A stretch of DNA of 64,000 nt from Prostheceraeus crozeri (taxonomy: Eukaryota > Platyhelminthes > Polycladida > Euryleptidae): the NCBI GenBank assembly GCA_907163375.1, contig CAJQUW010008941.1, positions 41,324 to 105,323 of the forward strand, read 5' to 3'. Below are positions 1-64,000 of the stretch, piece by piece; positions within the stretch are counted from its first letter, which is position 1, and each line of letters starts with the position of its first letter. The notes below the pieces were generated by a model, which saw only the letters and a list, made by a program, of their open reading frames with translations, had not been told where the DNA came from and ran no database searches. The translations under genes and the position numbers were made by a program.

Positions 1-1
1 A

Positions 2-775
2 CTAGTCGTTGATGAACAAAAATATCACAAATTGACCTCATCACCTCTTTTCATTGATAGAGACATCATCGATGAGGATCTTGTAGGTGTTAAAATGATT
101 AAATCAGAAGTTGAGTTGTGCAAACCCATCTATATTGGGCAAGCCGTTTTAGATTATTCCAAGCTTGAAATGTATCAACTCTTCTACAAAATATTAAAAC
201 CATGCCCTCTCGTAAAAGAGGTTCGCTTGCTGGGTGGTGATACAGATAGTTTCTTTTTAGGAATTACCACTCAAAAAGATTTAAATTTTAATGAAGTAGG
301 CAAGTCATTAGAAAAATATTTCGACACATCTAACTACAATCCCACTCATCCACTCTATTCCATGCAGAATAAAGCCAAACTTGGTTGTTTTAAGGATGAA
401 ACAGCAGGAAAGGAAATAGATGAAATGATTCTCCTCCGTCCTAAAATGTATTCCATGAAATTAAAAGAATGTGCAGATAGTATTAAGCGTGCTAAAGGTA
501 TATCAAAATCCATTGTTCATAAAATGAAACATCGGTCCTATAAGAAGGCCTATAAAAATAAAAATATAACGTTTGTCAATATGACAATGTTAAAATCTCA
601 AGTTCATACTGTGAAAACGTACACGTTCAAGAAACGAGCACTTTCAGCATGGGAGGATAAGAGGTGTTGGATAGGACATAACACATCTCTTCCACATGGA
701 CATCCTGACACAAACATACCTCCACCCAAAAGAATAAAACTCACGCTACCACATTCAGGAGATGTATTGACATAA
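2..775 (+). CDS. polB: Protein-primed DNA polymerase B, C-terminal part (copy 1)
   Basis: Carries the C-terminal 257 residues of the Polinton replicative polymerase; the start lies before the window. Polymerase motif C is present as LLGGDTDSFFLG (about 225-260), holding the two catalytic aspartates. The frame is open from base 2 to the TAA at 773-775, and the matching copy 2 gene shows the upstream motifs. In this copy the region after KMYSMKLKE is intact, whereas copy 2 has lost 17 bases there. The gene converges on the minus-strand capsid-side genes, with overlapping polyadenylation signals at 926-939. Confidence 0.95.
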   Translation, partial: LVVDEQKYHKLTSSPLFIDRDIIDEDLVGVKMIKSEVELCKPIYIGQAVLDYSKLEMYQLFYKILKPCPLVKEVRLLGGDTDSFFLGITTQKDLNFNEVGKSLEKYFDTSNYNPTHPLYSMQNKAKLGCFKDETAGKEIDEMILLRPKMYSMKLKECADSIKRAKGISKSIVHKMKHRSYKKAYKNKNITFVNMTMLKSQVHTVKTYTFKKRALSAWEDKRCWIGHNTSLPHGHPDTNIPPPKRIKLTLPHSGDVLT

Positions 776-925
776 TCAACTTTAACTCAGTATTTTGATG
801 TTGCTTTTTGTAGATATACATGGTTGTTTTATGTATCGCATGAGATCGTTTCTTCCTTGTGAATATATGCCTAGAGTCAGCCCATTCCCCCTTTATCTGT
901 GAAAAGACTTTTTCATACACATATT

Positions 926-939
926 TTTATTTCAATAAA
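926..939. terminator. Overlapping bidirectional polyadenylation signals (copy 1)
   Basis: AATAAA at 934-939 serves the plus-strand polymerase gene. Its reverse complement TTTATT at 926-931 serves the convergent minus-strand gene ending at 955. Both are unchanged in copy 2. Confidence 0.75.
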
Positions 940-954
940 CATATCACAATGACT

Positions 955-2505
955 TCACTTTCTTTTCCGAAACACTAACGTTATGAGGGATTTAGTATCT
1001 TTCACATGGATGCACTCTTGTAAACCATTGGTAATTTTGATAGCAATAGAGGGTATAGTTTGTTTGACGACGGGATGATAGAAAATAGATTCAAACATCT
1101 TCTCGACTATTCCATATGAAGCGTCTTTATCATGAATGAAATCACGTAAAATGTATTCTTTTTTCTCACCAACAGAAATAGGTAAAATCAAATCACTTTG
1201 AATGTAAAGGTGCTGTTCATGTTTATCAAGTGTCATTGGTGTTTCTATACCAATCGTATGCGCAGCAGCAAACACAGTTTGTAGCATTGAAAAACCAAAG
1301 AGTTTTTTCAAATTTTTACTCAATTGACATTGAATGTCATCACCCAGTTTCAGAACAACGCGTTGATTATCAATTGAAAACGAAATGTGGTGTGTCTTTA
1401 CATCATATTTACTTTTCATCACATGCTTCAACTTCTGTTGTATATAAGGATTTACTACATGAATGAAGCTTTCAACTGTATGATATAGACGCGGCATTAT
1501 ATTGATAGCAACTTTAGATTCTTCATAAGACTGGTAAATTTTCTTGATGCGATCGCCATAGATGTCCACCCACCATTCATCATTAACTGAATCAGCTTTA
1601 GTGTGATATTCATGAGAACCATACACCACACCGCTTCCAATAATAGGTGTATAATGTCTTACAAAATGACGCAAGGTTGGAGAGAAATAAACTGTAAGTT
1701 TGTCATTATATTTCTGAATAACCAACTTATTTTTGTCCGCCATAATTTTCTCTCCATACTTCTTACCCACAGTCTCATTCCATCGTTTTACTAACTCAAT
1801 AAGTGATAAAGGTTGAACACCACGCTTTTTCAAAATGATGCGTTCTTCGCATTCTACAACATCTTCATCAAATATTTTAAATCTATAATGAAATTTGTTG
1901 ATTCGATTTGAATAAACTTTTTTAACATTTGCAGTAGCAATTGACGTTAGATGTAGTCCATGACCAAAACCAAGATGTGGATAGAATTCACTATCCAACC
2001 TCAGCGTAAGACCTTTAGTAAAAGAATGAAAGCGGAGGAACTGTCTCCCACTCCAATGATAGATAGTAAACTCATAAGCTTTCTGATTTTTATTCTTCAT
2101 GATGGAAGTATTACCACTGTTGAATGCCTTAATAATTTTCTCATTCCCAAATGGTTCATAAGAATCTGATTTTATCTGAATCCATTCATAGTTCCACTTT
2201 CCATCTGATGTTAAATTGTATGGGAACTGAAATGCATTATTCATCGTTATTCCATCATGGGTGCGAGGAGTCAATATCATTTCTTCCAAATCATTCACAT
2301 TCTGAATATTGCTATCATAGCAAATACTAGAAACGCCAACCTCCCATTCTCCTTCTAAATGCAGTGGCCGATTTAATTCTACTCGATAGTCTGATGGTTT
2401 ATTTTCGGGAAATTTATTCATAGAAGCATTACTGGGTAAGTAGATTAGAAACGAGTCCTTATTTTCACTTTCCATATTATTCACATTGGAAAAATATATT
2501 AGCAT
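955..2505 (-). CDS. WEVG-motif Polinton structural-type protein 1 (copy 1)
   Basis: A 516-residue protein with the N-terminal signature LPSNASMNKFP...PLHLEGEWEVGVSSI that recurs in Polinton proteins of unassigned function. It is paralogous to the next gene, which has NGNWEVGVTQL at the same place. No catalytic motif, signal peptide or membrane segment is evident; it is rich in aromatic and beta-prone residues, which fits a virion surface, penton or fibre role, but that is inference. A second in-frame ATG at 2475 (MESENKDS) lies about 33 bases after an ATGCAAA motif and may be the true start. The protein is 516 residues in both copies, with scattered substitutions only. Confidence 0.8.
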   Translation of the reverse strand: MLIYFSNVNNMESENKDSFLIYLPSNASMNKFPENKPSDYRVELNRPLHLEGEWEVGVSSICYDSNIQNVNDLEEMILTPRTHDGITMNNAFQFPYNLTSDGKWNYEWIQIKSDSYEPFGNEKIIKAFNSGNTSIMKNKNQKAYEFTIYHWSGRQFLRFHSFTKGLTLRLDSEFYPHLGFGHGLHLTSIATANVKKVYSNRINKFHYRFKIFDEDVVECEERIILKKRGVQPLSLIELVKRWNETVGKKYGEKIMADKNKLVIQKYNDKLTVYFSPTLRHFVRHYTPIIGSGVVYGSHEYHTKADSVNDEWWVDIYGDRIKKIYQSYEESKVAINIMPRLYHTVESFIHVVNPYIQQKLKHVMKSKYDVKTHHISFSIDNQRVVLKLGDDIQCQLSKNLKKLFGFSMLQTVFAAAHTIGIETPMTLDKHEQHLYIQSDLILPISVGEKKEYILRDFIHDKDASYGIVEKMFESIFYHPVVKQTIPSIAIKITNGLQECIHVKDTKSLITLVFRKRK

Positions 2506-2514
2506 ACTTTTGCA

Positions 2515-3912
2515 TTAACTCTTCATTCGGAAATGGAGTGTGATACTTGTCACAGCATCTTTATGAAAAGGAATCAACGCACCAGCATCGTCATAAATGG
2601 CAATATCAATTTGTGGGATGTAGTTTGATTTCAGCTTTGTATAATGCACTTTCTTGAAAGTATGCTCAGATAAAATACTGCAGCTTTTTGGCTGGTATGG
2701 TATCATTGCTAGCAATGGAGCTTCAACATCTCCCACACGTACATCTTCACCAATATTGGAATATATCTGAAAATAGTTAATACGACGCGATAGCGACATG
2801 TCTGCGCTAGCTTTGGTTACAGTACCACTTTTAAAGATATTTTGGTCAAAACCCAAAATGTCCATTAGAGTTTTATCCATAATTAGTTCAATACCTTTTC
2901 CACTTATAGTGAGAGACAAAGTACCTTCTTTTTCAGAAAATGAAATATGTTGGTCATTAATCACTTCATTTAAATAATCTACTACCAATTTAACCGAAGT
3001 AATAATGCGAGGCATCAACACTCTTGTTTCATGTAAGATACCACCTAAAGGCTCTACACACTTTCTGTATAAAGATACGGACCATTCTGTATCAAATTGA
3101 TTTGACCTTTCACATGGTAAATGTTGCATATCAGATTTTCCATGAACAGCTGCAGAACGATGTCGTAAGAACTGATGAAAATCTTTTGAACAAACTAATA
3201 CTAGATCATCATCATTTAATTTGCTTATTGCAATATGATTAGATGATTTGATATAAGTCAATGTTGCCACTTGTTTACCATCAACTCGAAGGAGATAATT
3301 AAATTTCTTCAATAATGTTTCAGGAGTCATGTTTGTCTTTCTTGGCTTAATCACAATCTTCTTCACCAACGTCTTCTCATTTCTTGAAATAAGATCGACA
3401 TAATAAGCTTCCTCTCGATATATTAACTGTTTATGACCACTTATGTGGTAATTAACGTTAAAATTATCATAGCTTGTTAAGGCGCTAGCGAGGTAACCTA
3501 AATCATTTCTTAAACTTGGACTTAAACCAACAATCCAATCTTTCTCAACTACATGATGCACATAATTATAATCATCATTGTGCGGAGTAAATTGGACAAT
3601 ATGTTTACTCGCTTTATTCAAGAAATCATATATAAACTTTTTACATGATAAGAGATCTTTCTTTGGCCACTGTGGAATGTATACTCGGCACCCCTTTTCA
3701 CATTGATAAGCAGCTGTACGCCTCATATTAATAGTCATCACCTCATGATCAAAAGTATAGACACAGTTGCTATAAACAAGTTGAGTGACACCCACTTCCC
3801 AATTTCCATTTAGCTGTTGTGCATGATCAATGGGAGTAGAAAAGAGTGCGGCTCGATTACTAGTAAATCTCTTTGTAGCCGCATTGCTAAGCAAAATATG
3901 ATAAAACGACAT
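2515..3912 (-). CDS. WEVG-motif Polinton structural-type protein 2 (copy 1)
   Basis: A 465-residue paralogue of the neighbouring 516-residue protein, recognised by LNGNWEVGVTQL near residues 30-45 and a similar overall length. The start is the ATG at 3912 (MSFYHILLSN), which is also the first ATG in copy 2; the open frame extends further only through a TTG. The stop lies 9 bases from the next gene start. The start codon faces the PC4-like 1 start across only 35 bases, so the two genes share a compact divergent promoter region. Function is unassigned; a minor capsid or fibre role is inferred from the family setting. Confidence 0.8.
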   Translation of the reverse strand: MSFYHILLSNAATKRFTSNRAALFSTPIDHAQQLNGNWEVGVTQLVYSNCVYTFDHEVMTINMRRTAAYQCEKGCRVYIPQWPKKDLLSCKKFIYDFLNKASKHIVQFTPHNDDYNYVHHVVEKDWIVGLSPSLRNDLGYLASALTSYDNFNVNYHISGHKQLIYREEAYYVDLISRNEKTLVKKIVIKPRKTNMTPETLLKKFNYLLRVDGKQVATLTYIKSSNHIAISKLNDDDLVLVCSKDFHQFLRHRSAAVHGKSDMQHLPCERSNQFDTEWSVSLYRKCVEPLGGILHETRVLMPRIITSVKLVVDYLNEVINDQHISFSEKEGTLSLTISGKGIELIMDKTLMDILGFDQNIFKSGTVTKASADMSLSRRINYFQIYSNIGEDVRVGDVEAPLLAMIPYQPKSCSILSEHTFKKVHYTKLKSNYIPQIDIAIYDDAGALIPFHKDAVTSITLHFRMKS

Positions 3913-3924
3913 TTTTATATTGCT

Positions 3925-3942
3925 GATCTGCAACTTTGCATA
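3925..3942. promoter_or_regulatory. Divergent start region with CAACTTTGCAT motif
   Basis: The 35 bases between two opposed ATGs contain CAACTTTGCAT (3930-3940), reading ATGCAAAGTTG toward WEVG protein 2. The same 11-mer recurs at 7445-7455 before the core-protein gene. Copy 2 keeps CTTTGCAT here. Confidence 0.4.
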
Positions 3943-3947
3943 ACATC

Positions 3948-4304
3948 ATGAAGACTTGGATTTTGGACACTCTACAATATATCAGAGTTGATCGTGATGG
4001 AAACGTACATTTCAAAAATTCTCATGGTCATACATCAAGAGGAATTACATTAACATGGCGACAATTTGTCAACCTCAATGATATCATGAGGGATTTGGAA
4101 TATTTTGAAACATTAAGATTCATCTCCTTGGGTGATCAAGTTTGGCTTCAACATTACAGAAATGAAATTCAAATCTACCATTCTCATTCCGCAAACTGTT
4201 TCTCATTTCGCAAATACAATTGGGAGAAGTATAGAAGATATATACATCGCTCCATCATGACATTTATTCGTCGTGAGTTCATCGCCCTACTATGCAAATC
4301 TTAA
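3948..4304 (+). CDS. PC4-like protein 1 (copy 1)
   Basis: A 118-residue protein beginning MKTWILDTLQ; the ATG at 3948 is chosen because the frame upstream opens only at a TTG. It has two similar halves. Each ends with a short strand, then an aromatic-rich helix: RGITLTWRQFVNLNDIM and CFSFRKYNWEKYRRYI. This resembles the C-terminal signature of the transcription coactivator PC4/Sub1 (strand, then QW..L...I), suggesting a tandem PC4-like ssDNA-binding fold; the assignment is by eye. It is paralogous to the next gene and sits beside a TBP-like gene, so a role in element transcription is plausible. Confidence 0.6.
   Translation: MKTWILDTLQYIRVDRDGNVHFKNSHGHTSRGITLTWRQFVNLNDIMRDLEYFETLRFISLGDQVWLQHYRNEIQIYHSHSANCFSFRKYNWEKYRRYIHRSIMTFIRREFIALLCKS
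4291..4298 (+). promoter_or_regulatory. ATGCAAAT octamer upstream of PC4-like 2
   Basis: ATGCAAAT lies 29 bases before the ATG at 4327, partly inside the end of the previous gene. It is conserved in copy 2 (29361-29368) and related to the CTTTGCAT motifs before other genes. Confidence 0.35.
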
Positions 4305-4326
4305 TCAGACATGACTACCACACATC

Positions 4327-4977
4327 ATGAGTTGGAAATTAGATTCCCTACAACGTAATGAAACGGATCATGATCGAAACGTCTATTTCAAAGATTCAAC
4401 TGGAAATGTGAGAAGAGAGTTTGCTTAATCTTATCGTCATTTTCAATCTCTACATCATATCATGAAGGACTTGAAATACTTCTATATGAAAAGACATTCA
4501 CGTATTGGAAATCGCATCTGGCTGCGCGTCAACAATCGGCGAATTCAACTCTATCATTCCCAACTTCATACTAACTTCACATTTCATCAAGGTAGTTGGG
4601 AAAAGTATAAAAGGAAGGTACATCGCTCAACTTACTCATTCTTTCATCATGAAGCGCCATCGCTACACCATCGTCAACATTCTCCGTCGCTTCAGACTCT
4701 ACACCAAAATCGATCTCACCACATTACACCAACACCTTCCAAACAGAAAGTATTATCCGGGCCGACCTCAAATGTTAGTGGTGAAGATGAACAATTCACG
4801 GAATCTTCAACTCTTCCCAAATGGGACTGTACAGATTCTCGGCGCCCTTTCTCATTCATCGGCGCAGTCAATGCGCTTAGAGCTACAAAGACTACTACGT
4901 CGGATATGGAAGAGGGAGAGGTGTGTGATGTCGAATCTGACTGTGGACAATATGGTGATCTCTACTCAATTGAGTGA
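4327..4977 (+). pseudogene. PC4-like protein 2, broken by a nonsense codon (copy 1)
   Basis: Paralogue of PC4-like 1: WKLDSLQ, a glycine-containing turn, then FxLSYRHFQSLHHIM and a second half ending WEKYKRKVHRS. In this copy the frame stops at TAA 4426-4428 after 33 codons, where copy 2 has TTA. The same frame reopens at 4462 and runs to 4977, but past about 4650 it overlaps the TBP-like gene in another frame. Homology to the paralogue ends near 4660, so the tail to 4977 is probably not conserved coding sequence. The gene is intact in its PC4-like part in copy 2. Confidence 0.65.
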
Positions 4978-5194
4978 CAGTCTATCATTTTTGAAGATTC
5001 GTACCAGCAGTTACAATTTGTGTTATGAACCGGAACTTTTTCCTGCAGCTCTCATTAGTTGTTGGTTACCTGTGCATGTGGCAATCTTTCATAATAGTAA
5101 AGTGATCATTACTGGACTAAAATCTCATGTACAAGCAAACGTGATCCTAGACTATCTCATTGAGTATGTACGTACCCAGCGGATTGTAAAATAA
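4649..5194 (+). CDS. TATA-binding-protein-like protein (copy 1)
   Basis: A 181-residue protein of the size of a TBP core, with two direct repeats. Repeat 1 has KIDLTTLHQ (20-28), YPGRPQMLVVKM (36-47) and FPNGTVQILGA (56-66). Repeat 2 has YEPELFPA (126-133) and FHNSKVIITGLKS (147-159). YEPELFP followed by (F/I)xxSKVxxTGxK is the hallmark of TBP repeat 2. Three of the four DNA-kinking phenylalanine positions look retained (F56, F131, F147); the fourth is a proline (P40). The start ATG at 4649 gives a TBP-length product and the frame that aligns from residue 7. It overlaps the end of PC4-like 2. The stop overlaps AATAAA at 5190-5195. Predicted role: recognition of element promoters. Confidence 0.85.
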   Translation: MKRHRYTIVNILRRFRLYTKIDLTTLHQHLPNRKYYPGRPQMLVVKMNNSRNLQLFPNGTVQILGALSHSSAQSMRLELQRLLRRIWKRERCVMSNLTVDNMVISTQLSDSLSFLKIRTSSYNLCYEPELFPAALISCWLPVHVAIFHNSKVIITGLKSHVQANVILDYLIEYVRTQRIVK

Positions 5195-5225
5195 AAAACA
5201 ATTTTTCCAACATGATGTTTTTATT
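5190..5225. terminator. Convergent polyadenylation signals overlapping both stops
   Basis: AATAAA at 5190-5195 overlaps the TAA of the TBP-like gene. TTTATT at 5220-5225 is the minus-strand AATAAA and overlaps the protease stop. Only 26 bases separate the convergent genes. Confidence 0.75.
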
Positions 5226-5682
5226 TCAAATCATGATAGAACTTACAAATCATTTTTTCATTAGAGGATGGATTACATGAAAAGTTTTGAATAATAGATG
5301 CAAATCGAGATACATGTAAACGTTTTAAGATGAAGTACAGTACAAAAGCACCACACGTTGATGAAAGTGGATGTTGTAGTATGCGTTCATTTCGCTGATA
5401 TTGACGCGTATGTTTTCTCAACCACTGCTGTGTTGGTATATTTGGAGGTTGAGCAAGAGAGTCAAATAGTTCACGACGTCGGTCTTCTCCAATAAAGATC
5501 GCTTTCCAATGCTCACCGCCTAAATTCTGCGAATGAGTGTTTAGCACAATAAAGATGGGATAGTGATTTACTGCAGGTGGTAAGGTATCGAGTGAATAGA
5601 CATTATCGAAAGCTTTCAACGTCGCTTCGTCTGCATTACGCTGCACTTTAGTCTTAATATCGTCAGCAGTCAACCAACTCAT
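5221..5682 (-). CDS. Adenain-like cysteine protease (copy 1)
   Basis: A 153-residue maturation protease of the adenovirus-protease/Ulp1 (C5/C48) fold, which in Polintons is thought to process virion proteins. The catalytic set is visible in order: His58 in GGEHWKA, Asp74 in ELFDSLAQPP, Gln103 in QHPLSSTCGAF and the nucleophile Cys110. Length is short but usual for the Polinton family. The ATG overlaps the stop of the capsid gene (TAATG), so the two are probably expressed together. Copy 2 encodes the same protein with one substitution. Confidence 0.93.
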   Translation of the reverse strand: MSWLTADDIKTKVQRNADEATLKAFDNVYSLDTLPPAVNHYPIFIVLNTHSQNLGGEHWKAIFIGEDRRRELFDSLAQPPNIPTQQWLRKHTRQYQRNERILQHPLSSTCGAFVLYFILKRLHVSRFASIIQNFSCNPSSNEKMICKFYHDLK

Positions 5683-6959
5683 TAACGATTATACTGAAGA
5701 ATCACGTCACGATACTTTGTAATTTCAATATTTGAATCGAAGACTGCATAAATTAATACATTGATCGTCTCAGCTAGTGTTCTTTTGAACGTCAAATCCA
5801 AACGAAAAATAAGAGGTACGTTCGCTTGACGATAGGGTGCACTAATATCGCTGTCAGCAGTCAAATCAAATGCATAAATAGTATATCCACTCTTAAACTC
5901 TTTCATAGTCAGTCCGTTGGTGTCATCCGTATTGTAAAAGCCAAAGACATCCATAAAATCAACATAACTGCGCATAAATTGATCCGAAGCAAAATCTGGT
6001 TTGTAGGGTGGACCAGGATGACTCACACCATTTACTCGTAAAGCAATTTCACTTAACTGATTGTGTTTAAAATTGAAAGGATTCTTCTTTATATTACCAT
6101 TAAATGCATCATTTTCAACCATTGCCACCATGAGGAGCTTCGGTGCTTCCGATGGAAAGAGGCCATCTTTCATGAAACTCTTTTGATCTTTCGGAATTGT
6201 AAAGGTGAGAAGCTTTGTATGCTGAACGGGGTAAATGGCATTTTGGCGGTTAAGGCCTTCAGCATGCCCTCTAATGACACTTGGATTCGGTACTACTCGA
6301 CGAATGTAAAGTGCAATATCTTCCACATGAATTCTAAAATTGTCAACTTTAGCAAATGCATTCAGCGCAAATTCAGGCTTATTCAATGTCAGCTTGAGTC
6401 GCATGCTGGTATTACAGAGTAAAAACTTTGACTGTCTAAAGAAGTCTAAATTCAGCGGACCATATAGCTGACATACTCTACTATCTTTAATCATAGCAGA
6501 TCGCTTTACAAAGCCACTGTTTGTTTCAACATCAAATTTTCCTGCTTCATCTCTGTACCATCCCATGGCTTCCATATGACTTTTTTGTGCTGCTGGATGA
6601 AACTGTGATACATGATTGAAATATGATTTATAGGGATAATCGCTTTGACCACCTTCCACCTGCTGCTCTCCAATCGTTAGAGAAACATCGCGAAGTAATG
6701 TAGTCAATGGTAAATTGTTCAGTCCAACTTTATGTGCATCGTCAATAGCAGTTCCATCTGCTTGCTGAATTCTAAACCTCAAATCAAGCATCGCATAACT
6801 CAAATCTATGTAGTCATCACTACCACCAGGAATAACAAATTCAATGGGGCCAGCATTCTCAGCTGTTCGAGGATGATAATCTACAATACTTGAACTAAGA
6901 ATATCTGTCTGTATGGCTTGTTGATCAAACAAACAAAACCCGGAAGTTTTACACTCCAT
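5682..6959 (-). CDS. Major capsid protein, double jelly-roll, F54H12.2-like (copy 1)
   Basis: A 425-residue protein of the family found beside the integrase in Polintons (F54H12.2-like), regarded as the double-jelly-roll major capsid protein. Features include GPIEFVIPGGSDDYIDLS (about 37-54), TTLLRDVSLTIGEQQV, DYPYKSYFNHVSQ, SEAPKLLMVAMV and, near the end, SGYTIYAFDLTADSD with TINVLIYAVFDS before a conserved arginine. No membrane segment or signal peptide. It lies between the core-like protein (2 bases) and the protease (overlap). Intact here; broken in copy 2. Confidence 0.8.
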   Translation of the reverse strand: MECKTSGFCLFDQQAIQTDILSSSIVDYHPRTAENAGPIEFVIPGGSDDYIDLSYAMLDLRFRIQQADGTAIDDAHKVGLNNLPLTTLLRDVSLTIGEQQVEGGQSDYPYKSYFNHVSQFHPAAQKSHMEAMGWYRDEAGKFDVETNSGFVKRSAMIKDSRVCQLYGPLNLDFFRQSKFLLCNTSMRLKLTLNKPEFALNAFAKVDNFRIHVEDIALYIRRVVPNPSVIRGHAEGLNRQNAIYPVQHTKLLTFTIPKDQKSFMKDGLFPSEAPKLLMVAMVENDAFNGNIKKNPFNFKHNQLSEIALRVNGVSHPGPPYKPDFASDQFMRSYVDFMDVFGFYNTDDTNGLTMKEFKSGYTIYAFDLTADSDISAPYRQANVPLIFRLDLTFKRTLAETINVLIYAVFDSNIEITKYRDVILQYNR

Positions 6960-6961
6960 GA

Positions 6962-7417
6962 TTAGAAGTTATAGCAGCGTCGTCGTTTAGCGCCTGATGA
7001 ATGATTAGAGCCTCTGCGACGTTTGCGTGAATGCCTTTTGACTGAAGATCGCACCTTACCAGCTCCGCGATGTTTCCTCCTTCCTTTATTCATTCGTTTA
7101 GGTGATTTCTTTCCTTGAGTAACACTAGCAAAGGTCTGCTTCAATGTTTTTAAACCGCGTTCCTTCCCACGATTCAACAAACTGCTCTTAAAACTTCTAC
7201 CTCTGGAAAGATCACTAGCAACATCACCAGCAAAGCCAACGACATTACTTAAAACATTTCGTTTTAAAGATCTACCGACATTGGATATGAGAGGTGCTAC
7301 AACAGATTTCAGTGCACCAAGTATGCTACCTCCACGTTGGCGGCGAGCACCGATGTAAATTTGTCCTCCACCACTTACATAGGAGGGTCGTGAATAAAAT
7401 GAGGCAGTTGGATTCAT
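6962..7417 (-). CDS. Basic core-like virion protein (copy 1)
   Basis: A 151-residue, very basic protein. After a Gly/Arg-rich stretch (GGGQIYIGARRQRGGS) comes a hydrophobic amphipathic segment (SILGALKSVVAPLISNVG, about 31-48). The last 50 residues are an Arg/Lys tail with GRRKHRGAG, KRHSRKRRRG and GAKRRRC. The layout resembles small adenovirus-type core or cement proteins that bind DNA and carry an amphipathic helix. It sits directly upstream of the capsid gene, and an ATGCAAAGTTG motif lies about 29 bases before its ATG. Function is inferred from composition and position. Confidence 0.7.
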   Translation of the reverse strand: MNPTASFYSRPSYVSGGGQIYIGARRQRGGSILGALKSVVAPLISNVGRSLKRNVLSNVVGFAGDVASDLSRGRSFKSSLLNRGKERGLKTLKQTFASVTQGKKSPKRMNKGRRKHRGAGKVRSSVKRHSRKRRRGSNHSSGAKRRRCYNF

Positions 7418-7444
7418 AGCTCAAACCCTAAACATTGTTAGTTA

Positions 7445-7455
7445 CAACTTTGCAT
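7445..7455 (-). promoter_or_regulatory. ATGCAAAGTTG motif before the core-capsid-protease genes
   Basis: CAACTTTGCAT on the plus strand, 28-38 bases upstream of the core-protein ATG (7417) and just beyond the integrase stop. Identical in copy 2 at 32506-32516. The 11-mer also precedes WEVG protein 2. Confidence 0.4.
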
Positions 7456-7458
7456 GAA

Positions 7459-8679
7459 TCACTGTCGATCACTTAGATGAAAGATGTCGGCACGACGCAT
7501 CCAAGAGTTCATACTTGAAGGATAACCAGTCCATTTAACAAGACACCATTCTTCACCTTGCCGTTTTTTACATCGAATGATTTTCTCTACCAAATATGTT
7601 TCACTTTCAGTGACTACCTCAATCTCATCGCGGTAAAAGCTACCCTCAATTTCTTCATTATCGTAATCTTTCAACTTGTAGGTGGTGGGAGAGTCTTTTT
7701 GATTAATCCTTGATACTGTAAATACCTCCTCTGTCCAATTCGGAAGGTACCCTTTAGCAAAAACACTTTTCACTTTTGAGATACGAACTTTATCACCAAT
7801 TTTCACATCACTTTTCACATGAGTGCGTTTACGTTGGAATGATTCGCGCACTTTATCTACATTGTCAGCATTTACATCTACTGGTCTGAGTCCAATAGAA
7901 CGATGGATAGAGTGATTGTAGGCATGGAGTGTATCTTGTAGAACCTTTGTCCAATTTTGTGTCAAGTTGGCAGTAAAATGTCGCCACAAGCGATTTTTTA
8001 ATGTGCGATTAAAACGTTCAACGAGTGCAGCTTTATAAGCACTCTTTACACTAAACAACTCAATGTCATGCCTCTCAAATAATCTTGTCACATGCTGATT
8101 TTCAAACTCTTTTCCTTGATCACTCTGGATTCTTTTTGGAATCCGACCTTCTCGAAAAATTGTTTGGAATGCTTTTGCTACTCCTTTCCCTTCTTTAGTT
8201 TTTAAAGGTTGAGCCCACGCATAACGCGAGAAAATATCAATGACGGTTAAAATAAAATTATTACCCGAGTTATGTTTTGAAATGGAGGCAACGTCGCACA
8301 AATCTGCTTGCCACTGTTCATCGATGTCATGAACAATATAATGGCGGGTGCGGTACTTCTTTTTCGCTTGTTTGTGGAGTGTATAGGTAGCCTGACCCTT
8401 TAACCATCGTTTCACTTGTGATTGTGGAAGACCACTCGCTTTTGATAATTTCTTGATAGATGCAAATCCTGCCGGATGTTTTACGTCATAATAGATTGAC
8501 TTCAAACGTTCAGTCGATGACGACTGACTCTTTTTCCTCCTTCTCATCTTTTTGTTTTCTTGCCTTTCTACATTTACAACAACTGCAGCATTTAGCTTTA
8601 GCGGTTTTGCGATCGTGTTCACATTGCTTAGGGGTTTCATTATGAGAGCTGGCGCAGCAAGTGCAAGTGACAACGACAT
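7459..8679 (-). CDS. Retroviral-type integrase with chromodomain (copy 1)
   Basis: A DDE integrase responsible for inserting the element and making its 6-bp target duplications. In the 406-residue frame the core domain begins near residue 113. Catalytic residues are Asp126 (QADLCDV), Asp187 (IQSDQGKEFEN) and Glu221 (ALVERFNRTLKNR). An SH3-like region (VRISKVK) follows. The C-terminus carries a chromodomain with YLVEKIIRCKKR, EEWCLVKWTGYP and a conserved SW. The first 57 codons overlap the Cys-rich gene in another frame, and all four substitutions there change this protein but not the other. Translation therefore may start at the internal ATG at 8547 (MRRRKK). Confidence 0.93.
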   Translation of the reverse strand: MSLSLALAAPALIMKPLSNVNTIAKPLKLNAAVVVNVERQENKKMRRRKKSQSSSTERLKSIYYDVKHPAGFASIKKLSKASGLPQSQVKRWLKGQATYTLHKQAKKKYRTRHYIVHDIDEQWQADLCDVASISKHNSGNNFILTVIDIFSRYAWAQPLKTKEGKGVAKAFQTIFREGRIPKRIQSDQGKEFENQHVTRLFERHDIELFSVKSAYKAALVERFNRTLKNRLWRHFTANLTQNWTKVLQDTLHAYNHSIHRSIGLRPVDVNADNVDKVRESFQRKRTHVKSDVKIGDKVRISKVKSVFAKGYLPNWTEEVFTVSRINQKDSPTTYKLKDYDNEEIEGSFYRDEIEVVTESETYLVEKIIRCKKRQGEEWCLVKWTGYPSSMNSWMRRADIFHLSDRQ

Positions 8680-8725
8680 TCACCTCTGGCGGCTCATTAC
8701 ATGGCAAGCAACACATCTGCTTCAT
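8510..8725 (-). CDS. Cys-rich small protein overlapping the integrase start (copy 1)
   Basis: A 71-residue protein with 12 cysteines in three clusters (MCCLPC, TCTCC, KCCSCCKC), a QCEHD motif between them and a charged Lys/Glu tail. It begins 1 base after the stop of the upstream gene and overlaps the integrase frame for 170 bases. The protein is identical in copy 2 despite four nucleotide differences inside the overlap, all silent here and all replacing a residue in the integrase frame. It is probably a zinc-binding factor; the family is not recognised. Confidence 0.65.
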   Translation of the reverse strand: MKQMCCLPCNEPPEVNVVVTCTCCASSHNETPKQCEHDRKTAKAKCCSCCKCRKARKQKDEKEEKESVVID

Positions 8726-8726
8726 A

Positions 8727-9419
8727 TTAATAGTCTGAGAACATGTATTTCCTAGGAGGAGCTGTTTTACGTTTTCCTTTTACCAGTTTTAGTGGCGATG
8801 TAGATCTACGTCGAGTTCTTCCTCTTGTTTGCTTAGTGAGTATGGGAGGGGATGTAGCAGGTGACGTCTTAAACCAATTTGTTGGCATTTTCATCGCCTG
8901 AGGCATTGGAGTAGTAGCCACTGTTGAATCAAGTTCTTTCAATGTCTCATTATTTAAAGCAAATTTTGGCACATTATGCTTTTTCAATAGTTTAAGAAAG
9001 TATGACCAACCAGGTGGAACATAGCCCTGACGGCGCTTTCTACGTGTCGCATACTGAATCAAGTCTTCATAACGTGAAGCATCAATCACTTTATTTTCAT
9101 CTGTAATGATTTCTCCTCTATCATTTACATTGAGATGGGGCTCAATACTGTTGAAAAGAGATATGGCATGTGCGCGAGATGCTAAAGGTGTAGCAGTCGA
9201 TACAGAGTCACGCATCTTATTCTTCAAGTTTTTCAATTGCTCAACAGTTTCCGATTGTAATAATACAGCACGATGTGGATCTTTGATGTGAACATTTTGC
9301 TGATAATCTATTTCTTTCCTATACATTTGATTTGCAAGAGGTTGCTTTACTTGCTGCATGGCAGTCAATTGTACATATTCATCCTGAGGAATAACAATCA
9401 TGCGAGAATAAGAACTCAT
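8727..9419 (-). CDS. Conserved Polinton protein of unknown function (copy 1)
   Basis: A 230-residue protein starting MSSYSRMIVIPQDEYVQL. The middle has NDRGEIITDENKVIDASRYEDLI, a basic RRKRRQG, and PPGWSYFLKLLKKHNVP. This order (GE..., I..S..DLI, P.G...F...L...N.P) recurs in Polinton-encoded proteins of unknown function. The tail is Arg/Ser/Pro-rich (TRGRTRRRST). There is no enzyme motif; a virion or packaging-associated role is a guess from its position. The ATG overlaps the stop of the packaging ATPase (ATGA), so they are probably expressed together. Confidence 0.75.
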   Translation of the reverse strand: MSSYSRMIVIPQDEYVQLTAMQQVKQPLANQMYRKEIDYQQNVHIKDPHRAVLLQSETVEQLKNLKNKMRDSVSTATPLASRAHAISLFNSIEPHLNVNDRGEIITDENKVIDASRYEDLIQYATRRKRRQGYVPPGWSYFLKLLKKHNVPKFALNNETLKELDSTVATTPMPQAMKMPTNWFKTSPATSPPILTKQTRGRTRRRSTSPLKLVKGKRKTAPPRKYMFSDY

Positions 9420-10081
9420 AGTTTGTAGATAATCATGGGAGTTTTCAAAATATCACTTCGAAATCTAAATTCTTCCGGACACTCTTGCGTAAAGTCAATG
9501 AATAAGTAACCGTATGGTTTTTCAGTAGCTGCTTGAAAAATTTCAATTAAGGCTTTTGATCCTGTGGGTGCAACTTGTCGCGCTAAAATTTCAAATTGAC
9601 TTTTATCTCGCGGATTCTTGAAAATAGCATAATAGTGTGTATTCAGGTTTCGTGTACGAGCTTCTTTTCCATGAGGAAACAAATTTTGTGTGATATAGAT
9701 GATAAAGCACCTTTTATGGTGTGCTGCGCGAGTGAACATATCTGTAACATCTTTTGAATTCTTACTTTCTTTTAATAAATCATCCAATACAACAACATCA
9801 TTAGACTGAAGTTTATCCACTGGAATAATTCCTTCATGTCGAATAAAGTTGCGACTTTGCAATTCCTGAAACAGCGACGGTTGATAAATACCATAACACC
9901 AAATCACTCGATTGATAGGTTCCTTAAACAACTCCCTTCTTTTATCCAATAAATTCAGCGTGAAAACAGTTTTACCTGCATGAGATGGACCTGATACAGT
10001 CAGAACTTTATCACATTGAAGTCTGAAATCCATTTTATTACTTTGAGATTCAACATTTGCATAATTAACGCTTAGAGCCAA
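9416..10081 (-). CDS. FtsK/HerA-type genome-packaging ATPase (copy 1)
   Basis: A 221-residue ATPase of the A32/FtsK-HerA class that pumps DNA into double-jelly-roll capsids. Walker A is GPSHAGKT (31-38), Walker B VVVLDD (96-101), and the polar sensor TQN sits at 131-133 in IIYITQNLFPHG. An arginine-finger region (RDKSQFEILARQ) follows. Length fits the Polinton family. The start overlaps the small basic protein by 17 bases and the stop overlaps the next gene (ATGA). Copy 2 carries intact Walker motifs. Confidence 0.93.
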   Translation of the reverse strand: MALSVNYANVESQSNKMDFRLQCDKVLTVSGPSHAGKTVFTLNLLDKRRELFKEPINRVIWCYGIYQPSLFQELQSRNFIRHEGIIPVDKLQSNDVVVLDDLLKESKNSKDVTDMFTRAAHHKRCFIIYITQNLFPHGKEARTRNLNTHYYAIFKNPRDKSQFEILARQVAPTGSKALIEIFQAATEKPYGYLFIDFTQECPEEFRFRSDILKTPMIIYKL

Positions 10082-10421
10082 AGATATTACCCAATAGGTT
10101 GCCCACGGCAGGAGCTATCATTGGAAGTATTGCTGAAAGGAAACCGCCCTTTTGTGTTAGAGTTTTCCTCTTTCTTTGAAGGGAGACTTTAGGATTGGAG
10201 ATGAAACGCAATTTCGTAGCATATCGCTTAAGTAACTTTCGTTGTTTTGGCGCTAATTTCTTCGTCCTCAACTTCCTCACATGAGAAATAATTTCACAAA
10301 TGAATTTATCGTTAGCATGTCGTATAGCATTGTATCGCTGATTTGCTTTCATTCGTCGGAAAGCTTGAATGGCTGAAGAAAACTTTTGACTTTTACGTTT
10401 CGTCATTTTACGTTTCGCCAT
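10065..10421 (-). CDS. Small basic protein with hydrophobic C-terminus (copy 1)
   Basis: A 118-residue protein with a Lys/Arg-rich N-terminus (MAKRKMTKRKSQK), a basic helical middle, and LTQKGGFLSAILPMIAPAVG leading into a Gly/hydrophobic tail ending LLGNIFGSKR. The KGGF-hydrophobic-Gly pattern is common in Polinton and adenovirus-like virion accessory proteins and may be a membrane-active peptide; the protease encoded nearby could release it. Copy 2 has a 3-residue insertion near the start and an otherwise similar tail. Confidence 0.7.
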   Translation of the reverse strand: MAKRKMTKRKSQKFSSAIQAFRRMKANQRYNAIRHANDKFICEIISHVRKLRTKKLAPKQRKLLKRYATKLRFISNPKVSLQRKRKTLTQKGGFLSAILPMIAPAVGNLLGNIFGSKR

Positions 10422-10472
10422 TTTCCGTGTTAGTCTTTGCTAAAACCTATCTTTACCACATTTGCATAGGTA

Positions 10473-10802
10473 CTAACTATTGCGGCATAAGTGGCACTCG
10501 AAATGAGCAATATCACAGTGGTTACATTTGCAAAGTTGAATGCAATTACGTATGAAACAGCGTTGACAAAAAGCATGCTTACATCTCTTGAAGATGCGCT
10601 TTTCATTTCCATCCTTTCGCTTACATACATCACAACACATAGTTTCACCGTTACTGATGTCTATAGCAAGTCTTTTTGAAGACATGAATTTGCTAGCCTT
10701 TTCTAAATAATAGACACATGTACAGAAGGAATATACTTCGAGAGTGAGCATACATAGCTCGAAAACCAGTTGTGCTACAATCAAGTACCACTGCATTTTC
10801 AA
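10473..10802 (-). CDS. Membrane-anchored RING-like zinc-finger protein (copy 1)
   Basis: A 109-residue protein. Residues about 4-32 (WYLIVAQLVFELCMLTLEVY) form a probable transmembrane segment. The C-terminal half is a RING-like finger: CCDVCKRK, FKRCKHAFCQRCF, then CKCNHC and CHLC, giving the C-x2-C...C-x-H-x2-C-x2-C...C-x2-C pattern of E3 ubiquitin ligases. It overlaps the end of the preceding gene by 4 bases (ATGA). It may alter host ubiquitination or act within the replication compartment; neither is shown by sequence. Well conserved in copy 2. Confidence 0.7.
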   Translation of the reverse strand: MKMQWYLIVAQLVFELCMLTLEVYSFCTCVYYLEKASKFMSSKRLAIDISNGETMCCDVCKRKDGNEKRIFKRCKHAFCQRCFIRNCIQLCKCNHCDIAHFECHLCRNS

Positions 10803-11209
10803 TTTTTCTTTATGGAAAGTTGAATGTGAATATCTGAAATCGCTTCAATCACTAGACTGCTACCATGATGGTTAAATGCGTTAAGACGTTCAGCAATTTT
10901 TATCATATGTCTTTTAAAAAATTCTTCGGGGTGATCTACCACTTCCATTGAATAAGAAGCAAAATGGAAAGAGCGACTTTCCACCTCTTCCTTTCCAAAA
11001 TGACTAAACTTAATTTTCGCAACTAATCGCGCCATGACAATGCTATCAGAGAATGTATTCATTAACTCTAGAAATAGAGTGCTAGCATCATCGACCACTG
11101 CTTCGATGTCGGTCTCATCTTTATGAAAATTTATCACATAATCTTGAACAGCTCCTTTTAAACTTTGCCTATGAAAATGTAATGTTCCGCAGTCGTTTGA
11201 GAAAGACAT
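10799..11209 (-). CDS. Polinton protein with GSS-x-L C-terminal domain (copy 1)
   Basis: A 136-residue protein starting MSFSNDCGTLHFHRQSLKG. The C-terminal part (ERLNAFNHHGSSLVIEAISD, then beta-rich residues) resembles the F...GSGW.L..I..L domain that occurs next to polymerase B sequences in other Polintons; the resemblance is from memory and approximate. No catalytic residues or membrane segments. The ATG is preceded by a short gap, and the stop overlaps the RING-like gene. In copy 2 it is frameshifted near the end. Confidence 0.6.
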   Translation of the reverse strand: MSFSNDCGTLHFHRQSLKGAVQDYVINFHKDETDIEAVVDDASTLFLELMNTFSDSIVMARLVAKIKFSHFGKEEVESRSFHFASYSMEVVDHPEEFFKRHMIKIAERLNAFNHHGSSLVIEAISDIHIQLSIKKN

Positions 11210-11484
11210 GATCGCCCTTTAACTAACCCATCCATTGCATGAAAACAACTCTTCTCATAGTAACATTTATTGAATAATGGTAACAAGCATGCATTATAAA
11301 TCAATGGTTTGAAAGAGATAAAATAGATACAGCTGGTAACTATCATACAGCGAGCAATGATAACCATACAGGACCTTGGCAGTGCTGAGGTAAGGAGGAA
11401 AGAAGCATTGGTTATGAATGTAGCTACTACAACGAACAGACAAAATAGGAACACACAAATCCTTAAAACGTTTCGTGACTTCAT
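11158..11484 (-). CDS. Possible overlapping membrane protein (copy 1)
   Basis: A 108-residue frame overlapping the 3' part of the exonuclease-like gene and the 5' part of the next gene. The N-terminal half is strongly hydrophobic (CVFLFCLFVVVATF, then CMVIIARCMIVTS), giving two or three potential membrane helices, and the C-terminus is cysteine-containing. It stays open in copy 2 although that copy has one in-frame deletion and one in-frame insertion. It may be only a shadow of the exonuclease frame; it is kept because the frame survives indels. Confidence 0.25.
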   Translation of the reverse strand: MKSRNVLRICVFLFCLFVVVATFITNASFLLTSALPRSCMVIIARCMIVTSCIYFISFKPLIYNACLLPLFNKCYYEKSCFHAMDGLVKGRSCLSQTTAEHYIFIGKV

Positions 11485-11842
11485 GATAATGTTGATTCAC
11501 TCTACTATCCCAAGGTGGGAGCAAAATATCATCAATGATTAAATTAGGAAATACTTTCCTCTCCGTACCAGGATTATTACAAAAGATGCGTATAACATTG
11601 AAAGCAGCTAACCATCGTTTAAAGTCAATAAGAAGAGCACTCTCACAAGAAAAGCCATAGTCTTGCAAATATTTCAGATTAAGTCCATGAATGTGTTTTC
11701 TCGCCCATTGATCAACATTGGGATTGCAGTTGGCATGTTGATGATAGACACTGACAATCTGATATGTCCAATTGTTCATAGCAATAGCACTGAGCTCCTG
11801 TACAGGTTCACCCTCACAATCCATAAAAATGATGATAGAAGC
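11294..11842 (-). CDS. DEDD-like exonuclease family protein (copy 1)
   Basis: A compact RNase-H-fold exonuclease-like protein. The first catalytic motif DCEGEPVQELSAIAM appears right after the ATG at 11824, with a second aspartate in ALLIDFKRWL. The reading frame is open upstream to 11842, where a splice acceptor (CCGTTTTAG) precedes GCT TCT ATC ATC ATT TTT, encoding ASIIIF, the hydrophobic strand expected before motif I. A leader ATG at 12811-12809, spliced here in phase, would give a complete N-terminus. Without splicing the ATG at 11824 gives 176 residues. It could trim replication or recombination intermediates. Confidence 0.6.
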   Translation of the reverse strand, partial: ASIIIFMDCEGEPVQELSAIAMNNWTYQIVSVYHQHANCNPNVDQWARKHIHGLNLKYLQDYGFSCESALLIDFKRWLAAFNVIRIFCNNPGTERKVFPNLIIDDILLPPWDSRVNQHYHEVTKRFKDLCVPILSVRCSSYIHNQCFFPPYLSTAKVLYGYHCSLYDSYQLYLFYLFQTIDL

Positions 11843-11876
11843 CTAAAACGGAAATTTACACATCTAAGGAAACGTT

Positions 11877-12125
11877 CTATAACATATTACAAAATGAAGA
11901 ATTACATCGATGCTTTTCACGACAAAATACACAAATGATATGATGGCAACGAAGAAGTAAAATGTATCTAATAAGACCACGTCTACGACACTCAAAGCAC
12001 ATAAGCGAATTGTCATAGGGTAGAGTTAGGAAAGGACTAGTAATTCTCCTTCTTTGATTTGCGTTTTGATGCAGTATTCTTCTCCGACTTGCGCTTCGTA
12101 CCACTGCTGTTAAGGATTTGATCAA
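11877..12125 (-). CDS. Small RING-like zinc-finger protein (copy 1)
   Basis: The frame gives 82 residues, the last 41 of which form a compact finger: CFEC, LLLRCHHIICVFC, then CNSSFC, a C-x2-C...C-x-H-x3-C-x2-C...C layout. The first part overlaps the ssDNA-binding-type gene and is basic. An internal ATG at 12002 (MCFECRRRG) would remove the overlap and is an equally good start. It is preserved in copy 2 with one substitution, and is the third cysteine-rich small protein in this arm. Confidence 0.5.
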   Translation of the reverse strand: MIKSLTAVVRSASRRRILHQNANQRRRITSPFLTLPYDNSLMCFECRRRGLIRYILLLRCHHIICVFCREKHRCNSSFCNML

Positions 12126-12811
12126 TTATGTCGTCCACGTTGGGTGGTTTCGGAATATATAGGATGGATTCCATATGCATGGAGAGAGAGGCTATTTTAT
12201 TATCCTTATGCCGACCATAATATAGTCCATTCACTTTGAAAAGGATATCCCAAGTACCTTCTGCGAGCTCGTCGCATGTGATGGGTGTTGAATGATCTCC
12301 CTCCTTCTTATAGTAAGTGCACCAATGTGATACCGGTAGGCAAATGTGATTACCATCCCAAATCTTTCTATAGGGAGTATCCTTGTCATCTCTCGCCTTC
12401 CACTCTTGAGCAAGAGGAGTAGGAATGTCCATATTTAATGTCACGTACTCCTCAATAATATCAAGTTGGTGGCGAATGTACGGACTCACGGGGATCAGTA
12501 TGTAGTCACCATACTGATTGTGCATTATCTTGACATCCGTGGAAGGGAGCATTCCCGTTTGGAGTACTACGCCATGATCGTCATAACGCAAGACTTGTTT
12601 AAATTTACGCTGTAGCGGTGTAGGATTATGTACCTTGGTTGTTTCTTCCACTGGCCTCAGTTGTAGATGATCTGATCGTAGCGAACCTTGTAACGTTTGA
12701 CCGCCATTTTGTCCTACTAGCGCAGCAGATGGAGTAGATGCCTGAAAATGGAAAAGATTGTATTAAGTTTACGTTCAACGGAAGAGAGGGAGGAAAGTAG
12801 CGACTTACCAT
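12037..12811 (-). CDS. Probable ssDNA-binding (OB-fold-like) protein, spliced (copy 1)
   Basis: Exons are 12811-12809 (ATG only) and 12741-12037, with a 67-base intron 12808-12742 (GTAAGTCGC ... TTTTCAG). The 235-residue product starts M-ASTPSAALVG. The second half has GTWDILFKVNGLYYGRHKD, then SLSMHMESILYIPKPP, a pattern of short strands typical of small viral ssDNA-binding proteins, and ends in a Lys/Arg/Ser-rich tail (KRKSEKN). Assignment to an OB fold is inference. It is the first gene behind the right-end promoter (TATA at 12911-12919), so it is probably expressed early. Confidence 0.65.
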
Positions 12812-12904
12812 TTTAGTTGGATAATAGAATAGGGAACTAGAGAGAGGAAATGTGCGTCCGTCACTCCTGTGATTCAACGATGGAATGATTCTCACTGTGG
12901 AAGG

Positions 12905-12957
12905 CTCGCTATTTATATAGAAATGCTTGATTCTCATTGGATGATGATCCTCATTGG
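12905..12957 (-). promoter_or_regulatory. Right-end promoter: two CCAAT boxes and a TATA box (copy 1)
   Basis: On the minus strand, CCAAT at 12957-12953 and 12940-12936 is followed by CTATATAAAT (12920-12911). The leader ATG is about 100 bases downstream. The polymerase gene at the other end of the element has the same order. Confidence 0.7.
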
Positions 12958-12969
12958 ACAATAACATCA

Positions 12970-14261
12970 AGCTGATTCCAAATCTGGCCTCCGTTTACCA
13001 ATCCGAGCCTTCATTCGCCCGATGGAGCTGTTTCTTGGGAAATTCTAACTCTGTCGTTTTTCGCCAATGTCCCAAAATCTTAAATGGTGTCTCACATCTA
13101 AACGAAGACAGATAGGAACAAGGCGATTCTTTCAGTGAATTTGTCTCACTCTTAGCTTTCAAACGAGCTATTGCACGACTTTCTACGATCTCTAGAACCA
13201 AAGTTGGAAGATCGGTGCCGGGGGGGGGGGTCAGCGAAACTTTTTCTCTCCGATTGACTTGAAACTCACCATACCGATGCAGAATTTCACGCTGAATCCG
13301 AATCTGGCCTCCGTTTTCCCATCCGATGCCTGGTTTTGACGCTACAGCCCAAAACGTCCAAAATTCTAACTCTGTCGTTTTTCGACAGTCTCCCAAAATC
13401 TTAAATGGCGCCTCACATCTAAACGAAGACAGATATGAACAAGCCGTTTCTTTCACTGAATTTGTCTCACTCTTAGCTTTCAAACGAGCTATAGCACGAC
13501 AAAATCCGTCCACTGGAAGCCAAGATCGAAGCTAGCTGTCCAGAGGGGGGGGAGGTCAGTGAAATTTGATGAAAAATGTTTTGGTGACGGTCCCAGGTCG
13601 AAATTCCACACTTTGGAAAATTTTCAAAATTTTACCCATACAAAGCCACTCTGACACTTAGGATTTTTTCAGGTGAGCGAGCTCCGACCTAAAATCTTGT
13701 AACCGCTCTAACTTTTGAACGACTGGTCCGATTGACTCGCAACAAAAAATGTTGTCAAGCAGTTTTTTCTCCTCTTTCCAATGAAACTCGAACGAACAAA
13801 ATCCGTTCACTAGAACCAAAGTTAGAAGAGGGGGGGGGAGGTCAGTGAAATTTGATGAAAAATGTTTTGGTGACGGTCCCAGGTCGAAATTCCACACTTT
13901 GGAAAATTTTCAAAATTTTACCCATACAAAGCCACTCTAACACTTAGGATTTTTTCAGGTGAGCTACGACAGTCCACCCCTCCCAACCTGACCGGCACAC
14001 CACGCCAACCTGGCCGGCACACCACGCCAACCTAGACACCACATCACCGCGCGCTACACGACGGTCGACCAGAGGGGGGGAGACGTCAGACCCGAAACAC
14101 CACGGCGGCCGACCACGACACTCTGCCGGTCCAGAGGGGGGGGACGTCAGACCCGAAATACCACGGCGGCCGACCACGACACTCTGCCGGTCCAGAGGGG
14201 GGGGGACGTCAGCGATGGCGGCCATCTTGCGCTATCCAGAAGTGGAGTTTTACTTACTACT
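12970..14261 (-). repeat. Right terminal region of Polinton copy 1 with internal duplications
   Basis: 1.3 kb without a credible gene. A segment of about 140 bases at 13041-13179 repeats at 13363-13500. A second of about 128 bases at 13548-13676 repeats at 13838-13966. Near the end, three units of about 57 bases carry CCAGAGGGGGGG...ACGTCAG (14070-14217). The last 45 bases (GGCGGCCATCTTGCG ... TTACTTACTACT) match the end of copy 2. Runs of 7-10 G recur. Confidence 0.85.
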
Positions 14262-15290
14262 GACGTCTCAGTGATGCAAACATCAATATCGAATTTATAG
14301 AATGGTTAAACACTTATCTCTTTGGAAAAAGTCAACGCTTGCGTGTGAAAGGAGTTTTTGGTTCAACAACTGCCGTAACATCAGGTATTCCCCACGGTTC
14401 CGTGTTAGGGCCAGTGCTTTTTGCATCCTTCATGGGATCCATATCAATATCCTCAAATGTAACTTTAGTTATGTATGCCGATGACGTGACCCTGATCGAG
14501 CCAATTATAAAGAATGAAGCCTTACCAACAATTTCCTTGCAATTCAAAAATGGATTACCGAGAATACGATGATTCTCAATATTCAAAAGTCCAAACAAAT
14601 CATTTTTAGCCGCAGCTCTGTCAGTGATCGTGTTACGTATGAAGGCGTACATTTGAGTCAGTCTTGCAAAACACTTGGTGTTCAGTGGAATGCTAATCTC
14701 ACCTGGGATGACCATTTTTCTGCCGAATAAGACTTTATGTCATTCGAACATTGCGACCTATATTTTCTAATGTCAAGCTGTCTACTGTATATACAGATCG
14801 CTAATTTTACCTATTCTGCTGTACTCTTCCCCATTATTTGTGTGGTTGCCGAAAGGTATTGAGGAGAAGATGGAAAAGTTCCACAGCCGAGTTCACAAAA
14901 TTATTTGTGGTAAAACTGTTTCTGTGTAAATTTCCCTTCCATTTCATATCTGAGAAAACAGCGTTCTGTGTGATTCTTTTACCAATGTGAGTCTTAATAT
15001 GACCATCCGCTACGAGATCTTGTTCCCTCGCGAATGTCGCGCTCAGGACATTTGTGTCTGCCACCGTCTAAAACTTCACGTGACTGCATTCATTTTTCCA
15101 TGGATTTGTTGCATTGTGAATCAAATAGTTCCCGACTAGTGGATCTCTGTCTTTGCAAGATTTATGTGTTGTTACATTATTTTTTCTCTTTCATGATGTT
15201 TCTTTTCTAAATATGAAATGCGTAATTCCCAATGTGAAATTATGATTTTCAATGATAAAATATACACTTACTTACTTATCATAGAGTAAT
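14262..15290 (+). mobile_element. Decayed non-LTR retrotransposon, reverse transcriptase end
   Basis: In several frames this holds the C-terminal part of a CR1/Jockey-like reverse transcriptase: FIEWLNTYLFGKSQRLRV, then TSGIPHGSVLGPVLF and MYADDVTL (active-site YADD, about 14475), a later LGVQWNANLTWDDH, and LPKGIEEKMEKFHSRVHKII. Stops and frameshifts show it is dead. Polinton copy 1 is inserted at its left edge, so the retrotransposon is older. A TTACTTACTTA-type end lies near 15270-15280. Confidence 0.8.
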
Positions 15291-15299
15291 ATGTAGGTA

Positions 15300-17220
15300 G
15301 AGTGTCGCCTCACAAAAGTATCTGTATACAGTGAAACTTTTTACATGAAAAGATTCTTTTTTACGGAGATTACGTTCCTGCGGTTCAAAAAATTATTTGT
15401 GCAGTTTTGAAAAATCTAAATTTTTGCCAATTTATATACTACCGAGATGACGCCCCATTATAAATAGTATGAAACAAGTTGGATATCAAATGGAATGAAC
15501 ATTTGCTAACAAGCATCTTTATTAACCCTCCAGGCGGTGGGGGGGCATATTTATGCCCCCCCTTTGTATTTTTCAATCTAATTCATGAAATATGAAACGT
15601 ATGATTCTGAAATTTTCAGTAGCTTATTTTTTGCGTATTTTCGACAATTTCCTGTAAAATTATTAAAATTGGATCACAGGAACGACCTTTACATGACCTT
15701 TATTGAAAAGTACTTTCGAAATTTTATCAAATCAGTGAAATTCTTCAGAAATTTTGTCTATGAATGAATTGATATTGCTTCGAATCACTCATTACGTATA
15801 GAATAACTTATTTGACTATAAATAACTTTATGCTTATCACGGTTTACCAATTCAAATTTGAAAAAAAGCTGCATATACTACTTACAATGATATTGTAAGT
15901 ACTTTATAGAGTAATATTAGTTTTTACATCTTTTTTATTACTGTTATGTATTGAAAATATATTCACATGTATATGTTATGTATTTTCTACATGTAGGCAT
16001 GTACATGTACTATTTGAACATAAACATATGGAATACTGTTTTCAAAATTTCAGATTTCCCTTTTCAACTTACATAATCAGTTGACCGAATAGTCTACAGA
16101 ATCCTTGTCTGCCTTGGCAGTAGAGGCAACAAGTCTGCGTATCACGCTCAATCGCCTTCCCACTGCATCCTTTCATCACTTACAAACACGCCGAAGGCGC
16201 TATTGCGTGACTAATTTGACTGCATTGGAATCGGTAACAGATATCTTCATAATCAGCTCTAACCAAATTTGATCAACTTGAGTTGTATTCAACAATGAAA
16301 AACATTTGTTTGAATCAAATATGCTTCTATGACATTAACAAAAAAATCTTTTGATAAGAGTGATAAATGTTTCAATATTTTTAGAGTCCTCTCTGCTGAT
16401 TATCTCAAAAAAAACTATATATATAATTTTATTTGATAATAACTAAACAAATAAATTTTCAAAATTTAAAATGCTATTTTTGCATATATTCAAATTTTAA
16501 AGCAATGCGAACACCACCATTGTATTCAGAGAACTTGAAACATGTTTGAGTCAATTTTTGCGATAATCTGATGATAAAATTTCGCTAAAAACATAAAAAG
16601 TACATTTTTCTGAAAAAAAACGCATTTTCAAATTTTGAAATGCTATTTATAGCATGAAGACAGTCAAATTAAGTAATGCAAATGGCACCACTGAATTCAG
16701 CATGTCCGAAATGTGTAAGGGCCAGCATTTCATAAAAATCGCACACTTAGTTTAGGATATCCTGGGGGGGGGCATAAATATGCCCCCCCACCGCCTGGAA
16801 GGTGGCTGAAGGGCCCACCGCCTGGAGGGTTAAGCGGATACTAGGCTGATGATCAAAGAAATCTAATGAACGGTATTATAATGGAAGTCTTCATGAAGAA
16901 GTCGAGATCTTGATTATGCTTTCTTGGCTGAAAATAATTGTCTTTCATTCTATTTTCATCGGTGTGATTTTATGATTCACTAAATTCACAAGCCTCATTT
17001 CCTTAATCTGAATAGTGATGTGGTCCTTTAAACATCTTTCAAAGTTAATTGAAATCATTGTCTTAGATTCTGTTATTTTGCTCTATCAGTGGAAGGTTGC
17101 CTGTGATATGACCACGCTTAAAGTACGTGAGCATGAAAGCAATAGCAACCTATCGGATCGTTAACTTAACAAAAACATTAACTCTCCAAGGCTGTCATGA
17201 CACTCAGGAACTGCAAAATA
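15300..17220 (+). repeat. Old dispersed repeat, copy A (split by a piggyBac-like element)
   Basis: Two parts, 15300-15525 and 16830-17220, align in order with the reverse complement of 42410-43025. Shared words include AAAAAATTATTTG, ACTACCGAGATGACG, GAAACAAGTTGG, GCTAACAAGCATCTT, TGATTTTATGATTCAC and ATATGA(C/T)CACGCTTAA. No coding capacity seen. It stops before the three-gene array. Confidence 0.75.
15526..16829. mobile_element. piggyBac-like non-autonomous element
   Basis: 1304 bases flanked by TTAA on both sides (15522-15525, 16830-16833). The ends are inverted repeats starting CCCTCCAGGCGGTG and ending CACCGCCTGGAGGG; each carries an inner GGGGGGCAT(A)n(T)nATGCCCCCC palindrome. TTAA targets and CCC...GGG termini are piggyBac features. 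There is no transposase; the interior is AT-rich with stops in all frames. The repeat it interrupts has an uninterrupted TTAATTAAG at 42.8 kb. Confidence 0.88.
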
Positions 17221-17520
17221 CCATCATTCTTTCTGCATTACTATCATGATCAGTGAATTCCGTGGTAAATTTATTCAAAACTGCAAAAAAACTGCAGTTC
17301 AGTTAATAAGATCGAAAGTGTATACATTGGGGATGTAAATAGCGGGTATCGGGGAAGATCTCTCACTTTCCTAGTGATCAGTACAAGGCCTTCGGGCTGT
17401 CGACGGGATCGAGTGCCACTCACTACACTCAAATCTATCATTCCTCGCTAAGTGTAATGCTTTTAGGAATATGACTGTACTACCTGATTCCAAACTTATA
17501 CAAATTTCATTATCTTACAG
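17221..17520. other. Upstream region of the three-gene array
   Basis: No gene seen. It ends in a good 3' splice site (pyrimidine-rich, TTATCTTACAG at 17510-17520), so an upstream non-coding exon of gene A may lie here or further left. No TATA box was found at a convincing distance. Confidence 0.4.
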
Positions 17521-17540
17521 TTAACGATAAAATCTCAGGC

Positions 17541-18719
17541 ATGGCTAACGATAAAAACAGAAAATTCCATATCAAGATGTGTGTATGCGGTCGTATAAAT
17601 CGCAGTGCGGACGCCAAGGCGCATGTAAAGAAGGCGGGCACTGACCACATGATTATCCTGAATAGGGTTGCGTGTGTAAAGTGTAGAGTGCTGAAGGGTG
17701 ATGAGGATGAGGCGTGTTTTTACAGAGTGCATGCTGACTGTAGTGGAGGATTGATGAATGACGTGCGATTCACGCAGTTGATTGTTAAAGAGAGGGAGCG
17801 AATGTTGGCGATAGAGCGAGAGGGCAAGGTTCAGAATGTTGTTGAGAATGTTGTTGAGGATGATGAGTTGGCGAGAGCAATTGCGTCGTTGGAGGGTGAG
17901 ATTGAGCGAAAGAGAGTGCTTGAGAGTGATGATGATGACGATGTGGATTTAGATAGGGAGCGTGTGAGGAAGCGTGTGAGGAAGTTGAGCTCTTCGTCGT
18001 CGGAGGTGTCAAACATTGTCATCACCGATCCCCCGCAGAGCTCATCTTCCCCAAAAGTGAAGAGTGGTGGGATTCGTATGCAGTCGGCGAGGTGGTTGAA
18101 GGATGAAGAGAAGAGGCATGTATCGCAGCAGATGGCGCATGATTTGTTGGTGAATAAGTATGAGAGTTTGAAGAAGGTGAAGGATGAAGTTGTGAAAGAG
18201 TTGGATGAGTTGAAAAAGAAGGAACTGAAGTCGAAGGAGGTAGCGGATGAGAACATACGAATGAGGCGTATTGTGACTGATTTGAAGAATAAGACGCGAG
18301 AGTTGGAAGAGAAGAATGATGAGTGTGAGAAGAGGGCGAGTGCTGCGGAGAGAAGAATGAGAGATGCAGAAGCGAAGTTTGAGGAGATGATGAAGGAGAT
18401 GAGTGTGTTGAGAGCGAGGAATGTTGAGTTGGAGAGGAATGTGGCTCGACGGGGTGATGAGAGGCAGGCGTATGAGAAGTTGGAGCGCATGAGGGATGAG
18501 TGGAATCGTGTGAATGAGGATCGTTTGTTTGAATTTCACATCCCTATTCGGGATAATCATTTGGACGGTCAAGTTCTTGTAAACCAGAATTTAGATGACT
18601 CCATCATATGCTACAACGGCCATCCAACCAAAAAATGCCTACACGCCAGCCTACGAATGCGCGGTCATCTGCACAAATTCTCGATTCGGAAACGCGCGAG
18701 ACTGCCGAAGGATGACTAA
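17541..18719 (+). CDS. Array gene A: zinc-binding coiled-coil protein
   Basis: A 392-residue protein of unrecognised family. Residues about 13-70 have a Cys/His cluster (MCVCGR, VACVKCR, CFYRVHADCSGG) likely to bind zinc. From about 85 to 320 it is dominated by Glu/Lys/Arg heptads (EREKMLAIERE-type, ELEEKNDECEKRASAAERR), a long coiled coil. The tail (CYNGHPTKKCLHASLRMRGH, ending RKRARLPKDD) is basic. The DNA is unusually purine-rich on the coding strand. The exon is bounded by a 3' splice site at 17520 and a 5' splice site at 18721 (TTG|GTAAGTG), 2 bases past the stop, so the 3' UTR is spliced before the hairpin-ribozyme unit. Confidence 0.7.
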   Translation: MANDKNRKFHIKMCVCGRINRSADAKAHVKKAGTDHMIILNRVACVKCRVLKGDEDEACFYRVHADCSGGLMNDVRFTQLIVKERERMLAIEREGKVQNVVENVVEDDELARAIASLEGEIERKRVLESDDDDDVDLDRERVRKRVRKLSSSSSEVSNIVITDPPQSSSSPKVKSGGIRMQSARWLKDEEKRHVSQQMAHDLLVNKYESLKKVKDEVVKELDELKKKELKSKEVADENIRMRRIVTDLKNKTRELEEKNDECEKRASAAERRMRDAEAKFEEMMKEMSVLRARNVELERNVARRGDERQAYEKLERMRDEWNRVNEDRLFEFHIPIRDNHLDGQVLVNQNLDDSIICYNGHPTKKCLHASLRMRGHLHKFSIRKRARLPKDD

Positions 18720-18721
18720 CT

Positions 18722-18784
18722 TGGTAAGTGAAAAAGTAAATAAGATAGTATATCCTATTCTAATACATTTCATTTTCATTGCAG
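18722..18784 (+). other. 63-base intron in the 3' UTR of gene A
   Basis: GTAAGTGAAA at 18722 and TTTTCATTGCAG ending at 18784 form a canonical pair. An alternative frame crossing this intron runs into the hairpin and is not favoured. Confidence 0.6.
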
Positions 18785-18836
18785 ATCTTTGCCCGCCTTC
18801 ATCACCCCATCAATTCACTCCCGAGAACGAACCATC

Positions 18837-18852
18837 GGCTCTCTTAAGGGCC
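18837..18852 (+). promoter_or_regulatory. Histone-mRNA-like 3' hairpin of gene A
   Basis: GGCTCT-CTTA-AGGGCC, a 6-bp stem with a 4-base loop, preceded by GAACCATC and followed by ACCTA. This is the layout of the replication-dependent histone mRNA stem-loop (GG-pyrimidine stem, 4-base loop, ACC tail), though the loop CTTA differs from the usual TTTC. Confidence 0.65.
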
Positions 18853-18857
18853 ACCTA

Positions 18858-18926
18858 GGGGCAAGACATGATAGAACCTCCACGCGGTTTGCCCTGGGCA
18901 GTCTTCGGACTGGCGAATACTATCAT
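18858..18926 (+). ncRNA. HDV-like self-cleaving ribozyme A
   Basis: All helices of the HDV-like nested double pseudoknot are present. P1 is 18858-18864 (GGGGCAA) with 18889-18895 (TTGCCCT), opening with the usual G-U pair at the cleavage site. P2 is 18868-18874 (ATGATAG) with 18920-18926 (CTATCAT). P3 is ACC 18876-18878 with GGT 18886-18888. L3 is TCCACGC; P4 is CAGTC-TTCG-GACTG (18899-18912). J4/2 is GCGAATA with the expected catalytic C at 18914. GGG 18896-18898 can form P1.1 with L3 cytosines. Predicted cleavage is between 18857 and 18858, five bases after the hairpin. Confidence 0.92.
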
Positions 18927-18927
18927 T

Positions 18928-18953
18928 AAGTTGAATCTGCGATCAGTCAACTT
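18928..18953 (+). repeat. Hairpin following the ribozyme
   Basis: AAGTTGA-AT-CTG-CGAT-CAG-TCAACTT folds into 7+3 base pairs. It is conserved after all three ribozymes, with loop CGAT or CTAT. Confidence 0.6.
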
Positions 18954-18977
18954 GAACGTTGCGTCGCGTTAGAGGGG

Positions 18978-18985
18978 TATATAAA
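18978..18985 (+). promoter_or_regulatory. TATA box of array gene B
   Basis: TATATAAA, 32 bases before the first ATG (19017), followed by TCATTTCATTTCATTTC, where transcription would start. The 5' UTR would be only about 10 bases. Confidence 0.65.
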
Positions 18986-19016
18986 CCACCGCCTCTCATT
19001 TCATTTCATTTCAATC

Positions 19017-19283
19017 ATGCAGACGCCGAACAGTCAAGTCAGCTCTCCTCGCGGACCGCAGTTAAGGCCGCGAAATTTATTTGAGGAGTTTGTAAGGCTA
19101 GAGGAGCAAGACAGAGTCCACAATAATCTTGCTCGGATTGGCAATCCGATGACAGCAACTGTTGTCAATCCAACGGAATGGCGCTACATTCCACTTTTCA
19201 GCCATGTGCCAATTAGCGTGGAAGTCGACACTGCTACCAAAGAGAGAGTCAAAGACTCTCTCAGCAGAATTGATAGGCTGTAA
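19017..19283 (+). CDS. Array gene B: small unknown protein
   Basis: An 88-residue intronless protein starting MQTPNSQVSSPRG, basic and proline/serine-containing at the N-terminus, with a charged helical C-terminus (ATKERVKDSLSRIDRL). Family not recognised; no signal peptide or membrane segment. Support for coding is contextual: a TATA box at the right distance, a single clean ATG, and a stop 29 bases before the same hairpin-ribozyme unit that follows genes A and C. Confidence 0.6.
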   Translation: MQTPNSQVSSPRGPQLRPRNLFEEFVRLEEQDRVHNNLARIGNPMTATVVNPTEWRYIPLFSHVPISVEVDTATKERVKDSLSRIDRL

Positions 19284-19312
19284 GATGACGTTACTCCCGA
19301 GAACGAACCACC

Positions 19313-19328
19313 GGCTCTCTTAAGGGCC
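19313..19328 (+). promoter_or_regulatory. Histone-mRNA-like 3' hairpin of gene B
   Basis: GGCTCT-CTTA-AGGGCC, preceded by GAACCACC and followed by ACCAT, five bases before the predicted ribozyme cleavage site. It begins 29 bases after the gene B stop. Confidence 0.65.
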
Positions 19329-19333
19329 ACCAT

Positions 19334-19402
19334 GGGGCAAGATTTGATAGAACCTCCTCGCGGTTTGCCCTGGGCAGTCTTCAGACTGGCGAATACTATC
19401 AT
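19334..19402 (+). ncRNA. HDV-like self-cleaving ribozyme B
   Basis: Same architecture and length (69) as ribozyme A. P1 is GGGGCAA/TTGCCCT; P2 is TTGATAG with CTATCAT, the outer pair lost; L3 is TCCTCGC. P4 is CAGTC/GACTG with loop TTCA, and J4/2 is GCGAATA with the catalytic C at 19390. Substitutions relative to A fall in loops, in the P1-P2 joint or in the terminal P2 pair. Confidence 0.9.
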
Positions 19403-19501
19403 TAAGTTGAATCTGCTATCAGTCAACTTGAACGTTATGCAGTCGATTGCTATCCCTGAAGCATTCTGATTCGCTGTTGAGCAATTCATTGTTGAAAACC
19501 C

Positions 19502-19509
19502 TATATAAG
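19502..19509 (+). promoter_or_regulatory. TATA box of array gene C
   Basis: TATATAAG, 41 bases before the ATG at 19550. About 60 bases upstream lies gcagtcgattgctatccctg (19441-19460), a 20-mer that is repeated in every unit of the tandem array at 20.3-21.1 kb. Confidence 0.65.
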
Positions 19510-19549
19510 CCAGAAGATTGTAGCACTTCTCATTCAATTTGAAGTCACG

Positions 19550-19795
19550 ATGGAAGCAACATCTACTAGCACCATTCCCGTCTTCATCGATGAAGACAGC
19601 GCCATTCTCGAGTTCATCATCCTCGACGAGTGGGATGAGAAGAAGGGGAAGATCAAGAAGATCGTTTGGACGGATGAGGTATGGACTCCGAATACCACTC
19701 GCATCCGAAAGGTGCCAGATGCACCACCACGGCTTAGGCGGTACAGGGTTTATGACAACCTAACTGTCATACCCATTGACTATTCCAGCCAATAG
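19550..19795 (+). CDS. Array gene C: small unknown protein
   Basis: An 81-residue intronless protein starting MEATSTSTIPVF, acidic in the first part (IDEDSAILEFIILDEWDEK), then lysine- and arginine-rich, ending IPIDYSSQ. Family not recognised. Supported by its TATA box, the single ATG after a short leader and the stop 32 bases before a hairpin-ribozyme unit. An overlapping frame from 19539 is less likely because it lacks this arrangement. Confidence 0.6.
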   Translation: MEATSTSTIPVFIDEDSAILEFIILDEWDEKKGKIKKIVWTDEVWTPNTTRIRKVPDAPPRLRRYRVYDNLTVIPIDYSSQ

Positions 19796-19827
19796 TCAAC
19801 TTAATTCACACCCGAGAATGAACCATC

Positions 19828-19843
19828 GGCTCTCTTAAGGGCC
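19828..19843 (+). promoter_or_regulatory. Histone-mRNA-like 3' hairpin of gene C
   Basis: GGCTCT-CTTA-AGGGCC, preceded by GAACCATC and followed by ACCAT, 32 bases after the gene C stop. Confidence 0.65.
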
Positions 19844-19848
19844 ACCAT

Positions 19849-19917
19849 GGGGCAAGACATGATAGAACCTCCACGCGGTTTGCCCTGGGCAGTCTTCGGA
19901 CTGGCGAATACTATCAT
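19849..19917 (+). ncRNA. HDV-like self-cleaving ribozyme C
   Basis: 69 bases, identical to ribozyme A over the whole fold: P1, P2, L3 TCCACGC, P4 with TTCG loop, J4/2 with the catalytic C at 19905. Predicted cleavage is between 19848 and 19849. The hairpin AAGTTGA...TCAACTT follows. Confidence 0.92.
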
Positions 19918-19944
19918 TAAGTTGAATCTGCTATCAGTCAACTT

Positions 19945-20290
19945 GAACGTTGCAAATGAAGTTCGGTGTAATACTTCCTTTCGACGGGCGTTCCTGTAAA
20001 GGGCGGCGGTGAAACCCGTAGCTATGTATACCGCAAGGGACATTCGGCAATGGTCAATCTTGTTTAACCTCTCTGCGTCATGTTTGCAAGTGATTGCCTC
20101 TGTCTCAACGTAGTATGCATTCGCGCCAGGGCGACATTTAGCCAACTGTCGAAGGTTGCCTAAAACTTTCCATTGCATACGTCATGAGAACCATGGGTTC
20201 TACCTGTCTCTATCAATGAGACGAATTGATGAATGGAATGAAATGGGAGGACACTCACGCGCCACACACAACATAACACACTTCTCTCTT
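19945..20290. other. Gene-poor stretch after ribozyme C
   Basis: No TATA-ATG-hairpin unit follows ribozyme C. A short plus-strand frame (MKFGVILPFDGRSC) and a minus-strand frame running back into the ribozyme are both unconvincing. It ends at the first unit of the tandem array. Confidence 0.4.
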
Positions 20291-21118
20291 CCGTAGTCTA
20301 ACAAGCTCTTTACACATGGATCGCAGTCGATTGCTATCCCTGTATCAGAAGTGTAAGCTATCTTAATTTTATTTGACACTATTTCATCTATCATCATCAT
20401 CGCCCATATGAAATGTTTTAAGATTTACAAGTTAGACTAAGCGTGCTACTATTTCCAAATGAATAAAGTATACATGGTTAAATCATCCACTTAAGCCCAT
20501 CCGTAGTCTAACAAGCTCTTTACACATGGATCGCAGTCGATTGCTATCCCTGTATCAGAAGTGTAAGCTATCTTAATTTTATTTGACACTATTTCACCTA
20601 TCATCATCGCCCATATGAAATGTTTTAAGATTTACAAGTTAGACTAAGCGTGCTACTATTTCCAAATGAATAAAGTATACATGGTTAAATCATCCACTTA
20701 AGCCCATCCGTAGTCTAACAAGCTCTTTACACATGGATCGCAGTCGATTGCTATCCCTGTATCAGAAGTGTAAGCTATCTTAATTTTATTTGACACTATT
20801 TCACCTATCATCATCGCCCATATGAAATGTTTTAAGATTTACAAGTTAGACTAAACGTGCTACTATTTCCAAATGAAAAAGTATACATGGTTAAATCATC
20901 CACTTAAGCCCATCCGTAGTCTAACAAGCTCTTTACACATGGATCGCAGTCGATTGCTATCCCTGTATCAGAAGTGTAAGCTATCTTAATTTTATTTGAC
21001 ACTATTTCACCTATCATCATCGCCCATATGAAATGTTATAAGATTTACAAGTTAGACTAAGCGTGCTACTATTTCCAAATGAAAATGTATACATGGTTAA
21101 ATCATCCACTGAAGCCCC
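20291..21118. repeat. Four-unit 206-210-bp tandem repeat
   Basis: Units begin at CCGTAGTCTAACAAGC at 20291, 20501, 20708 and 20914 and are nearly identical, each containing gcagtcgattgctatccctg, a CATCATCGCCCATATGAAATG stretch and TACATGGTTAAATCATCCAC. The first unit has extra ATC triplets. No frame is open across units. It lies between the ribozyme array and the Polinton 2 polymerase promoter. Confidence 0.95.
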
Positions 21119-21167
21119 ATTCAAGTAAGTCAGTATGAAAGCAAAGATAATACGAAATAAAAATTTA

Positions 21168-21614
21168 TTATGGCATGTATTTCAAAAGGTCTTCATCGTC
21201 AATATCGTCCCAGAGTCTGGCTTCACATAGATAACAAAAACAGTTCACTTGCTTTAATCGTTCTTCCACTGCGGGCCTCACTTTGTCGATATACTCCCAC
21301 TCCGCCATAGTTCGTGGCTGGGAGTTAGGGATGTACCACTCCCATAATTGGTGGAGGAATTTGGTGCTGGTGATCTCCATCACATCGTCAGTATCGTACT
21401 GGAGATACTTCCACCTCACGCCTGTCAAGTCGGGACACTCCTTCTCACATACACTCTCTTCGTCGTCCGCTGGCAATGACAACTTTCTGATATTATCCAG
21501 TCGGTACACCTTCTCTACCTTCCCCTTCGTTGGAGCGTTTGGTGCAACGAGCGCCTTTGGTGTTGAGCATGGAGAAGAGAATTTTGTGTTTGGTGTTGTC
21601 GGAGGGCTTGTCAT
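21168..21614 (-). CDS. Unknown small protein divergent from polymerase B
   Basis: A 148-residue protein starting MTSPPTTPNTKFSSP. The first 45 residues are Pro/Ser/Thr-rich and basic; the rest is acidic with several Trp (GVRWKYLQYDTDD, HQLWEWYIPNSQP) and a CFCYLCEARLW cysteine group near the C-terminus, ending DEDLLKYMP. Family not recognised. AATAAA overlaps the stop on the minus strand (about 21164-21169). It is divergent from polymerase B across about 270 bases holding CCAAT and TATA elements, so it probably belongs to the element and may share its promoter. Confidence 0.6.
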   Translation of the reverse strand: MTSPPTTPNTKFSSPCSTPKALVAPNAPTKGKVEKVYRLDNIRKLSLPADDEESVCEKECPDLTGVRWKYLQYDTDDVMEITSTKFLHQLWEWYIPNSQPRTMAEWEYIDKVRPAVEERLKQVNCFCYLCEARLWDDIDDEDLLKYMP

Positions 21615-21671
21615 GTTGACTGTGAATAATAAATTTGAAATGTTTTCTAATTCTTAAGTATCAACAAGCAA

Positions 21672-21718
21672 CCAATCAGAATGAACAGCCAATGAATGAT
21701 GAATATGAAAGTATATAT
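21672..21718 (+). promoter_or_regulatory. Left-end promoter: two CCAAT boxes and a TATA-like box (copy 2)
   Basis: CCAAT at 21672-21676 and 21689-21693 precedes TATATAT at 21712-21718; the leader ATG is 170 bases downstream. The right-end promoter has the same order of elements. Confidence 0.6.
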
Positions 21719-21886
21719 GTAAAGTGACATTCGTGTCATTTCACTCTGTCTTTGTGACATATGTGAAGTGTTCTCTGGCGAATTCTATATTTGAGGCGTA
21801 CAAGTGAACTGCTCTCTCGTGAATTTCAAATTTGAGTGAAGTCTCTATCTTGTTGAAGTATCAACCTTAAACTTGATTTCGTTGAA

Positions 21887-24800
21887 ATGGTAAGTTGAAA
21901 ATTTCTTCACTCATCTCCCTCAAACGTGTGGCTAATAGCATCTTCCTCAATTTCAGGCATCAACTTCATCAACAACGCCCTCCCTTCTCGAGGAAAGTTT
22001 AGAGTTGTTGAGTCAAAGTAGGTTGTAACAATACACTGAGACTTGAACAGAGATGATAGAATGATTTCTCTTTCAGGTGATGTGAGTTCCAGCTCAGGAC
22101 TCTCGCGACAAGGCAACGAGTGGGAATGTGCCGACTGCGGACATATGTTTACAAGGAAGCACAGTCTCCTTCGACACATCAAACAACGTGTGTGTCAACG
22201 CAAAGCGGCGTCAATCTCCGGAGGTGAAGTTGATTCTGACGATGACATCTCCTTTCCTTGCGATTTGTGCCCTCTTTCTTTTGATAGTCACTTTCAGCGA
22301 TCTTCGCACAGACTTCAACACACGCATGCAAATGATCACTACACCAACGGTACCTCTACCATCTCCCTCATTAATGTTTCACATAATAATTTAGTACGCG
22401 ACTACTGCATGGAGTCCAATACTCAAATAGTAGATTTTCCTGAGTGGCTCCTTCAAAATTCTAACTTTATCGAAGCGCTCTTCAACAATTTAGACAATTT
22501 TAGAATGAAGGCGCTCATCTACCTTAAACTAAAATATATTAAGATAGATTTTCAAACGGGTCAAGTGACGGAGAGAATACAGTTTCATGTTCCTTCCTCT
22601 TCCGCAACCGAAGTTGTAGACTGCGAGTCTTGGCTAAATTTTCACATTCAATGTTTAAAATCAAATGTAGATAAATTCAATCAACGCGACAGCGCTCTCA
22701 TTTTTGATGGTGTGGACTCAGCCATATTCAAAATTTCCCTATTAGAAAGTCATGCAGCTCGAGGCACATTTACACTACCAAAAACGTTGTATAATAAGAA
22801 AGCTGTCATCAATGTCGATTGTAAATCACAGTGTTTCAAATATGCAGTCCTATCCATCCTTCACTATAATGACATCAACGCGAATCGAAATCATACCTAT
22901 AGCTATAGACAGTGGGAGGATGAACTAGACTTTGAAGGTTGTGATAGTAACAACATGAAAATCAAAGATGTAGAAACGTTCGAAAAACATAATAAGATTA
23001 AAATTGTCGTTCACGTGTGGGAGAAGGGGTTGAAGGGTGCCCGCTATAATTCACGTTCAACTTGTTATGAACGTGTAGTCAACCTCTTATTAGTAAAACA
23101 AGATGATAGCGAGGAATGGCACTACTGTGGTATTCCCAAAATCTCTCGCTTGCACACTCACTTGGGGCACTCTAAAAGAGGTGAACATTTTGTATGCGAC
23201 CGCTGCATCCACTCCTTTTGGAGTAAAGATAAATTTGAAACTCACTATGAATGGTGCAAGCGAGGTAAATTACAAATGGAACGCATGCCCAAAGATAAAA
23301 TATTTTCACATAGGGATAATGGTGACGAATTAAGTCCCCTGCGTGTCATTTACGCAGACATAGAATGCTACATTGATGATATCATCCACAAGCCAGCAGC
23401 CATATCCAGCTATGAAGTATGGCATGACCACTTTAGGAATAGACAAAACAAAATGCATACTTGGCAAGGTGAAGATTGCATTTCAAAATTTCTAGAATTT
23501 CTCAATAAAGCTGTTAAATTTCAACAATTATATGATTCCCAATTGCAGCGTAAGTCCCTACATATGTCAGATGAAGACAAACAAAAATTTGAAAGTTGCA
23601 CATCGTGCCCTAAATGTCATAAAACGTTTGATGACGATAAAATTAAGAAAGTGCGTGATCATGATCACATCACTGGTAAATTTAGAAACGCACTCTGCTC
23701 CAAATGTAACTTTTCACTTAGGTTGAGACGTCGTGTACTACCAGTCATTTTTCATAACTTTAAGGGCTATGACAGTCATATGCTCATAAAAGGAGGGTTG
23801 AGCCAGATGAAATCGTGGCAGTTTAATGTAATAGCGCAAACGAGAGAAAAATTCATGGCAATGACAGCAAAAGTACCAGTAGATAAAACTAAAGAAAATA
23901 AGACAGTCTTCTTCGAAATAAAATTTTTAGATTCATTTCAATTCATGTCAGCGTCACTAGCTTCTCTCGTTCGTAATCTCAAGTTTCTTCCCCATAGTCA
24001 AACTTTGAAGAAACACTATCCAAACTTAACGGATGAAATAATCACTCGCAAAGGAGTCTTTCCTTATGCGTATTTTAGCTCAATGTCTAAACTAAATGAA
24101 ACAACCCTTCCTTCCATTGACAAATTCAAAAACGATTTGACGGGTGAAGATTGTCCAGTAGAGGACTATGAACATGCTCAAGAGGCATGGTTAAAATTTG
24201 ATTGTAAAACGTTTGGCGATTATATGATCGCTTACTTAGAATTAGATGTCATTTTGCTGGCTGATGTCTTTCAGGAATTTCGACGAGTGGCATTAGAAGA
24301 AGACAAATTAGATCCTGTCCACTTTGTCAGTCTACCAGCCATGTCCTTTAAATCAGCCTTTAAAATGACTGGTGAGACCATTCATCTCTTACAAGACCCG
24401 GAGATGTATAATATATTTGAGCGCGGAATACGCGGTGGTCTCACATTTGTAAATAAACATCATATAAAATCTGAAACAGTAGGTGATGATCATATCCACC
24501 TAAAGTACTATGACCAAAATAATTTATATGGCAGTTCACTGTCTAAACCACTACCTCATTCCGAGTTTAGTTGGTTAAATCAAGATGAGCTTGAGTATTA
24601 CTCCAACCCTTCAAACATACTGAAGATTCCAGATGAAGGTGATTGGGGATATTATTTTGAAGTGGATTTGATTTATCCAAATAGCATTAAAAATAAAACT
24701 GCTGATTTCCCACTCGCACCTGAATCTGGTGAAGTGACTGAAGATATGTTTTCACCATTCATGTCACAAATTCATAATAACTTAACAGAGTGTGGACAGG

Positions 24801-25844
24801 CAAGGTACAAACTATGCCGCAAACTTTTACTCACCCAATATGATAAGAAAAATTATCTCGTACACTTCTGCATATTAAAATTCTATTTAGAAATGGGCAT
24901 GCTTCTAAAGTCAGTTCACCGCATTATCAAATTTAGACAGAAAGCCTTCCTCAAACCCTACATAGATAGTAACAGTCAAAAACGTGCACTCGCCCAAAAT
25001 AATTTTGAAAAGGATTTTTATAAATATAAGAATAACAGTCTTTTCGGAAAGACCATGGAGGATGTTAGAAAACGTATGAACTACAAACTAGTCGTTGATG
25101 AACAAAAATATCACAAATTGACCTCATCACCTCTTTTCATTGATAGAGACATCATCGATGAGGATCTTGTAGGTGTTAAAATGATAAAATCAGAAGTTGA
25201 GTTGTGCAAACCCATCTATATTGGGCAAGCCGTTTTAGATTATTCCAAGCTTGAAATGTATCAACTCTTCTACAAAATATTAAAACCATGCCCTCTCGTA
25301 AAAGAGGTTCGCTTGCTGGGTGGTGATACAGATAGTTTCTTTTTAGGAATTACCACTCAAAAAGATTTAAATTTTAATGAAGTAGGCAAGTCATTAGAAA
25401 AATATTTCGACACATCTAACTACAATCCCACTCATCCACTCTATTCCATACAGAATAAAGCCAGACTTGGTTGTTTTAAGGATGAAACAGCAGGAAAGGA
25501 AATAGATGAAATGATTCTCCTCCGTCCTAAAATGTATTCCATGAAATTAAAAGAAGCGTGCTAAAGGTATATCAAAATCCATTGTTCACAAAATGAAACA
25601 TCGGTCCTATAAGAAGGCCTATAAAAATAATACTATAACGTTTGTCAACATGACAATCTTAAAATCTCAAGTTCATACTGTGAAAACGCACACGTTCAAG
25701 AAACGAGCGCTTTCAGCATGGGAGGATAAGAGGTGTTGGATAGGACATAACACATCTCTTCCACATGGACATCCTGACACAAACATACCTCCACCCAAAA
25801 GAATAAATCTCACGCTACCACATTCAGGAGATGTATTAACATAA
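21887..25844 (+). pseudogene. polB: Protein-primed DNA polymerase B, spliced, frameshifted near the end (copy 2)
   Basis: Exons are 21887-21889 (ATG), 21957-22017 and 22077 onward; introns of 67 and 59 bases have GT...AG ends and keep phase. Domains in order: two C2H2-like fingers (WECADCGHMF 22121; FPCDLCPLSF 22253); an N-terminal domain with CFKYAVLSILHYND; exonuclease motifs YADIECYID (23351), HNFKGYDSH (23754) and LELDVILLADVF (24236); polymerase motif A YDQNNLYGSS (24509), B NSLFGKTMEDV (25034) and C GGDTDSFFLG (25319). A zinc-binding HDHITGKF segment (23657) lies between exonuclease motifs I and II. A 17-base deletion near 25553, relative to copy 1, causes a stop at 25562-25564 and cuts off the last part, which continues in another frame to 25844. 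Confidence 0.95.
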
Positions 25845-25994
25845 TCAACTTTAACTCAGTATTTTGATGTTGCTTTTTGTAGATATACATGGTTGTTTTA
25901 TGTATCGCATGAGATCGTTTCTTCCTTGTGAATATATGCCTAGAGTCAGCCCATTCCCCCTTTATCTGTGAAAAGACTTTTTCATACACATATT

Positions 25995-26008
25995 TTTATT
26001 TCAATAAA
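25995..26008. terminator. Overlapping bidirectional polyadenylation signals (copy 2)
   Basis: TTTATT 25995-26000 (minus-strand AATAAA) and AATAAA 26003-26008, as in copy 1. Confidence 0.75.
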
Positions 26009-26023
26009 CATATCACAATGACT

Positions 26024-27574
26024 TCACTTTCTTTTCCGAAACACTAACGTTATGAGGGATTTAGTATCTTTCACATGGATGCACTCTTGTAAACCATTGG
26101 TAATTTTGATAGCAATAGAGGGTATAGTTTGTTTGACGACGGGATGATAGAAAATAGATTCAAACATCTTCTCGACTATTCCATATGAAGCGTCTTTATC
26201 ATGAATGAAATCACGTAAAATGTATTCTTTTTTCTCACCAACAGAAATAGGAAGAATCAAATCACTTTGAATGTAAAGGTGCTGTTCATGTTTATCAAGT
26301 GTCATTGGTGTTTCTATACCAATCGTATGCGCAGCAGTAAACACAGTTTGTAGCATTGAAAAACCAAAGAGTTTTTTCAAATTTTTACTCAATTGACATT
26401 GAATGTCATCACCCAGTTTCAGAACAACGCGTTGATTTTCAATTGAAAACGAAATGTGGTGTGTCTTTACATCATATTTACTTTTCATCACATGCTTCAA
26501 CTTCTGTTGTATATAAGGATTTACTACATGAATGAAGCTTTCAACTGTATGATATAGACGCAGCATTATATTGATAGCAACTTTAGATTCTTGATAAGAC
26601 TGGTAAATTTTCTTGATGCGATCACCATAGATGTCAACCCACAATTCATCATTAACTGAATCAGCTTTAGCGTGATATTCATGAGAAGCATACACCAGAC
26701 CGCTTCCAATAATAGGGGTTGGATGTCTTACAAAATGACGCAAGGTTGGAGAGAAATAAACTGTAAGTTTGTCATTATATTTCTGAATAACCAACTTATT
26801 TTTGTCCGCCATAATTTTCTCTCCATACTTCTTACCCACAGTCTCATTCCATCGTTTTACTAACTCAATAAGTGATAAAGGTTGAACACCACGCTTTTTC
26901 AAAATGATGCGTTCTTCGCATTCTACAACATCTTCATCAAATATTTTAAATTTATAATGAAATTTGTTGATTCGATTTGAATAAACTTTTTTAACATTTG
27001 CAGTAGCAATTGACGTTAGATGTAGTCCATGACCAAAACCGAGATGTGGATAGAATTCATTATCCAACCTCAGTGTAAGACCTTTAGTAAAAGAATGAAA
27101 GCGAAGGAACTGTCTCGCACTCCAATGATAGATAGTAAACTCATAAAATTTCTGATTTTTATTCTTCATGATGGAAGTATTACCACTGTTGAATGCCTTA
27201 ATAATTTTCTCATTCCCAAATGGACCATAATAATCTGATTTTATCTGAATCCATTCATAGTTCCACTTTCCATCTGACGTTAAATTGTATGGGAACTGGA
27301 ATGCATTATTCATCGTTATTCCATCATGGGTGCGAGGAGTCAATATCATTTCTTCCAAATCATTCACATTCTGAATATTGCTATCATAGCAAATACTAGA
27401 AACGCCAACCTCCCATTCACCTTCTAAATGTAGTGGGCGATTTAATTCTACTCGATAGTCTGATGGTTTATTTTTGGGAAATTTATTCATAGAAGCATTA
27501 CTGGGCAAGTAGATTAGAAACGAGTCCTTATTTTCACTTTCCATATTATTCACATTGGAAAAATATATTAGCAT
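26024..27574 (-). CDS. WEVG-motif Polinton structural-type protein 1 (copy 2)
   Basis: 516 residues, same length and frame as the copy 1 protein, with the LPSNAS and GEWEVGVSSI motifs. Differences are scattered single substitutions. The alternative start MESENKDS is at 27544. Intact. Confidence 0.8.
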   Translation of the reverse strand: MLIYFSNVNNMESENKDSFLIYLPSNASMNKFPKNKPSDYRVELNRPLHLEGEWEVGVSSICYDSNIQNVNDLEEMILTPRTHDGITMNNAFQFPYNLTSDGKWNYEWIQIKSDYYGPFGNEKIIKAFNSGNTSIMKNKNQKFYEFTIYHWSARQFLRFHSFTKGLTLRLDNEFYPHLGFGHGLHLTSIATANVKKVYSNRINKFHYKFKIFDEDVVECEERIILKKRGVQPLSLIELVKRWNETVGKKYGEKIMADKNKLVIQKYNDKLTVYFSPTLRHFVRHPTPIIGSGLVYASHEYHAKADSVNDELWVDIYGDRIKKIYQSYQESKVAINIMLRLYHTVESFIHVVNPYIQQKLKHVMKSKYDVKTHHISFSIENQRVVLKLGDDIQCQLSKNLKKLFGFSMLQTVFTAAHTIGIETPMTLDKHEQHLYIQSDLILPISVGEKKEYILRDFIHDKDASYGIVEKMFESIFYHPVVKQTIPSIAIKITNGLQECIHVKDTKSLITLVFRKRK

Positions 27575-27583
27575 ACTTTTGCA

Positions 27584-28981
27584 TTAACTCTTCATTCGGA
27601 AATGGAGTGTGATACTTGTCACAGCATCTTTATGAAAAGGAATCAACGCACCAGCATCGTCATAAATTGCAATATCAATTTGTGGGATGTAGTTTGATTT
27701 CAGCTTTGTATAATGCACTTTCTTGAAAGTATGCTCAGATAAAATACTGCAGCTTTTTGGCTGGTATGGTATCATTGCTAGCAATGGAGCTTCAACATCT
27801 CCCACACGTACATCTTCACCAATATTGGAATATATCTGAAAATAGTTAATACGACGCGATAGTGACATGTCTGCGCTAGCTTTGGTTACAGTACCACTTT
27901 TAAAGATATTTTGATCAAAACCCAAAATGTCCATTAGAGTTTTATCCATAATTAGTTCAATACCTTTTCCACTTATAGTGAGAGACAAAGTACCTTCTTT
28001 TTCAGAAAATGAAATTTGTTGGTCATTAATCACTTCATTTAAATAATCTACAACCAATTTAACTGAAGTAATAATGCGAGGCATCAACACTCTTGTTTCA
28101 TGTAAGACACCACCGAAAGGCTCTACACACTTTCTGTATAAAGATACGGCCCATTCTGTATCAAATTGATTTGACCTTTCACATGGTAAATGTTGCATAT
28201 CAAATTTTCCATGAACAGCTGCAGAACGATGTCGTAAGAACTGATGAAAATCTTTTGAACAAACTAATACTAGATCATCATCATTTAATTTACTTATTGC
28301 AATATGATTAGATGATTTGATATAAGTCAATGTTGCCACTTGTTTACCATCAACTCGAAGGAGATAATTAAATTTCTTCAATAATGTTTCAGGAGTCATG
28401 TTTGTCTTTCTTGGCTTAATCACAATCTTCTTCACCAACGTCTTCTCATTTTTTGGAATAAGATCTACATAATAAGCTTCCTCTCGATATATTAACTGTT
28501 TATGACCACTTGGGTGGTAATTAACGTTATAATTATCATAGCTTGTTAAGGCGCTAGCGAGGTAACCTAAATCATTTTTTAAACTTGGACTTAAACCAAC
28601 AATCCAATCTTTCTCAACTACATGATGTACATAATTATGATCATCATTGTGCGGAGTAAATTGGGCAATATGTTTACACGCTTTATTCAAGAAATCATAT
28701 ATAAACTTTTTACATGATAAGAGATCTTTCTTTGGCCACTGTGGAATGTATACTCGGCAGCCGTTTTCACATTGGTAAGCAGCTGTGCGTCTCATATTAA
28801 TAGTCATCACCTCATGATCAAAAGTATAGACACAGTTGCTACGAACAAGTTGAGTGACACCCACTTCCCACTTTCCATTTAGCTGTTGTGCATGATCAAT
28901 GGGAGTAGAAAAGAGTGCGGCTCGATTACTAGCAAATCTATTTGTAGCCGCATTGCTAAGCAAAATATGATAAAACGACAT
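27584..28981 (-). CDS. WEVG-motif Polinton structural-type protein 2 (copy 2)
   Basis: 465 residues starting MSFYHILLSNAATNRF, with LNGKWEVGVTQL. The absence of a longer frame here confirms the start used for copy 1. Substitutions only; intact. Confidence 0.8.
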   Translation of the reverse strand: MSFYHILLSNAATNRFASNRAALFSTPIDHAQQLNGKWEVGVTQLVRSNCVYTFDHEVMTINMRRTAAYQCENGCRVYIPQWPKKDLLSCKKFIYDFLNKACKHIAQFTPHNDDHNYVHHVVEKDWIVGLSPSLKNDLGYLASALTSYDNYNVNYHPSGHKQLIYREEAYYVDLIPKNEKTLVKKIVIKPRKTNMTPETLLKKFNYLLRVDGKQVATLTYIKSSNHIAISKLNDDDLVLVCSKDFHQFLRHRSAAVHGKFDMQHLPCERSNQFDTEWAVSLYRKCVEPFGGVLHETRVLMPRIITSVKLVVDYLNEVINDQQISFSEKEGTLSLTISGKGIELIMDKTLMDILGFDQNIFKSGTVTKASADMSLSRRINYFQIYSNIGEDVRVGDVEAPLLAMIPYQPKSCSILSEHTFKKVHYTKLKSNYIPQIDIAIYDDAGALIPFHKDAVTSITLHFRMKS

Positions 28982-29016
28982 TTTGATATTGCTGATCTGC
29001 GGCTTTGCATAACATC

Positions 29017-29373
29017 ATGAAGACTTGGATTTTGGACTCTCTACAATATATCAGAGTTGATCGTGATGGAAACGTACATTTCAAAAAATCTCATGGTCAT
29101 ACATCAAGAGGTATTACATTAACATGGCGACAATTTGTCAACCTGAATGATATCATGAGGGATTTGTAATATTTTGAAACATTAAGATTCATCTCCTTGG
29201 GTGATCAAGTTTGGCTTCAACATTACAGAATTGAAATTCAAATCTGCCATTCTCATTCCGCAAACTGTTTCTCATTTCGCAAATACAATTGGGAGAAGTA
29301 TAGAAGATACATACATCGTTCCATCATGACATTTATTCGTCGTGAGTTCATCGCCCTACTATGCAAATCTTAA
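29017..29373 (+). pseudogene. PC4-like protein 1, nonsense-mutated (copy 2)
   Basis: Same 118-codon frame as 3948-4304, but TAA at 29167-29169 replaces GAA and truncates the product after 50 residues, between the two PC4-like halves. The remainder of the frame is open to 29373. Confidence 0.75.
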
Positions 29374-29395
29374 TCAGACATGACTACTACACACC

Positions 29396-30262
29396 ATGAG
29401 TTGGAAATTAGATTCCCTACAACGTATTGAAACGGATCATGATCGAAACGTCTATTTCAAAGATTCAACTGGAAATGTGAGAAGAGAGTTTGCTTTATCT
29501 TATCGTCATTTTCAATCTCTACATCATATCATGAAGGATTTGAAATACTTCTATATGAAAAGACATTCACGTATTGGAAATCGCATCTTGTTGCGCGTCA
29601 ACAAACGGCGAATTCAACTCTATCATTCCCAACTCCATACTAACTTCACATTTCATCAAGGTAGTTGGGAAAAGTATAAAAGGAAGGTACATCGCTCAAC
29701 TTACTCATTTTTTCATCATGAAGCGCCATCGCTACACCATCGTCAACATTCTCCGTCGCTTCAGACTCTCACCAAAATCGATCTCACAACATTACACCAA
29801 CACCTTCCAAACAGCAAGTGTTACCCGGGCCGTCCTCAAATGTTAGTGGTGAAGATGAACAATTCACGGAATCTTCAACTCTTCCCAAATGGGACTGTAC
29901 AGATTCTCGGCGCCCTTTCTCATTCATCGGCGCAGTCAATGCGCTTAGAGCTACAGAGACTACTACGTCGGATATGGAAGAGGGAGAGGTGTGTGATGTC
30001 GAATCTGACTGTGGACAATATGGTGATCTCTACTCAATTGAGTGACAGTCTATCATTTTTGAAGATTCGTACCAGCAGTTACAATTTGTGTTATGAACCG
30101 GAACTTTTTCCTGCAGCTCTCATTAGTTGTTGGTTACCTGTGCATGTTGCAATCTTTCATAATAGTAAAGTGATCATTACTAGACTAAAATCTCATGTAC
30201 AAGCAAATGCGATCCTAGACTATCTCATCGAGTATGTACGTACCGAGCGGATTGTAAAATAA
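29396..30262 (+). CDS. PC4-like 2 fused in frame to the TBP-like protein (copy 2)
   Basis: A 288-residue open frame. The N-terminal 110 residues are the intact PC4-like 2 protein (WKLDSLQ, FALSYRHFQSLHHIM, WEKYKRKVHRS), for which copy 1 has a stop. A single-base deletion near 29771 relative to copy 1 (CTCTACACC becomes CTCTCACC) joins this frame to the TBP-like frame from KIDLTTLHQ onward, including FPNGTVQILGA, YEPELFPA and VIITRLKS (copy 1 has VIITGLKS). The fusion is probably accidental because copy 1 has the TBP start in its own frame, but a working fusion cannot be excluded. Confidence 0.7.
   Translation: MSWKLDSLQRIETDHDRNVYFKDSTGNVRREFALSYRHFQSLHHIMKDLKYFYMKRHSRIGNRILLRVNKRRIQLYHSQLHTNFTFHQGSWEKYKRKVHRSTYSFFHHEAPSLHHRQHSPSLQTLTKIDLTTLHQHLPNSKCYPGRPQMLVVKMNNSRNLQLFPNGTVQILGALSHSSAQSMRLELQRLLRRIWKRERCVMSNLTVDNMVISTQLSDSLSFLKIRTSSYNLCYEPELFPAALISCWLPVHVAIFHNSKVIITRLKSHVQANAILDYLIEYVRTERIVK
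29718..30262 (+). pseudogene. TBP-like gene with N-terminal frameshift (copy 2)
   Basis: The ATG matching the copy 1 start is at 29718-29720, but the deletion near 29771 shifts its frame after about 17 codons. From there the TBP-like frame is readable only through the upstream PC4-like frame. Confidence 0.65.
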
Positions 30263-30288
30263 AAAACAACTTTTCCAACATGATGTTT

Positions 30289-30750
30289 TTATTTCAAATC
30301 ATGATAGAACTTACAAATCATTTTTTCATTAGAGGATGGATTACATGAAAAGTTTTGAATAATAGATACAAATCGAGATACATGTAAACGTTTTAAGATG
30401 AAGTACAGTACAAAAGCACCACACGTTGATGAAAGTGGATGTTGTAGTATGCGTTCATTTCGCTGATATTGACGCGTATGTTTTCTCAACCACTGCTGTG
30501 TTGGTATATTTGGAGGTTGAGCAAGAGAGTCAAATAGTTCACGACGTCGGTCTTCTCCAATAAAGATCGCTTTCCAATGCTCACCGCCTAAATTCTGCGA
30601 ATGAGTGTTTAGCACAATAAAGATGGGATAGTGATTTACTGCAGGTGGTAAGGTATCGAGTGAATAGACATTATCGAAAGCTTTCAACGTCGCTTCGTCT
30701 GCATTACGCTGCACTTTAGTCTTAATATCGTCAGCAGTCAACCAACTCAT
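30289..30750 (-). CDS. Adenain-like cysteine protease (copy 2)
   Basis: 153 residues, one substitution from copy 1 (A to V in VSRFVSII). His58, Asp74, Gln103 and Cys110 are retained. The start overlaps the capsid-gene stop. Intact. Confidence 0.93.
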   Translation of the reverse strand: MSWLTADDIKTKVQRNADEATLKAFDNVYSLDTLPPAVNHYPIFIVLNTHSQNLGGEHWKAIFIGEDRRRELFDSLAQPPNIPTQQWLRKHTRQYQRNERILQHPLSSTCGAFVLYFILKRLHVSRFVSIIQNFSCNPSSNEKMICKFYHDLK

Positions 30751-32020
30751 TAACGATTATACTGAAGAATCACGTCACGATACTTTGTAATTTCAATATT
30801 TGAATCGAAGACTGCATAAATTAATACATTGATCGTCTCAGGTAGTGTTCTTTTGAACGTCAAATCCAAACGAATATTATGAGGTACGTTCGCTTGACGA
30901 TAGGGTGCACTAATATCGCTGTCAGCAGTCAAATCAAATGCATAAATAGTATATCCACTCTTAAACTCTTTCATAGTCAGTCCGTTGGTGTCCGTATTGT
31001 AAAAGCCAAAGACATCCATAAAATCAACATAACTGCGCATAAATTGATCCGAAGCAAAATCTGGTTTGTAGGGTGGACCAGGATGACTCACACCATTTAC
31101 ACGTAAAGCAATTTCACTTAACTGATTGTGTTTAAAATTGAAAGGATTCTTCTTTATATTACCATTAAATGCATCATTTTCAACCATTGCCACCATGAGG
31201 AGCTTCGGTGCTTCCGATGGAAAGAGGCCATCTTTCATGAAACTCTTTTGATCTTTCGGAATTGTAAAGGTGAGAAGCTTTGTATGCTGAATGGGGTAAA
31301 TGGCATTTTGGCGGTTAAGACCTTCAGCATGCCCTCTAATGACACTTGGATTCGGTACTACTCGACGAATGTAAAGTGCAATATCTTCCACATGAATTCT
31401 AAAATTGTCAACTTTACCAAATGCATTCAGCGCAAATTCAGGCTTATTCAATGTCAGCTTGAGTCGCATGCTGGTATTACAGAGTAAAAACTTTGTCTAA
31501 AGAAGTCTAAATTCAGCGGACCATATAGCTGACATACTTTACTATCTTTAATCATAGCAGATCGCTTTACAAAGCCACTGTTTGTTTCAACATCAAATTT
31601 TCCTGCTTCATCTCTGTACCATCCCATGGCTTCCATATGACTTTTTTGTGCTGCTGGATGAAACTGTGATACATGATTGAAATATGATTTATAGGGATAA
31701 TCGCTTTGACCACCTTCCACCTGCTGCTCTCCAATCGTTAGAGAAACATCGCGAAGTAATGTAGTCAATGGTAAATTGTTCAGTCCAACTTTATGCACAT
31801 CCTCAATAGCAGTTCCATCTGCTTGCTGAATTCTAAACCTCAAATCAAGCATCGCATAACTCAAATCTATGTAGTCATCACTACCACCAGGAATAACAAA
31901 TTCAATGGGGCCAGCATTCTCAGCTGTTCGAGGATGATAATCTACAATACTTGAACTAAGAATATCTGTCTGTATGGCTTGTTGATCAAACAAACAAAAT
32001 CCGGAAGTTTTACACTCCAT
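30750..32020 (-). pseudogene. Major capsid protein, frameshifted (copy 2)
   Basis: Relative to copy 1 a 4-base deletion near 31495 breaks the frame: residues 1 to about 180 read from 32020 and the rest from a different frame ending at 30750. A separate in-frame 3-base deletion removes one Asp in the DDTNG segment. This copy cannot make a full capsid protein by normal translation. Confidence 0.85.
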
Positions 32021-32022
32021 GA

Positions 32023-32478
32023 TTAGAAGTTATAGCAGCGTCGTCGTTTAGCGCCTGATGAATGATTAGAGCCTCTGCGACGTTTGCGTGAATGCCTTTT
32101 GACTGAAGATCGCATCCTACCAGCTCCGCGATGTTTCCTTCTTCCTTTATTCATTCGTTTAGGCGATTTCTTTCCTTGAGTAACACCAGCAAAGGTCTGC
32201 TTCAATGTTTTTAAACCGCGTTCCTTCCCACGATTCAACAAACTGCTCTTAAAACTTCTACCTCTGGAAAGATCACTAGCAACATCACCAGCAAAGCCAA
32301 CGGCATTACTTAAAACATTTCGTTTTAAAGATCTACCGACATTGGATATGAGAGGTGCTACAACAGATTTCAGTGCGCCAAGTATGCTACCTCCACGTTG
32401 GCGGCGAGCGCCGATGTAAATTTGTCCTCCACCACTTACATAGGAGGGTCGTGAATAAAATGAGGCAGTTGGATTCAT
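32023..32478 (-). CDS. Basic core-like virion protein (copy 2)
   Basis: 151 residues, same layout as copy 1: Gly/Arg N-terminus, amphipathic SILGALKSVVAPLISNVG, Arg/Lys tail. A few conservative changes (for example GKVRSS to GRMRSS). Intact. Confidence 0.7.
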   Translation of the reverse strand: MNPTASFYSRPSYVSGGGQIYIGARRQRGGSILGALKSVVAPLISNVGRSLKRNVLSNAVGFAGDVASDLSRGRSFKSSLLNRGKERGLKTLKQTFAGVTQGKKSPKRMNKGRRKHRGAGRMRSSVKRHSRKRRRGSNHSSGAKRRRCYNF

Positions 32479-32519
32479 AGCTCAAACCCTAAACATTGTT
32501 AGTTACAACTTTGCATGAA

Positions 32520-33740
32520 TCACTGTCGATCACTTAGATGAAAGGTGTCGGCACGACGCATCCAAGAGTTCATACTTGAAGGATAACCAGTCCATTTAAC
32601 AAGACACCATTCTTCACCTTGCCGTTTTTTACATCGAATGATTTTCTCTACCAAATATGTTTCACTTTCAGTGACTACCTCAATCTCATCGCGGTAAAAG
32701 CTACCCTCAATTTCTTCATTATCGTAATCTTTCAACTTGTAGGTGGTGGGAGAGTCTTTTTGATTAATCCTTGATACTGTAAATACCTCCTCTGTCCAAT
32801 TCGGAAGGTACCCTTTAGCAAAAACACTTTTCACTTTTGAGATACGAACTTTATCACCAATTTCCACATCACTTTTGACATGAGTGCGTTTACGTTGGAA
32901 TGATTCACGCACTTTATCTACATTGTCAGCATTTACATCTACTGGTCTGAATCCAATAGAACGATGGATAGAGTGATTGTAGGCATGGAGTGTATCTTGT
33001 AGAACCTTTGTCCAATTTTGTGTCAAGTTGGCAGTAAAATGTCGCCACAAGCGATTTTTTAATGTGCGATTAAAACGTTCAACGAGTGCAGCTTTATAAG
33101 CACTCTTTACACTAAACAACTCAATGTCATGCCTCTCAAATAATCTTGTCACATGCTGATTTTCAAACTCTTTTCCTTGATCACTCTGAATTCTTTTTGG
33201 AATCCGACCTTCTCGAAAAATTGTTTGGAATGCTTTTGCTACTCCTTTCCCTTCTTTAGTTTTTAAAGGTTGAGCCCACGCATAACGCGAGAAAATATCA
33301 ATGACGGTTAAAATAAAATTATTGCCCGAGTTATGTTTTGAAATGGAGGCGACATCACACAAATCTGCTTGCCACTGTTCATCAATGTCATGAACAATAT
33401 AATGGCGGGTACGGTACTTCTTTTTCGCTTGTTTGTGGAGTGTATAGGTAGCCTGACCCTTTAACCATCGTTTCACTTGTGATTGTGGAAGACCACTCGC
33501 TTTTGATAATTTCTTGATCGATGCAAATCCTGCCGGATGTTTTACATCATAATAGATTGACTTCAAACGTTCAGTCGATGACGACTGACTCTTTTTCTTC
33601 CTTCTCATCTTTTTGCTTTCTTGCCTTTCTACATTTACAACAACTGCAGCATTTAGCTTTAGCGGTTTTGCGATCGTGTTCACATTGCTTAGGAGTTTCA
33701 TTGTGAGAGCTGGCGCAGCAAGTGCAAGTGACAACGACAT
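32520..33740 (-). CDS. Retroviral-type integrase with chromodomain (copy 2)
   Basis: 406-residue frame with QADLCDV, IQSDQGKEFEN and ALVERFNRTLK (the DDE residues) and the C-terminal chromodomain. The first 57 residues overlap the Cys-rich gene and carry four of the changes relative to copy 1. The internal start is at 33608. Intact. Confidence 0.93.
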   Translation of the reverse strand: MSLSLALAAPALTMKLLSNVNTIAKPLKLNAAVVVNVERQESKKMRRKKKSQSSSTERLKSIYYDVKHPAGFASIKKLSKASGLPQSQVKRWLKGQATYTLHKQAKKKYRTRHYIVHDIDEQWQADLCDVASISKHNSGNNFILTVIDIFSRYAWAQPLKTKEGKGVAKAFQTIFREGRIPKRIQSDQGKEFENQHVTRLFERHDIELFSVKSAYKAALVERFNRTLKNRLWRHFTANLTQNWTKVLQDTLHAYNHSIHRSIGFRPVDVNADNVDKVRESFQRKRTHVKSDVEIGDKVRISKVKSVFAKGYLPNWTEEVFTVSRINQKDSPTTYKLKDYDNEEIEGSFYRDEIEVVTESETYLVEKIIRCKKRQGEEWCLVKWTGYPSSMNSWMRRADTFHLSDRQ

Positions 33741-33786
33741 TCACCTCTGGCGGCTCATTACATGGCAAGCAACACATCTGCTTCAT
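33571..33786 (-). CDS. Cys-rich small protein overlapping the integrase (copy 2)
   Basis: 71 residues, identical in sequence to the copy 1 protein although the DNA differs at four places in the shared segment. Twelve cysteines in three clusters. Confidence 0.65.
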   Translation of the reverse strand: MKQMCCLPCNEPPEVNVVVTCTCCASSHNETPKQCEHDRKTAKAKCCSCCKCRKARKQKDEKEEKESVVID

Positions 33787-33787
33787 A

Positions 33788-34480
33788 TTAATAGTCTGAG
33801 AACATGTATTTCTTGGGAGGAGCTGTTTTACGTTTTCCTTTTACTAGTTTTAGTGGTGGCGTAGATCTACGTCGAGTTCTTCCTCTTGTTTGCTTAGTGA
33901 GTGTGGGAGGGGATGTAGCAGGTGACGTCTTAAACCAATTTGTTGGCATTTTCATCGTCTGAAGCATTGGAGCAGTAGCCACTGTTGAATCAAGTTCTTT
34001 CAATGTCTCATTATTCAAAGCAAATTTTGGTACATTATGCTTTTTCAATAGTTTAAGAAAGTATGACCAACCAGGTGGAACATAGCCCTGACGGCGCTTT
34101 CTACGTGTCGCATACTGAATCAAGTCTTCATAACGTGAAGCATCAATCACTTTATTTTCATCTGTAATGATTTCTCCTCTATCATTTACATTGAGATGGG
34201 GTTCAATACTATTGAAAAGAGATATGGCATGTGCGCGAGATGCTAAAGGTGTTGCAGTCGATACAGAGTCACGCATCTTATTCTTCAAGTTTTTCAATTG
34301 CTCAACAGTTTCCGATTGTAATAATACAGCACGATGTGGATCTTTGATGTGAACATTTTGCTGATAATCTATTTCTTTCCTATACATTTGATTTGCAAGA
34401 GGTTGCTTTACTTGTTGCATGGCAGTCAATTGTACATATTCATCCTGAGGAATAACAATCATGCGAGAATAAGAACTCAT
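33788..34480 (-). CDS. Conserved Polinton protein of unknown function (copy 2)
   Basis: 230 residues, with MSSYSRMIVIPQDEY, GEIITDENKVIDASRYEDLI and PPGWSYFLKLLKKHNVP as in copy 1; changes concentrate in the Pro/Ser/Arg-rich C-terminal quarter. Intact. Confidence 0.75.
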   Translation of the reverse strand: MSSYSRMIVIPQDEYVQLTAMQQVKQPLANQMYRKEIDYQQNVHIKDPHRAVLLQSETVEQLKNLKNKMRDSVSTATPLASRAHAISLFNSIEPHLNVNDRGEIITDENKVIDASRYEDLIQYATRRKRRQGYVPPGWSYFLKLLKKHNVPKFALNNETLKELDSTVATAPMLQTMKMPTNWFKTSPATSPPTLTKQTRGRTRRRSTPPLKLVKGKRKTAPPKKYMFSDY

Positions 34481-35142
34481 AGTTTGTAGATAATCATGGG
34501 AGTTTTCAAAATATCACTTCGAAATCTAAATTCTTCCGGACACTCTTGCGTAAAGTCAATGAATAAGTAACCGTGTGGTTTTTCAGTAGCTGCTTGAAAA
34601 ATTTCAATTAAGGCTTTTGATCCTGTGGGTGCAACTTGTCGCGCTAAAATTTCAAATTGACTTTTATCTCGCGGATTCTTGAAAATAGCATAATAGTGTG
34701 TATTCAGGTTTCGTGTACGAGCTTCTTTTCCATGAGGAAACAAATTTTGTGTGATATAGATGATAAAGCACCTTTTATGATGTGCTGCGCGAGTGAACAT
34801 ATCTGTAACATCTTTTGAATTCTTACTTTCTTTTAATAAATCATCCAATACAACAACATCATTAGACTGACGTTTATCCACTGGAATAATTCCTTCATGT
34901 CGAATAAAGTTGCGACTTTGCAATTCCTGAAACAGCGACGGTTGATAAATACCATAACACCAAATCACTCGATTGATAGGTTCCTTAAACAACTCCCTTC
35001 TTTTATCCAATAAATTCAGCGTGACAACAGTTTTACCTGCATGAGATGGACCTGATACAGTCAGAACTTTATCACATTGAAGTCTGAAATCCATTATAAT
35101 ACTTTGAGATTCAACATTTGCATAATTAACGTCTAGAGCCAA
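34477..35142 (-). CDS. FtsK/HerA-type genome-packaging ATPase (copy 2)
   Basis: 221 residues with GPSHAGKT, VVVLDD and TQN. Differences from copy 1 include MALSVNY to MALDVNY, SNKM to SIIM near the start, and GKTVF to GKTVV. Intact and probably functional. Confidence 0.93.
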   Translation of the reverse strand: MALDVNYANVESQSIIMDFRLQCDKVLTVSGPSHAGKTVVTLNLLDKRRELFKEPINRVIWCYGIYQPSLFQELQSRNFIRHEGIIPVDKRQSNDVVVLDDLLKESKNSKDVTDMFTRAAHHKRCFIIYITQNLFPHGKEARTRNLNTHYYAIFKNPRDKSQFEILARQVAPTGSKALIEIFQAATEKPHGYLFIDFTQECPEEFRFRSDILKTPMIIYKL

Positions 35143-35491
35143 AGATATTACCCAATACGTTGCCCACGAAAGGAGCTAGCATCGGTAGTAACGCTGGAAG
35201 GAAACCGCCCTTTTGTGTTAGAGTTTTCCTCTTTCTTTGAAGGGTGACTTTAGGATTGGAGATGAAACGCAATTTCGTAGCATATCGCTTAAGTAACTTT
35301 CGTTGTTTTGGTGCTAATTTCTTCGTCCTCAACTTTCTCACATGAGAAATAATTTCACGAATGAATTTATCGTAAGCATGTCGTATAGCATTGTATCGCT
35401 GATTTGCTTTCATTCGTCGGAGAGCTTGAATGGCTGAAGAAAACTTTGAAGACTTTTGACTTTTACGTTTCGTCATTTTACGTTTCGCCAT
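35126..35491 (-). CDS. Small basic protein with hydrophobic C-terminus (copy 2)
   Basis: 121 residues; 3 longer than copy 1 through a duplicated KSS-type insertion after MAKRKMTKRKSQK. The hydrophobic tail is FLPALLPMLAPFVGNVLGNI, more diverged from copy 1 than flanking genes but of equal character. Confidence 0.7.
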   Translation of the reverse strand: MAKRKMTKRKSQKSSKFSSAIQALRRMKANQRYNAIRHAYDKFIREIISHVRKLRTKKLAPKQRKLLKRYATKLRFISNPKVTLQRKRKTLTQKGGFLPALLPMLAPFVGNVLGNIFGSRR

Positions 35492-35542
35492 TTTCCGTGT
35501 TAGTCTTTGCTAAAACCTATCTTTACCACATTTGCATAGGTA

Positions 35543-35872
35543 CTAACTATTGCGGCATAAGTGGCACTCGAAATGAGCAATATCACAGTGGTTACATTTG
35601 CAAAGTTGAATGCAATTACGTATGAAACAGCGTTGACAAAAAGCATGCTTACATCTCTTGAAGATGCGCTTTTCATTTCCATCCTTTCGCTTACATACAT
35701 CACAACACATAGTTTCACCGTTACTGATGTCTATAGCAAGTCTTTTTGAAGATATGAATTTGCTAGCCTTTTCTAAATAATAGACGCATGTAAAGAATGA
35801 ATATACTTCGAGAGTGAGCAGACATAGCTCGAAAACCAGTTGTGCTACAATCAAGTACCACTGCATTTTCAA
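35543..35872 (-). CDS. Membrane-anchored RING-like zinc-finger protein (copy 2)
   Basis: 109 residues. The finger (CCDVC, CKHAFCQRC, CNHC, CHLC) is identical to copy 1; the few changes fall in the membrane segment. Intact. Confidence 0.7.
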   Translation of the reverse strand: MKMQWYLIVAQLVFELCLLTLEVYSFFTCVYYLEKASKFISSKRLAIDISNGETMCCDVCKRKDGNEKRIFKRCKHAFCQRCFIRNCIQLCKCNHCDIAHFECHLCRNS

Positions 35873-36281
35873 TTTTTCTTTATGGAAAGTTGAATGTGAA
35901 TATCTGAAATCGCTTCAATCACTAGACTGCTACCATGATGGTTAAATGCGTTAAGAAGTTTCAATCAATTTTTATCATATGTCTTTTAAAAAATTCTTCG
36001 GGGTGATATACCACTTCCATTGAATAAGAAGCAAAATGGAAAGAGCGACTTTCCACCTCTTCCTTTCCAAAATGACTAAACTTAATTTTCGCAACTAATC
36101 GCGCCATGACAATGCTATCAGAGAATGTATTCATTAACTCTAGAAATAGAGTGCTAGCATCATCGACCACTGCTTCGATGTCGGTCTCATCTTTATGAAA
36201 ATTTATCACATAATCTTGAACAGCTCCTTTTAAACTTTGCCTATGAAAATGTAATGTTCCGCAGTCGTTTGAGAAAGACAT
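35869..36281 (-). pseudogene. Polinton protein with GSS-x-L domain, frameshifted (copy 2)
   Basis: The first 105 residues follow copy 1, then a small insertion and rearrangement near 35957-35970 (GAAGTTTCAATCAA in place of GACGTTCAGCAA) shifts the frame and ends the protein at MIKID. The segment carrying HHGSSLVIEAI is preserved only out of frame. Confidence 0.7.
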
Positions 36282-36544
36282 GATCGCCCTTTATCTAACC
36301 CATCCATTGCATGAAAACAACAACTCTTCTCATAGTAACATTTATTGAATAACGGTAACAAGCATGCATTATAAATCAATGGTTTGAAAGAGATAAAATA
36401 GATACAGCTGGTAACTATCATACAGCGAGCAATGATAACCATACAGGACTTTGGCAGTGTTGAGGTAAGGAGGAAAGAAGCATTGGTTATGAACGTAGCT
36501 ACTACAACGAACAGACAAATCCTTAAAACGTTTCGTGACTTCAT
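36230..36544 (-). CDS. Possible overlapping membrane protein (copy 2)
   Basis: 104-residue hydrophobic frame matching the one at 11158-11484 in copy 1. It remains open although it has lost 5 codons (VFLFC in copy 1) and gained one Cys codon. Low confidence, as for copy 1. Confidence 0.25.
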   Translation of the reverse strand: MKSRNVLRICLFVVVATFITNASFLLTSTLPKSCMVIIARCMIVTSCIYFISFKPLIYNACLLPLFNKCYYEKSCCFHAMDGLDKGRSCLSQTTAEHYIFIGKV

Positions 36545-36902
36545 GGTAGTGTTGATTCACTCTACTATCCCAAGGTGGGAGCAAAATATCATCAATGATT
36601 AAATTAGGAAATACTTTCCTCTCCTTACCAGGATTATTACAAAAGATGCGTATAACATTGAAAGCAGCTAACCATCGTTTAAAGTCAATAAGAAGAGCAC
36701 TCTCACAAGAAAAGCCATAGTCTTGCAAATATTTCAGATTAAGTCCATGAATGTGTTTTCTCGCCCATTGATCAACATTGGGATTGCAGTTGGCATGTTG
36801 ATGATAGACACTGACAATCTGATATGTCCAATTGTTCATAGCAATAGCACTGAGCTCCTGTACAGGTTCACCCTCACAATCCATAAAAATGATGATAGAA
36901 GC
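36369..36902 (-). CDS. DEDD-like exonuclease family protein (copy 2)
   Basis: MDCEGEPVQELSAIAM with the same upstream acceptor and the ASIIIF segment (exon would begin at 36902). Unspliced start is at 36884 (171 residues). It lacks a 5-codon in-frame piece after RFKDL and has a few substitutions. Intact frame. Confidence 0.6.
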   Translation of the reverse strand, partial: ASIIIFMDCEGEPVQELSAIAMNNWTYQIVSVYHQHANCNPNVDQWARKHIHGLNLKYLQDYGFSCESALLIDFKRWLAAFNVIRIFCNNPGKERKVFPNLIIDDILLPPWDSRVNQHYHEVTKRFKDLSVRCSSYVHNQCFFPPYLNTAKVLYGYHCSLYDSYQLYLFYLFQTIDL

Positions 36903-36936
36903 CTAAAACGGAAATTTACACATCTAAGGAAACGTT

Positions 36937-37185
36937 CTATAACATATTACAAAATGAAGAATTACATCGATGCTTTTCACGACAAAATACACAAATGATA
37001 TGATGGCAACGAAGAAGTAAAATGTATCTAATAAGACCACGTCTACGACACTCAAAGCACATAAGCGAATTGTCATAGGGTAGAGTTAGGAAAGGACTAG
37101 TAATTCTCCTTCTTTGATTTGCGTTTTGATGCAGCATTCTTCTCCGACTTGCGCTTCGTACCACTGCTGTTAAGGATTTGATCAA
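36937..37185 (-). CDS. Small RING-like zinc-finger protein (copy 2)
   Basis: 82-residue frame, one change from copy 1 (I to M in RRRMLHQ). The finger CFEC...CHHIICVFC...CNSSFC is unchanged. The alternative internal start is at 37062. Confidence 0.5.
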   Translation of the reverse strand: MIKSLTAVVRSASRRRMLHQNANQRRRITSPFLTLPYDNSLMCFECRRRGLIRYILLLRCHHIICVFCREKHRCNSSFCNML

Positions 37186-37867
37186 TTATGTCGTCCACGT
37201 TGGGTGGTTTCGGAATATATAGGATGGATTCCATATGCATGGAGAGAGAGGCTATTTTATTATCCTTGTGTTGACCATAATATAGCCCATTCACTTTGAA
37301 AAGGATATCCCAAGTACCTTCTCCGAGCTCGTCGCATGTGATGGATGTTGAATGATCTCCCTCCTTCTTATAGTAAGTGCACCAATTTGATACCGGTAGG
37401 CAAATGTGATTACCATCCCAAATCTTTCTATAGGGAGTATCCTTGTCATCTCTCGCCTTCCACTCTTGAGCAAGAGGAGTAGGAATGTCCATTTTTAATG
37501 TCACGTACTCCTCAATAATATCAAGTTGGTGGCGAATGTACGGACTCACGGGGATCAGTATGTAGTCCCCATACTGATTGTGCATTATCTTGACATCCGT
37601 GGAAGGGAGCATTCCCGTTTGGAGTACTACGCTATGATCGTCATAACGCAAGACTTGTTTAAATTTACGCTGTAGCGGTGTAGGATTATGTACCTTGGTT
37701 GTTTCTTCCACTGGCCTCAGTTGTAGATGATCTGATCTTAGCGGACCTTGTAACGTTTGACCGCCATTTTGTCCTACTAGTGCAGCAGATGGGGTAGATG
37801 CCTGAAAATGAAAAAGATTGTATTAAGTTTACGTTCAAGGGAGGAGAGGAAAGTAGCGACTTACCAT
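37097..37867 (-). CDS. Probable ssDNA-binding (OB-fold-like) protein, spliced (copy 2)
   Basis: Exons 37867-37865 (ATG) and 37801-37097; intron 37864-37802 is 63 bases, four shorter than in copy 1, with the same splice signals. Same 235-residue length. Substitutions include GRHKD to GQHKD and SHWCTYY to SNWCTYY. Intact. Confidence 0.65.
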
Positions 37868-37964
37868 TTTAGTTGGATAATAGAATAGGGAACTAGAGAG
37901 AGAGAAAATGTGCGTCCGTCACTCGTGTGATTCAACGATGGAATGATTCTCACTGTGGAAGGCT

Positions 37965-38015
37965 CGCTATTTATATAGATATGCTTGATTCTCATTGGAT
38001 GATGATCCTCATTGG
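37965..38015 (-). promoter_or_regulatory. Right-end promoter (copy 2)
   Basis: CCAAT boxes at 38015-38011 and 37998-37994 and TATATAAAT at 37977-37969 on the minus strand, unchanged from copy 1. Confidence 0.7.
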
Positions 38016-38027
38016 ACAATAACGTCA

Positions 38028-38716
38028 AGCTGATTCCAAATCTGGCCTCCGTTTACCAATCCGAGCCTTCATTCGCCCGCTGGAGCTGTTTCTTGGGAAA
38101 TTCTAACTCTGTCGTTTTTCGTCAATCTCCCAAAATCTTAAATGGTGTCTCACATCTAAACGAAGACAGATAGGAACAATGCGTTTCTTTCACTGAATTT
38201 GTCTCACTCTTAGCTTTCAAACGAGCTATGGCACGACAAAATCCGTCCACTAGAAGCCAAGATCGAAGCGAGCTGTCCACAGGGGGGGGACGTCAACGAA
38301 AATTTTTCTCTCCGATTGACTTGAAACTCACCATACCGATGCAGAATTTCACGCTGAATCCGAATCTGGCCTCCGTTTTCTCATCCGAGCACTGCTTCCA
38401 CTCGAAACAGCCCATTTTCAACCCAACATTCATCAGATTGCACGAAAAACATCACACACTATAGCCTCAAGACAAAACCTGGCGGTCGCCCAAGTCCACC
38501 ACGACACTCTGTCGTTCCAGAGGGGGGGGGACGTCAGCGAACCTTTCGGACCAACTTGGCCGGCAGACCACGACAGACCTCTGTCGTTCCAGAGGGGGGG
38601 GAGTCAGACTCAAAGCACCACGGCGGCCGACCACGACACTCTGTCGTTCCAGAGGGGGGGACGTCAGCGACGGCGGCCATCTTGCGCTATCCAGAAGTGG
38701 AGTTTTACTTACTACT
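38028..38716 (-). repeat. Right terminal region of Polinton copy 2
   Basis: About half as long as in copy 1, mainly because the internal duplications of copy 1 are absent. Four CCAGAGGGGGGG or CACAGGGGGGG runs remain at 38279-38660. The last 45 bases equal those of copy 1 and end ACTACT. Confidence 0.85.
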
Positions 38717-38860
38717 CATCCGGATGCATTCCAGGATTCATCCCTAGATGCATTCTAGGATGCATCTATATGCCAGATGCATGCCCAAAATAATGCATCC
38801 GGATGCGTTCTAGGATGCATCTACATAGATGCAGGTCCAAAATAATGCATCCGGATGTAG
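38717..38860. repeat. ATGCATCC-rich repeat at the Polinton 2 insertion site
   Basis: Repeated words GGATGCAT, TAGATGCAT and AATGCATCCGGATG. A related patch lies at 42235-42400. Polinton 2 is inserted at its left border. Confidence 0.55.
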
Positions 38861-41800
38861 TAATCGGGATAATAAGTTTAGTTATAATTCAACCTTACCT
38901 ACTACTGTTTGACGACCTATCAAATGCCGAAAAATCAAAATATCGATCACTTCAATCAGCAAGGCTATATTGATAGGAAATGTTAGAGTTTTTGTTACAA
39001 TGTTGCCATGTATTTTTCGTGAAGAGTTCGCATCTTATCACAATCTTGCTCACGCTTGGCAACACGGTCGGAAATTTCACGGAACCCATTGCTGAAATAA
39101 AGAAATTGAACATAACAATAAAATACCCACAGTACGCACCGGAAAATGTATTCGGATATACATGTATATGGTGATTAAATCTACCACCAATTCAGATAAT
39201 GGAAATTTTGGTATAACAGGTCAACTTTGCAGGCCTGCATTTTCTACATAATGCTTCTGATGGTATTGTATTTATGGATTAAACAGAAACAATATGGCTT
39301 AAACAGACATCCAACAATATCAGTTAATTTTTCGAGGCAGGAATTGACAGTGTTCGAGGAAAGTGTTTTAATTCAAACCTTTCAGTATTTCAAAGGGAGA
39401 CAAATTGTGTGCAAATATTTTTTTTCAATTATGCATGTACGCTTTCAATAGTTGCTGACATGAAGAATCAGAAAATATTATAATTTCATTAAGATTTATG
39501 CAAAGTTAATGCAGTAGGCTAATAGGATTATTTCAAGCTCCTGTAACATATCTTATTACAAGTACAAAATAGATTCATGAGTCTAAACCAATTATTGAAT
39601 TTCTACACAATTTGTCAGGCAGGATATAGTGAAAAATTGAAATCAAAAGGAATAAACTCATTCGCTCCGATCGAGAGAACATTCAAACCTGTTTCCTTGA
39701 AAACTTGTCGAGGATCTCATCAAAATCTGAATTTATGTCCGGGTATTTTAAAAGAAACATGCACACATTCCCCAAGTCAGTTTAAGTCTAACCTAAACCT
39801 ATCCTACGATCAATATTTGGTAGCCTTGGTGAAGCGATTCTTGTATCATTTAGTTTTCAGTCCAGTGTGATGGCTTCAGAATCGACCTAGAACAATTAGG
39901 GGTCTAATAAAAATGGTTTTCTCATGAATGTTTTTGGAAAATGTATTCAATGAATTTTACAAGTGCACATTAATTTTTGTTATGAAATCTTTAAGAATGA
40001 AATTTTATGGCTTTTTTATCAAAATTTAATAAACCTTTTATCATTTGTAGCTTAATTACGCATGGAAAGCACTTTGCTTCAATTTATTCGTAAGACTGAA
40101 GTTATAAAATCGCAAAAAATAAACCCGGAATTCCTCAAAACAATAATTAGGAATCCAAGCAAGCATTTTGTAAAATCACAAGATATAGGCCTATGTGTCA
40201 ACCAACTTTTTGTTCAGTACTGCTGACAGAAGGAAGGAGTCACAAGGGACATAATTCAACATTTATATTTATAGAAATAAATGTAAAATGATATTCTTAC
40301 ACAAATTAGCACATTGAAATTATCATTTTATCATTGCCGATCTTTGGAAAACAGTATTAGATTTGTAGAGGAAGTCCTATGAAGAAGGAAGACATATATA
40401 GAGGAAGGCATACCTGCACAGTGCACATTCTAAAAATCTCTTTCATTAGAAGCGAATACAAGGTAAAGAAAATCGCCGCTCAAAACGCTCTCCATTATTT
40501 TTTTCATTAATTTTTGCTTTTTTTGAAGATTACCCTTTCTCACTAGTCGTGCATCAAAATCCTTCTACTCCGTAATGGGATTCAAACGTAAACTTTAATC
40601 GTTTTGTTTGATGCTCAATTTCGTCAAACACTATGGGAATTTTGAAGTTGAAGTATTCAGATTTGCTCTTGTTTTCATATTTCATTTACTTCGTTGTCTT
40701 TTCAAGATTTCTGAAAAGATCAAAGATTCAGTTGGATTTGCGATTAAACTCTTGAATAGATCTTTGTTGTTTTATGAGCAATGATTTTCAATTATGTTGT
40801 ATTTGGTTCTAAAAAGAGATTTTTTGGAATAGGCATTGAAAGGGGATTCAGAAAAACAGCATCAGTTTTATTTCTAATGTCATCCCTTGGCTGAGGTGAA
40901 GGTCAAAAACCGCCGATTTTTAACACATTTCCGTTGGATCACTGTTTGAAATGGAAAATGACAACAAAAATTAATTAACCATGCACCAATCGAAAGATTT
41001 GGTCAAGGTGGTTAATAAAACGATGATCATTGATCGCTCTGAGATTACATCATTGTATTAGATGAGGTCAAAGGTCAAACAATTCAAACTTTTCGTTCAA
41101 CTCAAATAGGCCTATCACCAAAATAGCACATTTTAGTATTTGGTTTCTGCAGATGAAGAAACAGCCCTGCAGGTGAAGACAATGAGGCTAAACGCAACAT
41201 GATCGTCGCAATGATGGACGCCGCATACAATGAAAACTCACCTTTGAGGAGATGAATCCATGCAGCTCTTCGGATTACTGCCATGCACCGTTTCTTCTTC
41301 AAAGAGCGCCAACAGGTCGTTGATGAATTTATTCAGAGATTATAGGCAACATATTCAATCCTGAGATTCATTTTTACAAAAATTCCTATGTTTGGATGAG
41401 TTAGCCGCAAAAAAGTGGAGAGATTGCAGTATACATGTGCATTGTGCTCGTACGTCATAAGACAGTGTGTATTTTAAGTTAAAATAGGTTCCATTGTAAC
41501 TTTTGGTTTTAGGCAAATGTGGACCTTGTATGCTATACGTAGTAGTGAAGATTACTGATCACCCAAACCTTGATGAAATTAGCTTTTTGCAAATTAGCAG
41601 CGCCCTCAAATAGATTAGAAATTTAGAATAATCCCATTAGATATTTTAATTGAGCAGACCATCTGCATATAGAAAATAGCAATCACAAAAGCAAATCTAT
41701 AAACAAACTTTTTGGTTGGAGAGTATAGGAGGTACAGATGCAGAAATGGATTCATCTTAAAAAAATTCTTTCACTGTTATAGTATAGACATTTTGAAACT

Positions 41801-42060
41801 CGAATTATTCGGGGATCACGCCACTCTCGGAAATGAATCGAAGTGTCCCACAGACATTCTTCTGAATCGATTAGAAATGTTGGATCCGCTGGAACTACTT
41901 ATCACGACTTAATACTTGTACTTATCATATCAGGAGTTTCGGAATTCTTGAAGTGACTGCGATACATAATGAATCTAAGTAAAACCTGAGGTACTGCGAC
42001 TTTTTACAAACTTACCTAAGACTCAGTTGAATAATTGAAGCACTGTGCATTGAGCAAATA
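38861..42060. other. Non-coding AT-rich stretch
   Basis: No supported gene, RNA or intact transposon. Open frames of 60-100 codons here (for example 39577-39870) have no recognisable motif or splice context. Confidence 0.5.
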
Positions 42061-42121
42061 AACATATCCACGACGCCATGTGCAACAGGTAATCAAACGA
42101 TCATCGACGGAAGGAAACAAG

Positions 42122-42221
42122 ATGTCTTCTAGCTCGGGATGTTTGAAAATTCAGCAGTGCATGGGATTGGTCGTTTGCCTTGCGCTATTGATTGCAGATC
42201 TGTCACATTCAACAATGCACG
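42122..42221 (+). CDS. Candidate first exon with a signal peptide
   Basis: ATG at 42122 (context AACAAGATGTCT) opens MSSSSGCLKIQQ followed by CMGLVVCLALLIADL, a good signal-peptide core, then STMHG and a GTGAGC splice donor at 42222. It may be the first coding exon of a host secreted protein. No other exons were identified, so support is weak. Confidence 0.22.
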
Positions 42222-42409
42222 GTGAGCGGGGATGCATGACTGCATTTACAGAGACTCAGATGCATTCCATAAGCATTCGATTCTTCCACGACTCTCAGTG
42301 CAGCTGCAGTTGAGGCTCATGGTTGAAGGATAACTGCATTGGATGCACATTGGAATGCTTTGGGATTCATCGAGATGCATCCTGGTACATCCGACTGCAT
42401 TTAATTTTG

Positions 42410-43025
42410 CTACGGGATGACAACCTTGAGAGTAAATATCAAAGAAAATGGGAAATATGATTTATTACATTAGCATTTCGATAGCTTAATCATTGCTTTA
42501 AAGCTCATGCTTTACTATAAAAAGATTTCTTAAGCGTGATCATATCACAAACTACCTACCAGCTGCCACTGAGGGCAAAAGCATTATTATAAAGAAAATG
42601 ATATTTAAAAGGTCCAAATGGGTCAACATTACTATTCAGATTCAAGGAAAGACGCCTTGTGAATCATAAAATCATGCCGCTGAAAATTGAATTAAAAATA
42701 TGACCTCATTTGAAGCTTTCAATGAAATTTCAACTTTTCCTTGAAGACTTCTAGTGACTTGCATTATAATGAAACTCATCAGCATAATTTCCTCTTAATT
42801 AAGATGCTTGTTAGCCAATATTCATTCCTTTGATCTCCAACTTGTTTCATACTACTGATAAAGGGGACGTCATCTCGGTAGTAAGCTTATATAAACACAG
42901 AAATAATTTGAAAACTTCTGGCTTTTCAAAAACTGCTCAAATAATTTTTTGGACAACAGGAACGTAGCATCCGCAAAAAATTGTATCTTTTGATATAAAA
43001 ATTTTCACTGTATACATAATCGACA
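42410..43025 (-). repeat. Old dispersed repeat, copy B (uninterrupted)
   Basis: Reverse complement of the repeat at 15300-17220 without the piggyBac-like insertion; the target reads CTTAATTAAGAGG here (about 42797-42809). Confidence 0.75.
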
Positions 43026-46000
43026 AATAGACATGATACCGAAATAAGAACAATACAAGTCGCCTGTGAAAAACTTTCCTCTGAGTTGCCTGTCATGATT
43101 TTTGAGGACTTAGATGAGATTGAAGAAGATCAATAATGTCATAATTTGAGGGATTGATGAAGTGGATGGATCTATTGATGAAAAGAATATATACACATGA
43201 TCATGATCAAATAGTTCGAATGTCTGCCGAAATCGGTTTTTCTCTAGACGCAGAGGGCATTGTGAGCCTTCGTCGTGTTGGTCGCATTGGATCGAATCGT
43301 ACAAGACTCCTTTGTCTTGATCTAATAACCATGGTCTGTAAAAAATAAACTGTTGCAGAACTCCAAATTATTGCGATCCACAACTAATTTTAAGAACACT
43401 CACGTGAGTCCTTACAGAACTACAGCCCAACGCACTGAATTCAAACGTGTCAGATGACCTGCATCACCGAAGGGCAAATGGCGAGGATGTTGTGATAGCA
43501 AAGAATCGTGTTGTTCTCCGTCAGAATTGTCATCGCGAAATTTTCATTGAGGGATTTTAGATTTCAAAGAAGTGTTCACTGCCCTTACCAAGCAATTTTA
43601 CTTTTGAATGCAAGATCCAAAGACAAAGGATAATATAAAGACTGTAAACTCCGCGAAAATTTGGAAACTACTCCTCAAAATGTATACTACTCGTTGAGGA
43701 CAAAGTAGCAGTAGTATACAATAAGTCTATAACTTGCTGCAGTATAGAAGTCGAAGGTACCTCAACCGGAAGCGAATTTATGATGAAACTGGTGGCAGAA
43801 GGCATTATAGAGAAATTGAAGAAAACAATCATTTCAAATTGTCCATAAAGTCGCCACATTATCATGACTCATCCCTCAAATTTTTTATTTGCAAAATTTT
43901 ATTTATTCACAAAATACAGATTCAATACTAATTTGTTGAAAGACGTAATTTCCTTGCTTGCTTGTCTCTATGCTTATGATATCACTGATGCAGCAATAGA
44001 AATCTAGTGCGCAAAATTGAAGCATGATTTTTGTGGAGCTATGGTAATAATGCTCGAATCTAGACTTACAGTTCTGCTTCGAATAGTAGATGCCTTCGTG
44101 CTATCTGCTCCCTTTTCTTTAACATTTTTTAAAACTGACAGATTACAAGCGAAGCAGCAAATCAATGCTAGCTTTGGCATCTGCCAACATTTGCTTTTGT
44201 GTGCAGCAAAACATAATTTACAAAAGCATCTAATTCCATCCACGCAGTCAAGAAATTGACGAATGTGTTTATCTTTCATTTATAACAATTGAACTTACTT
44301 TGAACTTTTGGAAGAAATCAATTCACCAGGACAGTATTATCAAAAACCGTCCATTATCTTCGGGTGTTGTTGTCTTTGTTGAAGCCAGTTGATCAATGTC
44401 AAGAGCCAATACTGAAAATGGAAATCTGATGCTAATAATCTATCAGAATTCCATCCACTCAGTCGAGGCAGTGACGAATGTGGACTTGGTCGGTCATGTT
44501 ACAACACCATTTGTTAGATGGCAAATCTGAAAGATATTCGACATCAATATAATGAAGGTCGCAACAATGAGAATATATTCACAGCCGTTGATCATGAAGT
44601 GTATAATTATAGTATCAATAGTGGTTTGGCTCTACTAAGACACACTAGATTCATTTTTTCACGCACATCTGTAAGTCGATAATTAGGGACGCTGACACTG
44701 AGAAGTAACTAGTGGAAGCTGGCTGTTCCTACTAAATGCCGAATTTAAAGAGAATCAATATTCTAACTGCTAAAAATCTAACTGTATCGTGCAATCAGGA
44801 CAATTGAGTTAAATTCTATGACGTCACAATCAGTCTACGAGAATATATTTTGCCAAACTAATTGCTCGAGCAGCAATTTCTGTTTCTCAGATTAACATTC
44901 AGAAATTCCCTCTGGTTATGACTTCACTAATGAGTGGTTATTCCAATATCCAGAATAGAAATTGCTTTGCCACTTTTCCCCGGCGGTTCAATATAAAGAT
45001 ATATTTAGCCTCTTGAGGACAGGTTAGCTCATCTCGTCCTATTTTTAAATGCCAAATCTGCCCAGGTGGCGCACCTCGTCCTCGGCACTTATAGACTGAT
45101 TTTCTCATGTGCTCAACTCGGCAGTTGAATAGCAAGGACGAGCTCGTCCTCCATCCTTAACAGGTTAAATATTATCAGTAATTATGAATTCAGTATCAAT
45201 ATAAACACAGCATAATTCAATATGAAATCAGAAAAATCCAACAGATAAATCTGACAAAATCAATAAAAATTTATTTCTAAATTACATTTATTAATTAACA
45301 GGATCAATTATAATTTGATTTGTTTCTGCTCTTATCGACGAAATCATTAAAGCACTTCTGTAATAAGCACTGCAATTAAGTAATTGTGCTATAAATTGTA
45401 CGTACAGTCTAATATTCTTGGAGGTAATTTTCTAAGCTTCATCTACTGTGTGATTACAAAGGCTATTATAGAAAATATCCGAAGAAAATGTTTGATATCA
45501 GGTGTTGAAGAAATGTTCACAACCAGTGTAAGAATCACGTTAATCAGATAGACTCCTAGAGCATGAATGAAAAATGAAATTTGTAGCGCTAAATTTGAAA
45601 CCCGTTTATGACTGTTGAGACTACCTATGCAATACCATAGAAAACTACTGTATATTCTCTTATTTTCTAAGTGGAAGTATTCCACTACATTCTATCTAGT
45701 CACCATCATTAAGTATTTCAATCTGATTATGACATTAAATATAGTTTTATGGATAATAGAACGGTTGTTTGTTCAAGGCAACGATATTATAAAACCAACC
45801 GATGTCTAATGAAATTCAGTGCAATTAGCTTCTTTGTTGAACAAAGTTTGAGGGAAGAGCACGGGCATAGACACATCAGTTGTCCCTCAAAAAACTTAAT
45901 AGACAAAAGAAGTGAAAATGAAAAAATTAGATTAGTGATTAAACTGATCTAGGGAAAGATAAATAACTATACAAAAAAGACGACTAAAAGCAGAAATAAA

Positions 46001-47465
46001 CAAAAGACAGAATGGAAAAATATATGGAAAAGTGAAGAAATAGTGAAGGTATAGGGAGATAAAAATAGAAGCAATGCTGTAACTACATGCTCCTGCATAA
46101 TAAAAATCGAGTGAAAATTAAGTGACTACGTCGTGCTTTTAACTGAAGTCATAATTAGTTACAAAGCAACATATTGAACGATTACCTCCTGATAACATGT
46201 TACATGCACTGACTGAGGGCAACACAAATACGACTTGTAAAAACTATGAAATCTGCGACGTAGTAATTTTAAAAGTGAATTGACTGTGCACTTTAAAAAT
46301 ATTACCATGTGTAGCAGTCAATATAACGGTTGATACCCTCATCCGCAAGTAATTTCCATGTAGCAATAATGAAGTTGTGTGCTACTTATACACATTGAAA
46401 TGATCTATAGAAAACGGCAACACCCCATTTTCAAGTGCAAGGTGCTAGGTAAGATAATAAAAGAATAAATTCAATATTGCTTCATTTGGGTTTACGACTT
46501 TTGGGTTGCCTTAGTAATGATAAACTGGTGTGAAATAAAAATGAATTTTTTTATAAAATTTGAAAAATATATATGTATTCAAACATATTTAAATAATGAA
46601 ATTTTGAAACATATTTAAATAAAAAAATGTTACAGTCTTCAAAAACAAACTTGAAGCTGTGGAATTTTTCGACTATTTGAATTCTTTGCATAAAAGTATT
46701 CAATTTACCATGGAAAATGAACAAGAAAAGCAAATCAAATTTCTCGCCGTTATTGTACACAAAAATGCAGATAAATTTGAGACTGAATGGACTTTGAAAG
46801 ACAACAACACCGGTATTTATGTTCCTTCTGTTTATGTTCCTTTCCTTTATGTCAAGAGCCAATACTGAAAATGGAAATCTGATTTACGAATCAATTTGAT
46901 GGAAATCTGATTATTTACGAATCGTTTGCTCCTTTCAAGCACAAAACTGCTGCTATTTGACGCAATTGCCAAGAGTTCTTTTAGCTTTGACAAGTTCTCA
47001 ATTGATGTATTTAATGGTTTTATCTGCATTGTAACTTTGTCCTGAAGATATGTCCAATAATGACATGAAATCGATCGACCAACACTTGTCGTTTTTATTT
47101 TAAAATATTAAAATAAATATGAAATTTTTATAAAAAATGACAGTTTTCTTTTCGTATGCTGACATAAAATGTAACAATAAGCAGATCTGATTATCGTTCA
47201 CAATATACATTGTCGCATTAAAACCTGGTTTGTGATTTTCAAATCGAAATGCAAATCCCATGACTTTTGTAACGTCTGGTAGCAGACCGATATTGCATAA
47301 TAATCACTTCAAAAATTCATTACAGTAAATATTAGTGCGCTTGCATGCATAACGCTCTCTTTCTTTCTCTCGACTGCCTGAACATAGTTTTATTTGTTGA
47401 TATCAGTGAAAGTAAACAATTTTTGGCATGCTGCACAAAGATGCGCAAAAATTCATTCTTGTTTA
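43026..47465. other. Non-coding stretch
   Basis: No supported gene. It contains a 35-base direct repeat (44396-44430 and 46849-46883) and a cysteine-containing minus frame at 44004-44279 without further support. Confidence 0.5.
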
Positions 47466-47473
47466 TGGCAAAA

Positions 47474-47640
47474 ATGAGATAAATTCAATCATAGTAACGT
47501 GACATTAGACAGTTAAAATCAATACGTTATGTGAAAGCCAAGGAAAAATATTAAGTTACCAAAGGACTTTATCTGTTTCATTGGTTTTCACATACCGTAG
47601 TGATTGATTTTGCTTGTCTAATGCAATGTGACCAGATTAT
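47474..47640. repeat. Foldback repeat
   Basis: Arms near 47503-47545 (CATTAGACAG ... GTGAAAGCCAA) and 47580-47625 (TTGGTTTTCACATACC ... TTGTCTAATG) are imperfect inverted copies. The outer AATGAGATAAATTCAATCA is again inverted at 50100-50140. Confidence 0.5.
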
Positions 47641-49109
47641 TTTTATCCAAAACCGGGACAAAACCGATAGGCCTTTACAGATAATGATAGTTGCTGACAT
47701 AAACAGCGAATTTTAATATATGTTGTTGGGTAATATCGTCAAACCCATACTGTGACAATCATTGAATCTTCATCCTTACGCGTTATGTAAACTGACTATT
47801 GGTAGCCTGCTTTTTCAAATACCTGTTATCTGTTTGATTTAACGTTTCATCTATTTTTCGTTATCCTAACTAATTCACAGCAGAGGACTGAGAAAGTGGC
47901 GAAACATAGTGCACAACCTTCACTTCGATGATGTGACTTAATAATGAACTTCGTATGTGATTCTGGTGTTTGTTTTCGTATCTACAGTATGTGGCAATTT
48001 ACTGAATGCTTTTTCCATTTCCACTAGTTTTTAGTATATTTATTCAATCGGTGTTCAGTCATTGATTGTTTAACTTGTTATGTTCAGGACTCATTACCTC
48101 CTCATTATGAACAATGACGGATTCTTAATATATTTTCATCCATACAGGATGTATAAATAAATGTGTATATCTGCAATTGTTTTTCCATACCTTATTATGT
48201 AATAATCAATTTGATAATATTTGGTTAATGTTGATCTCTGAAATGTATAATAAAACCTTTTTGGTTTATGTTGTATATTGTTTTATTTGTATCTTTTGCT
48301 TTCTACGACTGAGAGAATTCGATTCTGTTTCGTCGTGGCATGAAGATGTCAACTATATAAATATTTGAAACAATTCAGTAATTTTCTTGTCACCAAATGT
48401 GAATTGTTTATGTATTTAAAATACTATGACTATATGAACTAAAATACTATTTGTTCATGGAATCGTGAATTTTCCTCTTTATATCAGAGGTGCTGTCGTG
48501 CCTTGTCATTGGTTAAACGCTTTTCAGTCAATGGCAATGACAGCTGCATTATATGGCAAGCTTACATTTCATTTGTATACTCCAGAATTTCATTTCGTTG
48601 GCCTGTTATTTGTGACATCCCTACGAAATTGCTTACGAAACTCGACTGTTTGGAGCGCATCGTCAAGCGTTGGGGATTCATCACCATTAAGCTTCCACTG
48701 AAAGTCAGACTTGATCGAGGCTGTGTCAAATAGATTCGAGAAGTTGCTAATCACGCACACTGTCATCCTCTCACATCTTGTTTTATTGTTCGTGCGCCAA
48801 ATAGGCATGCAAGACACTCGCAAATTGTTGATGCCGTTTTGTAAACTTGCGTTCTACAAGTAATTTGTCAGATTTTCTTCCGAAACGTGATTTCTTCTGT
48901 ACACATCTCACCAAAAAAGCTATTTTGTATTTCGATTTATCAACAAAGCATTATATATAAATAAGAAAATACACTTTATTTAATGTTTAACCACTTCTGT
49001 GTTCACATTTCTGCCTCCCTCAGTAGCATTGTTTCCATATAGTTTTCATGTACACAATAAGAAACTAATGTTGTATCGAAACTCTTTATTTATAGTTGAA
49101 ATGGCAATA

Positions 49110-49762
49110 TTCCACGTTGTAAACAAAAAGATAGCTCTCCCTCAATTTAGACGATTTATTTATTTTTTTAAAAAATAAAGTTCCCCGACGCGTTTCGTCA
49201 CGGTGGACAGTATCAAGGGGGTAAGTAAATGAACAGGCAGTTGGCTTAAATATAAAAATGATTAGGCAGTGACGACTCGTTAGATCAATTCATGTTTGCG
49301 GTTGATTTGTGGCTTGTTCAACGCTATGAAGCGTGCTTCGGCCATTTTAGTTTGCATCGAATTCTTTTGTTTATTTAGGACAGAAAGCTGGAAATTATCG
49401 ATGTTCATCATTCTATCGACATGGTCAGTCAAACTATGTTCAGATAGTGCACTTTTACGATCTTGACAGTTCAAACTACGTCTGTGTTCATCATGCCGTA
49501 ACTTTAAAGGTCGGCAAGTTTGACCAATGGCCGAAGCACGCTTCATAGCGTTGAACAAGCCACAAATCAACCGCAAACATGAATTGATCTAACGAGTCGT
49601 CACTGCCTAATCATTTTTATATTTAAGCCAACTGCCTGTTCATTTACTTACCCCCTTGATACTGTCCACCGTGACGAAACGCGTCGGGGAACTTTATTTT
49701 TTAAAAAAATAAATAAATCGTCTAAATTGAGGGAGAGCTATCTTTTTGTTTACAACGTGGAA
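49110..49762. mobile_element. Penelope-like element fragment in foldback form with hammerhead-like motifs
   Basis: Two 236-base inverted arms (49110-49345, 49527-49762) surround a 181-base centre. The centre and left arm encode, on the minus strand (49280-49576), a GIY-YIG endonuclease tail: IGQTCRPLKLRHDEHRRSL, SEHSLTDH and MAEARFIALNKPQINR. Each arm carries a motif CCCC...CTTGATAC...GACGAAACGCGTC-GGGG (49183-49221 minus, 49651-49689 plus), laid out like the minimal hammerhead ribozymes of Penelope-like terminal repeats but with a degraded first core. Confidence 0.75.
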
Positions 49763-51539
49763 AATTGCATAATGAACCTCCCGTATAAGACAACAAAAGA
49801 AATGGCAATAAAATCAGAAATGCTGTTTATTTGCGTATTTTCGTATTTTCTGTTTGAATGTATGTCATGCAACATTTGCCTTTTTTTAAAAAGTTGAAAA
49901 ACTGCTGGTATGGCATGTCAAAATTAAGCTTCACATTAGGCATTGCCTTGATTGTATCTGCAAGTGAATTTTAGCACTGAAACACGGCAAAAACGTAACA
50001 TGCATCTGTCCCGAAAGATACTTTTGAGACGCCGGGACAAAATCGCCAAAACCGGGAAAGTTCCGATAAAACCAGGACTTATACTCACGCTGGTCTACTA
50101 ATGTCACGTTATTGTGATTGAATTTATCTCATTGCAGCAAACTATCAGTTAGCGCAACGCTCAGCAAAAAAAGTAAAAATGTATGAATAAGTAACACACA
50201 CTTGCATGACTATCGTGTCTGATGTATTCTTGATAGCTTAGGTCTAACATTGATAATGAAAAAGGAAATTTCAAATAAAACAATAAATTCCAATTTGTGA
50301 CAATGAAATATGTTTATCTTCAATGTTACTTCCTTGTTACTCCATCTTCATACAGCCTGTCTAAAAACAGATGTTAACGAATCCCGGGATTCTGAATCCC
50401 GTAAAAATAATGTGATCCTGTGATCTCGGAATTGAAAACCTTAGCTGCGTGTACATAACAACTGTGGTTAAAGTAGAATATTTCTCTATGAGCAAATTAA
50501 TTCCGATATTTGATCGATCCCAGGATTGAGCTAACCTGAGGCAATGTAAGCAAAAACTGTGGTCTACTCATCAATTTGCCTCCGAAAATCTCAATCCCTG
50601 CGGTTGGCTAATTCCTAATCCCACAGTTCAATCCCAGTTTTGAGTGATTCGCTAATGTTCATTTTGCTAATTTCTCAATCCCAGGATTGGAATTGCCGGT
50701 CTGTAGCAACTAGCAAGGCGCAGCCGCTGCCAGAGTTAACAAGCAGCGAACATACGCTTTGCAATCCTTCTGCTAGAGACAAAGCTGACTCATTCATTCT
50801 CTTCACTTCATAGCATCTGTGTTTCAGTTGATCGGCAGAAGTGCAAGATACTAACCATCAATCGAGCACTGAAAACATATCGGTCGCTCATTGGCTCATT
50901 CCTGACAACTTATCGGCGGACGTGCGCGTCTTCATCCTGTGCAGTCCTGCATTATTGTCTATACGATGAAGCAGATCAATCTTCCCACGCTCTCTATTCA
51001 AGGTCATCAACACGAGCTGAGTGAAATTGAATGAGTGTTCGAAAGAGACTTGATGCCCGCTGGATTAGGAAACCCATAAGGAATAAGGGAACCAATCTAT
51101 GGAGTTCCAGTCGGGATTTCGATTTCGTTAACTGATAATTAATAGGACACATTTTCATTTCATTGCAGTCATTGTTCGATTTCGACGTACTACTTCATAT
51201 CATGAGAATGCTCATAATCCAAAATTTCTTTTGATACGCTTGTGGTCAATGGTCACTAATGATGAAAATGCACCTGGATATCAGTGTACACTGAATATCA
51301 TCCACAAACAAGTTATCCAGTAAAAAAATCAAGAAAAAATACAAGTTATATGAGTTATACTTAACATTTTTGCTGTAAAATAACATAGCTTCAGTAGTCA
51401 AAAGTGCATTTCTGAAAAAATCAAGGGAGGAAACACACTATGGTGTCGGTTTCGATTAGATGATCTATTAAATTGGGCTGCGACATGTTGATCATTAATT
51501 TGATAAAGAAAATCAATATTGTCTTGTAAGCATCGCTAT

Positions 51540-51640
51540 GTAGTTGTACATAGGGTTTACAATCTCGTGCCGTTTTCTCAATCCCGGGATTTTCGAGACT
51601 GAATAATCGCAATCCCGGGATCTCGATCGAGATTTATATA
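51540..51640. repeat. AATCCCGGGATT-rich repeat
   Basis: Contains AATCCCGGGATT and CCCGGGATCTCG words next to TGTACATAGGGTTTAC. A reverse-complement relative lies at 55440-55545; scattered single words occur at about 50380 and 50690. Confidence 0.5.
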
Positions 51641-51899
51641 TACTGTATATGTTTTTAATCATTAAGTTTCAAGAAATATTTCAAAAGATGATACGTGCTT
51701 GTAAAATGTATATCTTTCAACGTGAACTAAACAAACATCTACAGTAGGTAAAACTAGTCAACTCGTAAAAAATATTGGCGAAGTAAGGTAAGACACTGAA
51801 TTGTGTTATCACTCATTCTCGACCGTAATTTCGTTAAGAACAAACCGGCCGCCGAGAATGCCCTTTCGGATTCTACAGAATGCTCACCTTTGCTCACCT

Positions 51900-52830
51900 T
51901 TACCGGCCACCAATCCCAAATTCCTCCAGGGTGGGCCGTATCGTCCTCTTCCATTTTACTCGATCGAGGGCCAGATTATGGGTTATGCCTTTTCTGTCCA
52001 GATCTTTTTCTATGACCCTTTTCCATGATAGGGGTGGACGACCTCTTTTTCGTCTGCCAGATATCGGTTGGTGCAGTGCTGTTTGGGTTATATGATCGTC
52101 CGGTCTTCTTCTGACGTGTCCGTACCATGCAAGCCGCTTGTACTCTATGAATCTATCGATGGATGGGATCCTCATCTTGCGTCGAATCTCTTCATTCTTA
52201 ACTCGGTCCCGGAGGGTTAAACCTTGGCATCGCCTGAGCATCTTCATTTCCGTCATCATCAGCCTTTGCATATCTTTCTTCCTTGGTGCCCAACACTCTC
52301 CTCCATAGGTCATTGCCGGTCGTATCATAGCCTGGTAGATCTTTGATTTTAGTTTGAGAGGAACTCCTTTGTCGTAGATAACTCCTGTCACTTGTCTCCA
52401 ACTTTTCCATCCTGTTTGTATGCGGTTTTTGATGTCCTGCTCGCAAAATGATGTTACGTCTAACAGTGAACCAAGATACTTGAACTTCTTAACTGATGAG
52501 AGCGAGGTTCCATCCATTTGGATTTCTTCATCGTTCGCAGCGGTGGAGAGGTATTCACTCTTACTTCTGCTAATTCTGAGACCATTACTTTCCAGGGCAT
52601 TGCGCCATAACTCCAGCCTGCTTTCTACCATTGTTTTGGAATCCCCACAAATCACCAGATCGTCAGCGTAGAGCATTTCTTTTGGGGGACTGCTCTCCAG
52701 ATGCCCAGTTATCACATCCAAGACCAGTAAGAAGAGATATGGACTCAACGCCGATCCATGGTGCAGCCCAACAGTGACCTCAAAAGGTGGAGTGCAACCA
52801 TGCTTGGTTTTCACAAAATTGTGATTCTAC
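51900..52830 (-). mobile_element. 5'-truncated RTE-like non-LTR retrotransposon (reverse transcriptase C-terminus)
   Basis: An uninterrupted 304-residue frame (51900-52814) starts within the reverse transcriptase: FEVTVGLHHGSALSPYLF, MLYADDLVICGD (active-site YADD), SRSKSEYL, VKKFKYLGSLL, PAMTYGGECW and GHVRRRPDDHI, typical of RTE/BovB-like enzymes. It lacks the endonuclease and the N-terminal half. The open frame suggests a relatively recent insertion. Confidence 0.85.
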
Positions 52831-53502
52831 CGAATGTTGGAGAAAAATCCATCAGTGCAATATCAACTGATGTGATAATGAGTATTGGCAAAAGATTTTC
52901 TATATCTGTGTAAGCAACTGTCTGCACCATCTTCACAATCATGAAATGACAAGTAAAATGAAGTCTATTTTGTTAAATTTGATGCAATATTAGCTGAGCT
53001 ATCGCCAATTTTGAGTTTCGAAGACTTTCTGTCAACGGTACTTACTTATCAGTTGAGCATACATTCACTTAGAGAACAAATGCATTTTTTGACATAACTT
53101 CTGAACCACTGGGTCGATTTTGATGAACGAAACGTTGTCTTCATCACAACAACAAGATGAATACAACTGCAATGTCATTTTGTCGATAACTGATGATTTT
53201 TTTCAAACTGTCTTTCACCGTCAATTAATCACCGAGACACAATTCGTTGTCGATGTGTGAAAACCAACACAGCGCAGCTGCAGTAGCAGTCCGGTGACCT
53301 GTCAATAGAGCGAATTCGGGAGACTCGCTGGGTTGAATGACGGTTTCTTCGACGGTTTTTCCCTCAAAGACCGCAAACCGCAAACCTAGCTGTCTGAACG
53401 AGCCTTGAACGGGCCTTTAGTCGTTATTTTAAATCGTTGTAATTTGTCTTTCAGCTATCAATTTACGAAGTATTTTCAGTTTACAGAAGCAATACTAGTA
53501 GC

Positions 53503-53903
53503 CAGAGCTGGAAAAATTCCACTGAAATTTTTTAATTCCAATTCCGGAGCAGAAATTTCAATTCCAAATCCAATTCCAATTCCAGTCGAAACAGTTCAAT
53601 TCAATTCCAATTCCATAATAAGATTCAATTCCGATAATTGCATGTCGCGTATAGTGTCTTATGTTAATGTATCTAACGTTTGTTCGTTTCAATCCAACCC
53701 ATGTGCCCTTATCCTATCCTCTTTGTTCCTATGTGCCGTTCCCTGTGTCGTTCCTATGTGCGTTTTCATGTTCATAGTTCAAATTTCTTGTGTTCATGTA
53801 TATATGTAACCGGTCAGCCTACGACATTTTCGTTTCGTAAACGAGATATTCAATATCTCGTGAAAAAAAGAAAAGAAAGTTAGCGGTCAGCAAAGAATCA
53901 AAC

Positions 53904-53939
<36 letters not shown>

Positions 53940-55174
53940 GAGATGCGAATAAATCTATAAAAAATAACTGACAGAAGAAAGAAATTCAGTGTGCGAATAA
54001 CGTGACTGTTGATGAAAGAAAAAACGACGATAAAAATAATATCATGAAATCTGATTAATGGTCCATGTTCAAAAAGGAGATTAAAAATTCTGTGATAAGA
54101 ACGAAATATCGTCGGGTCGAAAGCTAACGAGCAGAGATTAAAGGAAACTCTTTCAATTTTCAAAAGAACGTGGTTTTTTCGTCAAGTCTCAAAAATTTGT
54201 ATAAATTAGAAACGATGAGAAATTGACACAACAACATCACATACGACATCTTCAGTAGGAGTTTGAAGAACTCCGCGCTCTCGCGGTCTAACATAACTAC
54301 AGAAGTAACAACAACAACTGCCTGCCAGCGAACAACAACACAGCAGGGTATACGGCAACACATCAGCGAGCGCGATTGAAGATTGACGGTATAAGTGACA
54401 CTGATATCTATGATATTATTTTGGTATAAGTGAGTCCGATCGAATTGAAATAAATTCAACATTAAGCAGTGAACTGTAAGTGTAAAGTTTTTCTTTCATC
54501 GTTGCGTATCGTATCTATATAACTATAGTCTTAAACATTAATATTGTTGATTGTTGTGATTGGAAGTTGAATAATATTTCATGTAATTGAATAATTAATT
54601 ATTAAAATAATTTGTTGACACTGTCTATATTATGATTTGAACTGACAGGGTTGCTGCCCTTTAATGCACCGTTAATCCAAACCAATTGTTTTTCGCGTGT
54701 ACAACATGCAATTAAGTTAATCTCCAATTTTTGTGCTTATCCTATCAAGAGCTAAATTCAACAATTGCTTTATTTTGATTAATTATCTTACTTGATAAAT
54801 AACTAAATAGCAGATTGAACAAAGATGGTTGTCTTTTCATTGTCTGCTTAATCGCTAAAATAACATTGTCCGGGGCTGTAGGCCCATCGAAGTCACAAAA
54901 AACACCCTTTATTCAACAATAGAATAAAGCTACCTTTGTCGATCTATCTCTCTCTTATCTCTGCGTGCAGTTAACACAACGACCGAGTACTGTGATTTCA
55001 ATTTTTGTACAAATAGATTTATCACAGGTCTATCGAAAAAGTGGAATTGAGGTTTATCAAGGTCAATTCCAATTCCAGTAGATTTAAATATCGTCAATTC
55101 CAATTCCAATTCCGACGAAAAATGGAATTAATTCCGGATCGGAATTAATTCCAATTCCGATTTTTCCAACTCTG
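53503..55174. mobile_element. hAT-like non-autonomous element
   Basis: Ends are inverted: CAGAGCTGGAAAAATTCC at 53503 and the complement of CAGAGTTGGAAAAATCGG at 55174. An 8-bp duplication CTAGTAGC flanks both sides (53495-53502, 55175-55182), the size made by hAT transposases. Clusters of AATTCC lie just inside both ends. No transposase; a (GA)n tract lies at 53908-53936. Confidence 0.88.
53908..53936. repeat. (GA)n microsatellite
   Basis: About 14 GA units inside the hAT-like element. Confidence 0.95.
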
Positions 55175-55439
55175 CTAGTAGCAATGTCACAACACTGTTT
55201 AATAAGCGTCTGAACGGTTTGTGTCACGGCATTGATTTAGTCCAGATTTCGCGCTGCTCCTCGGCACTAATATCACGACACTAGTGTCATCGTGTGAACG
55301 AGGCTTAACCAGCTGGCTCGGCAAATACAGCACATTGGCAATTTATCAAACTTGGAACATAAAAAAATTTAGATGCATTTTCAAAAAAGCCATTGACTCT
55401 CTTAACTATGTCACTTAGAATGAACTCAGGGCCAATCTT

Positions 55440-55545
55440 TCAAATATCTCGAAATACCTCGAGATCTCGAAGACGTAATCCCGGGATTTTTAATCTCGGA
55501 AATATGGTCGAGATCCCGGGATTGTAAACCCTAGTTGTACAGGAT
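55440..55545. repeat. AATCCCGGGATT-rich repeat, inverted copy
   Basis: Two CCCGGGATT boxes with TCGAGATC flanks, ending GTAAACCCTAGTTGTAC, the reverse of the start of the 51.5 kb copy. Confidence 0.5.
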
Positions 55546-56380
55546 GGAAGCGCCTTGAATATCCTAGGATGGTTTTTGGCAAGTTTTTTAATAGCAAAAG
55601 TACTATTACCAAAACGTTTTCATAGCTTGTATTTAAAACAAAGAAACTGTGTAGGGCATTGTACACCTCGTTTCCTTTATCTTCCAGTTTACAACTTTTG
55701 TATATACATACACGATGGTGGAAAAGAGTAATTTTTTACCAAGAAATTGCAATTCAATATCAAATGCAATCTTATACATGCCTGCAAAAGTCACAATATA
55801 CATATTCATCTTCAACTGATTAGCCACTGAATGGAGCTGCGTTGAGGCCCATGAGAAAGTTAAACATAATCCACTGGTCTGCGGGCTGACTTAGGTTGAC
55901 AACCTTTGATCTCCATGAATGTATATTATTTCTCATACGATGATGAAAATCATCACAGCAGCCATTTATAATAGAATATAATGCTTAGTAATTCAAATTA
56001 TTAATTGAAGTTGTCCTAATGAGGACTGATGTCGTTCTCCAATCCGCAAGTGTACAGATACAATGCTACTGTAACCATTGGATTAATCTGTTTGTGGATT
56101 GATTATGTTTGCAATACATAGCTCATTCATCATCAAATAGCTCTTAATCAATATTCGCTAAATAATCATATGATCTGGAACAAGTCATTTCCAAAATTCT
56201 GTTATCGAGGTAACTAATTGTGACACATCGTGAAGAGATAGACCTACACAGAAAGTTGCTGGTCAGCATTCATCACAATTCATCGGAATTTATAAAAAGC
56301 GAATGACTGATTTCGAATGCATGAATGGATGACTATGAAATAACTTACTCTTTTCAAAAGAGCAGCAAATTACTTTCAAT

Positions 56381-56607
56381 TCAGAGGTGGATGTTGAATT
56401 CCTCAGTGCTAGATCCAATAGGCTGCTTCCATGGGGATGTTGCTCCTCTCAAGTACATAACGAACAGATGGTCTGCTTGTTTCCTGAAAGATAGTTGGCT
56501 GTGTGCGGAGATTGACTCAGAGAATCCTTCTATCTTGTCAATCCAGCGGAAGGACGGGAGGGTAGACATATCATCAAATGCCAGAATTGCAGGCCTAGAA
56601 CAAAACG
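56381..56607 (-). pseudogene. P-element/THAP9-like transposase fragment
   Basis: Minus-strand frame behind a 3' splice site (GCGTTTTGTTCTAG, exon from about 56597): ILAFDDMSTLPSFRW, DKIEGFSES, HLFVMYLRGATSPWKQPIGS, ending at the stop near 56381. DxMS, a following GF and the (F/V)M.RG...WKQPI segment are arranged as in the RNase-H-like part of P-element/THAP9 transposases. Only about 70 residues remain. Confidence 0.5.
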
Positions 56608-56699
56608 CAATACATGTATTAAGTTACCAATTTGATTGCCTACAAATCAGTTTACAATTCGCTGGTTCATTTAGTCTAGGCTGAAAGTTCACAAGACGC

Positions 56700-58590
56700 C
56701 AGTGGCATACTTTTAATAGCGGATGCATTAAAAATGTTTAACTTTATTGGCCTTTTTTCATTTGGTCCATCACATAGGCCTATGGTGTATTCGCATAAAT
56801 TATAAATCAGTTTAAACCTATTCATTTCGTGTATTCAGATAGCAGTTGATCGTAAATGGGTAGTATTATTCAATCAGTTCTCTATTTCTCATTTGTTACT
56901 TGCGTTTCTACGTCATGCGACACATTCACAAATAAGATAAGCTTTCAGAAACTGATGTAACACTCTGTGATTGATTATGACAATACCGCCATAATTATCA
57001 TATGCGACTAAGGGACAAAAATCATCTCAACTTTAGAGCACACAAATATCTTGAAATTGGAGGTGAGCTGCAGCAGAACTACTGACTCACCACAATCTAC
57101 ATATTACACTCAGGACCAATAGGCAAGGGAAAAGGATAAATTTTCGGCATCGAGCATGGTGCCGATTACTTTTGAAAAGCGGAAAGACCTCCAGGTCTTT
57201 GTCGTGAATATGGTGGTGAGCAGAAGCCGAAAACATACGAATTCATGTAGGGCATATATTTCAAACAGCAAAACAGCTTCTAAACAAGGCAAATGCAACA
57301 CCACCCTCTTCATCTCCTCTCGCAACAACTACCACCTTCCAAACACCAAACCCCAAAGTTTTCAGCACAGGGAAGCACACCTCACCCCCCATCACACAGC
57401 TATCCAACACAACAACAAAGTAGCTACTTGATACAAACACACACTCATCACGTCGGCACGTACCTAATGCAGACAAGACAACAAATAATTCACGCAATCC
57501 CTCACAGTTCACAAATCAGAACAAACACTCGACTGACGTACACGCAGAACACCAACACAACTCCGCACCAACAAATCACCCTTCTTAAAAGAATACCTAC
57601 AATACACAGACTCCTCTCTCCACTCTTCACCTCTATGTCCCCTATGAAAATCACAACCGCACGAAACAAAACACCTCTCCGCTTACACACACATAGGATA
57701 TATACAATGCTCACACTATGGGACCTGTGGGTTGCCCCGTCAGCTGGGCATATAGCTCATATGCCGCTGGGAGCAGGCGATTGGCCCGCCCTGATGGCTC
57801 ATTCTCATTAGCAAGCAGGTAGTGAGTTGACACCAGCGCCTATATTTAATCATTTTGCAATAAAAGGGATCCATTGCACCAAGGTATTTCCGTTTTTTAA
57901 AATAAATTGAAAATGATTTCCATTAGATATCCATGACAATCAATGTAAAGCTTGCATTTCGAAAGAGACGGAAAATAGTGAGCTCATCCAAGAACACGCG
58001 GATATCACGATGCCATTTTAGAATTACAAATTTACAAATCATATAAAATTCCGGAGTCAGATTTCGAAAAGCAAAATTTTCAAATACGATTTTAAGACGA
58101 GACTTAACTACAGAATATGATAGTTTAGCAATACCGATTTCCCTGACGTGTAATTTATAGCTGGTCGAAGACAGAAGCTGCTCTTCCGGTAAGCCTACAT
58201 TTTGCAGTCTCTACTCTTACGAATATATAATATCCGTCCACATTACTTCCAAGTACAATAGGATGGACCCTCTTTTCGTTGTGGTTGAACAAACGTATTT
58301 TAAAGTTAACCATTCAAATTCGAATGATTGACTGATGGCGGACGATGCTGAATCATGAAAGAAAGATTCTTCGAAGCACGAAAAATTCTTTCTAATTTAA
58401 ATTATACCATTATATGCAGTCGATTGCTAAGTATCAATCACAATATACCTTATACACATGCAATATATGTCACAATACCCTATAATGCTCCTTCATTTAT
58501 AGAACTTACCTCTCTTGTGACTTTCCTATAGATAGCTTTATTCCGAGCTGCTGGATTAATACAGGGCAGATGAGAGATGTCCGCAAGATG
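56700..58590. other. Gene-poor stretch with a strand-biased segment
   Basis: No supported gene. At 57290-57715 the plus strand is strongly G-poor and AC/CT-rich; overlapping long frames on both strands there result from this composition. Confidence 0.45.
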
Positions 58591-58593
58591 AAT

Positions 58594-58851
58594 TTAAGGG
58601 GGCTTCATAGGTGTAATTCGGGATGGCAAGAAGTGGGATCTGAGATCACGATGCGCAGCTGCGCTCTTAAATGATAGTGACAAACAAAAGTTCTTCAACA
58701 ATGGAGACCACCTTCTCCCATTGGCACCAAAGTCACCGTCGCTCCAATGATGAGAAATGAAGTCCTTCTTCAGTTGTGAACTACTCGCACTTGTTATTTT
58801 ATCTTCCTTCGTGGTTTTCTTTCTCAACTTCGCATTTTGAGAGCTAATTTT
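58594..58851 (-). CDS. Candidate terminal host exon
   Basis: The minus-strand frame opens directly after a splice acceptor (AATTTATTTTTCAG, 58865-58852) and encodes about 85 residues: Lys-rich start (KLRKKTTKEDKI), SHHWSDGDFG, and RSHFLPSRITPMKPP at the stop. Family not recognised, and upstream exons were not found. Codon use and the acceptor are compatible with a real last exon, but evidence is thin. Confidence 0.25.
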   Translation of the reverse strand, partial: KISSQNAKLRKKTTKEDKITSASSSQLKKDFISHHWSDGDFGANGRRWSPLLKNFCLSLSFKSAAAHRDLRSHFLPSRITPMKPP

Positions 58852-59242
58852 CTGAAAAATAAATTAAATCATGAGTAACAAAATTGAAGATGTTTCATAA
58901 ATCACGCATAAGATGTTACTTACTTAATCATTTGACTGAACTTCATTTTTGTATTGCAAAGTTCTATGATAAATTCTGCGGAATTAGATGAAAGCCAGTC
59001 CTAAAACATAATGAATAGCAGTAACACAACAGGATAATGGCGATGTAATTTTATCAAAATAATAGCATTATTGATAAACCATAACGTAATGATATGCCGG
59101 TATATCGCGAAATCCGTCAATGTAGTGCTCCATGTATGAAAACGAATTCTGATATACATATATAAACGAAAGGTGATTATATGAGCTCTCACAAATTTTC
59201 ACAGTATAACAACAGATACGAGTATTCCTATAGTCTCATAGC

Positions 59243-59320
59243 AGTGTTTCCCAACCGAGGAGAGATCGCCAGGGGGTCCACGTAGGTCAAGGGATGATTT
59301 TTTTGGGGGGGGGGCGAAAC
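59243..59320 (+). mobile_element. Possible hAT-type terminal fragment
   Basis: CAGTGTTTCCCAACC followed by CAGGGGGTCCACGTAGG resembles the start of many hAT elements. The other end was not found. Confidence 0.35.
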
Positions 59321-60312
59321 TTTAGGAAATATGCCAGGGATTCACAAGAGCACCAGAAGCTACTCTTTTTAATACATCCCTACCATACTTCTGCAAATCA
59401 CTTAGTATACTGTGATCGGACGTCATGAACAATCATAATTTTCATCATGATCATTTCACTTTGTTGACTCCAAACCTGTCACCTTGCTGAGCTGTGAGCT
59501 ACAAGGTTCGAAAAGGCACGTATTAATTCAAAGACTAAGTTATTCAGCATTGTCAATAAGTTGGAATTCAGGCATGAAACTCATGAGACACGACTTCGCG
59601 ATCACTTGCCAATTTTGCCATGCTTCCGATCATATGCCATGCGTCCGTGGTTTGATCATCACAGAGCATGTCCTTCCACTCATGAATGACTTCCGGCATC
59701 GATTCCAGGATTTGTAAGAAATGGAAGAAATGCAAAGCTGCCTACCTCAGTCATCTGTTTACAAAGCGTAGCATTGAGAACTGCTACCAAATGGAGCTGG
59801 TTGACAATTCGAACGGAGTTGAATGGGCAAGAAGGTCAGGATACACTGAAGTATGCCATCGAAAAACAAGAATATAGTACAACCCAGGTTTGAAAAGTGT
59901 ACATTTGATAACAGTGTCTTCCTTGGAGGTCAAACCAGTCTTGAATATGTGGAACCTTAGGAAACTACTTCAGTAATCACAGTACATAATTTAGTCAACC
60001 ATTGAAGATTTGTGGAAATCTGAGAGGACAGCCCACTTAACATCTTCTAGATTCTTCATTATGGAATGACACTGCACCAAAATAAGCAGAAGATTTTATT
60101 TGCTTTGAATTTTTGAACGAGTTTCATTTGAAACGCATCTCGGATCCTTTTTATCTACGTGTATATGGTTATCCAGATAATCCAACCAAGGCTTATAAAT
60201 CGCTAACTTCCTGAAGCTCATTGGAGCGGCAGCTCTAACTGCATTTCGAAAATTGGATAAAATCCTATTGGAATTCAACTCTGTGACATTGATCTTGTAT
60301 TTTTCTTTAATC

Positions 60313-60818
60313 GGAAAGATCTAAATCATGTTATAAGCAACAAATCATTTCAAAAGCTGAAGTACATGATAACAATTAAATAAGGTGCACACAGTAACTA
60401 GACTCAAATTAATTTACATTTGAAAAAAGCACCATCATGGTTAACTTGCTTATTCAAAGTGGGGTTGAGTTTTTTTATGTACATGGCTTCCAAAATATTT
60501 AGGTCATAAGTGTTGGGAGCTTGTGATAGAATTTTGAAATTGTCAACTTTACAGCTGCAACTGCAATTTAACCTATGGCCAGAAATGGCGGACATTTTTT
60601 CCCGATGTTCGGAAACAACACTTATGACCTATATATTTTGGAAGCCATGTACATAAAAAAACTCAACCCCACTTTGAATAAGCAAGTTAATCATGATGGT
60701 GCTTTTTTCAAATGTAAATTAATTTGAGTCTAGTTACTGTGTGTACCTTATTTAATTGTTATCATGTACTTCAGCTTTTGAAATGATTTGTTGCTTATAA
60801 CATGATTTAGATCTTTCC
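60313..60818. mobile_element. Second Penelope-like foldback fragment
   Basis: Inverted arms of about 200 bases (60313-60514 and 60617-60818) around a 100-base centre. The minus frame 60404-60595 reads ILEAMYIKKLNPTLNKQ, the E...I..L.P.LN end of a GIY-YIG endonuclease as in Penelope-like elements. No hammerhead-like motif seen. Confidence 0.6.
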
Positions 60819-61336
60819 TATCATTGTTTTCACCTCTTTTAGCTTAATTTTCTTTAATCGTATATTAAGTACGAGCTAAAAACTCTCAGAGCCAATTAAT
60901 TACATTGCAATTCAATAACTAGGTAAATCAAGGAAACCATAAATACCGGTACATGGAAACTATGTACTAAGTCGTCATATTTTAACTCCACAAATTTAGT
61001 AGATCTTTCAGACGAATTCAAAGTCCGGATATCTCGATCTTCAATCCCAGGATTTCAGAAACAAAAAATTAACCAGAATTATTGAACACAAACTTCAATC
61101 GGAAACAGACGTATTATTTCGTTCTTCGCATGGTAAAGCCAGTGAGTACATAGTGCTGAAACCTTACTAGAAATAAGAAATAAAACATCAGGTACATTGA
61201 AAATACGATGTCTTGTTATCAATAAGTAGGAGTACAAGCACCTCTAATTACAGCTTGAGATTCATATATTAATGTTGGGTAGCTCAACTTCTTCCTCGTC
61301 AGTCTTGAAGTAAAATAGTCAGCCATTGTTAGATAT

Positions 61337-61684
61337 TTGCAGCAGGAATTGCATGCAGTATACGAACAGCATATCGCCGTCTAGCAGAAGCGGGCCTGAG
61401 GTCATACAGACCTGCTGTAAGAATTCCTCTAAGTAAGTAATGCGAGAATTTCACACAATGACACTGTTTCATTGCCAATTTTTTTCTCTGCAGGTCTCGA
61501 ACACAAGCGGAAGCGTGTGGAATGGTGTGAGCAGCATCTGTCGTGGAGCACAGAGGAATGGCGTCAAGTGATGTGGACGGATGAATCCCGTTTCACTTTG
61601 GATTTTCACGATGGTCGCATTAGAGTGCATCGAATGGTTGGGGAGAGGTATTCACCCTGCTGCATATCTGATGCTATCTTATAA
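61337..61684 (+). pseudogene. Tc1-like transposase fragment split by intron-like sequences
   Basis: Segment 1 (about 61337-61431) reads IRTAYRRLAEAGLRSYRPAV and IPL after a TATTTGCAG acceptor. A GTAAGTAATG...TTTCTCTGCAG gap (about 61432-61494) separates it from segment 2, which continues in phase: EHKRKRVEWCEQHLSW, MWTDESRFTLDFHDGRIRV and GERYSPCCI. DESRF holds the second catalytic Asp of Tc1 transposases. The sequence stops at 61684, before the third catalytic residue. It is a relic or a partial exonised transposase. Confidence 0.7.
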
Positions 61685-61699
61685 TTCATGAGTGTGAGT

Positions 61700-64000
61700 G
61701 GAATAAAGTTCATATATTAGAGTGGAGCATTTTTTGTCATGTTTTTAGAAGATGAAAACGTCGCAAAAATCAAAAACTGAAATAATCATTTAGTCTCTAC
61801 CGGTTTCAATTGGCAACAAGATGACAGAGATTGACCAATCTTCATCAGGAGAAATATAAAAAGACGACATTTACTCCCTACAATTTTAAACGACAAACAG
61901 TTTTAAAAAATTCCATTATATGCATGCATAGACTACCTAGATATTCTAAGATATATTCCAAGATATTCTATATCATAAAAATAGAAATCACAAAAGTCAG
62001 AGGGAAGTAGGAGATTTAGGTTCATAGATCGCTGACCTCTGTAGCACATGCTGCATATTAAGGCCATAAGGCCAGTCAGTCATTAGTTGGCTAATGAATT
62101 TATGTCAGGCAGTATATATACATATATATACATACATAATCCAAGCAGTATAGGCGACAATTTGTGTTTTGTGAAATTGATCAATATTTAGCTTCCTGTA
62201 AAAATGCCTATCATGGAAGCACATTTCGATCACCCCTATGCATAGAAGGATTTACGCACTAGTGCCTAATCGGAGATTACTCATTCCAATTAAGTTACCA
62301 GTTACCTTGTACGACTACTGAAATAAGTATATTCGTAGTAAGTATATTCAATAGTCTGCAATTCATTTAATTGTTTTCGATACCACAAGAAATCATAACA
62401 ATGTGCATGCAGCTTTAAGTAGAATACAAAATGCATTTCGATTTTTTGTTTTATCATTCCATAAAGCCATACGAATTAAAAGATGAACAATTCCATAAAT
62501 AACGCACGGGCGTTCTGACACTTAGTCGTCATTTCTCATCATGACTTTATCCATGAAAATTGTACCATACCATGCCAAATTAGTCTGAAATATTAATCAC
62601 TTCAAATATTCAAAAGTACTCCCTCTTTCGACGCTAGAGGTTAAAAGATCACTGTAAAGCACGGACCACGCAATATGGAAATTTACGGAAAATCTGGTAT
62701 TCCACAGATGTTATGATGAAGAAGGAAAGCCTACTTACATGCACCTGCTCTGTCCATGTCCGATGTCCAACCTGCTCGTATATGAACGGATTCAGGCATG
62801 GAGCTTATTTGGCCGTATTTATATTGAATAATTAACAAATACTGCATGACTATATAATTACTGCTGCCTTTCACTCTTTTTGTCATGGATTACTAGTATA
62901 AGAAGTGTTCAAATTTCAGGAAATCCGAAAATTCCTTGACCCTCTGAACAAATTCCCTTGAATCTTGCATTTTTCTGCTCAACGACCTATGCTTTCTTGT
63001 GTTCTCACTAACACAACTTCTTGTTCTAAGTCGACTTATTTTCATTTGCATTGGAAATTAACGACAAGATATCGTGCTATTTCACAGCGTGTGAGAATAT
63101 GCAGAGAAAACCGCATGTTTATGAGCTTAAATCTACCGTCATCTAGTAAAACTCAAGCTGGAAACTGAAACTTCCAACGTAGATACGTATCATTGATCCT
63201 TAGACAAAAAAGCACTAAAATTCATCTGAATTCGAAGTATGATTCCATTATAAAAGGATCGATATGATCGTTCGAAGTTCGAATATCTGAATTCTAAAGA
63301 AAACATCTATCCTGATTAAAATACTCTTACCAGAAGACAATCTGATTTTATGAAACGCGTATTTACGTAATATAATATGATAAAACGAATCTATGAATTT
63401 CCAAAAAAATATGAAAGCATGACGGCAGCGACTCTTGCAGCAATTAATACATTTGTTAGTTATTTCATAGCCTGCCTTAAACTAGGGCATTAATACATGT
63501 CGTCTTCAGACTGGTCCAAACACACGGAGTAGTTCTTCAATTCATTCAGCTCCTTCTCCAACAGATCTTCGAGTGTGAATATTTCTTGTCCACATTTGAG
63601 TCATAGAAAAATATTTTAATTAGAGATGACAAAGAATCAAACTGTCAAAGCGAGTGGTCTTCATTCAAACTAGCTTATTCAATTTGTTTTCATTAGAAAA
63701 ACTCCCGAAAAAACTCTACGATAAAAGACTGATAGGTGATTCATTTATTAACAGCTGTGTTGACCACTAAAGCTCCGTTGCCGCGTTGCCTACTTTGAAC
63801 TCATGTCATGCAAGACGACATCAGGGAGTTCCAAAGAACTCTTTGTACTTTAGAACTCACTGTACCACATGTTTGGGCATTAAAGTTGCAATACCCACAT
63901 ATTTCTAGTCATTTGACAATTTTCAAAACAGTTTTACAATCTCTGATTTTCCTTTGATAAGAAAATGCTTCCTTAAATATTTATTTTCAAACTACTTGCG
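61700..64000. other. Non-coding stretch to the window end
   Basis: No supported gene or intact transposon; only short frames without motifs and AT-rich simple sequence such as TATATATACATATATATACATACATA near 62110. Confidence 0.5.

Follow-up and report, generated by a model that had tools for sequence, protein, structure and literature searches.

Putative hairpin-ribozyme terminator units behind genes A, B and C

The stretch of DNA analysed here (the window, 64,000 nucleotides from Prostheceraeus crozeri) raises the question of how the mRNAs of three genes that lack the usual polyadenylation signals acquire their 3' ends. Neither AATAAA nor ATTAAA occurs anywhere between positions 18720 and 20461. 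On the forward strand genes A, B and C, three different open reading frames of one Polinton/Maverick-like element, are each followed by a unit composed of a histone-type hairpin and an HDV-like ribozyme fold. This arrangement points to an undescribed route to mRNAs without a poly(A) tail, as far as can be judged from the sequence.

The hairpins, GGCTCT-CTTA-AGGGCC (GGCTCTCTTAAGGGCC) in each unit, are located at 18837..18852, 19313..19328 and 19828..19843. Exactly 5 bases separate each of them from its ribozyme. The first spacer, ACCTA (18853..18857), would form the predicted mRNA 3' end, and the other two read ACCAT (19329..19333 and 19844..19848). The ribozyme folds follow at 18858..18926, 19334..19402 and 19849..19917 and comprise 69 bases each; all three were recognised by Rfam matches, a fold descriptor and the alignment of copies. 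Re-reading at 18837, 19313 and 19828 thus confirmed the three units, the spacing and the fold length given in the earlier note. The same note had placed the hairpins about 30 bases behind the stop codons, which holds for gene B (29 bases) and gene C (32 bases) but not for gene A, where the distance is 117 bases, or 56 if a putative 61-base intron of the 3' UTR (GTAAGT...TTGCAG, 18724..18784, forward strand) is removed.

All window copies show helices P1 to P4 in the HDV topology, while P1.1 was recognised by eye only. P1 (GGGGCAA/TTGCCCT, 7 bp) opens with a G-U pair; P2 (TGATAG/CTATCA) has 6-7 bp, being extended by an outer A-T pair in the first and third copies; P3 (ACC/GGT, 3 bp) encloses an L3 of the sequence TCC(A/T)CGC; P4 (CAGTC/GACTG, 5 bp) is closed by the loop UUCG or UUCA and followed by GCGAA with the catalytic C in J4/2. 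The topology, the G-U opening of P1, L3 (UCCNCG(C/U)) and the C after P4 are shared with known HDV-like ribozymes (RF00094, RF02682; R2, L1Tc, SIDER). Those of mobile elements release 5' ends, according to the parts of the literature available to us, whereas the window's folds lie behind stop codons, are coupled to a histone hairpin and score below the gathering thresholds.

The covariance-model check proposed in the earlier note did give matches to HDV-like ribozymes at 24.8-28.3 bits, but all were below the gathering scores of 44 and 50. Between 18700 and 20000 the HDV-F-prausnitzii model scored 26.8-28.3 bits (E 0.007-0.014), the best value belonging to ribozyme 2, and the HDV_ribozyme model 24.8-27.1 bits (E 0.16-0.46). 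In the same region the hairpins reached 18.1-18.9 bits against Histone3 (RF00032; E 0.04-0.08, gathering score 34), with hairpin 1 at 18.9 bits. At gathering thresholds Rfam found no match in the whole window, and every HDV and twister match of this analysis falls below the respective cut-off. A genome search with RF02682 yielded no match among the 62 scored of 81278 candidates. The predicted folds of the hairpins are clearly more stable than those of shuffles (z -2.5 to -2.9); the energy of the window ribozymes was no better than that of shuffles (z about -0.6) in a calculation of nested folds, with pseudoknots outside the model.

A chance origin of the units was rejected on three counts. With up to 3 mismatches allowed, the window contains the 18-base word GGCTCTCTTAAGGGCCAC 3 times, where 0.03 occurrences would be expected. 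The HDV-fold descriptor, which was composed after the three sites were known, found exactly these 3 places on the forward strand, none on the reverse strand and none on either strand of 60 dinucleotide-shuffled sequences. Finally, the exact 16-mer hairpin word (GGCCCTCTTAAGGGCC) occurs 100 times in the genome (2.05 Gb) and its reversed control 0 times.

Genes preceding the putative terminator units

Gene A (17541..18719, forward strand) is a 392-aa reading frame without a Pfam match above the cut-off, whose first exon may lie further to the left. It has two relatives in the protein collection, P0003 (92%) and P0004 (67%), and more distant homologues at two other loci of the set (22% in L029, 24% in L087). 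Gene B (19017..19283, forward strand) encodes 88 aa and also has two relatives in the collection. It is under purifying selection, with a dN/dS of 0.25 within the window's subfamily and 0.31 between subfamilies (intact ORFs only). For gene C (19550..19795, forward strand, 81 aa) the value was 0.46, likewise from intact ORFs only. Genes B and C are preceded by TATA boxes on the same strand, at 18978..18985 (39 bases before the ATG) and 19502..19508 (48 bases before the ATG), respectively. Elsewhere conventional signals are found: 11 of the 19 other ORF entries have AATAAA or ATTAAA within 400 bases of the stop and 8 have neither, and the relatives of gene C in the sister subfamily end with AATAAA and possess no hairpin or ribozyme.

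Conservation of the units by compensatory changes

The units belong to a 151-bp repeat, which is present three times in the window (91% and 97% similarity of the other two copies to the first) and many more times in the genome (40 scored of 742 candidates). Behind genes B and C the distance from the ORF to the unit is in most cases 27-34 bases. The hairpin, P1, P3, G1, the catalytic C and the CC of L3 are all preserved in 19 of 22 distinct window-type units, and 14 of the 22 have every helix intact; for the window-type unit of L074, no HDV family matched with E at or below 0.5.

In a more distant sister subfamily, whose PolB is 56-63% and whose gene A is 22% identical to that of the window element, two-sided compensatory changes preserve the hairpin and the ribozyme helices, with P1 mismatches in many copies. 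Among 75 distinct units such changes maintain hairpin pairs 3, 4 and 5, P1 pair 3, P2 pair 1 and P4 pair 4, and for these six pairs none of 500 column shuffles reached equal pairing. Because the units are related by descent the counts are not independent events, and the independent compensatory changes are fewer than they suggest. J4/2 of the sister subfamily reads ACTGAAT instead of the GCGAATA of the window type, and full pairing of P1 is seen in only 12 of the 31 units that carry the hairpin GGCTCTTTTAAGAGCC and in 17 of the 22 remaining units. Because of the changed J4/2 and the incomplete pairing of P1, many sister-subfamily copies may be inactive. The sister-subfamily units of L029 gave no HDV family match at E up to 5. 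A hairpin at L107 gave no Rfam match of any kind at E up to 1.

Exchange of the ribozyme for a twister-like ribozyme

Another sister element, more closely related to that of the window (PolB 79-92%), has a twister-like instead of an HDV-like ribozyme behind this same hairpin, and homology to the window picks up again directly behind this twister terminator. Of 56 sampled sites of the 16-mer hairpin word 13 had an HDV-like core, 34 a twister core and one a damaged twister; two lay behind H4 genes and six were of other kinds. All six twister-bearing loci given matched the type-P1 twister model (RF03160) behind the hairpin, at 28.8-36.5 bits; the best match in the genome had 57.1 bits and the gathering score is 67.2. 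A loose H3 marker match at two twister loci (L073, L082) was taken as spurious, since 5 of 11 letters were allowed to differ.

The sister units share with type-P1 twisters the UAA loop, the core GGUCCCAAGCCC, GAGGG, and P1 and P2 with two-sided changes. They differ in that they lack the P3 arm of the model, carry an extra hairpin behind the core, are placed behind a histone hairpin and score below gathering. Among 26 distinct units, 23-26 have a canonical pair at any given position; the set leaves out 14 places that resemble the core but lack the GAGGG anchor, and another 3 close to the edges of loci. It is hard to explain why two unrelated self-cleaving classes should be swapped behind one histone hairpin unless cleavage is the function.

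Histone hairpins and SLBP of the host

The hairpin of the element is of the same type as that of some of the host's own H3 and H4 genes and has the same loop. The host hairpin, GGCCCT-CTTA-AGGGCC (GGCCCTCTTAAGGGCC), was found behind the gene in 3 of 12 sampled H3 matches and was absent from the stretch read in the other 9 and in all 4 weaker histone matches sampled. Two H4 loci carry it 34 bases behind the stop, but they are no independent sample because they were found through the hairpin word. The layout GGYYYU-loop-ARRRCC with AC(C) behind it is common to the window hairpins, their copies and the host histone hairpins, the bases that follow being ACCAC in H4 and ACAAA, ACACC or ACAAC in H3. 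The similarity extends to the upstream flank, which reads GAACGC..AAAC in the histones and GAACG..ACC in the element. A host gene for the stem-loop binding protein SLBP was recognised by its PF15247 domain in two pieces (E 8e-11 and 1e-4).

The element resembles the histone mRNA 3' end (RF00032, the target of SLBP) in the 6-bp GG..CC stem, the 4-base YTTA loop, the AC(C) behind it and the predicted end about 5 bases past the hairpin. It differs in that its genes are not histones and that the ribozyme occupies the place of the U7 target. The cleavage product of a ribozyme bears a 2',3'-cyclic phosphate and the end of a histone mRNA a 3'-OH, which counts against the explanation proposed below. 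The histone loop of Caenorhabditis elegans is CTTT, with CTTA in four H2B genes, according to the part of the source available (PMC1924863).

Proposed formation of the 3' ends

We consider it highly probable that the ribozyme makes a histone-like mRNA 3' end, free of poly(A), for the SLBP of the host. Genes A, B and C would then carry a ribozyme-driven copy of the host histone 3' end. Each gene would be transcribed by RNA polymerase II, with a TATA box of its own in the case of B and of C, and the freshly transcribed ribozyme (HDV-like here, twister-like in the sisters) would cut the RNA near the hairpin. In the HDV-like form the cut would fall 5 bases past the hairpin, in the twister form 6 or 8 bases, if the twister cut lies between U and A, as we take it to do. 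The upstream piece would be a capped mRNA without poly(A); it would terminate in the hairpin and ACCNN, as mature mRNAs of replication-dependent histones do in a hairpin of this kind. It would be protected, exported and translated with the help of SLBP, probably best in S phase, and the downstream 5'-OH piece would be discarded. We infer self-cleavage, SLBP binding, the lack of poly(A) and S-phase expression of the A-C mRNAs, and likewise a bypass of U7 and CPSF73 at these ends. The proposal of the earlier note, with a ribozyme acting in place of the histone-type cut and the hairpin left for SLBP, is supported at the level of sequence by the H3 and H4 hairpins and the SLBP gene of the host, by the compensatory changes in the hairpin, P1, P2 and P4 (75 copies), and by the exchange of HDV-like for twister-like ribozymes.

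It might be thought that the ribozyme forms the end and the hairpin merely blocks exonucleases, with SLBP and the cell cycle uninvolved. A stable hairpin alone can protect an unpolyadenylated end, and a second twister group does carry a non-histone hairpin (AGCCT-TTACG-AGGCT or near, in 16 of 19 loci sampled of 38 matches). This reading is nevertheless unlikely, as the hairpin of the window has the histone layout and matches that of the host histones in stem, loop and flank; moreover, changes among the units preserve this layout, the loop being TTTA or CTTA in 67 of 75.

It is very improbable that A, B and C form one long RNA merely cut up by the ribozymes, or that the ribozymes serve the following 5' end. 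The genes are indeed arranged head to tail, and the R2 and L1Tc elements use HDV-like ribozymes to release 5' ends, according to the sources as far as available. However, the TATA boxes of B and C sit behind the ribozyme of the preceding gene, no gene lies directly behind the third unit, and pieces born by cleavage would have no cap.

We give slightly less weight still to an end made by the ordinary SLBP/U7 machinery of the host, with the ribozyme as a relic or passenger. The two cut sites would nearly coincide, and sister-element hairpins reach 36.1 bits against Histone3, with 9 of 52 matches over the cut-off, two of these nine (L023, L024) having no ribozyme core. A search of the genome for U7 gave at best 23.9 bits (cut-off 34) among the 65 scored of 574164 candidates. 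Against a relic stand the compensatory changes in P1, P2 and P4, the fact that 73 of 75 units have a C in the catalytic position, and the swap for an unrelated class; in the stretch read, moreover, what follows the hairpin of the host H4 genes differs from the ribozyme sequences. Finally, a functionless spreading repeat that resembles hairpin and ribozyme by accident would account for the copy number, but the covariation, the regular place behind B and C, the selection on gene B and the two ribozyme classes led us to reject it as scarcely credible.

The Polinton/Maverick-like element

Genes A to C share their element with a PolB-like gene (22061..25564, forward strand) with an Endonuclease_7 domain, a weak C2H2 finger and a DTDS motif; no polymerase domain matched, and the name B-family polymerase is our reading of the motif. 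The left tandem copy contains a retrovirus-like integrase with a chromodomain (7459..8679, reverse strand; rve 1.3e-10, Chromo 6.2e-7). Matches to an A32-like ATPase (16.1 bits) and an Ulp1/adenain-like protease (18.2 bits) were weak and below the Pfam cut-offs. Of the Polinton/Maverick gene set (integrase, ATPase, protease, PolB) the integrase is therefore clear and the polymerase recognised by motif only. In 7 of the 8 copies retrieved, a segment like window positions 13422-14150 stands in inverted orientation on the left side of the part they share, resembling a terminal inverted repeat. Unlike Polintons/Mavericks, the present element adds the histone-hairpin/ribozyme terminators and a TBP-like gene; the portions of the Polinton/Maverick literature available make no mention of such terminators. 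IMG/VR searches with the hairpin words and the integrase gave a single match, which was discarded as it sits within an apparent phage coding sequence.

With somewhat less confidence than in the ribozyme-made end itself, we favour a natural, modular system of mRNA 3'-end formation, in which virus-like DNA elements took the histone hairpin of their host and coupled it to exchangeable HDV-like or twister ribozymes. Combined with the elements' own TATA boxes and TBP-like factor, such a system would provide genes that are fitted to S phase and independent of poly(A), and for which U7 snRNP and the polyadenylation machinery would both be dispensable.

The earlier note knew of no such combination as a terminator. 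No natural precedent appeared in the accessible parts of the literature (further PMC3774820, PMC4035085, PMC11071296 and PMC6431247), but an engineered one exists: in the available part of that study a histone stem-loop directly before a delta ribozyme, in place of the poly(A) signal, restored normal levels of an unspliced, non-polyadenylated globin transcript in HEK cells (PMC4456446). That construct is man-made, whereas the window's is natural, resides in virus-like elements and has an exchangeable ribozyme. The ribozyme-ended RNA was still poorly spliced in the engineered case (PMC4456446), an observation that does not fit well with the intron proposed for the 3' UTR of gene A.

If our reading holds, RNA itself forms mRNA 3' ends, in a design that a laboratory also built by hand. 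To our knowledge the 3' ends of natural protein-coding mRNAs are made by protein endonucleases. The HDV-like and twister ribozymes of animal genomes would gain a clear role in gene expression, and a DNA virus-like element would be seen to ride on the histone/SLBP pathway of its host; in addition, compact terminators of natural origin would become available for mRNAs free of poly(A).

Hairpin and ribozyme units of the window

Genes A (17541-18719), B (19017-19283) and C (19550-19795) lie left of PolB in a Polinton/Maverick-like element, of which a partial tandem copy is located about 25 kb further on. The earlier note had claimed that each is followed by a histone-type hairpin, a five-base spacer and a 69-base HDV-like fold, and all three units were read in the sequence (hairpins 18837-18852, 19313-19328 and 19828-19843; folds 18858-18926, 19334-19402 and 19849-19917). 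A scan of the window with an HDV-fold descriptor revealed only these units, and none in 60 shuffles. In the proposed covariance-model check HDV families and Histone3 were matched, but all Rfam scores in the window were below gathering. AATAAA and ATTAAA were absent from 18720-20461. Because 8 of 19 other ORF entries also had neither signal within 400 bases past the stop (the remaining 11 did), this absence is only in keeping with the ribozyme acting as terminator. TATA boxes are situated 39 bases ahead of the ATG of gene B and 48 bases ahead of that of gene C, so that each gene can be a separate transcription unit.

Past each ribozyme there is an inverted repeat, AAGTTGA...TCAACTT (18927-18953, 19403-19429 and 19918-19944), within a conserved 151-bp repeat. 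At one locus, L006, a fourth unit was present 525 bases past the third, which is the spacing of one gene plus terminator; it is likely the result of a tandem duplication of gene C.

The element and its genes

Profile matches showed that the element encodes an rve-chromo integrase and a TBP-like protein (4505-5194, forward strand; PF00352, E 1.1e-19). A TBP-like gene seems unusual for a Polinton, and genes B and C possess TATA boxes. An A32-like ATPase and an Ulp1/adenain-like protease gave weak matches only. One large gene, matched by Endonuclease_7 and weakly by a C2H2 finger, carries a DTDS motif, from which it is taken to be PolB. A segment resembling 13422-14150 was found inverted, left of the shared part, in seven of eight other fetched copies, and is thus placed as a putative terminal inverted repeat would be. 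Between gene C and PolB there is an array of tandem repeats of about 207 bp (20183-21012), matched in other copies too. Long inverted repeats at 49104-49768 and 60310-60821 (243 nt at 100% and 206 nt at 98%) had no visible connection to the terminators.

Judged from its coding sequences, gene B is under purifying selection. With intact ORFs only entered, its dN/dS was 0.25 among 12 ORFs of the window's subfamily, 0.47 among 16 of a second, diverged subfamily and 0.31 between the two; that of gene C was 0.46 (13 ORFs). Among the 16 window-type loci listed, gene A encoded at least 379 aa in 9 and was broken or shorter in 7; two of the 16 (L008 and L015) are one and the same place.

Conservation across HDV-type units

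From loci L001-L052, 99 HDV-type units were gathered, 75 of them distinct. The second subfamily came to light in a Histone3 search of the genome, which scored 75 of 295389 candidates and gave 52 matches. Its hairpins rank with the best of these; selection by hairpin score biases its units toward intact hairpins. Of 30 loci retrieved by this search, 28 contained at least one HDV-type unit, and L023 and L024 had none. Identity of the second subfamily (L029, L069) to the window was 56-63% for PolB (two main stretches), 22% for gene A, 56% for gene B and 49% for gene C. Over both subfamilies, two-sided changes were observed at hairpin pairs 3-5, P1 pair 3, P2 pair 1 and P4 pair 4. These positions remain paired in 66-75 of the 75 units, and 0 of 500 shuffles pair equally well. 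The stem GGCTCT/AGGGCC varies to GGCTCT/AGAGCC and GGTCTT/AAGACC, and 67 of the 75 units have a TTTA or CTTA loop.

The J4/2 strand of the second subfamily deviates (ACTGAAT), and Rfam returned no HDV family for L029 at E up to 5, nor for a window-type unit, L074, at E up to 0.5. P1 was intact in 12 of 31 second-subfamily units with the hairpin GGCTCTTTTAAGAGCC and in 17 of the 22 others; the hairpin itself was intact in 14 of those 22. Since P1 mismatches are described as seldom found in HDV-like ribozymes and as a probable cause of inactivity (PMC3774820), many of the mismatched copies may be dead. Second-subfamily homologues of gene C in L029, L039 and L069 (both orientations) end in AATAAA, not in hairpin plus ribozyme, from which it appears that the terminator has been gained or lost gene by gene.

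Likeness to host histone hairpins

The hairpin of the element is of the same type as that on some host H3 and H4 genes. GGCCCTCTTAAGGGCC was located behind the gene in 3 of 12 sampled H3 matches (L056-L058). The other nine had no such hairpin in the 218-235 bases read, with AATAAA in two of them, and four weaker histone matches (L065-L068) had none in the stretch read. Two H4 loci on one contig, both retrieved through the hairpin word itself, carry it 34 bases past the stop, with ACCAC behind it. Across the genome of 2.05 Gb the 16-mer was counted 100 times and its reversed control zero times. The 56 sites sampled comprised 13 with an HDV-like core (element copies), 34 with a twister core behind this exact host-type hairpin, one damaged twister, the two H4 genes and six others. 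At L107 the 16-mer has a similar upstream flank, but Rfam matched nothing there at E up to 1 and the sequence past the hairpin contains no ribozyme of a recognised kind; this is possibly a further terminator form.

The RNA-binding domain of the host SLBP was found in two pieces on a single contig. Histone hairpins of Caenorhabditis elegans have CTTT or CTTA loops (PMC1924863). A loop of this kind is therefore no obstacle to SLBP binding, although it does not mark the host as a nematode.

Exchange of the ribozyme class

Six of the twister loci were tested with Rfam and called twister-P1 (28.8-36.5 bits, E 3e-5 to 5e-3; below the gathering value of 67.2). Every position of P1 and P2 was paired in 23-26 of 26 distinct twister units; changes on both sides of a pair were seen in P1 (pair 3, 1 unit) and in P2 (pair 3, 7 units; pair 4, 1 unit). 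The presumed U|A cut lies 8 bases past the hairpin in 21 units and 6 bases past it in 5.

In one element, L087, the two units on the left side of PolB both combine this hairpin with a twister. The first (2626) follows a homologue of gene A (24% identity; ORF 1373-2365, match extending to 2485), the second (3130) lies 26 bases past a 95-aa ORF for which genes B and C as queries gave no match. PolB shares 79-92% identity with that of the window, and nucleotide homology restarts at window position 19951, about 10 bases or less from the terminator end. Hence close relatives differ in ribozyme class while hairpin and position are kept. Of all the evidence, we regard this swap as arguing most strongly that selection would act on cleavage itself.

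The 38 highest-scoring twister matches listed for the genome (best 57.1 bits) form a separate group. AGCCT-TTACG/TTATG-AGGCT or a near form was present in 16 of 19 sampled loci (L130-L144, L146), followed in 10 of the 16 by ACCCA and then the presumed cut. L130 and L131 carry, upstream, part of a gene A homologue (35%, E 2e-6), and L133 contains a weak one (E 0.14; 1e-9 against L087 in the nucleotide comparison); these three loci apparently have two such hairpins in tandem. The hairpin of this group, unlike the histone hairpin, is not of the GG..CC type; the group stands outside the main claim.

Proposed formation of mRNA ends

We consider it highly probable, with confidence very slightly lowered by the L074 unit without an HDV match, that self-cleavage yields a histone-like mRNA end for SLBP. 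The ribozyme would cut the nascent transcript co-transcriptionally, and the cleaved mRNA would end like a histone message and be a substrate for SLBP; it would carry a terminal cyclic phosphate, which may require trimming. The same design, a histone stem-loop before a ribozyme, is known in man-made form: in HEK cells an engineered globin gene with a histone stem-loop and delta ribozyme regained a normal level of unspliced transcript, but splicing was not restored (PMC4456446), which is awkward for the putative 3'-UTR intron of gene A. The literature searched, mostly outside subscription journals, yielded no natural histone stem-loop with a self-cleaving ribozyme, no ribozyme-bearing Polinton/Maverick and no natural twister ribozyme with a histone link. 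The parts are of known kinds, yet no natural system is known to us in which the ends of mRNAs are made by a histone hairpin and a self-cleaving ribozyme.
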